Assembly: GCF_009389715.1 (NCBI RefSeq)
Contig: NC_052395.1
Coordinates: 23,183,982 to 23,247,981 of the forward strand
Reading direction: 5' to 3'
Length of the DNA: 64,000 nt
From: Phoenix dactylifera
Lineage: Eukaryota > Streptophyta > Magnoliopsida > Arecales > Arecaceae
A model generated the notes under the pieces. It ran no database searches and was not told the DNA's origin. It worked only from the letters and a program-made list of their open reading frames with translations. The first letter of the stretch is position 1. Every line of letters starts with the position of its first letter. Shown here one piece after another: positions 1 to 64,000 of the stretch. The position numbers and the translations under genes are program-made.

Positions 1-600
1 GGGAGGGCTGTATGAAAAAATAAAATGTTTTTCATAAGGGCTTAACTAAAATTTCTCTTCTATTGGCTAAACGAATTCGGGTTTCGGATCGAAACCCAAA
101 AACCCGAACTCGTTATGCCTGTTATGCCTGTTTCATAGCGGGTTAACGATTACGGGTTCGGGTCGAAACTCAAAACCCGGACCCGTTATGAATAAATTAA
201 TATATATATATATTTTTAAAAGAACTGAAGACGGGTCGGCCCGACCCGTCTTCCTCCTCTTTTAGCGGCGGGCTAGGGTTCCGCCAAACCCAGCCCGCCT
301 GCCTCCGATCGCCGGGCGGCGAGCGCGCCGCCTCCCTCCGGTGGAGTCGCCGCCCGATGGCGAGCCCACCGGCGGTCGCACGCCAGCAGGGGCAACGCCG
401 GCGGGCTGGGGTTCCGCCGAACCCAGCCCGTCGGCCCTTAGGAGCGGCGGGCGGCGATCATGCCGCTGGACGAAGTGCCGCCCGACGGCGTCACCGGGAT
501 GGGCCCGACGCCGGACGAAACGCCGCCCGACGGCGTCACCCGCAGGAATACGCCGCCCGACGGCGATCATCCGGTAAGTTTTCCTCCTTTTTTTTTTTTT
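1..600. repeat. GC-rich repetitive DNA, probable transposon interior
   Basis: Positions about 60-190 carry repeated ACCCG/CGGGTTCGGGTC motifs in both orientations, as is common in subterminal parts of plant hAT elements. Positions 275-570 are very GC-rich, with repeated copies of CGCCGCCCGACGGCG and of a GGCGGGCTGGGGTTCCGCC-like unit, and a run of T follows at 587-603. Open frames exist on both strands here, but they reflect base composition and resemble no protein I know. No terminal repeats or target duplication can be seen because the window begins inside the region. Confidence 0.45.
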
Positions 601-1001
601 TTTAAAGGGTGGGAGGCAGACCATGGCCGGCGGCTACGCCGGATCCTTTGATGGCTCGCGGCGCCATATGCCGGCCAGATCCGGCGTCAGCAAGGTCAAA
701 CCCCGGGTGGGGTTGTTTCTCAAATCCATGGATCCGGCATTGAAGGGTTGTTTCTCAAATCCATGGATCCGGCATTGGGGTTGCTTGGAATCATCAAAAA
801 CCCATCCAGGGACAACGCAATGGTCGACTCTCGGCATTGGGGTTGTTTTGCCGGCCATCACAGGGTCGGACCATCCCATTGCCAAGTCCCTGCGGCCGTG
901 GAGGACTATCCATGGACAGTCAAAAATGAGCCTTTTACCGTGATCTAGTTCTACCCTTTACAGTGATCTGGTTCTAGGATGAACCAGGCTCTGATACCAC
1001 A
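601..1001 (-). mobile_element. Internal part of an LTR retroelement fragment with PBS
   Basis: At 987-1000 the plus strand reads GGCTCTGATACCAC. This is the reverse complement of the plant initiator-Met tRNA primer-binding site (TGGTATCAGAGCC) and shows a minus-strand LTR element. A near-perfect direct repeat of about 33 bp, containing CTCAAATCCATGGATCCGGC, occurs at about 715-744 and 748-777. No gag or pol frame is present, so this is a non-coding or truncated internal domain. The left LTR was not found in the window. Confidence 0.6.
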
Positions 1002-1288
1002 TGTTATACCATCTGTAAATAGGATCATGAACCAACCATGAAAAAAGGGAAGCATACCTGGATCCATTGATTTCTGAATGATCAAGTCCTTAGTTCGTAT
1101 CTCCCTCTTGGCCCCTGTTCGAACACCCAGGAGATGGAGTCCAATTTTCTGTGTTCCCCTTCAAGGCAGAGGGTGAGACCCCGTTATGTTATCCTACCAT
1201 CAAGGATAATGCTTCCACTTCTCAAGGAGACAGTTACGGTAATCCTCGTAACTGACCACGTCGTGGTCATGTGGGTCAAAACCCAACA
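1002..1288 (-). mobile_element. LTR of a minus-strand LTR retroelement
   Basis: The segment starts TGTTATACC directly beside the initiator-Met primer-binding site at 987-1000 and ends CCCAACA. It therefore has TG..CA ends with a short TGTT/AACA inverted repeat. Its length of about 287 bp is typical of small LTRs. It is the 5' LTR in element orientation. The partner LTR is not visible, so the boundaries rest on the PBS and the terminal dinucleotides only. Confidence 0.6.
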
Positions 1289-2794
<1,506 letters not shown>

Positions 2795-4267
2795 AGGTGT
2801 GTAGTTGATAGATATAATTGCATCTTTGGGCATTAGTTGACGTTAATATTTTTTCTCTGTCACTTGTGTTGTATGATATATATGGTCTATTCTGGATATC
2901 ATCCGGAGGACCGGAGGATGGCATGATATTGGAAATCTATGGGAACTTTATAGAGATCACAGCTTGGAACTTGATTTGTTATCCACTGCGATGGGAGTAA
3001 TGTCTTACAAGCATTATACAGTTTGATGGGCAACCTAACATTATTTGGATTCTATTTGGATAAAGAAGCCCCTGCTCTTTATGCTTGAAAAATCGGGCTT
3101 ATAAATATATGGGATCCAGCTAATAGCATATAGACCATGTATTCTTGTTGATTTGTCCAGACCACACTGATAGGGCTAAACTTCCTGCTATGTTATGTGC
3201 AATATATCATATATGTGATCCACACATTTCTCCTAATTAACAAATGCTATGTTGGAAAAATTCCTGGTATGGGCACGTAGTTTTACTTTGTCTAAGCTTA
3301 CATGCAGATCAAATTATAATTTGCAAAATCTAAATTTAACTAGGGTAGAATTATTATGTTTCTTGATTCATGATCTATACTTGTTTTGGTGTTAAAAGAC
3401 TTGGTGTGTTTCTTTTCTTTTTTCTTTCGTTTCTTTTTTTGTTTCACAAAATGGATAGACCTGCCACTTAAGGTTAAGGCCTCATGCATGGACGAGGAAT
3501 CTGTAAAATCATATTTTGTTAATCATTTATTTTTATTTAAAAATTGTGATCGTGATTGAAAGCAATATAATAAAAATAATGAACTTGAACATTATTTGTT
3601 GTCTTAGTATAATCCATATAATTTGATTTTTTAATTATTTCCCATTTAGAATGCTAATTATTTATTTTTGGGGATTTGTTCTGCTTGTATAGCAGGTGTA
3701 GTGTTTGTCTCTACCACTCTTTTGTTCTCATTTCATTATTTTAATCAAATGCGGGGTGGATTTTCCGTCACTTACCCAAAAAAAAAAAAATCTCTCCTCT
3801 GTTTTGTTCTTGGATAAGATATTCATGTGGCTGATTTTGTAACATGTCATTGGCTAAGCTCTACAGAAGATATGATACTTAGAAATTGACATGGTACACA
3901 TAAAATTAAAGAATTCATCTAGATGTTCCTTCTTCTTTTTTGGTCAATGAATTCATCCAGTTTTCGTTTGTTACGGGCGGTCTTTTGTTTCTTTCGTGGA
4001 TTTTTAAACGTACGCTTTCAATTTATCCGCCAGCTGCATGCGCTCTAGTGAAGTCCGGATTACCAGCCCAACTGGGAATCTGCATGGCCTTCGGAATAAC
4101 ACGCGCGTGAACAGGACGTGCCTGCAATATATTAGTAGGTTCATTGGAGCTCTACAGAGAAACTGAGTTACTTGCACACCACATCCCAAGATCTTTCGCA
4201 TATTCTTAAATAGCTTATGGTTAAATATAGCAAGAAAATTTACATCCAAATTTTCGGCAAATAAGTT
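2795..4267. other. Intergenic, AT-rich
   Basis: The stretch holds the presumed 3' UTR of the kinase followed by AT-rich non-coding DNA with homopolymer runs (for example poly-A at about 3777-3790). I see no gene or structured element. Confidence 0.5.
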
Positions 4268-4693
4268 AGAACTCGTTTGGTTTGCAAAAAAAGAAGAAAA
4301 AAAGTGTGGCCAATGAAAAAACAAAGAAAGGCTTTTTGTTTGGTTGAAATTTTAAAAAAAATAAATGAAAAAGTAACATTTCCATGAAAAATAAGATTTT
4401 ATATTTTATGGAAAAAAAATTCATGAGAAGCATAAAAAACGATTTTTTTACCGGTCAGAAATTGAATTTTTTTTTTTTCAAAACTACCATGAAGCCATCA
4501 AAATTTTTGAATAAAATCTTTTTCTTTATTAAGGATATAATATTTGCTAAACCAAACATAAGTCACTCTAAAATGGCTATTTTTATATGGTCTACCAAAT
4601 ATGTCAAAATTATTTTTTTTAGATATTATATTTTTTAAAATCAGCTTCATAAAAAAATATTTTAATAAAAAAAATTTCATGAACCAAACTAGC
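4268..4693. mobile_element. Possible MITE with CTNGTTTGGTT termini
   Basis: An A/T-rich fold-back segment is bounded by ACTCGTTTGGTTTGC on the left and, in reverse complement, GCTAGTTTGGTTCATG on the right. The shared CTNGTTTGGTT resembles Tourist-type terminal repeats. The interior has complementary runs of A and T. I could not find a convincing target duplication, so the call is tentative. Confidence 0.35.
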
Positions 4694-4843
4694 CGTTCGA
4701 GTCATAATGTTGCACTGAGAAAGGCATTGCCTCAGTTACGATGCCACTTGATGTGATCTTCTCTATTTTCACTTTGTTTGCTTCCTCTTAACGGGGAGCT
4801 GTACATAGATCTCATTGGCCAAAAATTGAACAAGAAGACTTTA

Positions 4844-5945
4844 GGCTCTGTTTGAGGGAGTTGTTAATAGTAGAGCTTTTGGAAGTAGAACTGTTGAAAG
4901 TAGAGTTGTCTGAAGCAGAACGTTTATAAAAAACTGTTTGTTGTTTGGTAACTACATTTCTAAAGTGCTGTGGCACTTTAACATGTATTTAGTAAACAAA
5001 CTGAGAAAGTATTTTTGTGTGACAAAATGACCATAAAGAACATTACCAGTATTATACAACAGAGCATAATAAAATATAATATGTATTAATACATAAATAT
5101 ATGATATAGTATAATATTAATATAATATAATATAATATTATTATAATATAGTACTATAACATTATGTATTATAGAATAATAATTTAATATAATATTAAAA
5201 TATTTAACATAACATATCAATATATTATGATATAATGTAATATAATATTATATTTATAGTATAATACAATAATAAATATATAAAATATTATAATTATTAG
5301 TGTAAATTAATTTTTAATCCTTCTAATGACCATTTATCTCTCTAACAAATTTTCTAGCTAGGTGATAAAATTGGTTAACTCATTACTAATATTTATTTTT
5401 ATTTATTTATTTAGATCAGATTTTTTGCCACTCACTCATTATTTTCATTTTTTATTTTATTTATTTATTTGCTTATTTATTATTTTATTTCATTGAAATA
5501 TAAAGGGATCGCCGGCCATGGGTAGTGGCTGGTATGGTGGGTGCCACCGTGGGCAACCACGAGCTTCCAAAACAAAAAAGAAGAGAAAAAAGAAGAAGAA
5601 GACGAAGAAGAAGGAACAGAGGCGGTGGCGTTGAGAGGAAGAAGAAGATGGAGAGGGGGAGGGAGAGGATGGGTGAGAGAGGAAGAGGCGGGATGAGGAT
5701 TTTGGGGGGAAAAATGTGATTTAAATAGGGGTATTTTGGTCCAAAAAATAGCTTCCGATAAAGCTGAAAACAACGTTTTTGGAAAGCTCCAAATTGGAGC
5801 TTCTCCCCAAAAGCTGTATTCAGCTTCCCGCAAAAGCTGAAACAGTTTTCCGAAAATTTTACCAAACACCATTTTTTATCTAAAAGTACTTTTCGAGGGC
5901 CAGAAAGTGCTTTTTGGCCATCCAAAAGCTCCCCTAAACAGGGCC
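4844..5945. mobile_element. Tourist-like (PIF/Harbinger) non-autonomous element
   Basis: The left end reads GGCTCTGTTTGAGGGAG. The right end, in reverse complement, reads GGCCCTGTTTAGGGGAG, matching at 14 of 17 positions. Both ends are flanked by TTA (4841-4843 and 5946-5948), the target duplication of PIF/Harbinger and Tourist elements. The inside holds an AT-rich (TAATA)n-like tract (about 5040-5290) and near the right end a polypurine stretch (5565-5700). No DDE transposase frame is present, so the 1.1-kb element is non-autonomous. Open frames on the minus strand across 5480-5925 are compositional. Confidence 0.75.
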
Positions 5946-6086
5946 TTAGTTTGATTTCCTAGACACCCTCTCTCTAGAGGCATAGGATTGGTTTCTTCGT
6001 GTTAAAATCACCACTTATCCGAACATGTGAAATTTTTTAATAATAGAGTTAAAAGGTGCAGAAACAAAGTTCAAACTCAAGACTCC

Positions 6087-7070
6087 TTTTTTTTTTTTTT
6101 TACTTTGGTGGGTTCATCATACAGTGCGTGTACAAATACATCCCATAAAATCAAAAAACACAAGCTCACGGAGTACCCATAGCAGCTCCCCTTCTTCTGA
6201 CCATAGAGTTTCCCAGAGTGGTGAGCCGCATAGGCAGCCACCCAGTCGGCCGCCCCGTTGGCCTTTCTAAATACATACTTGGCCTGAAAGACCACCCCAT
6301 CCCTAGTCATCATCCCAATATCTCGGATCAAGAGATGGTCCGTGCTCTCGCCCCTCAGGCCCCCCTTGAACCCACTTGATTATCGTGGCTAAATCGCCCT
6401 CCACGATAACCGAACTGGCCTGCAGCACTCGCCTCATGTCAAAAACCTTCCCAGGTAGCCCGCAGCTCCGCCCTAGAAACCGACGTGTCGAACAACTGGC
6501 AGTCGCCCGCTGCCACCACCCTGGAGTGCAGGTCCCGTATAATAAAGCCCACACCTCCCCGCGTACCTCCATTCAGAACCGATCCGTCAAAATTGACCTT
6601 GAGGAAGCTCGGAGGTAGGGGCTCCCAGATGAAGAACACCATCTGAGGAGCTGCCTGAGCAGAGAGAGAATCCCAGGTGTCTCGAGCAATCAACGGTCCA
6701 TCTGAAGAGGGGGTGGGACTGATCTCCACTGCCTGCACTCGAGCATACTCTGCTACAAACCTCAGTGACATCCTGCGCTCTCCAACCGTACGAGCGTTTT
6801 TTGCCAGCCAAATCTGATACGCTGTGCAAGTCGCTTTAATGACCTGACGTGTCAGCGGACTGCCTAGCTACTGTTAAATCACCTGTAGGAATTGCAACCT
6901 CTGACTCCATACCTCCTGCGGAATTCCTGCCCACTGCCATGTCTACCTCGCCTATATACAATAAAATAGCACGTGGTCCACTGTCTCATCAGCACTGCAC
7001 GTTCCGCACTCAGTGAGGACCCCCAAGCCACGCCTACTCAGCACTGCTCTCATCGGAAGGCGGTCCCATA
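6087..7070 (-). mobile_element. 5'-truncated LINE (zinc-binding RT and RNase H domains)
   Basis: Read on the minus strand, the element begins inside the zinc-binding domain that follows reverse transcriptase (CGTCSADETVDHVLFYC, CX2C..HX4C, about 7000-6965). It continues into an RNase H domain (LKVNFDGSVLNGGTRGGVGF near 6600 and SRAELRATWEGF near 6450) and ends with RKANGAADWVAAYAA near 6240. A poly-A tail follows, seen as poly-T at 6087-6101. The domains fall in three frames, so it is dead. The flanks TCAAGACTCC (6077-6086) and TCAAGACTTC (7071-7080) look like a target-site duplication. Plant L1-like LINEs carry exactly this RNase H of the RVT_3 type. Confidence 0.82.
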
Positions 7071-7080
7071 TCAAGACTTC

Positions 7081-8409
7081 TACTTTGATATCATGTCAAA
7101 ATCACTACTTGTTCCAAAAACTTAAGCTAATAGAATAAGATAAATTTATTTATATATTTATAATTTTTTACACGATGAGCAATAAATTGCTTCACATGCA
7201 TGACTCCCCTCTAAAATAATGCCTTATTGTCTAATACCTTTTACCAAATAGAGTTTAGATTCTCTCCGGCTTGTACCTATACCAAACGGAGTTTAGATTC
7301 TCTCGGGTTTGGGATTTAATAAAAGAGATCTAATCTTGCAATCACAACTATCCATGTGTTGCTCATGGATTTGCCTAAAATGAACTGTTCTAGTCTTCCA
7401 TTTCTTTACACACCCAATGTTCGACCGACCACCACCCAACAAGGTTTGATGTATCAGCTGGTATCGATACATACGGACCATACAATACTATATCATATTA
7501 ATACCAAACTAATACAAGATATGAAAGCCATACCAACATTTGATATGCCAAATTAGGTACCATACCTGACATACTTATATTGTAACAACCTGGTATCGAT
7601 ATAGAATTCGATCCTGATAGGGTGAACTTTGAACCCAAAATAAACCACCAATTCAATTACTGAAAAACCTTTATTTTCATGATGCAGTACATTCAATCAA
7701 ATCAAATCAAATCAAACACTCGTTTGCAACAGTACCTAATAGTGGATTTGCAAGATGGCATCATACTAGCAGATTCTTACAGGTAAAGGACCTACCATGT
7801 TTATAATAAAGTTACTCTCTATTATAGTTTGTGACATTTGTGTTTTTCCTTAAATTTATTTCAGATGATGAGAAACCATCTATATCACCTAGTTATCATA
7901 TATTTTTGTTACCCTTTATTAAAATATTCAAAAGAATTGTCATATGCTACGTTCTTCTTGAAATAAATTGTCATTTTGAATAATATGGAAAAACAAAATT
8001 ATCAATTGGAGAGCACTGATCATTAAGTGACCGTAGAGAATTTTTGCTGCTTATTTATCAAAGCCAATAATTTATAAAGTCGCAAAAAAATGTGAAGCCA
8101 TATGTCAATTTACATTCACAGGCTTAGGAGCACATAAGTTTCCTAGAGGCTCAACAAGATTATGAATCATAACATTATAAGTAAGCCATGCCTCAATGCT
8201 ATTGCAGTCAAATTTAGCAGGATCCGATCGTTTCCCTACTCTGAAACCCATAATAGAACATACAAATATGAATACATAAACAAAACAATCATAAATCCAC
8301 ACGCATTAGAAATCCTATATCGAGATTGGCCATGCGTGAGTGCAAAATGTCAGTCACTCTGGCAAACAACCAAACACCTTGCATGATACTTCAAAGAAAA
8401 AAAAAAAAC
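7081..8409. other. Intergenic, AT-rich with small repeats
   Basis: The DNA just right of the LINE (CTTTGATATCATGTCAAAATC) resembles an old LTR-element fragment. A segment of about 38 bp with GAGTTTAGATTCTCTC is present twice (about 7250-7310), and an (AATCA)n run occurs at 7690-7718. The right end probably holds the 3' UTR of the minus-strand DUF1995 gene. No other gene is seen. Confidence 0.4.
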
Positions 8410-9438
8410 TCACTGCCTTGCCTTCTTTCCCGTCACATTTGATGCCAAATCTCTAAGAAACTTGACGGACTTAGTCACAAGAGAATTGGCAGCCATGAGA
8501 TTATACAGAACGCTCTCCACCTCCCCGATGGACGGCCGCCTCCTAAACCTCGAAACCACCTTCAACTCCCCCCTCTTCCCTTCCTCCTCCACCATCACCG
8601 CCCACCCTTCCCCACTCAACACCCCATCCCTCACACACTTGAACACCACACCCCTCCTTTTGCTGAGAACTCCTTTCACCTCCAATCCCATGAACGAATA
8701 CACCACGTCGAATGACCCGAGGAAGCTCCCCATCCCCCCATGGAAATCCTTCTCCTCCTCAAACCCCCACCTGGGGTTGAACAGCACCACGGGTTTGGGA
8801 TTCAGACCGTTAGTGACCGTTTTTATTTCCTCCACCTGGGACGCCTCCGGCGCCAGAAACACCGCCAAGTCGCCAGAACTCAGGACTTCAGAAGTAACAG
8901 AACCCAAGTCCGAGTTGATGACCGAGTCGGCCGAGTTGAAAGCCCGTTGGGCGAACTCGGCTAGCTTTGGAGTGGACCAGAGGATCAGTATCTTTGGTTT
9001 GCAGCCCTTTTTGGTGACGACGGGAAAGTCTGAGAAGAAGTCGAAGGCGAGTTGGGTGACTGAGTCGGACGACTCATCGAGGACCGGAATCTCGACTCGG
9101 TACCTGGGCTGGCGCTGCTTCTTTAGCTTTCTGGTTGGGAGGGGGAGCGGGTTGCTGAGGGGCTTCTGCAAGGTGGTGGAGAGGCAGGTCTTGGCCTGGG
9201 AGATGGCTTCTTCTTTGGTGAAGGGTGGGGAGTAGGAGGAGGAAGAGAGCTCTTGGGCTGGGGGAAAAGAGCTGGTAGTCAGTCTGCGTAAAGGCTTTTG
9301 TGAGAGAGGGAGGTGAGGGTGTTGTGTATGAGGAATGGAATGAGATGGAGAGAGAAGGGTCTTGAAGCTTGGGAATGGAGGTGGGGATCTGAGAGTAGTT
9401 TGAGGAGTATGGAGTTTGAGGAGATTGGAGGCCGACAT
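8410..9438 (-). CDS. DUF1995 chloroplast protein (LPA3-like)
   Basis: This is a single open frame of 342 aa on the minus strand, with its ATG at 9438-9436 and stop at 8412-8410. Residues 1-65 are rich in Ser, Thr and Pro and poor in acidic residues, as expected of a chloroplast transit peptide. Residues about 75-330 look like a DUF1995 domain: TKEEAISQAKTCLSTTL near the start, then RYRVEIPVLDESSDS, a central KPVVLFNPRWG and a C-terminal RRRPSIGEVESVLYNLM. Plant members include LOW PSII ACCUMULATION 3, which takes part in photosystem II assembly, and the C-terminal extension of a plastid adenylate kinase. I assign the family with fair confidence but not the orthologue. An upstream ATG (9451) is in another frame. 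There is no intron, and no clear TATA box is visible upstream. Confidence 0.85.
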   Translation of the reverse strand: MSASNLLKLHTPQTTLRSPPPFPSFKTLLSPSHSIPHTQHPHLPLSQKPLRRLTTSSFPPAQELSSSSYSPPFTKEEAISQAKTCLSTTLQKPLSNPLPLPTRKLKKQRQPRYRVEIPVLDESSDSVTQLAFDFFSDFPVVTKKGCKPKILILWSTPKLAEFAQRAFNSADSVINSDLGSVTSEVLSSGDLAVFLAPEASQVEEIKTVTNGLNPKPVVLFNPRWGFEEEKDFHGGMGSFLGSFDVVYSFMGLEVKGVLSKRRGVVFKCVRDGVLSGEGWAVMVEEEGKRGELKVVSRFRRRPSIGEVESVLYNLMAANSLVTKSVKFLRDLASNVTGKKARQ

Positions 9439-10103
9439 TATAAACTAGCAACGAGGGTAAGCAAAACGGAGTCGATCCTTTCTTCCGGAATTGGAGGTCG
9501 GATGGATATCATCCATTATTGCCCACAACCCAATGGCTAATATTGCATTTCAGCCTCGGGCGTCCATATGCGGCTAAGATGTCATCCTGACCATCCTTTT
9601 GATGGAGCTCATTACATCATAAATGGTCCAGTATCAACAAGGGTGACTGCTATTTCGCTTGCTGGGACACCTTGTACATGCTGCTCTTAATCCCAAGCGA
9701 TGAACATGACAAGAATCAGGAAGCTTAGATTTTATCTAAATTTATCTAGGAGCAATATATGATTCAAATTTATATTAAAATAGCGCTGGGCAGCAACAGA
9801 GTCTGTTAAAGCTAGTGAATTAATATAAATTTCATTACTTTTGCATAGATCAATTTACAATTCTTTTCAAATTATCCAAATTCCTTCTGCACTTATATAC
9901 GATTGATTCACCACAATTGCTTACAACATTTCAAATCCCCCTTTAACATTCTACCAAAAATATCCCCCCTTTGCCAGATTATGTTCGGAACTCAGACCTC
10001 TGACTACGAGTCGGATTTCTGTCACGATCCTCTTTTTTCCGGAACAAGAATACTAGGCAAAGAGCCTAATAATTTTCATATAAAACACCAGCTTAACACT
10101 TTG
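9439..10103. other. Upstream region of the DUF1995 gene
   Basis: CCCACAACCCAATGG (about 9521-9536) contains a CCAAT-type motif within about 100 bp of the DUF1995 start. The rest is non-coding DNA in which I see no gene. Confidence 0.35.
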
Positions 10104-10300
10104 CCACCAAATTCTGGTGACATACAATACTCAGCATCACTCCATAAACCAAGCATCACAGGAGTTGCATTCAGGATGGGGGTAGCAACAGTATTGCCAC
10201 CAAATTTCTACCAAATTCTGCTGACACACAATACTCAGCATCACTCCATAAGCCAAGACTCACAGGCGTTGTACTCAGGATGGGGGTAGCAACAGTATTT
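10104..10300 (+). repeat. Imperfect tandem duplication, about 95 bp, two copies
   Basis: Two adjacent copies share the blocks ATACTCAGCATCACTCCATA, CTCAGGATGGGGGTAGCAAC and CAGTATT (ending near 10200 and 10300). A frame of 128 codons runs through them (9903-10289), but it matches no known family and is probably chance. Confidence 0.6.
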
Positions 10301-12699
10301 TTTCAGTCTGGCAACTTCCTCCTAGGGTTAAACCTGATGGAGAATGCAGCTCTTGAGGAAATTGGACATATACTAGTATGGTGCAGATTTAATCAATACC
10401 GATTAGGTTTTGCTGAACCAATTGGAATTCTCAAGATCAAATCCTAACATTCCTTTTTAACACATGATTGGGTGCGCCAATCTCCTCAATTTCGGTCCAC
10501 CCCATGAAGTTTGCAATGTGTGCCTACTTCTGTCAACCAACACAAAACAAATACCCTGGCATTATTGAGGTGTTCTCCATCACATGTTACTAATTAAACT
10601 ATGGACCAAAGCTACATGATCATAACCTACAAATTCAAACCTCTCTAATTTTCCTTGTGCAGCGATCAAAATTATCTAAGCATACAGTAAGTGCATAGAC
10701 AACAAGAACAAACAATAAGTGCAAGCAAACGTGTTGATCAAGTTGCAGAGGTGCGAGTCTGAGCCATCTGGCAACAAAGTTAGCTCTGATCATCCTGCTC
10801 AAGGCCTCTGATTGATACGCCACTACAAAGTGAGCTCTTGCTTGTCAAGCATACAAGCCAGATGAACTTCTAGAGAATATTACTATGCATGAAAAAACTA
10901 GGAAATTATCTCAATCTCATTCCTTATCGGATGAAGCATTTTCTCCAATACACCCTGCATCTCTAAGACATCACACCAGATGATTGTATAGCTTGCAAAA
11001 GTTTGATCCATGTTGGCAATCTCTATAGCATTGGGTGCTTAATTTTTGGCCACACCGGCATGTTTTAATTCCTTATACACCTTAATCTCAAATATAAATC
11101 ACCTAGAACTACTGAACTGTATACAACTCATCTAATATATATCTTTGGCAGAGTCAATAACAAGGTCTCGTTTCTTGTCTCATCTAGGAACTGCAATCCC
11201 ATGCCGATCGCTTAACCATGATCAACTTTTAAGATTATCATCGACATGACTCCAGGAAATTCACAGCACCGACTGCTGAATTTCTCAAATACGGTTGCAA
11301 CCACTTTGCAAATGATGCATCACTGCATCAGCATAATCAAAAAGGAAATGATGACATAGAAGCAAGAACATCTCCCTAATAAACACACCATCTAAGTGCC
11401 CAGGCAGCAGAGCTGCTTCTTTGGTCCAATAAGTGATGACGCCTTAACAGAGAAAAAGGAACACTAGCCCAAGGACAGGGAAGGAAACCAACGAGATGAT
11501 GGCTAGAAATTTCCAAAGCAAACAGAAGTGAATCTAATATGAATCAAACTACAAGGGCAGTTCCCATGGTCTTCTTAAGGGAATGATAACTGGGCAATAA
11601 CATTTGGACAGATATCATCTCTTCTATATATAGAGTCATGAATTTACAGTCAAATTACAAAATATTTGTAACTTCCTACTATGGGCTGACCCTAAAATTC
11701 ATATGACACAATTATAAGTAGGTATTCAATATGCAATATCACAATAACCAATATTGAAAATACAACCTTTATTTTGTCAATACGAAAAACTGGAATTTTT
11801 CCTATAAAATAGGGGGAAAGAAGAAAAATCATCCATCAGTACCAATCATAACATCTGATCATTCTGCACAACCATCAATCTTTTCATCATCAGCAAACAT
11901 AGTTATTTACCAAAAAAAGACTATGCAGTTGCAAAAGTGAACAAACCTGCACCAACAAATCCTACAAAATAAGTAAAGAACTGTTTGAGAATGCTCAAGT
12001 AAATGCACCGCTTACTCTAACAAAAATGCACTTCAATGGTGTAACCAGATTCTGTTCCTCAAGTGCATACCTAGCCCAACCATTTAGTGCTGTGTTTCGG
12101 AACACCAGCTTGATACAACATCAATAGACATTTATCATACGGTTTCACCACCCGGTAACCAAACGTGCTAGAACCAAAAATAAATCGAACGCCCTTAGTC
12201 TCAACACCAAGAGTGCCGACTTCTCATTTAAAATTCCAAGATACAGGCATATTAAATTTTGCACAACAGTTATTTATAAGATCAGGGTTTCCATCATAAA
12301 GCATGACTACAAGTTTGGAACATGATCATGATATCAGCTTCAACACTTTCCCCTATAAAACATTATATTATTTCTTGATGAGTTTTCTCCTGTTAAATTA
12401 GTCCCAGTACCAAGGGGGGATAGGGTGGAGTACTTCACATTTCCAACATATCAGGAAAATTAAGTCGAACAACGCAAAGTTTCATATTTTCAAGAAATTG
12501 GTCCATCAGTTAAGAAAGATTTAATAAAAATCAAGCCAAAATCGAATTTCGCATCACCAAAGAAGGAAACCCTAACAATTTGACCCACAAACTACGTATC
12601 CTTATGCACAAATCATCGTCAGTAATCTTAAAATTTCACATTCTTTTTCCATTAAAAAAGAGATAGAATTCTGAGTCCTTTTTCAAGATGTACCAACAA
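10301..12699. other. Non-coding stretch of 2.4 kb
   Basis: This is AT-rich DNA without coding frames, lying downstream of the small minus-strand gene at 12700-13014. It may include its 3' UTR or 3' UTR introns, but no recognisable polyadenylation site or repeat boundary was identified. Confidence 0.35.
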
Positions 12700-13014
12700 T
12701 CAGAAGACTATCCGGAACTGAGGGGCGTCGGACCCGGCGGCCGGGATGATCTCCCACCGACAGGGCTCGAGCTCGTCGGAGACCGGGCAGTACCCGGCCA
12801 GCGTCACGTTGTCGCCGGAGGCCGACGCCGAACCAAACTCGAACACCGTCACGTCCAACGGACGCCGCACCTCCACCGCCCCGTTCATCCCGGGGGCCTC
12901 CTCCGCCGGTGCCGTCGGTTTCCTGCTGCCGGGGACCCTCGCGTCGCCCTTCGCCGCCGGTGGCGGTGCAGGCGACGGCGCGCCCTTTCCCTTCCACCAG
13001 GATAGCAACCCCAT
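12700..13014 (-). CDS. Small conserved plant protein of unknown function
   Basis: A 104-aa protein is encoded in one exon on the minus strand (ATG at 13014, stop TGA at 12702-12700). It starts MGLLSWWKGKG, passes through an Ala/Pro/Lys-rich linker (residues about 10-45) and ends in a compact conserved-looking domain with PLDVTVFEFGS and CPVSDELEPCRWEIIPA. It ends SDAPQFRIVF. The codon usage is strongly GC-rich against AT-rich flanks, as often seen in monocot 5' exons. I recall related short proteins in many plants but no assigned function. It has no signal peptide, no transmembrane segment and no catalytic motif. A TATA box lies 142 bp upstream. The conserved domain makes a real gene likely. 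Confidence 0.75.
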   Translation of the reverse strand: MGLLSWWKGKGAPSPAPPPAAKGDARVPGSRKPTAPAEEAPGMNGAVEVRRPLDVTVFEFGSASASGDNVTLAGYCPVSDELEPCRWEIIPAAGSDAPQFRIVF

Positions 13015-13155
13015 GGCTCGTGCAAGGGAGAGAGAGAGGGCCGGAGATGGCTAGGCTTAGGGTTTTGGACGGACCGTCCAAAGTTCAGAGAGAGGATAAA
13101 AAGGCCCCTTACTTGAACGGGAACCGTATTGGGGAATCTAAGAATCTACGGAACC

Positions 13156-13162
13156 ATATATA
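13156..13162 (-). promoter_or_regulatory. Putative TATA box of the 104-aa protein gene
   Basis: TATATAT on the minus strand lies within CCTATATATGG, 142 bp upstream of the start codon at 13014. Position and sequence suit a core promoter; nothing else supports it. Confidence 0.45.
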
Positions 13163-16100
13163 GGAAAATACAGCCGAAGTTGTTAGGGTGCCAGTTTACA
13201 CATATACCCCACCCGACAGAACCTAATGAAATGGATTTTCCCTGATCTACTTAGAATCTGGACGAGAATTGGTAACAGAGATGCCCTTCCTATCCTACGG
13301 TCCAGATCCGAATTATATTATATATGTTAGGGACTCAAGAAGTTTATTTTTCTTTATACTTTTTAGATTTATCTACGCTACCACAACATATTCACATTAT
13401 TCTAAATAATTATAATAATAATAGAGAAAAGTATATTATAATTAATTATAAAAAAATTAATTATGCGAAAGATCACAAGATATATGTTTAGCTGTTTATC
13501 TTTTTTTATTTAATTTGTTTACGAGATATTTATTTTTTAATAATATTTTTGTTTACTAATTCTATTATTATTGAAAATTTAATTTGTTATTTTTTATATT
13601 TTCGACCCTTATTTTATCTAATATTATATGGACTATTGAAATTTATTTTTATATTTTTATTTATTTGATTTGTATGCAAAAATATAACGATTTTGTAGGT
13701 TTACCTGTCTCTTTCCATCTTGAGGCTGATACAAGATGAGTATGGATGATAGCTTACCCAATTCATATATGTCCTCCTGCTGATCTGCTGTAATTATGAA
13801 GTAGAGATTGGAGCAAGAATCATTGCATGAAGTTTGAGAAGAATGGATGTTGACCAACTTGACAATTTTGTCCTTCTTTTTATAAAAAAATAGTGTCTAA
13901 TAAACCAACATATTATTTCATGAGTTGCTAGTTTTGTCAAACTAGGGTTTAGATGTCTCATCATTTTCTACATTTATGATGCTAAGATTTAGATGGTTAG
14001 CTTATCTTAGCCATTTTTAAGCTCATATATGAATTGCAAAGCCACTAATATACTCTATTGTTCTTGTGGTGGAAATGAAATTTTCTTTACTTAGGCATAA
14101 AATATTTTCAAAAGAGAAGTGATTAACCACAAGGTGAACTGCAAGCATTGGAAAGCTTGCATAGTGAATTATGTTTTAAGGTGGATCGAAGGGCAATTTG
14201 AAATTTCTTGAATTTGATTTATTGTCTAGTAATCTCCTCAAACATTTTAATTATCGACCCAACTGCAAGTGCTTCATAAATATTAGCCTTCACAAAGTAC
14301 CAATGTTATTTGTAGAAAGACTGCATTTTGAGATTAGGGTTAAGGAATTCTAACCCATTAGTGAATGTAGCTTTTATACTTACGAGTATATACAAGAGAT
14401 GAAGGATAGTTGGAAGGATGACAAAAATGGAAGGCATCTAGAAGAGTATGGCTTCTCTGCATTCGGATGCAATTCGAGGGGAAGACTATTGAAATAACTC
14501 CACTGATCCCACCTGTCTTAGTTAAGTAACCTGTGATTAACACCCTCTAAGCTGCTATAGATCACAATTCAAGGCTAAGATGTTTCCTTGTATAAGCCAA
14601 ACAACCCTATCAACCAACTAATAAGTGCCAGTTAACCCAGTCCATGACAAATGTGGTTGGTAGAAAGTTAAGATGAAATATTGTTCAACTTTATTTTGAG
14701 CATAAAATAGCTCTATGATTCACGAGCAAGGATTGTTCTTCTAATCTTCTTCTTCTTTTTTTTTTTGGAAGTAAAGGATTGTTCTTCTAATATTTATACT
14801 AGAAAAAAAGTTCCATATAAAAGATAGACACTAGGTAACAATAGATTATCTTGTTGTAACACCTGTTATATTGTAGCACATGATTAACTAACACGACACT
14901 AATAAGCCTCAAAAAACATGGGGTACATTTGATAACGGGTTATAAGAGGATTGAACGAAATAAAGATGAGCTTATTCTATTTAGTCCACTTTAATTGTAA
15001 ATGTTGGAAAAGTAAAAAATTAGGATGAAAGGGATATGATAAAAAGATAGGTAGAGCCACTTTTCTTCATGTAACTCAGAGTAGACTGTTTTACCATGTA
15101 AGGTGGAAGTAGTTTTATTCTAGAGTAAATTGGGTTAAGAGTAAATTAACCTATTTAATTTAGGCTAACTTACGCGCAGCCAAAGACAAGTAATTTGACA
15201 ATTCTTGTTATTAATTTAGTTGTATGTCTATGTTGATGCGATGTTCCATCCAATCATATATCCATATTTAGAAATTAAGTTTTCTATATTGCTGATACAT
15301 ATAGCACATACAACCTATGAAAGCTATGATCACCAAGGATTAACACAAGAAAATATATATGATCAAAGATATTAAACTAGAACATCAATAAAACGAAAAC
15401 ATCTATAAAATACTACCATACTTGTGAAGCAAGTAGGAAATGTCAACCAATGAGAAAGATTAGGTAAAAGATATTATAATATAAATTAAGAAGAACATGG
15501 ATAGCCGCTCAATTGAGTCATTGATTTCATTTTTTTCGAATATTTGAACGAAAACTTGGAGTGCAACAGTAACAGGAATTCTTACAATTGTATGAGAAAA
15601 AACTTCCATGTATAACATGAACAAATAGGGTAACATCAAGTTATCTTGCTGTAGCACCTGCCCTAAGGTTGGAACTTGGAAGCTTATACCTGCAGACAAG
15701 TCATTAATTAACAAAATAATAACAAGACTTCTAGAGTAAATATATGTTCAAAAATGCTGGTTATTCAGGTAATTGTATGGATATGTTCCCAATCATACAC
15801 AATTATCCGGCCATCAAATAGCCCCCAAGCTCGGGTAAGCCCATGTCACTGAACTCAGCAGTTATTTAACTGGGGCTATTTATTTATAAAGATAATATAC
15901 TAACGATGCATTTCCAGTGTGGGACTCAATAAAACTCATGAAAAGCGTACTCATTTTGTAGGATCTTGTGGTGGTATAGAGGCGGTAAATGAATTAGACG
16001 CGATAGAATTCCTTCCGTCAAAAGTTATCCCAGTTCGTCGTCTTATGTTTATATGAACAGTTATCCTTTAAAAATAAGAAAGGAAAACTAAAAAACAGAG

Positions 16101-16253
16101 AGATTATACAAACCCTACTGATCCATGCATCAGATTTTTTTTTTTCTTTTTTTTTTCCTGAATAAATAGTTGATGCACGACCAACGCTAGTCCACGACTG
16201 CCTCAAGCATGTTGTCTTTACAATCTCTCTCTCATATCTCTGCGTCCGCCTTG
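13163..16253. other. Intergenic, AT-rich
   Basis: About 3 kb of AT-rich DNA shows no coding frame of merit, no tRNA and no clear transposon ends. Short poly-T/poly-A tracts occur at about 14755-14765 and 16135-16157. Confidence 0.45.
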
Positions 16254-16261
16254 GTTTGGCT
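16254..16261 (+). repeat. Left 8-bp target-site duplication of the hAT element
   Basis: GTTTGGCT here is repeated exactly at 17896-17903, immediately outside the opposite element end. Confidence 0.85.
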
Positions 16262-16805
16262 TAGAGGTGATCACGGGCCTTCTGGCCCGCCCAGCCCGCC
16301 CAGCCTGGCCCGAAATTTTTCGGGCTTGGGCATTGAAAAAGGGCCCATTGGTCGGGCCTGGGCAGGAAAAGCGGCCCGACCAAAAAACTCGGGCCGGGCT
16401 TGGAAACTGTTAAACATGGCCCGGTTCGGCCCGGCCCGGCTATACAACATTGATATAATACGTTAAAAAATTTTGAGAAACCCTAACCCCCCTTCCCTCG
16501 CTGAGACTGAGAGCCGCGCCCACCCCCCCCCCCCTTCCCTCGCTGAGAGCCGCCGCCCCCCCCTCCTCCCTCGCTGAGAGCCGCCGCCCCCCCTCCTTCC
16601 TCGCTGAGAGCCTGATAGCCGCTCCCTGTACGCCAGTTTCCCTGTAGCCGCCGCCGCCTCTCGGGGTCGCCGCCTCTTTCAACGACCGACCGGCGGCTCT
16701 TCGCTTCCTTCTCCCCCGGACGGCAACCTCCGCGGCTCCGGTCACCGACTCACAATCACCGATAAAATTTTTCTCCTCCTCCTCTTCGAGCTCGATCCCG
16801 GATGG

Positions 16806-16836
<31 letters not shown>

Positions 16837-17895
16837 GTGGGGGGGGGGAGCGAGAGAGCTCGATTTTGGGAAGTTGGGGACAATAGTTTTGTTTTGGGTG
16901 GAGACCGGAGAGAAAGAAGGAGGAGGGATTTGCTTGGCTTGATTTTGGTTTGGTCTTCGTTTTCCTTCCCTCACATTGCTCCGATTCCAGCTGGGCCATC
17001 AGGAAGAAAGATTGATTTTCTCCTCTCGCCTCTCGGTTTCTTCTCCCCTGAGAGGCTGAGATGAGCTTCTGATTTTTTTTTTTTTTCCGATTGGATGGTT
17101 CGGTGACTTCATTCATTTACATATTCTATTAATAATTCTAATAATTATTCATGTTCAATCATTAACAATTGCTAATGTTTCAATTTTGTATTTGTAGGTT
17201 TTGAGAGTTAGAAGATGCAAGGATGTTCTTCTACAGTTTTCTATTATGGAAGTGGCTTTAAGAATTATGATTACATTTACTTTTGAATGCACAAAGATGC
17301 ATGTTTGTTATAATGTTAATGAGACAATGTAATTTGTATTTTGTCTAAATATGTGATTGTCTAAGTTTGTAGTTTTTATTGTTGGGTTGTAATTTTTAGC
17401 TGGACAACAGTATTTCATACATTTTATTTTCTTTCTATTGGCTTGAAGCTGCAAATTTTTTCTTTTTTAATGTTTGTAGATATATCCAAATTCCAAAGTT
17501 TGAAACCACCACCAACACTATCTATTTGAAATAGGCTAGTTATATCCTTAACATTAATTAACCATTGGAGAAACAAAATAAAGATAGAAAATACATCCAG
17601 TTTTAGAGAGTCCATTAAGCTGTTGGGCCATTTTGGCCCATTTCTAGCTTCCAAAAAAAAAAAAAAAAAAACGGGCCTGTCGGGTCGGGCCTGTCGGGTC
17701 AGGCCTATCGGGTCGGGCCTGTCGGGTCGGGTCTGTCGTGTCGGGCCTGTCGGGTCGGGCCTGGGACCAGATTTATAAGGTTGGGTCGGGCCTGGACAAA
17801 AATTTAAGCCCGACAGTCGGGCCAGGCCGGGTCTGAACATAGCCATCGGGCCTAATTTTTGCTGTAGAGCCCGGCCCGGGTTTTGATCAGCTCTG
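16262..17895. mobile_element. Non-autonomous hAT element, 1634 bp
   Basis: The left end is TAGAGGTGATCA. The right end, in reverse complement, is CAGAGCTGATCA, matching at 10 of 12 positions. The element is flanked by a perfect 8-bp duplication GTTTGGCT. Dense GGCCCGG/CGGGCC motifs fill the subterminal 180-250 bp at both ends (16270-16440 and 17670-17880), the usual pattern of transposase-binding repeats in Ac-like hAT elements. No hAT transposase frame is present. Inside are a C-rich imperfect tandem array (16490-16620) with CCCTCGCTGAGAGCCG units, a leader-like GC-rich segment, and at about 17205 an acceptor-like TTTGTAG followed by a short ATG frame. This looks like a captured first exon and intron of a gene. 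Confidence 0.88.
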
Positions 17896-17903
17896 GTTTG
17901 GCT
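17896..17903 (+). repeat. Right 8-bp target-site duplication of the hAT element
   Basis: GTTTGGCT here is identical to 16254-16261. Confidence 0.85.
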
Positions 17904-18062
17904 TTGGCTTAGAACTTTCGATAACAAGTATATGTGCCTATCTTCATAGGAATTTTGATTTTTGTTAACAATTTTAACATAAGTGGTAGGCCAACGAGCG
18001 TGGCAGAAGATGGTCCAATCTACTCTAACCTTTAAATGTAGATGGCCACCAGAAAATAGACT

Positions 18063-18067
18063 GTCAT
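18063..18067 (+). repeat. Left target-site duplication (GTCAT) of the Copia element
   Basis: GTCAT directly precedes the TG of the left LTR and recurs at 30527-30531 directly after the CA of the right LTR. Confidence 0.9.
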
Positions 18068-19186
18068 TGTTGGGAATATACTGTCCCAGAAAATTTTAAA
18101 TCTATAATACTCTACTTCAATAAATAATAGGCAGAAATAGGCTTACAGAAAATAAATAGAGAAAGTGGAAAAATGGAACCCGAGATGCTGAGGCGTGGTA
18201 TGTTGGTCACTTTCCTTGAAGTAGATTTCGCCGCCTTACAGTGCACTAGGCTTAGATGGCGTTCTACTCCTGAGATACAACAGCCTCTCGCACTGTTCCT
18301 TCTGCCTCAATGATTTGCACGGATCAAAGAAGCCTTCGAACCCAGAATCAGTATGCAGCAAGCCCGTTGATTGAAAGAAAAACAGCAAAACCGGGAGAAT
18401 AGAAGTTCTCTGTTTTCAATTTTATATATATCCTGTCTAATCCGAAGAGGTCTATTTATAGACTTCTTTAGGACAGACGCGACCCAAAACCGATCCAACG
18501 GTCAAAACCGGTAAGAAAGTTTGAAAAAACACTGGGAGTATGGCCAGCGGATGCGAGGTTGGTTGCGAAGAGGTGCTAACGAGGAAGCGACGTGGTTCCT
18601 CGTGCTATGGGTGCGAGGCACGGCCCACGCACCTCTTGGCTCATCGTACCCGTTGTCCGACCTCGGCTCCTCTGGGCTCATCACACCTGTGGTCCGACCT
18701 CGGCCTCGGCTCTTCGCGCTTCAGTTAAGGTGGGTCGGACGAGCACAGGCACACAGAACCTCGGACGAGCAGGGGCAGGGCCCAGCGAGCACAAGCACAT
18801 GCGCAAAGAACCTTCGCTCGGACAAGCACAGGCACAGCTCGGCTGCAGAGAACCTCGGCTCGAACAAGCTCGGCTGCAGAGAACCTCGGCTCGGACAAGC
18901 ACATGCCCAGCTCGGCTGCAGAGAACCTCGGCTCGGACAAGCACAGGCCCAACGAGCACAAGAGAACCGAGCTCGGCTCGGACAAGGAGGGAACATCCCA
19001 ACGAGCACAAGAAAACCAAGCTTTACGTAATAGAAATAAAAAGGAGGGAATGGGAAACCAACCTGTTATCTCATCCCCACCCAAACAACACACCAACCAC
19101 CAAGCCAAACTCCCTTATTAACATATATATATAATATATATTTTAAGTATGAAAACTTTTAATCATTATTTAATAAAAATCTAACA
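18068..19186 (-). mobile_element. Left (3') LTR of the Copia element
   Basis: This 1119-bp LTR begins TGTTGGGAATATACTG and ends AAAATCTAACA. It is nearly identical to 29393-30526. It contains a tandem CTCGGCTCGGACAAGCACAG-type array (about 18740-18990), seen on the minus strand as false open frames. Adjacent at 19187-19197 is a polypurine tract (AGGTGGGGGAA on the minus strand), which places this as the 3' LTR of a minus-strand element. Confidence 0.92.
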
Positions 19187-19749
19187 TTCCCCCACCTGAT
19201 TAAAATGTTTTCAAAAATAAAAAATAGTCAAATCGGGCTTGTTTATGTCACGACTTCAATAAAGATAGCTTGCGGCTTTGAACCTTTACCTAGTGAAAGT
19301 ATATTTTCATCTGAAAGGTATAGTGGTAGCTAAAAAGCTTTGAACCAAATCCTTTGGTTCAGATTTCTATATACTTCACCCATGACAAATGCAAATACTG
19401 GGTTCATTATAGGTGGTGCTTTTTCTGGCCTTATGCACCAATATCTCAGTTTCATGAGTGCTCTAGGGGTTAAACCCTTATCCCCATAGACTGCGGCCAC
19501 ACAGTCACACTCACATAGGTGAGTCCTCCAAGGGTGCTCGCAGCACAGCACCTTGCCATAAACTCGGACTCATTCAGAGTTTTAAACTCTTCCATATACC
19601 TCTGCTGTATTTAGCACTCACATCACAGGGAGAGACCAAATGACATAAAGTCATTTTATTATAGTGCTAACTAATCATTAAACAACTTGTTTTTCCCGTT
19701 GAACCTTTCATCTTGGGATCTCCAGTCAGAATAGGTTGGGTTGCTATTG

Positions 19750-22160
19750 TCAATGATTCCTTATGGGTTTCAGTCCCATCCCCTTTGATGTTTCTATGAC
19801 TTTGCTTCTAGCCAGTCCTTTAGTTAAAGGATCTGCTAGGTTATCTTTAGATCCAACAAATTCCAAAGTTATGATACCATTTTTAATTAGGTATCTAATA
19901 GTCTTATGTCTCACACTAATGTGTCTTCTATTTCTCTTGTTATACTCAGTATTTCTACAAGTATTAATTGCAGCTTCATTATCACATAACAAAGAGATAG
20001 CAGGTATAGGCTTTTCCATAATAGGTATTTCAGACATAAGATTCTTAAACCATTCTGCTTCTTGACTTGCAGAATCTAAGGCTACAATCTCAACCTCCAT
20101 AGTGGATCTTGTGATCACAGTTTGTTTGGATGATCTCCAAGCAACAGCTGCACCATCCAACATGAATATGTATCCACTAGTTCCTTTTTGATTCACTGAA
20201 TCAGTGATCCAACTAGCATCACTGTATCCTTCAAGTATAGTGGGAAATCTTGAGTAATGTAAACCATAATACATTGTACCTCTCAAGTATCTAAGTACTC
20301 TATCCAGTGCTTCCCAGTGACTAAGACTAGGGCAACTATTAAACCTACTGAGCTTTCCTATAACATAAGAAATGTCAGGTCTACTTGTATTTGCAACATA
20401 CATCAGTGTCCCAATAATTTGAGCAAATTTCTCTTGGGCCACTGGATCACCTTTATTGCACTTCAAGTTCAAACCATGCTCATAAGGTGTACTCACTGGT
20501 TTACAGTTGTACTTATCAAATTTCTTCAATATTTTCTCAATATATTGTGATTGATCAAAGATTATACCATCAGGTATTCTGGTAATCCTGTTACCAAGAA
20601 TTACCTCCGCCTGACCTAAATCTTTCATATCAAAATTATTAGATAAGAAAGTTTTGATATCAGTCACCATATTCATATCAGTACCAAAAATTAAAATATC
20701 ATCAACATATAAACACAAGATAATACATGAATCATTTTCTAACTTTGAATATAAGCACTTATCTGATTCATTTGCTTTAAAGCCATAAGAAACAATTATT
20801 TTATCAAATTTCCTATGCCATTGCTTAGGAGCTTGTTTTAAACCATAGAGGGATTTGACTAACCTACAAACTTTTCTTTCCTGTCCTTGAGCCACATATC
20901 CCTCTGGCTGATCCATATAGATCTCTTCCTCTAAATCACCATGAAGGAAGGCAGTCTTGACATCCATTTGATGAATTATCAAATTATGGATTGAAGCCAG
21001 TGCAATTAAAGTACGAATTGTGGTTATCCTAGTTACAGGAGAATATGTATCAAAGTAGTCAATACCCTCTTTCTGAGAAAAGCCCTTAGCAACTAATCTT
21101 GCTTTATATTTTTCAATAGAACCATCAGGTCTTAATTTCTTCTTAAATATCCATTTACAACCTATAGCCTTACTACCAGGTGGTAAGTCAGTTAAAAACC
21201 ATGTTTTATTAGTCATAAGTGAATTCATTTCACTATTAATAGCTTCCTTCCAAAACATAGAATCTAATGAGTTCATAGCATCTTTATAAGTTTTAGGATC
21301 ATCTTCAACCATAAAAGTATAGAAATCAGATCCAAAATCTTTCTTTTTCCTAATTCTTTTTCCTTTACCAAGTTCATTAATATCATTAAGTTCATTTTCA
21401 TTTTCATTATTAGGAATAATTAGAGAATTAGATGGCGAACTACAAGATGCATCATTAGATCTATCTATTACATGCTTTTCTATTTTATCCTTAAATGAAA
21501 AAATGTCTTCAAAGAAAGAAGCATCTTTAGATTCAATTATAGTATTCTTATCTATGCCATTAATATCAGAATTAATGACTAAGAACCTATAAGTAACACT
21601 ATTAAGAGAATAACCAAGAAACACAGCATCAAAAGTATTAGGTCCTAATTTTCTTTTCTTGATTAAAGGAATATTAACCTTAGCCAAACAACCCCAAACT
21701 TTTACAAAATTTAGGTTAGGTTTTCTTCCTTTCCAAAGTTCATAAGGAGATTTATTAGAACCTTTAAATAGTACCCTATTAAGCAGAAAACATGCAGTAA
21801 GCATTGCTTCCCCCCACCAAACCTCAGGTAAACCTGAGTTGGCAAGCAAAGATCTTACCATATCTTGCAGAGTCCTATTTTTCCTTTCAGCCACTCCATT
21901 AGACTGAGGTGAATAGGGAGGTGTAACTTCATGTAGAATTCCATTAACTCTACAGAATTCATTCAAGTCATTAGAGGTGTATTCTCCTCCTCTATCTGAC
22001 CTGAGAATCTTTATTCTCTTGTCAAGTAGATTTTCTACTAAAGATTTGTAAGTCTTGAACATCTCAAATGCTTCATCTTTAGATTTCATTAAATAAACTT
22101 GACAATACTTAGAATAATCATCTATGAAGGTAATGAAATACCTTCTACCCCTTTAGTCAA
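19750..22160 (-). pseudogene. Copia pol: integrase core, reverse transcriptase and RNase H
   Basis: About 800 codons are open on the minus strand to the stop at 19750. In order they show the integrase catalytic core (second Asp in FIDDYSKY near 22125, then RSDRGGEY, then the catalytic Glu in VAERKNRTLQDM), the connection WKEAINSEMNSL, reverse transcriptase (FLHGDLEEEIYMDQPEGYV and the LYVDDILIFG active site), and RNase H (GYSDASWITD, LLCDNEAAINT, DPLTKGL). The product would replicate the element by reverse transcription in cytoplasmic particles. A one-base length change in a G run (C run at 22148-22151 on the plus strand) separates this frame from the upstream integrase part. Confidence 0.92.
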
Positions 22161-22683
22161 AGTTCCATTTAGATCACATACATCTGAATGTATTAATTCT
22201 AATAAAGTTGAATTTCTATTTACTATTTTAAATGGTTTTCTAGGTTGTTTAGATTGAACACAAATTTGGCACCTTTCCTTTTCATTTAATGAAACATTAG
22301 GTAATAAACCAGAGCTAATCATTCTTTTAATAGTATTATTATTCACATGTCCTAATCTAGCATGCCAAAGAGATGAAGAACATATTGAAAGCACAATTTT
22401 ATTATTGTTATCAGAAGGAAAATCCAAAGATACATTATTTATTACATACAAGCCATCACACTCATAGCCTTTGCCTACAAATGTTCCATTCTTTGTTATA
22501 ATCACTTTCTTAGATTGAAATAACAAAGAATAACCACTCCTATTTAGAAGAGATCCACTGATCAGATTCCTCCTTCCATCGGGCACATGGTACACATTAA
22601 ATAGTGTAAGCACATTTCCAAACGTAAGCCTTAGAAGTACTTTTCCAGTTCCAAGCACTCGTGCCGAGGTGGAGTTCCCCATA
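22129..22683 (-). pseudogene. Copia pol: end of protease and integrase zinc-binding region
   Basis: On the minus strand this frame starts at the edge of the nested insertion (22683). It contains the protease-integrase linker and the integrase H2C2 zinc module, with LWHARLGHVNN and CQICVQSKQPRKPF, followed by the first catalytic Asp context LIHSDVCDLNG. It then runs off frame near 22148 because of a one-base indel. It is the direct continuation of the protease segment at 28296-28661 once the inserted element is discounted. Confidence 0.88.
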
Positions 22684-22688
22684 GTTAC
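22684..22688 (+). repeat. Left target-site duplication (GTTAC) of the nested element
   Basis: GTTAC immediately precedes the left LTR of the inner element and recurs at 28291-28295. Confidence 0.93.
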
Positions 22689-23959
22689 TGTTGGTAGAAA
22701 AATGGACCACCCCACAAATGTAATTATAGCACCCAAATCCATCAGCAAGCTCGAGCTCATCCTAAGTGATCGAGCTCTTCCGCTCTCGAGCTCATCCTAA
22801 GTGATCGAGCTCTTCCGCTCTCGAGCTCATCCTAAGTGATCGGGCTCTTCCGCTCTCGAGCTCATCCTAAGTGATCGAGCTCTTCCGCTCTCGAGCTCAT
22901 CCTAAGTGATCGGGCTCTTCCGCTCTCGAGCTCATCCTAAGTGATCGGGCTCTTCCGCTCTCGAGCTCATAGACCAGAGAGCCGAGACCAGAGAGCCGAG
23001 ACCAGAAGGCCGAGACCAGAGAGCCGAGACCAGAAGGCCGAGACCAGAAGGCCGAGACCAGAGAGCCGAGACCAGAAGGCCGAGCACAGCAGGCCGAGCC
23101 CATGCCTTAGCCAAATATCCAATTTCCACCTAACCCTCTAAGGGACCTGACAACTCCACTATAACCTGCCACTATCTCCAAGCCATCAAGGCATAAGATC
23201 TTTGCAGGTATTCGGCACGACCTGCCATTAATGCACGAGACTCTCTCAAGTCTCCGATGCACTCAGTCATTTAATGAACACGGCCCAAGACGATCTCCGG
23301 ATCACTGAACCATCAGAACGTATGGCTCTCCCTGACCGCCGGTTCATTCGGTAATAAATGCACTTACCATCCACGGACCCCAGGCCCACCACAGCCGGCG
23401 GTTCAACCACTCCAACAGGTCCGATCGACCGTGACAACTCCCTGATTCCGGTCTGATCCGGTCCCGTTCTCCATTACGCCATTAATGGGCCAAATCGTGC
23501 CCAATTATTACAAAATAGGACAAACCTCCTGTCACCTCCCAGGTAACAAAAATCCTCCTATAAAAGGAAACCTGGGGGGAAAAGGGAGGGGGGACCAAAA
23601 ACAAGAGGAAAAACTCGGAGCTGGAGAGAACCCTCCTAGACCGGGGGAAAAAGGAAGAAAACAGCACAGATACAATTGAACACAATATTCTCTTTGTCTT
23701 CTCCACATACTCTCTTCCCTGCTCTCTCCACATACTGGCCCCCTCTGACTTAGGCATCGGAGGGCCGGCGCCGGGGAGCCCGGCCACCGGCTTTTTTGGC
23801 AGGACAGGACAGGACTGGACGCACCACCCCTCTTCGGATGCTCCCACGCCCCACGGTGGAGGACGCAGCCGGCCGGCGCACCGCCGTCCGCCCCCTGTAG
23901 CAGCGGAGCTCCTCCTTCCCCGGCTTCGCGGCGGCCCCCGGGTCCAATTTCCAGCAACA
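22689..23959 (+). mobile_element. Left (5') LTR of the nested gypsy-type element
   Basis: This LTR of 1271 bp begins TGTTGGTAGAAAAATGG and ends TTTCCAGCAACA. Positions 22750-22970 hold six copies of a 33-bp unit (CTCATCCTAAGTGATCG core). An array of about 16-17-bp GACCAGAAGGCCGA units follows at 22973-23095. The likely promoter is TATAAAAGG at 23559-23567. Directly after the LTR, TTGGCGCTAGAGGAAGG (23961-23977) sits in the primer-binding-site position. Confidence 0.92.
22750..22970 (+). repeat. Six tandem copies of a 33-bp unit in the left LTR
   Basis: The core CTCATCCTAAGTGATCG, followed by AGCTCTTCCGCTCTCGAG or a one-base variant, repeats six times. The right LTR (27150-27300) has four copies. 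The difference of two units (66 bp) explains nearly all of the 70-bp length difference between the LTRs. Confidence 0.88.
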
Positions 23960-23993
23960 GTTGGCGCTAGAGGAAGGGCCCGAGTTCGCTGCC

Positions 23994-25466
23994 ATGAAGC
24001 TAAGAAGCAAAGGGGCTTCCAATGCCTCTCGACGTCCTCCACCTAGCCCGGAGCGTTCCGTCCGAAACCCATCACCTCCGACCGAGTCAGTTCATCAAGT
24101 TCGGCCGGAGCAGTTCGATGCCCTGGTACAACAGGTGCAGGCCCTGGCTACCGCTGTCAAAAGCCTGCAACCTAGGGGCATCCCAACGGCACCGCCTCCT
24201 CCGGCTCCAGTTCAACCGGAGCCTCCCACAAGCGGACTTCACCTTCGAGGTCAGGACTCCCAAGTCCAGGCCTCCCTTTGGAGAGAGCACCCAGCCGGAG
24301 GCCACGGAGGCTGGCCACAGCCTTCGGAAGCTGAATCGGTTCCAGGACAACCTGCGCTCGAACGAACCGCTGCAGCGATCCTCCAGAACGATGAACTCGA
24401 CCGAAAGGTCGAGAAGCTGGAGCGCCAAATCCAGGCACTCCACGGAAGGAAATCAGGACATAACGGCGACTTCGAGTTCAATACGAAGTCCCCCTTCTCC
24501 CAGCAAATTGATGACGAACCAGTCCCGCCGCGGTTCAAGATGCCCCAGGTGGAGCCTTACAACGGCAGGGCCGACCCCCTCGACCACCTGGAGAGTTATC
24601 GGGTCTTAATGGCCCTACAAGGAGCCTCGGAGGCCATGATGTGCAAAGCCTTTCCAGCAACGCTCCAAGGACCGGCCCGGCTTTGGTTCACCGGGCTGAA
24701 GCCGAGTACTGTCTCCTCCTTTGAGCAGCTCGGCAGGCAGTTTGCCAGTAATTTTGCCGCTAGCCAGCCCCAGTGGCGGACGTCGGACTCCCTCCTTGAC
24801 ATCAAACAAAAGGAGGGAGAGTCCTTCAAGGAGTACTTGGATCGGTTTACTGCCGCAACATGGGAAGTCCGGGAGCTGGACCAGTCAATCGCCATGTCGG
24901 CACTAAAGACTGGAGCCCGGTCTTACAGGTTCCTCTTCTCTATCGAGAAGAACTTCCCTGCGGACCTTACCGAAATGTTGGCTCGAGCTCGCAAGTACGC
25001 CAAGACTGAGGAAGCCATGGCCTCTCGGCGGGAGGAAACCGAACAACCTGCCAAGATGCAGAAGAAGCACCAGGAGCACTCCCAACCAAGTAGCAGATTC
25101 CCCTGGCATGAGAAAGAGCCTCCTTGGCCCAAGAGCCTAGCTCGCCCGGGGTCTCCCCTCCAAAAATTTCAGACGTACACTCCTCTCACATCCACCCGAG
25201 CAGAAATCCTCATGGAGATTGAGGGTCGGGGCTACCTCCGACCTCCATTGAGAATGCGTCCGACAGAGTCGCGGAAGCACTCGAAAAAGTACTGCCGCTT
25301 CCACCGAGATCGCGGCCATGATACGGAGGATTGCTACGAGCTTCGTGATGAGATCGAGGCACTTGTCCGCCGAGGTCGGTTGAGTTATTTTGTCCGTGAT
25401 CATGCCTACAGGAGAGAGCCCGAGGAACAAAATTCAGTGCCGCATAAGGAGCAGAATGACAACTGA
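23994..25466 (+). CDS. Gypsy-type Gag protein (Retrotrans_gag)
   Basis: The ATG at 23994 opens a frame of 490 aa that is intact to the stop at 25464-25466. Residues 1-130 are Pro/Ser-rich with a helical segment. Residues about 170-330 form the Retrotrans_gag domain, with the typical MPQVEPYNGRADPLDHLESY, LQGPARLWFTGL and KEGESFKEYLDRF motifs. A basic Lys/Glu-rich region follows, then a CRFHRDRGHDTEDCYELRDE motif (residues about 435-455) of the kind found at the Gag C-terminus of plant gypsy elements. Gag forms the particle that packages element RNA. The frame could be extended upstream to a TTG at 23961, but the ATG fits better. No protease follows. Confidence 0.9.
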   Translation: MKLRSKGASNASRRPPPSPERSVRNPSPPTESVHQVRPEQFDALVQQVQALATAVKSLQPRGIPTAPPPPAPVQPEPPTSGLHLRGQDSQVQASLWREHPAGGHGGWPQPSEAESVPGQPALERTAAAILQNDELDRKVEKLERQIQALHGRKSGHNGDFEFNTKSPFSQQIDDEPVPPRFKMPQVEPYNGRADPLDHLESYRVLMALQGASEAMMCKAFPATLQGPARLWFTGLKPSTVSSFEQLGRQFASNFAASQPQWRTSDSLLDIKQKEGESFKEYLDRFTAATWEVRELDQSIAMSALKTGARSYRFLFSIEKNFPADLTEMLARARKYAKTEEAMASRREETEQPAKMQKKHQEHSQPSSRFPWHEKEPPWPKSLARPGSPLQKFQTYTPLTSTRAEILMEIEGRGYLRPPLRMRPTESRKHSKKYCRFHRDRGHDTEDCYELRDEIEALVRRGRLSYFVRDHAYRREPEEQNSVPHKEQNDN

Positions 25467-26189
25467 CCTCTCACGGGCATCATCAATACCATCAGAGGGC
25501 GGGCAACTAGAGGCACCAGAAGCTCCGAGCTCGGAAAAAAGAGCTTCCTCAAAGCATCCGTGCACTGTAAAAGTCACATCTCCTTTTCTGATGAAGACCA
25601 AAAGGGTGTTGAGCCCTCTTTATGACGACGCTGTAGCTATTTCCCTCATCATTGCAAGGCTTTAAAAAAAAGGATTTTAGTACATAATGAAAGCTCGGCT
25701 GATGCCTTATTTTGTATGCCTTCCAAAGGATGAGCGCTCCTCTGGCTAGATTCATAGGAGATTCTACCCCAAGAAAGTACTATGAAGCTAAATCCTTTCA
25801 TGGTCCAGAAGGCTGCCGAGCTCCGAAGGCCGCCGAGCTCAGAAAGCCGAGCACCAAAGGCCGCCGAGCTCAGAAGGCTGCCAAGCTCCGAAGCCCGAGC
25901 TCAGAAGCCCGAATGCAGAACACCTCCCCCAGAAAATCGAGCCAAAGAAAGCTAGTGCCAAGCTAAGTCCTAAGGGACTTCGAAGCTCGGAAGCCATCAA
26001 AATATCTCCAAAAGGTACAGGACGCCACTTTGGCTTCAAATAATTTCAATATTTTATCTATTTCCAGGTCGGAGAATCCAAAAAACGACCAAACGTCGCC
26101 CCGAATAGGGCGCACGATCGCTAAACGGACGAAGTCCGTCTCCTGTATGCGTCTCCAATGATGCTCTGGCTAAGCTCGGGACGCCGATT
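25467..26189 (+). other. Non-coding internal region of the nested element
   Basis: This occupies the place where pol would begin. It contains GAGCTC/GCCGAGC-rich repeats (about 25805-25915) and no protease, RT or integrase motif in any frame. Confidence 0.7.
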
Positions 26190-26640
26190 CGACGCCATTC
26201 GACGACACTTCGACGCCATTCGACGCCATTCGACGACACTTCGACGCCATTCGACGCCACTCGACGCCACTTCGACGCCATTCGACGCCATTCGACGACA
26301 CTTCGACGACATCCAACGCCATTCGACGCCATTCGACGACACTTCGACGCCATTCGACGCCATTCGACGACACTTCGACGACATCCAACGCCATTCGACG
26401 CCATTCGACGCCATTCGACGACACTTCGACGCCATTCGACGACACTTCGACGACATCCAACGCCATTCGACGCCATTCGACGCCATTCGACGCCACTTCG
26501 ACGCCATTCGACGCCATTCGACGCCATTCGACGACACTTCGACGCCATTCGACGCCATTCGACGACACTTCGACGCCATTCGACGCCTTTCAACGCCATT
26601 CGACGCCTTTCAACGCCATTCGACGCCTCCTACGACAACA
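26190..26640 (+). repeat. 10-11-bp minisatellite (CATTCGACGC / CACTTCGACGA)
   Basis: About 450 bp consist of roughly 40 near-identical 10-11-bp units with the shared core TTCGACG. Higher-order groupings end in ATCCAACGC. The array lacks stop codons in several frames on both strands and so generates long spurious open frames. It lies between gag and the 3' LTR of the nested element. Confidence 0.92.
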
Positions 26641-26739
26641 CGCCCCGATCTGAGTGGGGGCACCCTGCTGAGTCGACCACAACCCAAAGAAGGCCGCTGA
26701 GTCGACCTGAAGCACTTTAACTCCAACTGCATGAGAGGT

Positions 26740-27010
26740 ACCCATTTACTTAATGTTTCTACATTAATGTCTCTACATTGTCTATCCTATTCTTGGATTT
26801 CTCTGCCGACGTCCCCAAAGAACGGAGTCCGAGCAGAGAAGCGTCTTCAGTCGCCTCGGCGCAAGGACGCACACGGTACAAGGTACCCATTCATTTAATG
26901 TCTTTACATTCTCATTTATCTTTACTTGGATTCTTCTCTGCCGACGTCCCCAAAGAACGGACTCCGAGCAGAGAAAGCGTCTTCAGTCGCCTTGGTGTAA
27001 GAACGCTCAC
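26740..27010 (+). repeat. Tandem duplication of about 135 bp before the 3' LTR
   Basis: Two copies share the blocks TTTCTCTGCCGACGTCCCCA-like, AAGAACGGA and GCGTCTTCAGTCGCC (near 26800-26860 and 26935-26992), along with TACCCATT...TTTAATG before each. Confidence 0.75.
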
Positions 27011-27089
27011 AGCACCAGGACGATCGATGACTGAACTACTTCCTTTGCCCGAGCCAAAAAGCAGCTCGGACTCGGAAGTCGGGGGGTAG

Positions 27090-28290
27090 TGTTGGTGGAA
27101 AAATGGACCACCCCACAAATGTAATTATAGCACCCAAATCCATCAGCAAGCTCGAGCTCATCCTAAGTGATCGAGCTCTTCCGCTCTCGAGCTCATCCTA
27201 AGTGATCGAGCTCTTCCGCTCTCGAGCTCATCCTAAGTGATCGGGCTCTTCCGCTCTCGAGCTCATCCTAAGTGATCGAGCTCTTCCGCTCTCGAGCTCA
27301 TAGACCAGAGAGCCGAGACCAGAGAGCCGAGACCAAAAGGCCGAGACCAGAAGGCCGAGACCAGAAGGCCGAGACCAGAGAGCCGAGACCAGAAGGCCGA
27401 GACCAGAAGGCCGAGCACAGCAGGCCGAGCCCATGCCTTAGCCAAATATCCAATTTCCACCTAACCCTCTAAGGGACCTGACAACTCCACTATAACCTGC
27501 CACTATCTCCAAGCCATCAAGGCATAAGATCTTCGCAGGTATTCGGCACGACCTGCCATTAATGCACGAGACTCTCTCAAGTCTCCGATGCACTCAGTCA
27601 TTTAATGAACACGGCCCAAGACGATCTCCGGATCACTGAACCATCAGAACGTATGGCTCTCCCTGACCGCCGGTTCATTCGGTAATAAATGCACTTACCA
27701 TCCACGGACCCCAGGCCCACCACAGCCGGCGGTTCAACCACTCCAACAGGTCCGATCGACCGTGACAACTTCCTGATTCCGGTCTGATCCGGTCCCGTTC
27801 TCCATTACGCCATTAATGGGCCAAATCGTGCCCAATTATTACAAAACAGGACAAACCTCCTGTCACCTCCCAGGTAACAAAAATTCTCCTATAAAAGGAA
27901 ACCTGGGGGGAAAAGGGAGGGGGGACCAAAAACAAGAGGAAAAACCCGGAGCTGGAGAGAACCCTCCTAGACCGGGGGAAAAAGGAAGAAAACAGCACAG
28001 ACACAATTGAACACAATATTCTCTTTGTCTTCTCCACATACTCTCTTTCCTGCTCTCTCCACATACTGGCCCCCTCTGACTTAGGCATCGGAGGGCCGGC
28101 GCCGGGGAGCCCGGCCACCGGCTTTTTTGGCAGGACAGGACAGGACTGGACGCACCACCCCTCTTCGGACGCTCCCACGCCCCACGGTGGAGGACGCAGC
28201 CGGCCGGCGCACCGCCGTCCGCCCCCTGTAGCAGCGGAGCTCCTCCTTCCCCGGCTTCGCGGCGGCCCCCGGGTCCAATTTCCAGCAACA
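27090..28290 (+). mobile_element. Right (3') LTR of the nested gypsy-type element
   Basis: This 1201-bp LTR starts TGTTGGTGG and ends CAGCAACA. It is almost identical to the left LTR apart from having four rather than six 33-bp units and scattered single-base differences. It is followed by GTTAC. Confidence 0.92.
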
Positions 28291-28295
28291 GTTAC
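28291..28295 (+). repeat. Right target-site duplication (GTTAC) of the nested element
   Basis: Identical to 22684-22688. The host Copia reading frame resumes directly after it. Confidence 0.93.
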
Positions 28296-28661
28296 TGTTA
28301 GGCCGCTCCGGACCTGATAAGTAGTAAAAAGGGTATGATCAGTACACATATGAACATTCGCACCTGTATCCACTAACCAATCGGAAGAGCAAATTGCCAA
28401 ATTTAATTCTGGACTTAAAGTTACATACCGATCATCAGTACTAGTAGGATCAGTACTGGATAGCACCATGTTGGTTTGTGGATTTGCAGGTTGAGAAGGC
28501 GCATGTTCATAGTTCTGATACTTCTTCTTCTTCATCCGGCATACTCGAGCCGTATGACCGAGTTTCCCACAATTGTAGCAAATCGGCTTCCGATCATTCT
28601 TATTGATATGATGTTTTGGCTTCATAGGTTTTCTTTTGTTTCTAGGTCCACCCTTTTTCAA
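28296..28661 (-). pseudogene. Copia gag C-terminus (zinc knuckle) and protease
   Basis: On the minus strand this frame carries a CCHC zinc knuckle (CYNCGKLGHTARVC, near 28580-28540) preceded by a basic stretch. The aspartic protease active site WLVDTGANVHMC (near 28375-28340) follows, and the frame is cut by the nested insertion at 28295. It is offset by one base from the gag frame at 28642-29337 at a short homopolymer near 28650. Confidence 0.9.
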
Positions 28662-29337
28662 ATTTGGAGTTCTTGAACTTATGGATCTTATTTTGGCCTT
28701 CTACAAAGTTCACCTTGGTTAGAAGCTCAGGATTCATGAGTTGCTCATTATCTTTCTCAAGGTGTTGTTCTTGGATCCTAATGGCAGACAATAGAGTTTT
28801 CATTGTCATATCCTCGGTTTTATGTTTCAGGGATAACCCAAAGTCTTTCCAAGAAGGTGGGAGCTTGTCAATGGTACAAGCAACTTGAAGGCTCTCAGTT
28901 ATACCCATTCTCCTTAAGCCTAATTCATGATAAATCACTGTTAACTCATGGGCTTGATCAACTACAGGCTTGGTGTCAACCATCTTATAAGACAGGAATT
29001 GACTAGCAGCATACTTGTCCATTCCGGCATCTTGGATACCATATTTCTTATTAAGATCATCCCAAATCTCCTTGGAGGTTTTAAAAGTGCAGTAGACATC
29101 AAAAAGGGGATCAGTAAGATAGGACAGAATCCTTCCCCTACACAGGTAGTCTTTCTTCTTAAATTCCTCCAAATTACAAGTTCTAGTTGGTTCATTCTCT
29201 TCCTCATTTGGAGGAGAGTCAAAGATTATGGAAAATAACCCAAGTGTGGTTAAGAAGATTTCCATCTTCTGTCTCCAACGTTTAAAGTTATTTCCATTAA
29301 ATTTTTCAGGAGGAACCGGGTCACTTGCATTGGCCAT
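28642..29337 (-). CDS. Copia Gag (UBN2-type) N-terminal part
   Basis: The ATG at 29337 starts a frame of 231 aa. The motifs FNGNNFKRWRQKMEIFLTTL, SKEIWDDLNKKYG and MGITESLQVACTIDKLPPSW are those of the plant Copia gag (UBN2/DUF4219-type) family. The frame ends prematurely in a stop caused by a one-base shift beside AAAAAGGG (minus strand, near 28650). Beyond it the zinc-knuckle frame continues. Gag forms the retrotransposon particle. Confidence 0.9.
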   Translation of the reverse strand: MANASDPVPPEKFNGNNFKRWRQKMEIFLTTLGLFSIIFDSPPNEEENEPTRTCNLEEFKKKDYLCRGRILSYLTDPLFDVYCTFKTSKEIWDDLNKKYGIQDAGMDKYAASQFLSYKMVDTKPVVDQAHELTVIYHELGLRRMGITESLQVACTIDKLPPSWKDFGLSLKHKTEDMTMKTLLSAIRIQEQHLEKDNEQLMNPELLTKVNFVEGQNKIHKFKNSKFEKGWT

Positions 29338-29392
29338 TGGAGTAACTCTAAGTACTAGCCTATTATATGTATGAAGAAATCTACTTCAAGAA

Positions 29393-30526
29393 TGTTGGAA
29401 AAAATACTGTCCCAGAAAATTTTAAATCTATAATACTCTACTTCAACAAATAATAGGCAGAAATAGGCTTACAGAAAATAAATAGAGAAAGTGGAAAAAT
29501 GGAACCCGAGATGCTGAGGCGTGGTATGTTGGTCACTTTCCTTGAAGTAGATTTCGCCGCCTTACAGTGCACTAGGCTTAGATGGCGTTCTACTCCTGAG
29601 ATACAACAGCCTCTCGCACTGTTCCTTCTGCCTCAATGATTTGCACGGATCAAAGAAGCCTTCGAACCCAGAATCAGTATGCAGCAAGCCCGTTGATTGA
29701 AAGAAAAACAGCAAAACCGGGAGAATAGAAGTTCTCTGTTTTCAATTTTATATATATCCTGTCTAATCCGAAGAGGTCTATTTATAGACTTCTTCAAGAC
29801 AGACGCGACCCAAAACCGATCCAACGGTCAAAACCGGTAAGAAAGTTTGAAAAAATACTGGGAGTATGGCCAGCGGATGCGAGGTTGGTTGCGAAGAGGT
29901 GCTAACGAGGAAGCGACGTGGCTCCTCGTGCTATGGGTGCGAGGCACGGCCCACGCACCTCTTGGCTCATCGTACCCGTTGTCCGACCTCGGCTCCTCTG
30001 GGCTCATCACACCTGTGGTCCGACCTCGGCCTCGGCTCTTCGCGTTTCAGTTGAGGTGGGTCGGACGAGCACAGGCACACAGAACCTCGGACGAGCAGGG
30101 GCAGGGCCCAGCGAGCACAAGCACATGCGCAAAGAACCTTCGCTCGGACAAGCACAGGCACAGCTCGGCTGCAGAGAACCTCGGCTCGGACAAGCTCGGC
30201 TGCAGAGAACCTCGGCTCGAACAAGCACATGCCCAGCTCGGCTGCAGAGAACCTCGGCTCGGACAAGCACAGGCCCAACGAGCACAAGAGAACCGAGCTC
30301 GGCTCGGACAAGGAGGGAACATCCCAACGAGCACAAGAAAACCAAGCTTTACGTAATAGAAATAAAAAGGAGGGAATGGGAATCCAACCTGTTATCTCAT
30401 CCCCACCCAAACAACACACCAACCACCAAGCCAAACTCCCTTATTAACATATATATATATATATATATATAATATATATATTTTAAGTATGAAAACTTTT
30501 AATCATTATTTAATAAAAATCTAACA
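29393..30526 (-). mobile_element. Right (5') LTR of the Copia element
   Basis: This 1134-bp LTR begins TGTTGGAAAAAATACTG and ends AAAATCTAACA. It differs from the left LTR by scattered substitutions and a longer (AT)n run (30448-30470). As the 5' LTR of a minus-strand element it would hold the promoter. Confidence 0.92.
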
Positions 30527-30531
30527 GTCAT
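30527..30531 (+). repeat. Right target-site duplication (GTCAT) of the Copia element
   Basis: Identical to 18063-18067. Confidence 0.9.
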
Positions 30532-31536
30532 CAAATAAAGCAGTCTATGGGGGCATATGTAGCGGCCATTTAGAGATGTACATTTAGATGATGGGGCCAT
30601 CGCCATCCGTCACCTTCTGATGATGGCCATTTAGAGATGTACAGTATTTTTTTGATTGAGCCTTCCAGAGTAACTTAATTAGAGCACCTAACAATGCAAT
30701 GCTACATAAATTTTGAACCTTTCAGAGGAACTTAATTAGCGCACCAAACAATGCATTCCTACATTCAATTCGAAGCCACGTGTTACTCGATTACAAAATC
30801 CGTAGTTCGCCTGGCACTGAGAAATTACTTGTACCACTATCTTTCATAAATTAATGAGAAAAGATGCTGCTATGCTGCGTTTTATTTTTTAACAGAAAAT
30901 CTAGAAAGTCATCAGCACTTCATGCGTACGTTCGGTTCTCGATACCATTGAATGCCAGAAAATTAATTCACCTTATGTCTCATCAAATGCTTGTTCTGCA
31001 AGTACCACACTACCATCTCTGCGTGCATTGTTTATAAGATTGTTTTTTTCAGTGACCGAGAACAATCAGGGCTAAATCCTTCATTTATGGCCATTTTCAT
31101 GGATCTACTCATCAAATCGCAAACCAAGCGATGAGTTAGCTCTCGCACTTAGTTTTGTGACGAGTGGAGATCCGCTCTCCCCTATCAAAATCAAGGGCCT
31201 AACTCGAATCCAACTCGACCTTTAAGTATGTCAAGGTTGGTGAATGTTTTGAGAGAGCGTACCAGATTAAGCCAAGGGAGCAGAATTTGGTAGTCTTTGA
31301 GCCAATTCGACAAGTTGCAGATATTGCTTAGCATTTCTAAGAACTTCTTGACTTAATGTTTTACAATGTCAAATATGTGTGGGGGCTAACCATGGAACCT
31401 AAAACAAAGAACTTGCTTCCATATTAATACTACAATAGAATTGGTTCATCACCATGGGGCCTCACGATTGTCTTATTCCTTTAATACTAGGTCAAGGTGC
31501 TGGGCCATTAGCTGAATCATACTGTCATAGTCTCTT
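30532..31536. other. Intergenic
   Basis: A GGCCATTTAGAGATGTACA motif occurs twice (about 30563-30582 and 30625-30644), as does a segment with AACTTAATTAG.GCACC..ACAATGCA (about 30672 and 30729). No gene is seen. Confidence 0.4.
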
Positions 31537-31610
31537 GCCTACTCCCTCCATTTGGAGCATTAAAGATTAATTTAGATGGTGCAGTTAGAAGAATTAAAGC
31601 TACTTTAAAG
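31537..31610 (+). mobile_element. Tiny LINE RNase H relic
   Basis: One frame reads LPPFGALKINLDGAVRR, the start of the RNase H domain of plant LINEs (compare LKVNFDGS in the element at 6087-7070). It soon loses the frame. Only this fragment is recognisable. Confidence 0.5.
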
Positions 31611-32502
31611 ATGGTAATGGGAAATTGATGTATGCTGGTGCATCACGAAAGTTGACAGCAAAATACAGTCCCACACAGCAGGCCTGGATTGAGGGCGGTG
31701 GCTCCTCAATAATTCTTGTTTGGATTGACACCTCCTCTGTTAACGCTACAAATAAGATCGCTCTGTTGAAGGATATTTTAATTTGGTAGGCTACAAGGTG
31801 GACCAGTATTGGGGTAAACTCACGAACACATACAGAGCAAACTACAAAAAAAGGAGAGAAGTTAGGAAAAAAAAGTTCATTAAGTTTGGCCGCATCGGTA
31901 TAAATGAAAACTTCCAATGCTTTATATCGATAACATCAACTAAAAGATGAACATCTAGAAAAAAGACTTCTCTCCTAACTAGAGAAGGATAAAAAGATAA
32001 TGCTTTCTTATGATCCTAAGCATCTGTTGCTTTCAAACTTCTCTCCTTTTCTTGTCCGGAAAATATTCAAAACAGTCCTCTTCATGTCGTATGCTATGGC
32101 TTCTTTCTCTTTTTTTTTTTGGTTGCTTCTTTGCAGCATAAGCCGCGCAGCTTGACATTAATACTTCTAGTGTGGTGCCCACGGAGACTTAAAACAAACT
32201 TTCCCATCAAAGCGGCATTGACAATTTGCTATTGCATTTCTAATTATCAACAATTATATATAAAAATATGTAATAAAAAATTGATATTTATAATTGCTAC
32301 TTGTATTGCAAGGTTGGATTCATGTACCAACCCAGCCTTTCAGGCTATGGTTATCATAAAAATATTAAAATACATCTTTTGGATTATCAAGAGAGAATAA
32401 AAAAAAAAAAGGTAATAGATTAGAACTACTAAAACAGAGATAACGTTATGTGCTTGCACATTTTAAATGGGAACTTCCACCCTTATTTGTATGTTGGAAC
32501 TT
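31611..32502. other. Intergenic, AT-rich
   Basis: Nothing recognisable is seen. Runs of T and A at 32107-32121 and 32398-32411 are the only features. Confidence 0.4.
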
Positions 32503-32514
32503 AAAACAATTAGC
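32503..32514 (+). repeat. Left target-site duplication of the SINE
   Basis: AAAACAATTAGC here is repeated exactly at 32862-32873, after the poly-A tail. Confidence 0.8.
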
Positions 32515-32861
32515 CACTGAGGTGGTAGCTTAGTGAAACTAAACCTTACTTCCAATTCCATAGTTCCGAGTTCGAAACACGCAGGCATCGATTAAATTAT
32601 GCTGACCGGATACTTTCTGCTCGGACATATGGATTGTGAGGGTTTATTGGTCCGTTAGTAGCCTCGGCGGTGCTAAGTGTGACGTATTCACATGGAAAAT
32701 TCGTGTCGGAGCCTATAGAGGTAACCGAGCCAGGCCTACGGATGGGAAGGATATGAGTAAAACCGAATAGGATGTCCAATACACGATCATTTTTGTCCGC
32801 ATCGAATATTCTTTTTGGGAGCAGAGTAACAAGCCCGCGCGCGAAGGAGAAAAAAAAAAAA
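32515..32861 (+). mobile_element. tRNA-derived SINE
   Basis: The element of about 347 bp starts CACTGAGGTGG. It has a box A-like motif (GGTAGCTTAGTG, 32524-32535) and a box B (AGTTCGAAAC, 32569-32578) about 45 bp later, the internal RNA polymerase III promoter of tRNA-derived SINEs. It ends in poly-A (32850-32861). A 12-bp direct repeat AAAACAATTAGC flanks it. Its right end lies about 105 bp upstream of the TauE/SafE start codon, within the likely promoter or leader of that gene. Confidence 0.82.
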
Positions 32862-32967
32862 AAAACAATTAGCGAAATCCTCCGCCAGAAAAAATGTGGA
32901 GATAAAGGCCACAATCCGGAGAAATGTCCTTCCCTTTGACTTAGACCACCAAAAACTCCCCGAGGCA

Positions 32968-35900
32968 ATGAGGAATTTCCTTGATTTTCTCAAACGGATG
33001 CTCCTCCCACTCACCATCCTCGCCATAGCTCACCTCTCCGCCAGCCAAGGGACCCAACCCCTGTCACAGCCCCATGGCCTAGAGCACCTCCTCCCCCAGT
33101 TATCTCGCCGGGGGAAGCAGCAATTGGATCTCCAAAAGGAAGAGTCAAGGGCAGAGTTCCGTGCAATTATTGCATGGATCCTCTGCTTCATAGCTGCCTC
33201 TGTTTCGAGTGCAGGAGGGGTTGGTGGTGGCTCCCTCTACCTCCCCATCCTGAACCTTGTGGCTGGCCTAGACCTCAAGTCATCCACCAGCTACTCAGCC
33301 TTCATGGTCACGGCAGGGTCATTATCCAATGTGATGTATAATATCTTCTTCACAAGCCCTGGTTCTGGAGGCAAGTCCTTGATCAACTATGAGATTTGTC
33401 TGCTCTCGGAGCCATGCATGCTCTTAGGGGTGAGTATTGGGGTGGTTTGCAACCTTATGTTCCCAGAGTGGCTAATCACTGCCCTTTTTGCCGCCTTCCT
33501 TGCAAGCTCCACATATAAGACCTGCAGTGCTGGGTTCAAGTGCTGGAAATTAGAGACAGAGGAGGTGAGGAGAGGTGAGGCTTTTAGGATTGAGAGGGGT
33601 GGGAATGAAGTGGATGACAAGGGGATGGAGGTGCCTCTCTTAGGTGGGGGAGAAGTGGGTGGGCTGAGAGTTCCTTGGAAGGATCTGGTGGTCTTGCTCA
33701 TGGTCTGGTTCTGTTTCTTTGTGCTACATGTCCTCCTAGGAGATGAGGACGGGAAGGTAAGATTCCTTTATTCTCCTCTTTGTTTGCACTCCGTTTGTTT
33801 CCATGTGAAGGAGAAATTACCTAGGTGGTTCTGCTACAAATTATCATGCCACTGAGGTTTTCAATCCACCGCTTAAACCACCAATCGACTTCACATATTC
33901 TCTCTTTTTTTTCCCGGAACAATGCACTCTTTACGCCAAATGACTTCCCACTTTAGTTCAGGGATTTCTATTTTCACTGCTGCAGTTTACTGTTTTTTTC
34001 ATGCACAGATCATGTACTTTCTTTTTTTCTAAACTCTCTGTCTCTCTTTTTCTTAATCACTGATGCACATACTTTTCTATCAATCAATTGGATGTCTTAT
34101 GGAGCTCATAGCTCCTTGAACTCCTTTCCATCAAAAAAAAAAAAAACTTGAACCCATATAGAACATTCAAAGAGTCGATTGCTCCCCCCCCCCCTCTATT
34201 CTTTAGCCTAAGCAGGCGACTATAAGCTAACTACAACAGTGATCCTGCTACTGCATTTAGCACTTGAGGCTCGTGGCATCAGCACGGGAGATTAAGGCAT
34301 AGCTTTGTGCTTGCTGAACTAAAAGGAGGTCTTGTTCTTTGATTCAGATAATGACGTAAATCTAGCTCTGGTGGCTCGTCTTGTTATTTTGCTCGTTGTT
34401 ACAAAATAGCAGCTATTTTGTTGAATATAATGCCTTCGAATGTCTACCATGTGTAATTCTTTACAAATCTAATCTATATATTTTAGTCCGGTGGGGAATA
34501 TGTGGGTAAAGATGGGGTTAGTGTGATCACGGCAAGTGGGTCTAATAATATAGCCGACATGACCTCATAGGACATGGACACTGGCCCAATCAAGTTCATC
34601 CAGTAACAGAGCTCGTCCAGGCCATGACAAAGATGGTTCGGTTTAAGTGCGCTCGCATGTGATGAGTTTCTGTCGGCTTGGATTTTTTTCACTTTTGTTG
34701 CTGGCTGGGTAGATATTAAAGTCCACAGGCTTTAAACATTAAAAGATACTGTTAAACAATTATGTATTTATTATTTCTTTTGGCTTGAATTGTCCTTGAA
34801 AACTTTACTCGAACAACAAGATAAGAAAATGGAAGGATTGTTGAGTTATTAGAAAATATTATTGATCTAGAAGGATCATTAGACTCGATGTGAATCACTT
34901 TGGCTATCGTGTATAAAACTGGATAGGATTTAAGAGCGAGATCTACTACATTATGAAGCTGAATTGTAAGCCAAATTTTCAGAAGTCATAACTTGGATTA
35001 AAATGATCTTTTTTCTATATAAAAAAAAAAAGATGATAGTTTTTTAAGATTTACGATGCATCACTCATCTTAAAGGTTGCAGCGCACATCTAGCGATCAA
35101 ATCCAAACGATCTAACATTTGGATTTTGAAATAGGCTCATCAAATTGAAAATTTTCTTTTCAGAAAAGATTTTGACCAAGCACATCTTTCAATTCAAAAA
35201 GAATGAAATGAAGTGATAGAGAACAAAGTTGATATAGAAGTCAAGATTTACCTTACGTAGAATTTTAGCTTACTTGAGTTTATCTTGAGTGGTCATATCT
35301 ATCTTAGAAAAATAAGTCCTACTAAAACTAAAAAAAAATTCGACCCAAGTTGTGTAAGGACGAGCCTTACTATTATAAGTAGACGCTATGTACTTGCTTT
35401 TATCATCATTAATGAAAGAAAAAGAGACGTAAACCCTACTTTTGCAAATTTTTTGTATCTTTTTCTAATTTTTTTTTGGGAGAGATTCGAGTCGAACGGA
35501 TTGAAAATTTTTTTCTTTCTCTTTAATCAGATCAATTATACTATTAGTATTCATTAATGATATATCTCCTACCTTAGCAATGTATAGAAATAACCATATC
35601 CCCGTTAAAATCCATTAAACTTTGGATCTTCTTAGGGACAAATCTCATCATTGTCTAAAATTGTTCAAGTAAATATGTTTGTGCCTTGCTTTCCACTTTG
35701 TTGTTGTTGCTGTCGTAAAGATTATGTACTTATCATGTGATGGTTTCTGTAACTGAAGGTGAGGCTGTAGGCTGCTTCTCCTTCAAACCAATTCTGGTTA
35801 CTCTTATTTCTCCTTTCCACAACAACCACTACTTTTGCTTCTTCTTTTTTCCTGAAGGGAACAATCACTACTTTTCTGTCACAAGGACCAGACTTTTTGC

Positions 35901-37791
35901 AACATCTTTTCCAGTTATCTGGATCTTTGATTAGAGCTTCATTTCCAAATCCACGACTCAATATTCCTGTTTACCTCGCATGCTGTGCTGACATCTAGGT
36001 GAATTAGTATGCTCTGCAAATTAACATCAATACATGAAGAAATATAGTAGAACAACCAAACCATCTGCCTTCATCGTGCACCTGATGATGTGCTTCCAGT
36101 GACTGTTAATAACCAACCTACCTCAGATGTCAAACCATGGGGTACATAATACCAATCCTATCCTTGTGATCCGAAAATCATTTTATGCTAGAAACATTTG
36201 AAGAAAAAACACTTAAAAATGACCGTAGACATGTAAAATTATAAGGTTCATGCATCCATGTACGACCACTTGAAGGAACTACCAAGTGCTTGTGGATGTC
36301 ACTCACTCTCAGTTGTTGCATTGTTGGTTGCCAAAAGCGACAATCATACTGGATTCTCAAACTTCCCCCTGTAAATGGATTTGAAGCAAGAAGAGACTGC
36401 CAATGAGTTGATTGATTCTTCAATTATCTCAGTCATTTACATCTTTGTAACGAGCAACCACTAACTTCATTTGATCATATTTTCTCGTCAGGGTGTTACG
36501 AACATAAAACCATGTGGAGTTGCATATTGGCTCATCACATCATCCCAAGTTCCTTTTGCCGTTGGTTTTACAGCATATATTCTGTATGACAAGAAAAAGA
36601 AAAGGTTACAACCTCAAAGTCAACAAGAAATAGATGGCAAGGTTGGTTAATAGATACATATTAGCTGTGGTGCTTCTCTGTCTGTCAGATTTGATGTGGC
36701 ATGAAACGACTTTGTTATATAGGACATTGCAGTGGAAACCAAGATTGAAGCCTTGCCCATGTTTGTTTTTCCATCAGCTGCCCTCTTCACAGGGGTTTTA
36801 GGTGGCCTTTTTGGCATTGGTGGAGGATTGCTCATAAACCCTGTGCTTCTTCAGATCGGAATACCTCCCCAGGTAATTCTCTTTTCCCTTATGTTACTCA
36901 AATTCATAACCTGGATTTTTTAAGAAAAAGCCTTCTCATACATTTTGGGAAAACAAGATGAAACTTCTTATTTGTTTTACTGCTTGTAAATCTATTCTTC
37001 TCCTAGTCATGATTTAACCTAATAATTGGCCAGAGGATATATAATTATCCAATCCCAAGCTTGGTTTGCTCTTATACTCGCTATCGAACATATTTCAAGT
37101 CCAATAATCCTTTTGTGATCTCTACAAGCAAAAACAGTCGGCTACAACTTAAATGATATTTTTCTTCTTTCATCGCTTGATTCATAATCAGCTACAAATA
37201 CCATGGAGCTTTAGCATAAATTATGTTTAAAAGAACAAAACATTTAGCCTCAACAGCAGGCCAGAGTTGCTATGAATTTAGAATATTAGGCTACTTTACA
37301 ACTCTCAGAATCATGGACTGCTCATCGTATCAACTTATCGAGCTTTTACATATATTTATAACACTTTCAACTTCCTGAGCGATTAAATTTGACTCTATTA
37401 TAGCAAAGTCTTGTTGCATTTGACTTCCATCTATAGTGTATCTTGCGTTATTAATACGTTTGCTTTAACTCTTGATTTGCAGATTACGGCAGCAACAACC
37501 ACTTTCATTGTTCTGTTCTCAGCTTCGATGTCCATGGTTCAGTATGTCATCCTGGGCATGAAGGGGATCCCTCAAGCTTCAATTTATGCGGCGGTTTCTT
37601 TTGTGGCTTCGGCTATTGGGTTGGCTATCATAGAGAAAGCCATAGAAAAGTCAGGTAGGGTGTCTCTCATTGTGTTTATGGTTAGCATGGTGATGGCTCT
37701 AAGCACGGTTTCGATCACTTGCTTTGGAGCAATTGATGTTTGGAGACAATACACTACCGGGAGCTACATGGGCTTCAAACCACCTTGTTAA
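32968..37791 (+). CDS. TauE/SafE family membrane transporter, four exons
   Basis: Exons 32968-33756, 36492-36641, 36723-36872 and 37483-37791 join in frame to 465 aa, the usual length of plant TauE/SafE (sulfite exporter-like) proteins. All introns are GT-AG. Residues 1-26 form a hydrophobic signal or first membrane segment. The first TauE half begins about residue 70 with SSAGGVGGGSLYLPILNL, and a charged cytosolic-type loop follows (about 200-240). The second half has GVTNIKPCGVAYWLITSSQ, GGLFGIGGGLLINPVLL and PQITAATTTFIVLFSASMSM. The repeated GxGGG motifs are the family hallmark. The bacterial relatives export sulfite and organosulfonates; the plant substrate is not settled and I infer only membrane transport. 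Intron 1 (33757-36491) is 2.7 kb without recognisable elements. A SINE sits just upstream, so the native promoter may be displaced. Confidence 0.92.
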
Positions 37792-38083
37792 GCTTTCTAT
37801 AAGCCTCTGCATGTTATAAGCAAATGGTGTTCGGCTTCTTAAGAAGAGAGAGCTCCACAAGCGTATAATAGAGCCCATTTGTCTCTAATGTAGAAGAGGA
37901 AGATGGACTTGTAATCTGATATTAGTCCTCTGAATTTGGGCCTTTGTGCCTCATCTGTCCCTTATCTGGAGAGAGCCGCTTGCTTAATTTTAATCTCTTT
38001 GAAACAAAGCAGTATGAACGTTCCATCCTCTCTGGAAAAAGAGGAAAATATTACCAAGAAAGAAAGAAAGAAAGATATTAACC

Positions 38084-38086
<3 letters not shown>
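37792..38086. other. 3' region of the TauE/SafE gene
   Basis: This is non-coding DNA after the TAA at 37789-37791 and probably contains the 3' UTR. A short (GAAA)n run occurs at 38057-38074. Confidence 0.4.

Positions 38087-38144
<58 letters not shown>
38087..38144 (+). repeat. (CT)n microsatellite, about 29 repeats
   Basis: Uninterrupted CT dinucleotides run for about 58 bp, followed by a GCGTGCGTGTGCGC segment. Confidence 0.95.
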
Positions 38145-38146
<2 letters not shown>

Positions 38147-38195
38147 GTGCGTGTGCGCACGCCTTTTCTCACGGAATTTGTCTTTGAACTCTGGT

Positions 38196-39337
38196 CCCCG
38201 GTACGGAGCTGAGGGCTGCCTGGGTGGGCCTTCGATATGTTCGATGAATGCTACTAACTAGTTTAGTCATCTTGTAGGGTGACTCGGTCACGGTCATCAG
38301 CTGGATCCAGGGGGTCCAAGGGCTGCCGACTGCGGTCATCCATTGCTTCAAGACATCTGCATGATGATGAGGGATGGAGGGGCCATCCAGGCTAAGCATG
38401 TATGTAGAAAAACCAACGAGGCTGCAGATTGGATGTCCGCCTATGTGGTCAACGATGCCGGTAGCACCTTTGTTGGCACAAGTGTGGCGCATCCAAAGCA
38501 GGAAAATGTGAGAAACTGCAGTAAAAACAGCAGAGGGGTTGACTCATGCTAATCTGGGGTCGACCCCTGAAATCAGGCAGAAAAACAGCTCTCTGGAAAG
38601 CCTAAGAGAGTCGACTCCAGGTGAGGAGGAGTCGACTCGTGCTGTTAAGGGGTCGACTCATGGATTGCAGGAGTCGACCCTAGGTCGGGGCCGATGATAC
38701 AGAGAGAGTGAGAGTCGACTCAAGCTGTGCCAGAGTCAACTCTAGGCCTATGACAGATTTAAGTAGGGACGGAAATTGGTCTCCTACTTGCTTAAGGCTT
38801 AGGTTTTTTGAGTCTTAAGGTGGCTAAATATTATTTGGGCTAGGTTTAGGCTCAAGGGAGAGAGAGCATGCAAGTCATGGGTGTACATGGGCTTGGGTTG
38901 AGCGCTTTCTTATGTGGTTTAGCCTAGGGGAGTTTTTGGATTTGGGTCATGTTTGACCCCATATATATATACTCTTGTAACTTGTGTACGAGTGGAATGA
39001 AATCATTGGAAACTCTTTCTCCATGAAATCCTAATCTCGTTTCTCTCTTTCTCTCATGCCATCATCCCTAAGAATTCTAGGGCACATCGCCATTGTTGAA
39101 GAAGAGCCAAATTTTGCTTAGTTCTTGTTCTCCTTCACAAATCAATCAAGGTCCAACGCCTCTTGCAGTATAGGGGACGCCCTAAGTGCTATGGTTTGAG
39201 GCGCATGTATCCCACAACCTTGTGGGCTGGGGATGAGGAGCTGCCTCGGAAGCTCCGCAATATTCTGTTTTCTGATTTTTTAGAGTGTATTCGTACATGT
39301 ATTGTATGAATTACCTATCTTAGCAAAAAAAAAAAAA
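38196..39337 (+). mobile_element. 5'-truncated LINE with long 3' tail
   Basis: The element starts inside the RNase H domain (TELRAAWVGLRYVR, then SVTVISWIQGVQGLP). It continues as MMMRDGGAIQAKHVCRKTNE and AADWMSAYVV in another frame (to about 38460), clearly homologous to the LINE at 6087-7070. A non-coding part with repeated GTCGACTC/GTCGACCC motifs (38535-38735) follows and ends in poly-A (39324-39337). The flanks AACTCTGGT (38187-38195) and AACTCTAGT (39338-39346) look like a slightly diverged target duplication. The tail is much longer than in the first LINE, so part of it could be a second inserted element. Confidence 0.65.
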
Positions 39338-39346
39338 AACTCTAGT

Positions 39347-39716
39347 AAAATTATGCTCAAGCAAACATCTGTTTGATGTCTATAAAATCTTAGCTTGGAC
39401 CAAATACCAAAACTATATTCATCGTTAACCAACATGATTTCATTTTGGTACTAGATACATAACCACCTTAACCTGCATAAATCTACTCAGCGAGAAGGGT
39501 TAACTTTATTCAACTATTGAGAGAGTTTATATTCATCTGAAACTACCAAAAGATTATATTTCTTCATTTATTTATTTGTCCTATCTTTTTTCCTGAATAA
39601 TGATGGGGGAACTAAGTCGCTTCCCCTAGCTTTACTGAAGAATGAAAAAAAAATTTTACAATCCATAGATACAAAGTGCACAAACGAGAAGATCGATTTA
39701 GAGATTAGAGCATATT
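39347..39716. other. Intergenic
   Basis: Nothing recognisable lies between the LINE and the TRIM. Confidence 0.4.
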
Positions 39717-39854
39717 TGTAAGGACCCGTGCAGGTGTGTATTTAGTCCTCCATCGATTATTTGCTAGGTAGATGTTGGGTACTTATACAGGATCAAAGAA
39801 CCCAAATAATAACTTCTGGCTAGCCATTTTGGGTGAGGTCCTAAGTTGTTACGA
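39717..39854 (+). mobile_element. Left LTR of a TRIM element
   Basis: This 138-bp LTR starts TGTAAGGACCCGTG and ends GTTGTTACGA. It matches 40019-40155 closely. Confidence 0.82.
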
Positions 39855-40018
39855 ATGGTATCAGAGAGAATCTGGCTCATAATCTATGTGGACTAGAGGA
39901 CACTGCAACACGGATCCATTGAGGCTAACTACGAGCAGATCATGGTGTTTGTGATTGGATTTGAATGGATTTGAATCCTTAGCCTGACGAGGACGTCAGG
40001 ACTTGAACAAAGGGAATA

Positions 40019-40155
40019 TGTGAGGACCCGTGTGAGCGTGTGTTTAGTTCCACATCGGTTATTTGTTAGATAAATCTTGGGTACTTATACAGGATCAAAG
40101 AACCCAAATAATAACTTTCGGTTAAACATTTTGGATGAGGTCCTGGGTTGTTACA
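40019..40155 (+). mobile_element. Right LTR of a TRIM element
   Basis: This 137-bp LTR starts TGTGAGGACCCGTG and ends GGGTTGTTACA. It is similar to the left LTR but with about a dozen substitutions, indicating an old insertion. Confidence 0.82.
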
Positions 40156-40160
40156 ATAAT

Positions 40161-43100
40161 AATCCTCAATTGGAGCTAAAATGCATCGCTGGGGCTAAAT
40201 AATTCATAAGCAATGGCTAGCAGTGTTTTGTCAGAGTACAGATTCTTCCTCGGCTGAAGGTATGGAGTATTTGTGAAGAACTGGGTTGACCGAGGATTTC
40301 TTCTTTAGAAACATTTGGAAGATCCTCGTCTCAACCCAAATCTACCAATAAAGTGTGATTGACCAGCTGATTTCATGCATTTCAGTTATCCTATGAAACA
40401 ATATCTGCAACTATTCCACTTTTTTCAGAATTTCTAACCAAAAAGAATTACATATTTATTTTTATAAAAATAAAATAAAATTGAATATAAAATCATATAT
40501 AGAAATGAATTTTTTTTTTTTTTTTTGGTTTGGCGAACCACAGGTAGCCCAAGCACAGGTCGACATGAGAAGCTAAAACCCTTATTATATCTCTTATGCC
40601 TCCTCAGGTTTACCAACAAATATTGTTCAGTTTCAATGACAAAGTTCTGAAAATTCTAAGAGCTTATGATTATGCTATATGATATTTTTTTCAATGGCCA
40701 AATATAAGCTAGGAACATCTGAACTTATGATGTTACATATATATGATGTTGCAGTGGGGATGGCGACAAACTGAGTTGAGGCAAGTAGTTGCATCCATTA
40801 TGCTCAGAAAGAATATAGAGAGAACATTGTTATTCCCATTGTCATTTTGAATCCAACAACCATCTTGTTTTGAAAACGAAGTGATGGTCCCATTTTTCAC
40901 AGGTTTATTTTCATCATTTTTCCTTCTTAAGAGGCAGTGTATATGAGCTGGATTCTTTGTTAGGTACTGATTCTGAAATGATGTTACCCTCCTTTTGTTC
41001 TGTTTTACAATTGCGACATACAACAAAAGACCAACCTCTTTCAAGGACCACCTTAATGGTCCCAATGTTCATAATGTTACATGGTTCCTTTCGACTTGTC
41101 TTGCATGGTTTGGATTATTTTACAAGGACCACCCTTTGTTTTTCAAAAGTAAAACACTCATGGGAAGAATTTCAGCCGGTTGGCTTAAAGGTCAATCTAG
41201 TGGCTATGGAGGTTTCTCGAATTTATGATCACCTTCTACCTTAATGGATCAAAAAAAAATTACAGTATCTTGATTGTGTTTTTTTACATAAATACCCTTC
41301 TAATAATTCAAATTTATATAAATACCTTCTACAAATTTAAATTTATTTCTATACCCTCATAAAATACTAATTTTGCACAAATACTCCTGATATAACAGTT
41401 CTTCTAACACCATTAAAAAACTATATTTATTTTAATTAAAAATAAAATAAAATTTTGAAATTATTTTTTTATCCTTCATCACGATCGCTTATGAATGTTT
41501 CTTTTTGCATCCTTTCTGTGCCAGTATTTCACTTGTATGAAGCTGGTTCTTAAGGGCCAGCCACAAGAATACTTTAACCTTCTCGAGTACTGCAGCCTTC
41601 CAAATTGTCTAATATAATCGGCAACGAACACCCCCACTATTGATGAACTTATAGACAAAATCTACACTGTACAGCCCATCACTGCAAGGTCTCCCTACAC
41701 CGGCACATCGACAAAGTTGGTCGGATAAACAGAGCAGAGTAAATCCAGCAAGCAATTAATCCATCTGATCTGTCTCTGGGGCAGTAAGAGGACCAAAAAC
41801 ATTTAACTCTCTCCATGATTGCTCTCTACTCCACCAAAAGGAAGCAATTAAGGCATTATGCTTCCAAACTAGAATAAGTAATCTGTATCTAGAATAACAA
41901 GCAGAATTAACAAGCAGAAGAGGACCAAATCTGTATCTACATAACAAGCAGAATTAACTAATCTCCTCCAAAATAGACTCACTCCACCATCATTAACAGG
42001 ATTTTTAATCAACCTACTCATGCAGTATTCTGGTGTGACCAGGATATCGGTCATAGTAATACGTGGTATAGCATGATAAATGACTTCTTAACGAGCTAAT
42101 GCTTCTTTCCTCATATCATCGAATCAAATTTGATACACAAAAGGTCAGAGGTCTTATGATAATAGTTTGCAGGCAGAAAGACACCTACACATGAATAGAA
42201 CACCAAATAAATTTTGGATTCGGGGGATTGGATTCATGCAGCAGGCCTAGATGGCTATAATAATTGCAAGACTACATCTTCCCAATAAGATTGCAAGAAA
42301 AAAAAAATTGATGGAAGTTAGTCTCCAATTATTATAGATGTAGTTATGTTCCACTGGGCAGACATTGTGGATTGGTTGAGAGGGACCACGCTTTCTGAGG
42401 TCCTGAAGGGTTGCATGTGAACCTGCACTCACTCTATTTAAGTTTGGTAGGGACCAAGACTGGATATCACCTAATCAATTTTTGTCTACGGTAGAATTAT
42501 TGGGTCCATGTTCAGAACTTCAGATAGGTTTTCAACCTTCAGAGGAGGTAATAAACTTGAAATTCCTATTGGAGACTATTGAATGGAATCTTTTTTCTCA
42601 AGGCAGTTGATATGAGTGAGAACGATCCTTGTTTGTTAATGCTCGCTGCCTCTCTCTTGTGTTCTTATTGATCTATATGGATTCCACTAAAACCTTTCCA
42701 TGTATAAATGAATTACAAGCCATTTGAAGCCCAGGGTCAACCGTCTTCACATCTTTAAGGTCTGAAGGTCAGAAGTTTCCATGTTAAATATAGTTTTATA
42801 AGAAGTGATGCTCTCCATGAAATTAGAACTCTATATTAGTTTAAGTACAACCTTATACCGTACAAATATTAATACCACTTATGGAATCCCAATATTAGAA
42901 GTAGAATATTTAGGGCAGTGTGAATCCTGGGAAACATCATATATTAAAACAAACTAATTTCTATTTTTTTCGTAAGACGAATTTATGACACCAATCGTAT
43001 AAAAATGCATCTCTGGGAGTCATAAAATAAAATATATACAAAATTAGAAGAAATATTGGTCGCAGCAATATACAATTGATGCCTATGTGATTGACAACAC

Positions 43101-43470
43101 TAATTAATCTCTACTTCGCATTGGATGCATGAATAGAAATTTGTTTTCAATCAATGCTGTTCATCGAACGCTCATAAAGTATTTGGCACATCGACATAAT
43201 CATTTCTCAAAAACATGGACCAAGTTACCAGCTGTGCAAAGACTTTTTCGCAACTTCCAATCAGAAAGGAGTTGTCCCCTACCCAAAAGCTCGCACCAAC
43301 CACATGGCTTCACAGCTTTCAAGTTTACCAACGACGCAGCCTCGCGCAAATTGGATTTAGAGGCCTACCAAATTCAACTCAACAACTCTTGGCGAAATCC
43401 ACTTGTCACGACGCGTTTTCCATTATATTTTTATGGTTAAACCTTGTGCGAGGTCTCTGCTTGCAGACTC
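40161..43470. other. Intergenic, 3.3 kb
   Basis: AT-rich DNA without recognisable genes. A segment with AATAACAAGCAGAATTAAC is duplicated at about 41893 and 41943. Several frames of 60-110 codons occur, but none resembles a known family. The right end is the promoter region of the phytocyanin gene. Confidence 0.45.
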
Positions 43471-43477
43471 TATATAT
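43471..43477 (+). promoter_or_regulatory. TATA box of the phytocyanin gene
   Basis: TATATAT in CTCTATATATGTTC lies 84 bp upstream of the ATG at 43555, the expected spacing for a plant core promoter. Confidence 0.6.
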
Positions 43478-43554
43478 GTTCTCAACTGGCTGCGAGAGAA
43501 CTCCAAATCATACATACTTTCCTTTCATTTCGTTCTGTATCCTCTTAGGCAAAG

Positions 43555-45146
43555 ATGGCGACATTGAGAACATTTATAGGTGTTGCGACAATAGCAGCTC
43601 TTGTTCAGGTGGCAATTGGTGGAAGCTTCACAGTCGGAGGCCAAAATGGTGGGTGGGATCTGAGCACCAACTTGGCAGCATGGGCTGCTGCCCAGAAGTT
43701 CAACGTTGGGGACACCCTGAGTAAGTTACACCTACATCCAAATTTTTCATTTGCATAATCCATAGTTTCTGCAATGGATTGTCATCATTCTTCTTCTCCT
43801 TTTTCTTTTTCTTTTTGAGAGACAAAATGTAATCATTCAAATTGGCTCGTTGGCTTGTCATTTTCATGTCACAAATAAACACAAGCCTTTTCATTCAAGA
43901 CTGCATTGGTACACTCTTTTTTGAAATTCAGTTGCCAGTTTATAGATTGCTCCTAGTTGCCCTGAGCTTATCTGGCATCCACTAGTCTTTTAGGGCTCAA
44001 AGCAGATCTCTCTTGCAAGCACTGGTCCTATACAACAACCCACTCAATACCAATTCATGATATCCATTATATATGTAAACACTAGAGGTGATCATAGCCA
44101 AGATTAGACACAAAATGTCAAATTTTAAATAGACTCAATGGGAAAATCTAACTTAAAATAAATAGAGTTTAAGCCTGAGGTTCAGTTCATGATCGGCTCT
44201 AGTACATACATGTATACAAGTGAATATATATATATATATATATGCACACGCACACACATACATTCTTTGTTTCGGAAGTCTTTTGGATTCAAACCCAAGA
44301 TTCGTCCAAGATTCAAACCCACTCAAAACCTAACACCATGTGGAAGGGTAAAACATCTGGATTGTAGCCAGTTTGCTGGGTCCAAACCAAAGTGCTGACT
44401 GACTTCTGGTCACTCAACTGGCACGTAGAAATTATAAGAGAATTGCTACTTAGCGAATAACTACAACTTCATGCTTCCCACTCACATCCACCGTCGTCAA
44501 TTTCTTCTTGTTCTTTGGGTATGCAGCTTTCAACTATGCATCAGCTCATGACGTGCTTGAGGTGTCGAAGGCAGACTACGATGCATGCGCGACAAGCAAA
44601 CCAACGAACAGCTACACAGGCGGGAGCACCGTCGTCAAGCTTTCATCGCCGGGGAAGAGATACTTCATCTGCGGGATACCAGGGCACTGCAGCCAAGGAA
44701 TGAAGGTCGAGATCGACGTGGTTGCTGCCGTGACGGCAACTCCACCAACGGCCGCTGCTTCTCCACCCCTCGCCAAGTCTTTCCCACCAAAGGCCGCGGC
44801 TTCTCCACCCCTCTCCAAGTCTTTCCCACCAAAGGCCGCTGCTTCTCCACCCCTCTCCAAGTCTTTCCCACCAACGGCCGCTGCTTCTCCACCCCTCTCC
44901 AAGTCTTCCCCACCAATGTCAAAGCCTGAAGCCCCAACATCTTCTAAGCCTTCCAAGGCTGCACCATCCGAAGCTCCTGCAAGCTCGCCGGCGACCATCT
45001 CTCCGTCGTCCGAGCCATCAGCTTCAGATTTACCTGTGACCACTTCACCGGCACCACCACCCGGGTCCGCAGCTAATGGCCTTGGTCGTCATGCAAAGGT
45101 CGCAATGGGGTTCGGGTTGGGGATGCTCTTGGTTTGGGCTGTCTGA
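43555..45146 (+). CDS. Uclacyanin-type phytocyanin (blue copper protein, GPI-anchored)
   Basis: Two exons (43555-43720 and 44527-45146) encode 261 aa; the intron is GT-AG. Residues 1-22 are a signal peptide (TFIGVATIAALVQVAIG). Residues 24-118 form a plastocyanin-like domain with copper ligands His63 (ASAHDV), Cys104 and His109 (ICGIPGHC) and Met114 as axial ligand, and a likely Cys76-Cys110 disulfide. Met at the axial position points to the uclacyanin type rather than stellacyanin. Residues about 125-230 are a Pro/Ser/Ala-rich arabinogalactan-type region with four near-identical 14-residue repeats (SPPLSKSFPPKAAA-like). A C-terminal hydrophobic segment (VAMGFGLGMLLVWAV) after small residues suits a GPI anchor. 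The product should sit on the outer plasma membrane or wall and carry one electron, with physiological partner unknown. Confidence 0.93.
44750..44918 (+). repeat. Four in-frame tandem copies of a 42-bp unit
   Basis: Within exon 2 of the phytocyanin gene the unit GCTTCTCCACCCCTCTCCAA (first 20 bases) and the following 22 bases repeat four times with few changes, giving 14-residue Pro-rich repeats. Confidence 0.85.
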
Positions 45147-45898
45147 GCACAAGCTAGAGAGGAGTTTGTATTTGAACCGAGTGTTATTTTCTTGAGCCAC
45201 TTGCTCTGTATTTTTCCATTTATTTTTCTGACATAGATATTTGCTACTGTTTCTCCTTGGATCTCTATTCTTCAATAATAAACATCAAAATTTATTAATT
45301 GTTACCTGAGAAAGTAAATAGAGGGTCAGGTCCTCTGAAACAGCCCTTCGCAGAATTAACTTTCTTGTCCCCAACATTAATCTCTCGATCTTCTCTCTCA
45401 AAAAAGCGTCCATTATAAATTCTTGGATGCAAATTACTCAATCCAGATAAAAGAGAACAGCTGTCAGCTTTTCAACGGATTAGCATTTTAAATAAAATAA
45501 ATTGCTCGGAAAAGTAAAGAGTAGCTATTATTATAAATTAATGTTATTTTGTAAAGAAGTTATGAAGTCCAGAGGTGAAATCATGCACGTTGAGTTGGAT
45601 CCACTACCTCCGCATGCAGACTCTTGACTTTAGGAGGGATTTGAGTATAAATTTTGATTAGGACTTTACTTTTAATAACTGGTTCAGGTTCAAGTCCAAA
45701 TAAGAGAGAACTCATAAGGTCAATCAGGTCTAGTGGTCCCATTCTTTACCCCACCCACATTGTGTCGGGTCAAGTAGTAGTTGGTTCTGATTTCGGTCCC
45801 TAGCAAGTGTCATCAAACAAGCCATTAATGGCATAACCTCCATCTATAATTATAAAGTTTAAAAGAAAAGGCTTAGGTTATAAAGGTCGCTTGAGATC
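45147..45898. other. 3' region of the phytocyanin gene and intergenic DNA
   Basis: A likely polyadenylation signal (CAATAATAAACA, about 45275-45286) lies 130 bp after the stop. The remainder shows no gene. Confidence 0.4.
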
Positions 45899-46228
45899 GT
45901 GGAGGATAGCGATCGATTGATAGAATATGCAATCAGTCCACAGAAGGAAGTTGAGGTGGTCGAGATCGATCGATCAACCCTAGGGTGGACCTGTTGGTGT
46001 CTTTATTTGAAGTCATCCTCCATGACCATGAATCTGGTCATCACGTCAAGAGAGGACGGAGAGGTCCATACACTTAATTTATACCCTATATGGCCGAGTG
46101 ACTGGAGGAGCCGGTCTACAGTTGGTACTTCACGTACAGGGGTTGGTTATCCGCTTCCAAAGGATCAGATTAATGATGGAGATCATCTTGAGCTCTCAAT
46201 TCACCACTGGCCATATGGGATTTCTTAG
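45899..46228 (+). other. Unrecognised open frame, possible exon remnant
   Basis: A frame of 109 codons, with no ATG at the start but opened by GTG, contains DRLIEYAISPQKEVEVVEID and ends DHLELSIHHWPYGIS. Its amino-acid balance looks protein-like, and it stands in DNA otherwise poor in open frames. I recognise no family. It could be the last exon of a lost gene or chance. Confidence 0.25.
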
Positions 46229-48416
46229 TTAATTTCCTCTCTGCATGCAGTAAGTGTAATTGTAGTAGTTTCCTCTTTCCAGTGGCTTCCGATTGTAGTA
46301 GTTCCTTTTCTGCAGCAATTTCTATTGCCCCGGTTGTTTACGTGAGACATCGTGGCTCAGATCGATGCGGGTGTTATCTTGTGGCAGAAATATGCTTTAT
46401 ATTAGTTGCAGCTGTTCTTAGCTGTTCTTATGACTTTTGTTAGTGAGCTCTAGTAGCTCGGATGTGGTTGTTGGAAAGGTGCTCGATCGTGGTGGTTGGA
46501 AAGATGCTTCAGTATTAGCTGTTGTTGTTATAATGACTTGTGTACGTTAATGTTTAGACTTCCGAAAGATGTTCCTGTATAAATATTAAATCAGTTGTTG
46601 TTGATCGTTTAAGTGCCAACAGATACTAGCTTGCTGTTCGTCACCTAGTCCCACACGGTTATCGACCATTTGGACAAGAAGGAAAAAAGAGAACGAATGG
46701 GCATCGTTTTACATCTTGGCCCAAGCGGAAAGACATTCAGATTACAACTGTGTGAGCTGGGTCTAGCCCAGCGAGGGAGGGTTTTCAGTCCACAGCTACT
46801 CGCGAGAAGACCACCAGTTCGAGAACGGCCGGACGCCGCTCTTCGCTGAAGATTTATTTATGGATATAAAACTATGAAGAATGGAGATGGATTAATTTAA
46901 CTAAATCCAATGGTTGTAAAAGGCCTGTTTGTGGGAATCTCGCTTGTGTATAATGAATGCATAACATGAAATATAATTTAATACAAGAAAGCCAAATCTT
47001 ATGAAATTAAAGCGTGATCAAGCTCGACATTATCCCTACGACGCGTCATGTATAAAGTAAATTTCTCACAGGAGCTCAAGCGAAAACTTATAATATAAAG
47101 AACTTCATTTCGAAGTACAGCACCATAATGCGCAAATCTAGGGAACTTTTAATATTATTTTTCACATTGTATCGTGAATGGATGAGTTTCTAGAACCTCT
47201 TCGGTGCCATATATTCTTTTACCTTTTTTTAAGGGTGTCATATAATTGCGTATCATGAAGTATAACCATGAACGTGTTATGTAAAAGAAAAACAATAAAA
47301 CAGCGCATGCACATTCTACTTAGCTAAAGAGCAACCAATTCTGCACATGATCAATTGAAATTCACATGCTTAATAGCAACGGATCACTTACCAATCCATT
47401 GATTTAATATGGGTTGTGTAATGCCAATCCTTGCGTAAAATTAATACCTGGAACTGGATGGGTATGACTAAATTGGATGGATATGGATATGGATATAGAT
47501 GCCAGTTTGTGAAAACCTCCTTGATGCTTTTATATGGTGCAAAATGAAACCAATGCGGGAAAGCCAAATTTATGAAGTGAAAGCTGAATGAAAGAAAAGA
47601 AGTATACATTCCCCAAATAACACACGTTGCTTGACCAATAGTAATATTGTCATTTCAGGCAGAGTCATGAATTGGCATAAAATTCTTTAGGAAAGCTTCA
47701 ATCAAAAAATAAGATATAAAAATCTTCAATATTGAAGCGTAGCAATATACTGCTCATACTTTAGACTGCAAATATACTCTCCCATACGTGCTCCCATGAA
47801 CATTGAATAATCATTTTTTATCCTTATTTTAATTAGAGTTGTAGTTAAGCAGCTGCTCTGATGTTTTATCACCAATTTGTGACACATTCTCATTTGAGTT
47901 TACAGAGCACTTGATAACTTGCAGCAGTATTTTTACCTTGATCATCACTGATCAACCGTACAGGCAGGTGCAACGAGCAGAACTGATTTCAGGCTTTCAA
48001 GCCAATTGAAAATTGATGAACAATTTCAACGCCACATTGCTGAATCATTCCTTTTGAGGCATATTTCATTTATATAGATACACTAAGAACACTGGTCCGA
48101 TTGATGATACTCATAAAAAAATAGGAGATAATTTTCTGTACTGAATCAAAACCAGTCCATATTCTCCAATATTCACACATCTTGCCGTAGGTGTGAGAAT
48201 CTGCATGGTTCCATTTGATACTAATGGGAAGCTAGATTTTTTTATTATAATTTACAGTTATTCCACTGGACAGTCCCAATTTACTTAAAACATCAATTCA
48301 TGGTTATACTACTGAGAAGCTAAGCCTAAAATGGAAATGAAACAACACCGTCTTACACAAGCCAAAGTAAAGCAGTTGATGGAGAAATTAGTTGATCAAA
48401 GTAGTAATCAATGATC
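46229..48416. other. Intergenic, 2.2 kb
   Basis: AT-rich DNA between the open frame at 45899 and the bHLH gene. Its right end presumably includes the 3' UTR of the minus-strand bHLH gene. No element ends are recognised. Confidence 0.4.
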
Positions 48417-51400
48417 TTAAGCAACTGGGGGACATGATTCAGCATCCTGTGAGGTATCAACATCCGCAGGCGGCATGAATTGCCACATAGGGAATCCAGG
48501 GTAGCCAATGACAGGCATCATCAGTTTGTGCGCTGCTGTTTGCCCTTGTGCAGCAAAAGCTGCTGGAATTACAGGAGGGTGTGCTACATAGCTTGCTCGA
48601 GCATTTAGGATCTTTATTTGCTGCTCTAGGTTCTCTTTCTCTGCCTTCAGCCTCTGTTTCTCATCACGAAGCTCATTCTTCTCAGCCTGCAGTATAATAA
48701 GATTAAATACCAGTTTAGCCTTAGCTTTAAGCTACAGCAACAAATATGTCTAAATTATTTTGTTCGTCTCAATATTATCCAGGATTTCTTCATTGGCCAA
48801 AAACAAATTCTGGATTATTCTCCAGCAATCAAAATAATCATTAATTATTCGATCATTCACACATTCTACAATTTATTGTTAACATTGCACGGATGCACAC
48901 TCATGGATTGCAAACTAATGATGCTATCAGTTATCGGAGGTAATGATATTGATCATTAAATTATTATCTACACTCTTGTTGAATTGGTGACTAACAACAA
49001 AGCATGGATAAGGGGATTTCTTGATAAACCTCCCAAATACAATTATACCACAACTAAGCATGGAAGCAATCAGATAGCAATAAATTAACCAACCGTAACC
49101 TTTCAAAACCTAAAGCCATGTTCCATAATTTATAAGTTTATAACATAATAACAGAACTACTAAATACAGTCATCAATTTCAACCAAAACAAATTCAAAAA
49201 ATTAAGTCAATTGCAAAAATCTTTATCTCCATGATCATCTCATGTAAACCAAATTCATACCCAGCAAAACAAAGAGAGCACCCAATTTTACACCCAATGG
49301 TCAAGTATGCTATAAATTAGTCTCAGATTTTATAATCTAAAGTTATTATTTTCCAAAGGACACAAGATGATATCTTAATCTTTTGCAAAGCCATTGCTGC
49401 ACACGACGGTCGCAGAACCGGCACCATGTCTCATGCTAATCAAGTACCAGGTCAGTACACGACTAGTACATACCATACTGAAACACAGCATGCAATGACA
49501 CCATGTCGGTCAGGCATCAATACTGCCATTACGTCTATGCTGACCCCCTGGCCTTTCCTAGCCATGTTTGGCAGTGTCACTTGCGGAAACAAAGGGATGC
49601 CGGCGGCAATGTTGGAGGCATCATGGAAGCTCCACAAGCTCAATCGAAGATGTAGCAGGTGGGGGGACAGGAGGTGGGGATGGGGGTACTACCAAGTGGA
49701 GCACGGGTTGGCGCAGCATCAGGCGTGACTAAATGAGGCAACAAAGGGCGGTACGGTTGCAAGAGAAATTATAAATGATAGGAACTGGTTCGGCTCAGTT
49801 CATCCCCATGACTAACCAAAATGCTCAAAAACCAGGCGGTTCGTCGCAGTTTTTACCCTGGGACCAATTTGAAAACCCCGAACCAGGATTCAATTCGATA
49901 TGCCTCAAATCAGGCAGTTCGGGATGAATCGATGAAGCCTAGATGCGCATAAGTGTATCCCTTCCATGGTTTGAACTGTCTCTATCTCTATATATTGCAT
50001 CTGTGGGTTTCCTCAGGGCCAGATTTATTGTTCTAGATGCATGAAGCTTTGTATGTGTTGCTTTCAATATTCTTTCCTTTTCTCGTTTCTTTTATTTTTA
50101 ATTTTATTTTTCTCCAAATATTTGATTGTTGTTAAGTTCATTTGCTGATTACTTCATTATATGGGTTAGATTCTCTGAATTTTAATTTATACTTGGGTTC
50201 CCACTTTTATCACTCCATTTTCTTTACATTATTTTACATGGTTTAGTTTCAGGGCATGCTGTCTTCATGTTTGCATTCAATCCCGTCTTAAATTACTTGC
50301 TTATTTTTGACAATTCAATGTATTTAATCTGGGTTTAGTCATGGTATTTTAGGTCTTTTAATTGAGTTGTTATATCTGATTCTTCAAATTTTGTGAATCT
50401 CAAGTTAGTATCAGGTTCCCCTTTTCCTTTAATCAGAATTATTTTATTTTTATATTCTTGATACATTTGGTTGACTCTTCTTAAATATCTTTGGTCTTCA
50501 TTATTCTTCACATTTATCGGGTTCATTGCGAGTCTAAAGTTAGTCTTGGCTTCATTATTCTTTTTTTGAAGGGCCACCTCTCTCTCTCTCTCTCTCTCTC
50601 TCCCCCCCTCTCCAACACCTTCCACCGGCAGCTCTTATAAGCCTGATAAGTGAACCTGTGCAACCATTCAAACATTTTCCTGAAACTTTTTCCTGGTCCT
50701 CCATGTGTCTATTGTAATTGACAGACTTTCCTTACTATCAACCATCTGATCTTGATCGCATAACGTGCTGACAGTCAGTAGACCGCATGCAAGCGTGGTT
50801 GCACTCCATGCAGATGTTCGCAGCAGCATCTTTTTTTGGCCCAAGGAATCCAAAAAGTACCTTCCGGTTAGCCTTTTTGGATGACGTTCTGAGTTGTTAC
50901 AATCCTCATAGTGAACATTCACCTTTTGCTGGCAGTTCCACTATATCCATGGCACCCTTCATCAATTCTAAAACTACTGAAGCTGAAGATCCCAAGCCAA
51001 AATTCTTTTGGTTCCATTGCCTGCTAGACACGTGACCATCCTATTCAAAACCCTATGGAAAATTACATCGGGTTTAGGGACAACAAGTATAACGGCAAGA
51101 CAACATTACAAATGTACTACCGTTTGGACGTTTAAAATAATCTCACTGAAAAATAAGATACCAAAAGTCATCAAAACTATACCTTGGTATCCAATGATAG
51201 TTTTTAGCTAAAATTCTAACTGCTTCATTTAAGGGCACCAATTTGACTCTCCAATCAATAGTATGACTCTGCTAGACCCAAAATTAAGTGATATGCATAC
51301 ATGAATACAGACATACACAAGTACAAACTTATTGATAGATAAGGCTTGCCGGCTGAAATATACTACAAAAGACTGGGCACAACAATAAACAAGCCTTCAA

Positions 51401-54400
51401 CATCTGTTTTGAATGCCTATATAATCTGATTATCGTTCATTATTATCATGTCATACAACCTCTGTCAAATACAAGCTTCTTCCATCCACAAAATCTGATC
51501 AAGTTTCTCTGGGGTCTTTTCCTATTTCCTCTTAAACAACCTCCACTAAAAATCCAAGTCCTACAAGTTAACATGGCCTCCCCTGAATCTTTGCTGCAAA
51601 TCCCCATATCATCTCAAACGCTAATACAAGCTTTATCAAATCCTTTTTCATAACATCTATCGAATTTATCTCAGGTCTTCCTCTCTTCTTTCATAACCCA
51701 TGCAACAAGTCTCTCGAGTAATTGGGATCCTCTTAAATTTTGTTTGCGCCTGCAAGATTTTAATCAGTTCTCCAATACTTTATCCTTTTGGTCCAATCTA
51801 CAGCATTTTCAAACCAAAACTTCCTTGTTCTAAAACTTTTTTAATGTCAATCCTTACTAGTTTTGCACAAAGAAATCTACGTTAAGTTCTAGATCTCGTT
51901 TACTCTCCAACAACTCCATAGGCTTAAACTCACACTTTTGTTGTAGAATTAAAACTAACACTTAAATGTTGAAAAACTTCATTAAAAATATAAGGGGGAA
52001 CTAAGTAAGTAAAAATCTGGGCAATGATAACGAAACAGATTGTCACAAAGAGCACAGTCAATACAAACAATTAATTACATTCCATCTATCTTGATATTGA
52101 GATCAAAAACTGAACAGATATGAACGTGAGATTCAACCAAAACAAAGGTGCCCCAATTTAACTCCTATGTCATCTGATTATGAACAGTAGTAAAAAAAAT
52201 CATCCTTTGATCACTAAAACTAGTTAAAATGAGAAAAATTGATCATGTCTAGTCTTAAAGATGAGGGCAAGTGCAGCACAGGACATTAAATAGCCTTCAA
52301 GACAACATATAAACTCTTGCAATACCATCTAATGTCAAAACGCTTCAACAAAATCACTTCACCTTGATCACAAAATTCAACAGTCGGTCAATAATATTAT
52401 CCTTGTCAATGGCAAAATAATAAAGAATAATGAATTACATGATCATTCAAATAAATGCAGACATTGAAAAAGGATAAACCAATCTCAGAGACAGGTATTC
52501 AAAGTGCATGACACAATTTAAATCCCAAGCTCAGATACCATCAATCTTAAGCATGTACTATCTCGTCACAGCCTATCTAGCTACATATAATAATAAAGAA
52601 ATCACATGCAGGAGCCAAATATCATGGTATGAAATGCATGCAGAGTAAAAGACTATATAATACAATCAAAGACTTTAGGTTCATGCAGTATAATGGACGT
52701 GAATATATTTGTAACACAAAAAAAAATATCCAACTAGTTTTCTCAAAATATTTATAGTTCAAACACATTGATCATAGATATACGGAAGTAGATGAAAGAT
52801 AAATTAAAATGGACCTTCAATTCTTTGATCTTCTCCTGGAGATCCTCATTTGAATCTTTCAGCTTTTGTGCTTCACTGCGTAATTGAGTCACCATGCGGA
52901 CAGCATCGCTTAAGATAGCCGCTTTGTCCATCTTCGGTGGTTTTCCTGGCTCCAAAATGGATCCCAACTCCAAGAACCTTAACATCAAGCCAAAGTTAAG
53001 AAAGCTCGCAATAAAACGAATTTTGAAGAAAAAATCAAACATCCAAAACACATCATAAGATATGTATAGGGCAGAATATATACTTATTATTCAACTTATC
53101 TCGTCTCATTTTTTCCCTGCAGGCTTTGGAGCCAGGTTGACAGGAAGATTCTGACCTAACACTGTAACTCAGAAATGCTTAGCAGCTTCAGACCAAACAA
53201 ACAAATAGCTTAAAAACATTTGAAGTCGACATTATGAGCTCATAGTGCATAAATCAAACCGTTTCTTGGAGTCTGACTCTTTGATGCCAGCAGAATCTAC
53301 AAAGGAGCCACTAATTTCCACACTGACCAACCAAAAAAAGTCACATGTCACAGAAATATGATGATCCTAAGAACACTAAAATGAAAATATGGTAACAAAG
53401 AAAAACATACTAAATGTATGAAATTCAGCATAGGAAAAACAATATCTTCAAATAAGACACAACATTTCCAAAATGAAAAGTGCAGTTTTATTTGATAAGG
53501 AGAAAAACATGTAACACTTGAAGCTCGGATAATACGAAAATGTGATCATAGCAAAATGAGCGACAATGACAACATAGATGAACTCATAACAGAAGAGCTA
53601 CTGTTAATACAAGGATTTATGAATATTTTATGATATCCAACATTTTCCCTATAGAAAATCTTACTAGGGTATTCCAAGAGACCCTAGGGTTCTAATCCAA
53701 CTTTTTTTGCTTACGTATATGTCCATTGCAATATTGTCAAATAGCCCAAGTTACTATGCAATAAAAAACACGCAGGAATTCAGAAATTAGTTACCCAGAG
53801 TCTCTAGTCTCAAAGACCAACAGATGCAAGAACTGATATTGACTTTAGGATACCTTCCAAGGGAAAATATTCAATTTATTTTTTTGAGCTAGCAGATTGT
53901 TAGATCAAGGAAGACTTTCAGCTAGGATAACAGCAAAGGTATCAGGGACAATGCACTCAATGATGGTACTTCCCACAGCACACATCAATCTAGCACCTAT
54001 GCTATTCTCCAAATCCTAATTCAGATCCTAATACCCACTCTTCAGTCTATGTTCGATCTCTATGCTTTAAAAGGGTTGTACAAGCAAACTATGTTAAGCT
54101 GCAGAAACCATCCAACCATAAGCACTGCCTCCAACTTGTAGCAACCAAATAGACCAAGGACACCAATCTACCAACTCAAACATGTTATCGCAAGACATAA
54201 TTCAAAACTCTACTATCACCTCTTGATTCAGATTCTCAAATCAAGGCCTCTTTTTATTAGAAAATGGGAAAAAGTATGTAACAACTAACAAGGAAAAGAG
54301 AGAAACTTAAGCAAAAGTTTTCCAGATCCATCTTAACTTTCAACACTAGATGGTACCCTCAAACCCTAACACAAAAGTCATTAGTTACTATAAGTCTCAT

Positions 54401-55828
54401 CTCCAGCTCAAATCTTTAAATGCTGGATATAAATTAAATAAGTTGACTACCCAAGCTCCATTTGCAAATTGTAATATCACATCCCTCCATCATCTGTAAA
54501 CCTCGTCAAACAAAAAAGGTTATGAACGACCTGCAGTTTTCTGAAAGAGCAAGCTCGAGTGTCTTAACATCCTAATATGAAGCAATATGACCTCTTCTCC
54601 CTACACAAGTCTGTCAACAATACCCACTTTTATTTCAAGATCCCCCCACCTGTGCAAATTCAACATAAATCCTTGCCTGCTTCTTAGTTACTAACAAAAC
54701 AATATCGAACATGGATATACATATTAGGCAACTATACACGGCAAACTTCGTAAGAATACTAGCCACAGCCAAAAAAGGGAAAGAAAATAATTTAAAAAAA
54801 AGAAGAAAAGGAAAGAAAATTTCTCTAATACTTAGCCAACCTCCAGTTAATCCATACACCAAAGTGATCCAATCAGAGGTCAGCTTGGCAATACCTAAAG
54901 GAAAACCAAAAGGACATGTTCCATGTCGTCTTTCTATTAAAACATAAAAATCATCCATCATGAGACCAATTATGAAATCTTCTAAATTAAGCTTGACCAA
55001 TAATTCATTTAAAAAATAATGCAAAAGGACATTCATCGCTACCCACAAAAGTCCAAGGTATCATCAATATATTGATATTGTTTCATGGGACTATGCTCTC
55101 TACCAGGTTGAAATACCAAGATAAATTATATGCAGGATGGCCCATTGATAGAATGCAAAGCGGCTATAACAGCATAATTAGAACATATAAAGTATGGCAA
55201 ATTACATAAGCAACGCAGACAAAAATAACTGAAAAACCGTTAATGAATTGCCAATCTGAACTTCAAACACAGCCACTTGGAACAATCCTCTCATGATCCT
55301 GTATCAATTTAAACTAGAGAAGATCTCATTGTGATACATACATTCGTTTATGCTCAAGAAACCCAATGTTACTGGATATATCATTTTCCAAGAATCATGA
55401 GAACCAAAGATAGCACAAGAACTTGGAGTCACATCTACAATTACAAAAAACCCTAATTATAAAGAATCTCCGGCCGCTAGTAGAAAGTAATACGGTAAAC
55501 GTTATGCATCGAAAACAACAATTTGGGATTAAAAAACCCCAGATCCCATGAAATAAAGGATAATCACCAACGAAAAATGTTGAATTTTTGGTTTATAAAG
55601 AAGACCAGAGCTCGATCCAAGAATCCCTAAAAGAAGAGGAATCTAATCGGCGGCATCAAGAAGCCATCAAGAACGCAATCTGGCATACCTGGAATTGGAG
55701 GAACTGTTGATTCCCTGGGAATTCCAGTAGAATCCGGTCCCGGGCGCCGGGAAATCGCCGCTGGCGACGGACATGTCGTCGATCAGAGGGCAATCGAAGA
55801 CCCAGTTGGTGTTCTCGGGAGAACCCAT
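48417..55828 (-). CDS. bHLH115: bHLH subgroup IVc transcription factor (ILR3/bHLH115-like)
   Basis: Five minus-strand exons (55689-55828, 53260-53322, 53084-53161, 52815-52977, 48417-48686) join in frame to 237 aa, as in the family. It begins MGSPENTNWVFDCPLIDD, the conserved IVc start; an in-frame ATG 15 codons upstream (55873) could extend it. The basic region is SKACREKMRRDKLNNK (about 78-94). The helix-loop-helix is FLELGSILEPGKPPKMDKAA and AVRMVTQLRSEAQKLK, and a leucine-zipper-like coiled coil (KELKAEKNELRDEKQRLKAE) follows. The tail has GYPGFPMWQFMPPADVDTSQ. In Arabidopsis, IVc factors (ILR3, bHLH34, bHLH104, bHLH115) activate the iron-deficiency response in the nucleus and are targeted by BRUTUS-type E3 ligases. 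The last residues, DAESCPPVA, depart from the usual DHVLRPPVA. Introns 1 (2.4 kb) and 4 (4.1 kb) are long. Confidence 0.93.
50578..50601 (+). repeat. (CT)n microsatellite inside bHLH intron 4
   Basis: About twelve CT repeats are followed by CCCCCC and CTCTCC. Confidence 0.85.
50837..50905 (+). mobile_element. TRIM LTR fragment inside bHLH intron 4
   Basis: The segment CCCAAGGAATCCAAAAAG...CTTCCGGTTAGCC...TTTTGGATGACGTTCTGAGTTGTTACAAT aligns with the last 70 bp or so of the TRIM LTR at 40019-40155 with scattered changes. It is a degenerate solo fragment in antisense to the bHLH gene. Confidence 0.7.
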
Positions 55829-56299
55829 CTCCGATCCCTCGATCAACTTCCGAGAATTACCGGTAAATTCCACTAGGGTCGGGAGGAGGACGGACTCTCT
55901 TCGGAGACGAGGGGCGGAAGGGACGCGACGGCGGAGGAGGCGAGCATGCGGGGGGCTCGGTCGCCAAGAGGTAGAGCCAACGGGTAGCGTGTTGGCCCGT
56001 CTAACCCACTTAGAACTACATTTATTTAATGATCCAGGCCTGGGCCCAAGTACTTCCCATGTGAGAGTATTTTTTTATGTTACTTGTTAAATACAACGCC
56101 AGTTTTGTCTGATGGGCTTACGTCGGTGCGAGGTGCATTTTCTGGGACTCGTTCGCGGGAAAGAGGAGGAAGGTTTCTTTGGAAAAAAATAAAATAATAT
56201 AATATAATAAAAACTAGTAAAATAATTTTTTTAAAAAAATAAAAAATTTATAGTTATATAAAAAATTATATAAAATATGAAAGGTTATTTTTTGATGGA
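55829..56299. other. Upstream region of the bHLH gene
   Basis: A GC-rich leader (55875-55990) containing polypurine stretches is likely 5' UTR and core promoter of the minus-strand bHLH gene. The DNA to its right is AT-rich. Confidence 0.45.
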
Positions 56300-56307
56300 C
56301 AGATAGT
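56300..56307 (+). repeat. Left 8-bp target-site duplication of the hAT MITE
   Basis: CAGATAGT here is repeated exactly at 56740-56747. Confidence 0.9.
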
Positions 56308-56739
56308 TAGGGCTGTAAATGGGTCGGGTCGGATCGTGTCTTGAGTGACTCCGATTGAATCTGATTTCTTGTTCGGGTCCTAATTTTGGACTCAAACCCG
56401 ACACGGTTGAAAATCGAGTCAGGTCGGATTAGGTCCATACCTACAAATTTTGACCTGACGGATCATTCGGGTCGGGTTGGGTCAGATCCATGCCTACAAT
56501 TTTGATCATGATTAGATGTTAAGAAAAATATGCAAACTAGGGTAACCCAAAAAAAAATGGATCAAGTTGGGTCTGGATCCAAGTCAAAATTGAGCGGACC
56601 TAACCCGACCCGAAAAATAGAACGGGTCCAAATTTAGGACCCGACCCAGCCCCACGGGTCCTAAAATTCGCATCGGGTCGGATCTTACGCAGGTCGGGTC
56701 GGGTCTTACGCGGGTCGACCGGACCCATTTGCAGCTCTA
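56308..56739. mobile_element. hAT-type MITE, 432 bp
   Basis: The left end TAGGGCTGTAAATGGGTC pairs with the right end, in reverse complement TAGAGCTGCAAATGGGTC (16 of 18 positions). A perfect 8-bp duplication CAGATAGT flanks it. Repeated GGGTCGGGTC/GACCCGACC motifs fill both subterminal regions. It has no coding capacity and needs a hAT transposase from elsewhere. Confidence 0.92.
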
Positions 56740-56747
56740 CAGATAGT
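56740..56747 (+). repeat. Right 8-bp target-site duplication of the hAT MITE
   Basis: CAGATAGT is identical to 56300-56307. Confidence 0.9.
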
Positions 56748-57689
56748 TGAGTTTTTTTTAAAAAAAAATATCCATGAGTTTTGAGATAGAATGAGATAAA
56801 ATAATTTTTTTATTAAAAATATAATAGGTATTTTATATAATTTTTTTGTAAATATAAATGATCAATAAAATATAAATTATCCTAAAATGTGTCACCTTTT
56901 GGTTAATTAAATATGTAAAAATTATTTTTTTAGTTATTATATACTTAGTATTTATTTTTCTAGAATAAATATTCTAACGAGAAGCGAGCCACGTTTTGTA
57001 TGAAAAATTTACATTCGATGAAGAGTTAAATATATACTGATCTTGAGCTAGCATTTCAAACACCAAACTAGCTCAAATCTACCTTATAGAGATAAAAGTG
57101 GTAATCAGCATGTCAAATCAAGTATGGTTAGGGTTGACCTTGCATATCAAAGGGTATAGAGCATGACCCAAGCTAGATCCTATTGACCCACCAGCAAGTA
57201 TGGAATGCCTGAAACAACATCACTAACCAACATTTTTTTATATAATTTTTAGACTATGTATATGGTAGCTTATCTCTGCTTTTAGTTCTAGGTCAAATGA
57301 AGTCAAATGATTCATATAGACATAACTATCAAATATCTAAGGAGGAGGCTTGACTTGAATGAGATTGGCTAGCCCTACCTAACTCGTACATCATGGGCAA
57401 GTCGGATCCAGATCGGATCAATTCAGATGAACTAGTTGGGTCAAAAAATGCTATCCTAAACAGACACTATAAGGTTTTCTTGTAGTAATTATTTTATATT
57501 TTGTTTAAGTAATTGTATCAAAGCTCAAACCCAACATCTTTACCAAGTTTCAGGCAACAGTTTTTCTCTTAAGTTAGAATTAATCTCAGTGCCAGTACCC
57601 ATGCAAACATGGACTTCGTTTCTTTAGAATAAGTTTTTAAGAATTGTAATCATTAGTGTTTGGAGAAATCCACCTGAACTTGAACCATA
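56748..57689. other. Intergenic, AT-rich
   Basis: No gene or structured repeat is seen. Confidence 0.4.
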
Positions 57690-57990
57690 GCCAAAACTAT
57701 GTAGCCTTTTTCCAATTATTTTGGGTTAGTTGTATAGATCCTTTTTGCCAAATATTCTCATTTAAAGCCTCCTCAAATGTTTGTTATTTATGGCAATACC
57801 ATCTCAGTCACTTTACCGTCACATTATCCTTCATTGTGCAACTCATACAACTCAACTAATATTCGTTTTTATTTTATTATTTCCAATTTTACTACATATC
57901 CATCTTAACATGCTTGTTTCTACCATATTTAATTTATTTTTATGTACTTCGCTATTGTCCAATACTTTGAGTTATATAACATAGCAAATC
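57690..57990 (-). mobile_element. Possible RTE-type LINE 3' end
   Basis: The stretch beginning ATAGCCAAAACTATGTAGCC and containing TTTTCCAATTATTTTGGGTT resembles, in reverse complement, the 3' end of a widespread plant RTE-like LINE. I recall this similarity from other plant genomes and cannot verify it here. No reverse transcriptase domain is present. Confidence 0.3.
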
Positions 57991-58742
57991 CGACGCGCAC
58001 CATCTAGTTTACCCAACCCGACCTGTTGCCAATCCCGACTCGGTTCTCTTTATGCCTTGTAATCAGTTATCCTCATCTCAAATTCAAAGATCTCTTGTGG
58101 GAGGAATTAAGCTAACAGACCAAACCAAATCTTTTCCCAAGGAGGAGGACTGTATCTTTGGTGTTTTCCTTGATCTCCCTTATTCTAAAGAGGTGGTCGT
58201 GTTCCCTGCACCCCATGATTCCCTGACCACTAGGAGGAGCAAGCGAGGTCCTCATGTCTCTCTCCCCACCAACTAGGACTTGGGAGAGTCTTGCCGCCCC
58301 TTTGCTCCAGACACAGTTCTAGCTCTAGTATTCCTCCTCCCCTTCAATTCGTAGAACTTTTTATTGGACTAACGTGCTCCGTGTCAATACCAATTTATTA
58401 TTATAACTCTGCTTGATTTGGGCCTTACTCGACCCAGCCCAAACTGATACGCCTGGTAAATAGACAAAAATCGTTGTAATTAAGTATACAACCACAATAG
58501 CTGCCGCATGAAAGAAGATAGAACCGCAAACATATTAATTATTACGAAGTCCAAGGGCATACACAACCATAGACAAAAGAAAAAGGATAAACTTAAACCA
58601 CATCTTGGACCGGATCCAACGATCGAACCCCAAAGTTTTGCATGACATGTTAAAGAAGAACAACGTAAGTAACATAAATGGAGGACATCCACGGCAAGAT
58701 ATCGATAGAAAGCTTTATAACTGGCAATGTGGTCAGACCAGT
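57991..58742. other. Intergenic and 3' region of NAC-A
   Basis: A frame of 74 codons at 58052-58276 is not recognisable. From about 58655 the DNA is homologous to 62986 onward, marking the left edge of the NAC duplication. Confidence 0.4.
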
Positions 58743-59338
58743 CTACTGCCTGGAGCTTCCCTCTTCTTGGATTGCGCAGATGGCCTTCTGCACTCAATTG
58801 GAACCAGACGACAAGGCAGCATCAACCATTAAAAGAGCTGTTAGGATGTGCATCATAAACTAATTCATGTGGTAACGTTCTACTACCTTATTTTTGCCAC
58901 TCTTATTGGGATGAAGGGTGTACTCAATCATGACCCAAGTCCTGGGGCCTTTATCTCGTGGAATAAATTTGAACATCTGCTTGTACATAACAGCATTACT
59001 CCCATGTCTATACGGTGTTTCTACGCCGACGCGCCGCCAGCAGCCACTATGATCTTCGACTTTTCGCTCGTCGGTCCTGGGGTTCTCGGCGCACTCAACG
59101 TAGTAATAAGATACACCTGAGCTGCGACGCGTGCTCCCAGCTGCAAGAAAAGCTAGTGAAGAAGATTGCGGGGCAGCAGAAACAGAGTATCGATGTAGTC
59201 AAGAAGATTACCATGCAGTAGATCGGGGCCGAAATGGTAAGGATTGCGAACTGGATCAATTGCTCCCCACGACGGCCTAATGTGACCACCATCGTATTCT
59301 TTGAGGTACTTTAGAAGCTCTTGATCGTCGAAGGACAT
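58743..59338 (-). CDS. NAC-A: small NAC-domain-only protein
   Basis: Three minus-strand exons (59212-59338, 58887-59140, 58743-58787) join in frame to 141 aa. Exon 1 gives MSFDDQELLKYLKEYDGG, corresponding to NAC subdomain A (DEELVxxYL), and ends FGPDLLH. Exon 2 gives SYYYVECAENPRTDERK, SGCWRRVGVETPYRHGSNAV (the place of GYWKATGxD) and TWVMIEYTLHPNK (subdomain E). Exon 3 gives KAICAIQEEGSSRQ and the stop. Introns of 71 and 99 nt are GT-AG, and the first lies in the standard NAC phase after a codon's first base. NAC proteins are plant DNA-binding transcription factors. Here the C-terminal activation region is missing and the LPPGFRFHPT start is lost, so DNA binding is uncertain. It could act as a dimerising modulator; this is inference. 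NAC-B is its head-to-head neighbour. Confidence 0.82.
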
Positions 59339-60454
59339 CCTCTGCTTCTTTGCCTATCCCTGCAATGCTTGACGGACGGATCGTGATGGACATGGCTTGG
59401 GTTTGATCCATATTAATAGAAGCCTATGGGATTGTCTCTCCCTGGGGAGAGGGAAATCCGGTGAGGAAGGAGCTTTGCTCTCCCCGGGGAGATGGAATGA
59501 GGGTCGCTAGAGACAGGGCAGGCATTTCCTTTGACAGTCTCTGTTTATCGAGGAGGAGAGCAGTAGCTAGAAGTGGTCATCAGTGATGAGTTGGATTAAG
59601 GGTCTTGCCTCCTCCTTTGGAGTTGGGGAGTTGGGTTGGGGGTGGGGAGGGGGAGGGGTTGGGGGCGGCAAGAGATGACACCCGGGTCCTTGAGGAGGGG
59701 GAAGGGTGGTGTTAGAGGGGGCGCGCTCGCTAGCCAGAGAGGCGACCCCATTCCTTAGACAAAGAGGATGGATTTTGTATGAGAAGAGGGAAACGAGCGT
59801 TGTTCCCAGTCGCTCTCCCTCCCTGGGATGACTGGATGAGGGGAAGGGGTGATGCCCGGGGTCAACATACGTGGAGCCCTCCTCGTTTCAAGATATATAG
59901 TTATTATATATGGGGGATGGGCATCGGGTTGGGAACTTGAGATGCATTCCTCACCAACTCAACCAGGTCCCGTTAAACAAATCATAGATCTGTAGCAAAA
60001 AAAAAAAAAAAAAAAACAAATCATCGATGAAGCAGTATGTCATCCCAGAATATCCGACCTTGCCTTCCCCACTCCTCAGTGAGAGTCACCTCTTTGATCC
60101 TTTCGTCACAGTTGAGGCCAAGTCCCCTCTTCCCCAAGGAGAAGGGCTGCAGTTTGGTGCTCTGGATGAACGTGGGAAGGAGATTTCAAATGACAACCCC
60201 TCATCCAATCTAGTCATCCTCATTCGATCGCTTTCCTTGAGGAGATTGGAATGCCTACTCCTCCTCGCTACCCTTCAACAAGGAACGGGGAGGCCCTTGT
60301 TTTGTTATATATGTTTTTGATGCAAAGATTGCGAGTTCGTCACCAAGGAAGGGGACAGCCCTTGCTACCACAGATAAGCTCTTATAAAGCCTACGCTCCC
60401 CCTCCTCCCCTTCCATCCATAAAAAGAACCTGAAGCTCCTGCAGGAAAGCAAAG
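59339..60454. promoter_or_regulatory. Shared upstream region between NAC-A and NAC-B
   Basis: The two start codons face away from each other across 1.1 kb, so this is a candidate bidirectional promoter. It holds a G-rich tract (59620-59720), TATA-like AT runs (59890-59910) and a poly-A run (59997-60019). A frame of 97 codons at 60027-60320 is not recognisable. Positions 59597-59770 are closely similar to 63729-63900 upstream of NAC-C. Confidence 0.5.
60383..60388 (+). promoter_or_regulatory. TATA box of NAC-B
   Basis: TATAAA lies 72 bp upstream of the NAC-B ATG, within CTCTTATAAAGCC. Spacing fits a plant core promoter with a short leader. Confidence 0.6.
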
Positions 60455-61204
60455 ATGGAGGGCCTTCCCCTTGGTGCTCGCTTCCAGCCTAGTGATCAAG
60501 AGATACTGTTCTACCTCTGCTATCATGCCGTGTTTTGCCAGCCTCTTGATGGTGGATTCATTATGAACGGGGACCTTAGATATTTTCAGGTGGAGCATCC
60601 CCCAGGTAAATTCCATACAGAGCCAGCATTCACCCCAATATTCATTTGATTCGCAAACGCCTAACTCTTGGTCGATTTGGCTCCTGTAGACGTTCGCAGT
60701 TTGGGGAGACTGTACTACTACACACAGTGCTTCTACAGGCTGGTGCGGGGTCGACCGACTCGAGATCGGCGCACCGTCGACGGGAGGGGCCGCTGGAAAT
60801 CTACCGATGGACAAAAGACCATCTACGAGAGTAGCGAGATTGTGGGGTACAAGCAGGATTTCAGATTTCGCCGACTGGAAGCTCCTGGAGAAGAGGTCTC
60901 AACAACTTGGGTCATGACTGAGTACACCCTTCGTTCCAACAAGAGCAACAACAACAACATGGTAACTGCTCTGGTTCCATTTTTATTTTTCTATGTTCTA
61001 TATTCTATATTTTCATTTTTATTTTGTTTAGTTTTTGGGAACAATGTATTTATTATGCTGCGATACATGAGACAGTGTCATACCGCTTGAACTGAACTCA
61101 AGAAGCTCAACTACTTATGCCGCAGGTTAGTGCTGATTTTTTTTTCCTTCTTCCCATAAGCACAGATTGCTGTATGCGTGCTGCGTAACACAAGAGAAGG
61201 CTAA
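60455..61204 (+). CDS. NAC-B: small NAC-domain-only protein
   Basis: Exons 60455-60605, 60690-60961 and 61166-61204 join in frame to 153 aa. Exon 1 starts MEGLPLGARFQPSDQEILFYL, a diverged form of the NAC start LPPGFRFHPTDEELVxxYL, and ends FQVEHPP. Exon 2 gives LGRLYYYTQCFYRLVRGRPT, GRGRWKSTDGQKTIYESSEI (subdomain D, GYWKATGxD), VGYKQDFRFR and TWVMTEYTL. Exon 3 gives IAVCVLRNTREG then TAA, in the place of the VLCRIxxK end of the domain. Both introns are GT-AG in phases identical to NAC-A. The usual long C-terminal regulatory region is absent: typical NAC factors have about 300 aa. Key basic residues of the DNA-contacting strand are partly kept (KST, YKQ). It is the better conserved member of the cluster. 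Confidence 0.85.
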
Positions 61205-63039
61205 GGCCGAGGGACCACCCATTACGAAGTTGTTTGAGCTCTATCAGATTACAAGCCTGGAGGCGATTGTTATATCTTTCGTTGTATCTTTTGGAACAAT
61301 TTATGTACTTTTTGCCTTTCCTTCTTTTTGTCCTTCTACGTGTCTAGATAAGCATATGGGCTGCATCTATCAAGCTCCTTAGCATGGTGTGCGCTTGTTC
61401 CTTTTGCTATGATAAATATGTGTAGTTGTTGCTCCCGGCTTGGATTTCCTGCAGCAATTACTCGAGAATATTTTTTACGTTTTCCCATCGCAAGTAGCCT
61501 TTGCTGATTTCCTATGGATTTCCATGCTTCCTGTTCAATTGTTCTTGTGATAAATAATTTTCTCCTCTTCCTAAGTTTTTTAGAGCACGTCTCCACGGTT
61601 TGTAATTATACTAATTTGTCTTTTCCTGCCTTTTTCCCCTTGAGAGAGGAGGGGTCAATCGGGCGATGGCTATTCGTACTCCACGGGATGATAGGTATGG
61701 GATATTGAGCGAAAAAATGACGTCACCTTTAGAGAAGACTCTTCCGCATAAATGAGCTTGGACCCACGCGGCTTTTAATGTGCTTTTTTTTGTGTGTTGA
61801 CTTTTTTTTTCCGTAGAAAGAGGTGCAACAGTAATAGTACGGGTGCAGCATTAGAGACATCAATATGTTTTTTTTTAGAATAATACAATATAGATACAAA
61901 ATATGATGTCACGACTTGATCCAAAGCTAAAGCATGGGATCCGTATCTGCTCGAAGGGATATAATACAATAGCTAAAATCCCATTTGATTGGGTGGAGTT
62001 TCTTTATAATATGTACAAAAATAATTAGACGAGCAAAATAAAAAAAAAATTACAGCAGTTATTAAAATTTAAAATTTGAATTGAAAAAAAGTAGGAGAAA
62101 AAGAAGAAGAAAAAGAAGAAGAAAAATACAACAAATGGAAGTGGTGCATCTAGAACATGCTGCTTTTTGGCAGTGTCAATGTTCTGGTTGAATTGAATCT
62201 GTTTTGGTTATATATTATTTGTGAATTGTTTTCGAAGTATAAAGGGAATGGAACTTGTTGAATATTGCTACCTATACAGGACTTGAGCCTAAGCGCATGA
62301 TTCAAACAAGGTGACTGCTGCGTGGAGTACGAGTTCAATTACGCTTGAGAACAACTTGTAGGTTCAACAGGCACTGAAATCTTGGCTGCTAGTATCTGGA
62401 CACGACAAAATCCTTGGATGGGCAGCACCTGGATCTAAACTTGTCCCTAGTCCGGTTCTAAGATGGGAGATACTCCGTCCACGTGACCTAATTACTTGAT
62501 ATCACTTTTTGTCATTAAGATGAAGATTTACAAAGAGATTGGATCAACCTTCTTCCCCTGTGGAACTAGTAGGAAATAATTTAATTTAATGTAAACTGAA
62601 ACTCGGACTGTTATCATTTCTGTCGCATTCCAAACCAATCTTTCGAGCCGAACTTTTGACATGACCGCATGCCTCCTAGAACATAACTCTAGGACGGATC
62701 AAGTGCCCCTGATTCGATGTTGGAGGAGGGCCAGCCCTCCCCTCTTAGCTGATCAAACCTTATCCGGTCCGGTTGGATCGACCGGTCATTATACTTTACT
62801 TGAGATGCAGTTGCATGTAGAATATCGGGTAATGTGATCTGAATTGAAAGTGTCCTATGTCTACTAGCGTGCTATTTTCTGTAATTCTTGTTGTTTTTAG
62901 ATAGATTTCCTTATATGGAGTTAATTATCTTGTTAATATAATTTATATGTCCACTTCAATCAAGCTTTCTAACCTTAATTATCAGAACAATATAAGTGAC
63001 ATAAATGGAGGACATCCACGGCAAGACATCGATAGAAAT
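61205..63039. other. Intergenic between NAC-B and NAC-C
   Basis: The 3' region of NAC-B is followed by AT-rich DNA with a (GAA)n run (62095-62125). From about 62986 the sequence is homologous to the 3' side of NAC-A (58655 onward). Confidence 0.4.
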
Positions 63040-63716
63040 CTGTATAACTAGCAATGTGGTCAGACCGGTCTTCTGCCTTGAGCTTCCCTCCTCTTGGTTT
63101 GCGCAGAGGCCCTTCTGCACTCAATCGGAACCAAACGAAAAAGGCAGCATCAACCATTAAAAGAGCTGTTATAATGTACATCATAAACTAATTCAAGTGG
63201 CAACGTTCTATTTATAAAAGTCATGCATGAACTCCTCCTCTCACCTTATTTTTATCGTTCTTATTGGGATAAAGGGTGTACTTTGTCATGACCCACGTCC
63301 AGGGGTCATTTCCTCGTGGAAAAAAGTTGAACAAGATAGTAATAAGATAGTAATAAGACAGTAATAAGGCTGTAATAAGATAGTAATAAGATAGCAATTC
63401 ATGTGTAATTTGTCACCTTATTTTTATCTGCTATTTCTCTGCCGAAGCGCTGCCAGTAACCACTACCATTGGCGGCGTGCCCCCCCTCGGTCTTGAGGTT
63501 CTTGGCGCACTCAACATAGTGATAAGATACACCTGATGAGCAGCCACGCGTGCTCCCACCTACAAGAAAAGCTAGTGAAGAAGATTGCGGGGCAGCAGAA
63601 CCAGAGTATCGATGCAGTCAAGAAGATTACCATGTAGTAGATCGGGCCGGCAATGGTAAGGATTGCGAACTGGATCAATCGCTCCCTACGATGGCCCAAT
63701 GTGACCACCATCGTAT
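63040..63716 (-). pseudogene. NAC-C: decayed paralogue of NAC-A
   Basis: On the minus strand exon 1 (to 63631), exon 2 (from 63559) and exon 3 (from 63114) align with NAC-A. Several lesions are visible. The part of exon 1 with the start codon and DQELL motif is missing through a deletion of about 286 bp. A TAG interrupts the remaining exon 1 (63686-63688). Exon 2 is split by an (AATAAGATAGT)n-like array (63333-63400). Exon 3 lacks the stop used by NAC-A. Recognisable pieces are SYHYVECAKNLKTEG, GSGYWQRFGREI, TWVMTKYTLYPNK and CANQEEGSSRQ. It keeps a more canonical GYW motif than NAC-A. Confidence 0.8.
63333..63400 (+). repeat. (AGTAATAAGAT)n-like minisatellite inside NAC-C exon 2
   Basis: Six to seven imperfect units of about 11 bp (GATAGTAATAA) interrupt the coding homology with NAC-A. 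Confidence 0.85.
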
Positions 63717-64000
63717 TTTTTGAGGTACTTAAGGGTCTTGCCTCCTCCTTTGGAGGTTGGGAGTTGGGGTGGGGGTCGGGAGGGGAAGGGGTTGGGGGCG
63801 GCAAGATATGACACCCGGGTCCTTGAGGAGAGGAAAGGGTGGTGTTAGAGGGGGCGCGCCCGCTAGCCAGAGAGCCGACCCCATTCCATAGACAAAGACG
63901 AGGGACACAAGTGTTGTTCTCTGTCACCCTCCCTGGGAAGAGGAAAAGTGGTGGCGACCGGGTTCTACCCCTCATTATTTATAGTCCTGGAAGCTCCTGC
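63717..64000. promoter_or_regulatory. Upstream region of NAC-C; start of a further copy at the edge
   Basis: Positions 63729-63900 match the NAC-A upstream region (59597-59770), including GACACCCGGGTCCTTGAGGA. The last bases (TATTTATAGTCCTGG then AAGCTCCTGC, 63976-64000) match the NAC-B leader around 60418-60442, where CTGAAGCTCCTGC precedes the ATG by about 15 bp. A plus-strand NAC-B-like gene probably starts just beyond the window. Confidence 0.45.

Follow-up and report, generated by a model that had tools for sequence, protein, structure and literature searches.

The window, a stretch of 64,000 nucleotides of the Phoenix dactylifera genome (C4:23183982-23247981), carries near its right end two divergent genes, referred to here as A and B, and traces of two further copies, A' and B' (Table 1). 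Both genes are interrupted by two GT-AG introns of phases 1 and 0, which measure 84 and 204 nt in B and 71 and 99 nt in A. The profile PF02365, for which the gathering cut-off is 27 bits, matches B with 59.4 bits (E 6.3e-16, model positions 1-122) and A with 40.0 bits (E 6.5e-10, model positions 10-122), and by this score both belong to the NAC (NAM) family. In both genes the match reaches the end of the model (122). From the perspective of the five NAC subdomains, B spans the whole model, whereas A, starting from model position 10, is devoid of the LPPGFRF arm. Subdomain E, read by eye as AVCVLRN / AICAI, is directly followed by the stop codon. According to gene structure, the C-terminal regulatory region of a typical NAC is absent from both genes, which fit the NAC-domain-only class, made of a NAC domain and nothing beyond it. 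The predicted proteins are basic (pI ~8.95). An Rfam search of the window gave no match. This picture agrees with an earlier note on the same DNA, which had described genes of 141 and 153 aa ending after subdomain E, with identical intron phases and divergent orientation, and had placed them in the NAC family; the introns fall where it had drawn them.

Table 1. Features of the A/B locus, in positions of the window.
Feature	Position	Strand	Description
Gene B, NAC-domain-only	60455-60605, 60690-60961, 61166-61204	+	3 exons, open spliced frame, 153 aa
Gene A, NAC-domain-only	59338-59212, 59140-58887, 58787-58743	-	3 exons, open spliced frame, 141 aa
Exon 3 of B	61166-61204	+	Subdomain E remnant IAVCVLRNTREG and stop
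Exon 3 of A	58743-58787	-	Subdomain E remnant KAICAIQEEGSSRQ and stop
Stretch between the A and B start codons	59339-60454	.	Candidate bidirectional promoter, 1,116 bp
A', pseudogene copy of A	about 62984-63905	-	No ATG (deletion), exon 1 with a TAG, exon 2 with a repeat insert, exon 3 without its stop
5' flank of a fourth copy (B')	63729-64000	+	272 bases matching C8 B-type flanks

A' is a direct repeat of A, with blocks at 86.0, 80.0 and 92.7% identity. A deletion at its 5' end takes out the ATG, exon 1 holds a TAG, exon 2 contains 61 extra bases with TCTTATTACTA-like repeats and the stop of exon 3 is gone, so that the third copy is indeed the pseudogene it had been taken for. The supposition that a fourth copy begins at the window edge was likewise borne out by the last 272 bases, which match positions 501-774 of locus L040 at 94.2% and positions 1628-1355 of locus L039 at 93.4%. 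The B-type ATG lies at position 787 in L040 and at 1342 in L039, and the window end is, from both loci, 12 bases short of the expected ATG of B'. The same bases are common to the 5' flank of B' and to the upstream side of A'. Judged from these alignments, the fourth copy is real at its 5' flank. Extension to the right, which the earlier note had suggested, runs directly into 2,500 N, where the body of B' would lie. In the 43.5 kb past this gap no A/B match was found at E 0.01, and at E 1 the same region yields a single 15-aa scrap (E 0.70). As read here, the window contains a single pair in which both frames are open, together with a broken copy of A and the edge of the B copy paired with it.

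The divergent arrangement of the A and B start codons is kept in a pair on C11 (locus L035). In a comparison with locus L034, positions 58600-59797 of the window, including 59339-59797 of the intergenic stretch, form a block at 87.7%, and positions 60087-61456, including 60087-60454, form another at 89.4%, while 59798-60086 is mostly unalignable. The presence of such blocks on either side of the intergenic stretch indicates that the A/B unit was copied whole. Head-to-head order is present at five loci (the window, L034, L035, L039 and L040); L036 retains only a fragment on its A side, and ~8.6 kb separate L037 from L038. Since the C11 pair shares the order with a B exon 2 at only 65% identity, the order is older than the young copies. 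A head-to-head pair of tail-less NAC genes would then have been present before the C11 copies split from those of C4 and C8, and a unit of ~2.9 kb would subsequently have been copied several times in the genome.

The recurrence of this order, with the divergent C11 pair included, and the conservation of the intergenic flanks in the young copies may also be seen as marks of a two-gene module, in which A and B are expressed from one shared promoter and work together, for example through mutual binding or a common partner. However, the order on C4 and C8 was inherited with the copying of the unit, which leaves the C11 pair as the only independent support. Furthermore, A is devoid of the dimerisation arm, and pairs have been split (L037/L038) or have lost one partner (L036), all of which makes a module of this kind unlikely. 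A fuller scheme, in which a one-promoter cassette older than the C11 split combines a B that blocks NAC dimers, an A with a separate protein-binding role and a copy number that tunes the dose, is quite unlikely.

The reach of the family was assessed in 773,078,369 bases distributed over 2,391 contigs, the copy counts being lower bounds, as the best candidates were scored. Exon 2 of B identifies at least seven B-type places on C4, C8 and C11, namely the window, five sites on C8, of which four lie at C8:31.185-31.253 Mb and the fifth at C8:28.10 Mb, and a single site at C11:21.464 Mb; among the matches listed, their identities to B are 100, 91, 88, 84, 84, 75 and 65%, and four further C8 matches of ~25 aa each were left uncounted as fragments. 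Besides A and A', exon 2 of A identifies sites at C8:31.212, C8:31.254 and C11:21.466 Mb, with short fragments (about 20-25 aa) again left out of the count. L039A and L040A were detected by tblastn on their loci, the latter covered in part. This brings the A-type to at least seven copies (A, A', L034A, L038A, L039A, L040A and L035A), where L035A is assigned by its position in the pair and by a start that has no arm, although the tree does not group it with A. At least five additional copies, of which L041 has three in tandem and L042 and L043 a single one apiece, represent a third type, C. When scored with PF02365, L034B, L036B, L038A, L035A and the C-type L042 reach 42.7-65.3 bits, all above 27. 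The family postulated by the earlier note is thus multi-copy, tail-less in its A and B types and found on C4, C8 and C11, but it is organised as duplicated divergent pairs and not as a plain tandem array.

Phylogenetically, the A/B/C family stands apart from all other NACs with an ultrafast bootstrap of 100, in a tree of the C-D region built from a short alignment of 36 sequences, which comprise 12 family members and 24 further distinct sequences taken from 25 NAC loci and sample in part the genome total of 175 NAM matches. No close relatives of A/B were found in 17 NAC-hit stretches, three flanking or overlapping ones and eight further loci; among those NAC loci, the best score outside the family is 32.3 bits.

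The copies differ in their state of preservation. Open three-exon frames are found in three of the seven listed B-type copies (B, L034B and L036B) and in as many of the seven A-type ones (A, L038A and L035A), the other four of each type being broken or incomplete through stop codons, inserted bases, a shift of the frame or the absence of exons. Within the B-type, exon 1 of L037B was not recognised, L039B and L040B are interrupted by a TAG and the frame of L035B fails to join across intron 1 in the gene model. Within the A-type, L034A has its frame shifted by one base within a run of A, where the assembly may be in error, and L039A, L040A and A' are not open. Among the pair loci read, that of the window is the only one with both members open.

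The exon 3 stop lies at one column in five of the seven B-type copies (B, L037B, L039B, L040B and L035B) and 11 codons later in L034B and L036B. In the A-type it is alike in A, L038A and L034A and lost in A', and L035A ends in KAILAIRNSGP. Altogether, a stop at or soon after subdomain E is read in 7/7 B-type copies and in 4/5 A-type copies, the A-type comparison covering all but L039A and L040A. Because the divergent C11 pair shares it, tail-lessness is, on these gene models, an old trait. The C-type genes form one clade with A/B, present the same arm-less N-terminus as A and, where modelled (L042), have the exon layout of A/B. They differ from A/B in the possession of a tail, which is 57 aa long in L042 and has matches, some of them partial, in all five C-type copies. 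Searched against the window and the A/B loci, the L042 tail matches nothing at E 1, which accords with the tail-less reading of the earlier note. Together with the in-frame stop kept after subdomain E in distant copies, this makes it very unlikely indeed that the tail resides in a further, missed exon and that A and B are ordinary NAC genes.

Regarding selection, nine pairs among B, L034B, L036B, L039B and L040B give pairwise dN/dS values of 0.84-1.33, with bootstrap intervals spanning 1, and the tenth (L039B-L040B) gives 0.59 on three differences; by this measure the young B-type copies present no sign of purifying selection. L037B, which stands outside this set, was compared with B by exon 2 (0.52, interval 0.14-2.57), and A was compared with L038A (0.57, interval 0.26-1.49), neither value being different from 1. 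Comparison of the young B-type copies with L035B gives 0.26-0.39, with upper limits of 0.44-0.72. Low values against L035B, next to values near 1 among the young copies, make it likely that the constraint is old and that a recent relaxation followed.

Exon divergence exceeds intron divergence (p < 0.05) in 13 of 20 pairs, seven of ten in the B-type and six of ten in the A-type. After masking of CpG and CHG columns, which removes data and power, the excess is seen in 0/10 B-type and 6/10 A-type pairs, the pairs not being independent of one another. Mutation at methylation-prone sites accounts for the B-type excess, and positive selection was not retained as its cause. Near the repeat insert the alignment of several A-type pairs is faulty; once this region and the initial 30 bases of exon 1 are excluded, the excess affects four of ten pairs unmasked and two of ten masked (A-L034A, p 0.019, and A-A', p 0.024). 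In exon 1 of A and L034A, dS is 0.24, dN is 0.22 and dN/dS is 0.90, and this raised dS suggests a patch of foreign ancestry, brought in by gene conversion, rather than selection. Part of the A-type excess thus outlasts the masking, and positive selection may or may not have contributed to it.

A different reading of these rates is that the young copies are once-constrained short NAC duplicates, now relaxed and drifting to loss, of which the window pair has not yet been hit. The dN/dS values near 1 in nine young B-type pairs and the open state of only 3/7 copies of each type make decay a serious rival; the similar masked rates of exons and introns in all ten B-type pairs (none with p < 0.05) and the damage in 4/7 listed copies of each type favour it too. 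In the opposite sense, both A and B are open in the window and have correct splice sites, the A-L038A value and that of exon 2 in B-L037B are 0.57 and 0.52, neither different from 1, and the older split is constrained when measured against L035B. Drift to loss is therefore a real possibility, with a chance that falls somewhat below even.

The residues retained by each protein bear on what it might do. B aligns to NAC92 (7xlj, E 4.7e-10) and to SNAC1 (3ulx), and its R9, D14 and E16 coincide with conserved residues of both. They are the counterparts of ANAC019 R19, D24 and E26, of which R19 is described as needed for dimerisation (PMC6749658). B also presents substitutions, in that WKSTDGQK takes the place of WKATGKDK, P16 is an L and H135 a T, owing to which both dimerisation and DNA binding may be weak. 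For A, a search by sequence against NAC structures gave no match at E 10. Aligned by eye, A has a D at the position of R85 in ANAC019. In the case of wheat R110W, an arginine of subdomain iii is described as binding DNA. Without the arm and with D in place of R85, A should neither dimerise nor bind DNA in the known way, and it probably cannot pair with full-length NACs by the known route, whereas B may pair with them.

On these grounds, B would be a small basic protein without an activation region, in which the arm for dimerisation and some of the DNA-binding face are preserved. It could pair with full-length NACs or occupy their sites and in this way lower their output. A, deprived of the arm and of the DNA-contact arginine, would less likely be another competitor than a remnant that idles or binds proteins. 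The competitor role advanced in the earlier note is consequently plausible for B, given its arm and R9/D14/E16, and does not extend to the arm-less A. The overall interpretation, that of an old tail-less pair copied as a unit in which B competes with full-length NACs and A is a remnant, is the one we adopt tentatively, at not quite an even chance; the competitor function of B, taken alone, is possible, though doubt somewhat outweighs belief. In favour of a competitor are the constraint on the older split (0.26-0.39), the conservation of R9, D14 and E16 and the existence of dominant-negative NAC splice forms. Against it are the dN/dS values near 1 of the young B-type copies, the 4/7 broken or incomplete copies listed for each type and the fact that the constraint estimate rests on L035B, which itself has no joined frame in the gene model.

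NAC-domain-only proteins have been reported in several grasses. A study of barley describes such genes as not closely characterised, with functions unknown as of 2011 (PMC3226072). Work on other species assigns three NAC-domain-only proteins to structure group II of Brachypodium, two of which, BdNAC070 and BdNAC071, are encoded by a tandem pair (PMC4376915), and six to group iii of foxtail millet (PMC3654982). The grass proteins resemble A and B in having a NAC domain and no C-terminal region. The three Brachypodium proteins differ in that they are said not to have the conserved C, D and E subdomains, while A and B reach the end of the PF02365 model. The descriptions of the grass genes consulted mention no divergent pair that was duplicated as a unit. 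No account of the palm A/B family appears among the literature matches listed, the search having mostly excluded subscription papers. NAC-only proteins as such have already been published, and the novelty seems to lie in a divergent pair that was duplicated repeatedly.

Dominant-negative truncated NAC splice forms include poplar PtrSND1-A2 IR and maize nac5 and nac125, as described in PMC11644316. They are a model for B, since a partial NAC interferes with a full-length one, and they show that a protein of this kind can act. They come, however, from a full-length gene, whereas A and B are separate genes the copies of which also read tail-less. Another parallel is offered by plant microProteins, small relatives of transcription factors that could compete for dimers and that by the usual definition have no DNA-binding part. 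B departs from this definition in that a large part of the NAC domain is retained, A in that the dimerisation arm is absent; as for the dimerisation domain itself, B preserves R9, D14 and E16, with an L in place of P16.

Should B prove to be expressed and to bind full-length NACs, the dominant-negative splice forms would have in it a counterpart encoded by a gene of its own; otherwise, the family would be a good example of the decay of short transcription-factor duplicates. A pair of this kind, repeatedly duplicated and in part decaying, may be of use in testing whether tail-less NACs block normal NAC regulators. Within one genome, genes with a tail (C) can be contrasted with genes without one (A and B), genes with the arm (B) with genes without it (A and C), and open copies with broken ones, which provides a clean setting for the question of NAC-domain-only function.

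Over subdomain D, the divergent tail-less NAC genes A and B are identical at 37 of 41 bases, in contrast to the exon 2 proteins, in which identity reaches only about 36%. The similarity extends to third codon positions, 12 of 14 of which are identical in this stretch as against 21 of 49 elsewhere (Fisher p 0.006), and this pattern in the sequence is compatible with a possible gene conversion between the two divergent partners. Among the A-type copies (A itself and its relatives in the window and elsewhere in the genome), the coding parts diverge more than the introns in 2 of 10 pairs, with methylation-prone sites and a repeat insert masked, an excess that may reflect either patchy ancestry or selection. 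Two loci with broken head-to-head A/B pairs, L039 and L040, are nearly identical, about 3 Mb apart and in opposite orientation, as either a recent duplication or assembly redundancy would produce.

A genome search with the NAC-domain profile PF02365 (NAM) also returned eight matches of identical score, each containing one TGA, which are spaced by tens of kb where they share a contig; they may represent an amplified NAC copy or redundancy in the assembly. Two further clusters carry GYWKASG- or GYWKATG-type sequence, and their comparison with A and B revealed no close relationship.

Location of the features discussed
Feature	Location	Remarks
Subdomain D, A	window 58900-58940	
Subdomain D, B	window 60905-60945	
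A-type exon excess over introns	window 59338-58887	against L034A (A-type copy at L034) and A' (pseudogene copy of A); pairwise comparison after masking
Broken pair L039	C8:31.185 Mb	
Broken pair L040	C8:28.097 Mb	
Equal-score NAM matches (n=8)	C14:13.5-13.64 Mb, C580, C915, C1140	86.9 bits
NAC exon-match clusters	C4:16.52-16.57 Mb (L014, L015); C1424 (L018-L020)	near-identical members
Copia-like retrotransposon reading frames	window 19750-22796 and 27813-29385	named by eye
Long open frames, short repeated unit	window 26054-26720	both strands

Elsewhere in the window, long open frames built from a short repeated unit lie on both strands at 26054-26720. The Copia-like frames comprise an integrase and reverse-transcriptase part (19750-22796) and a gag part (27813-29385), assigned by eye, and are separated by other reading frames, as if the arrangement were nested.
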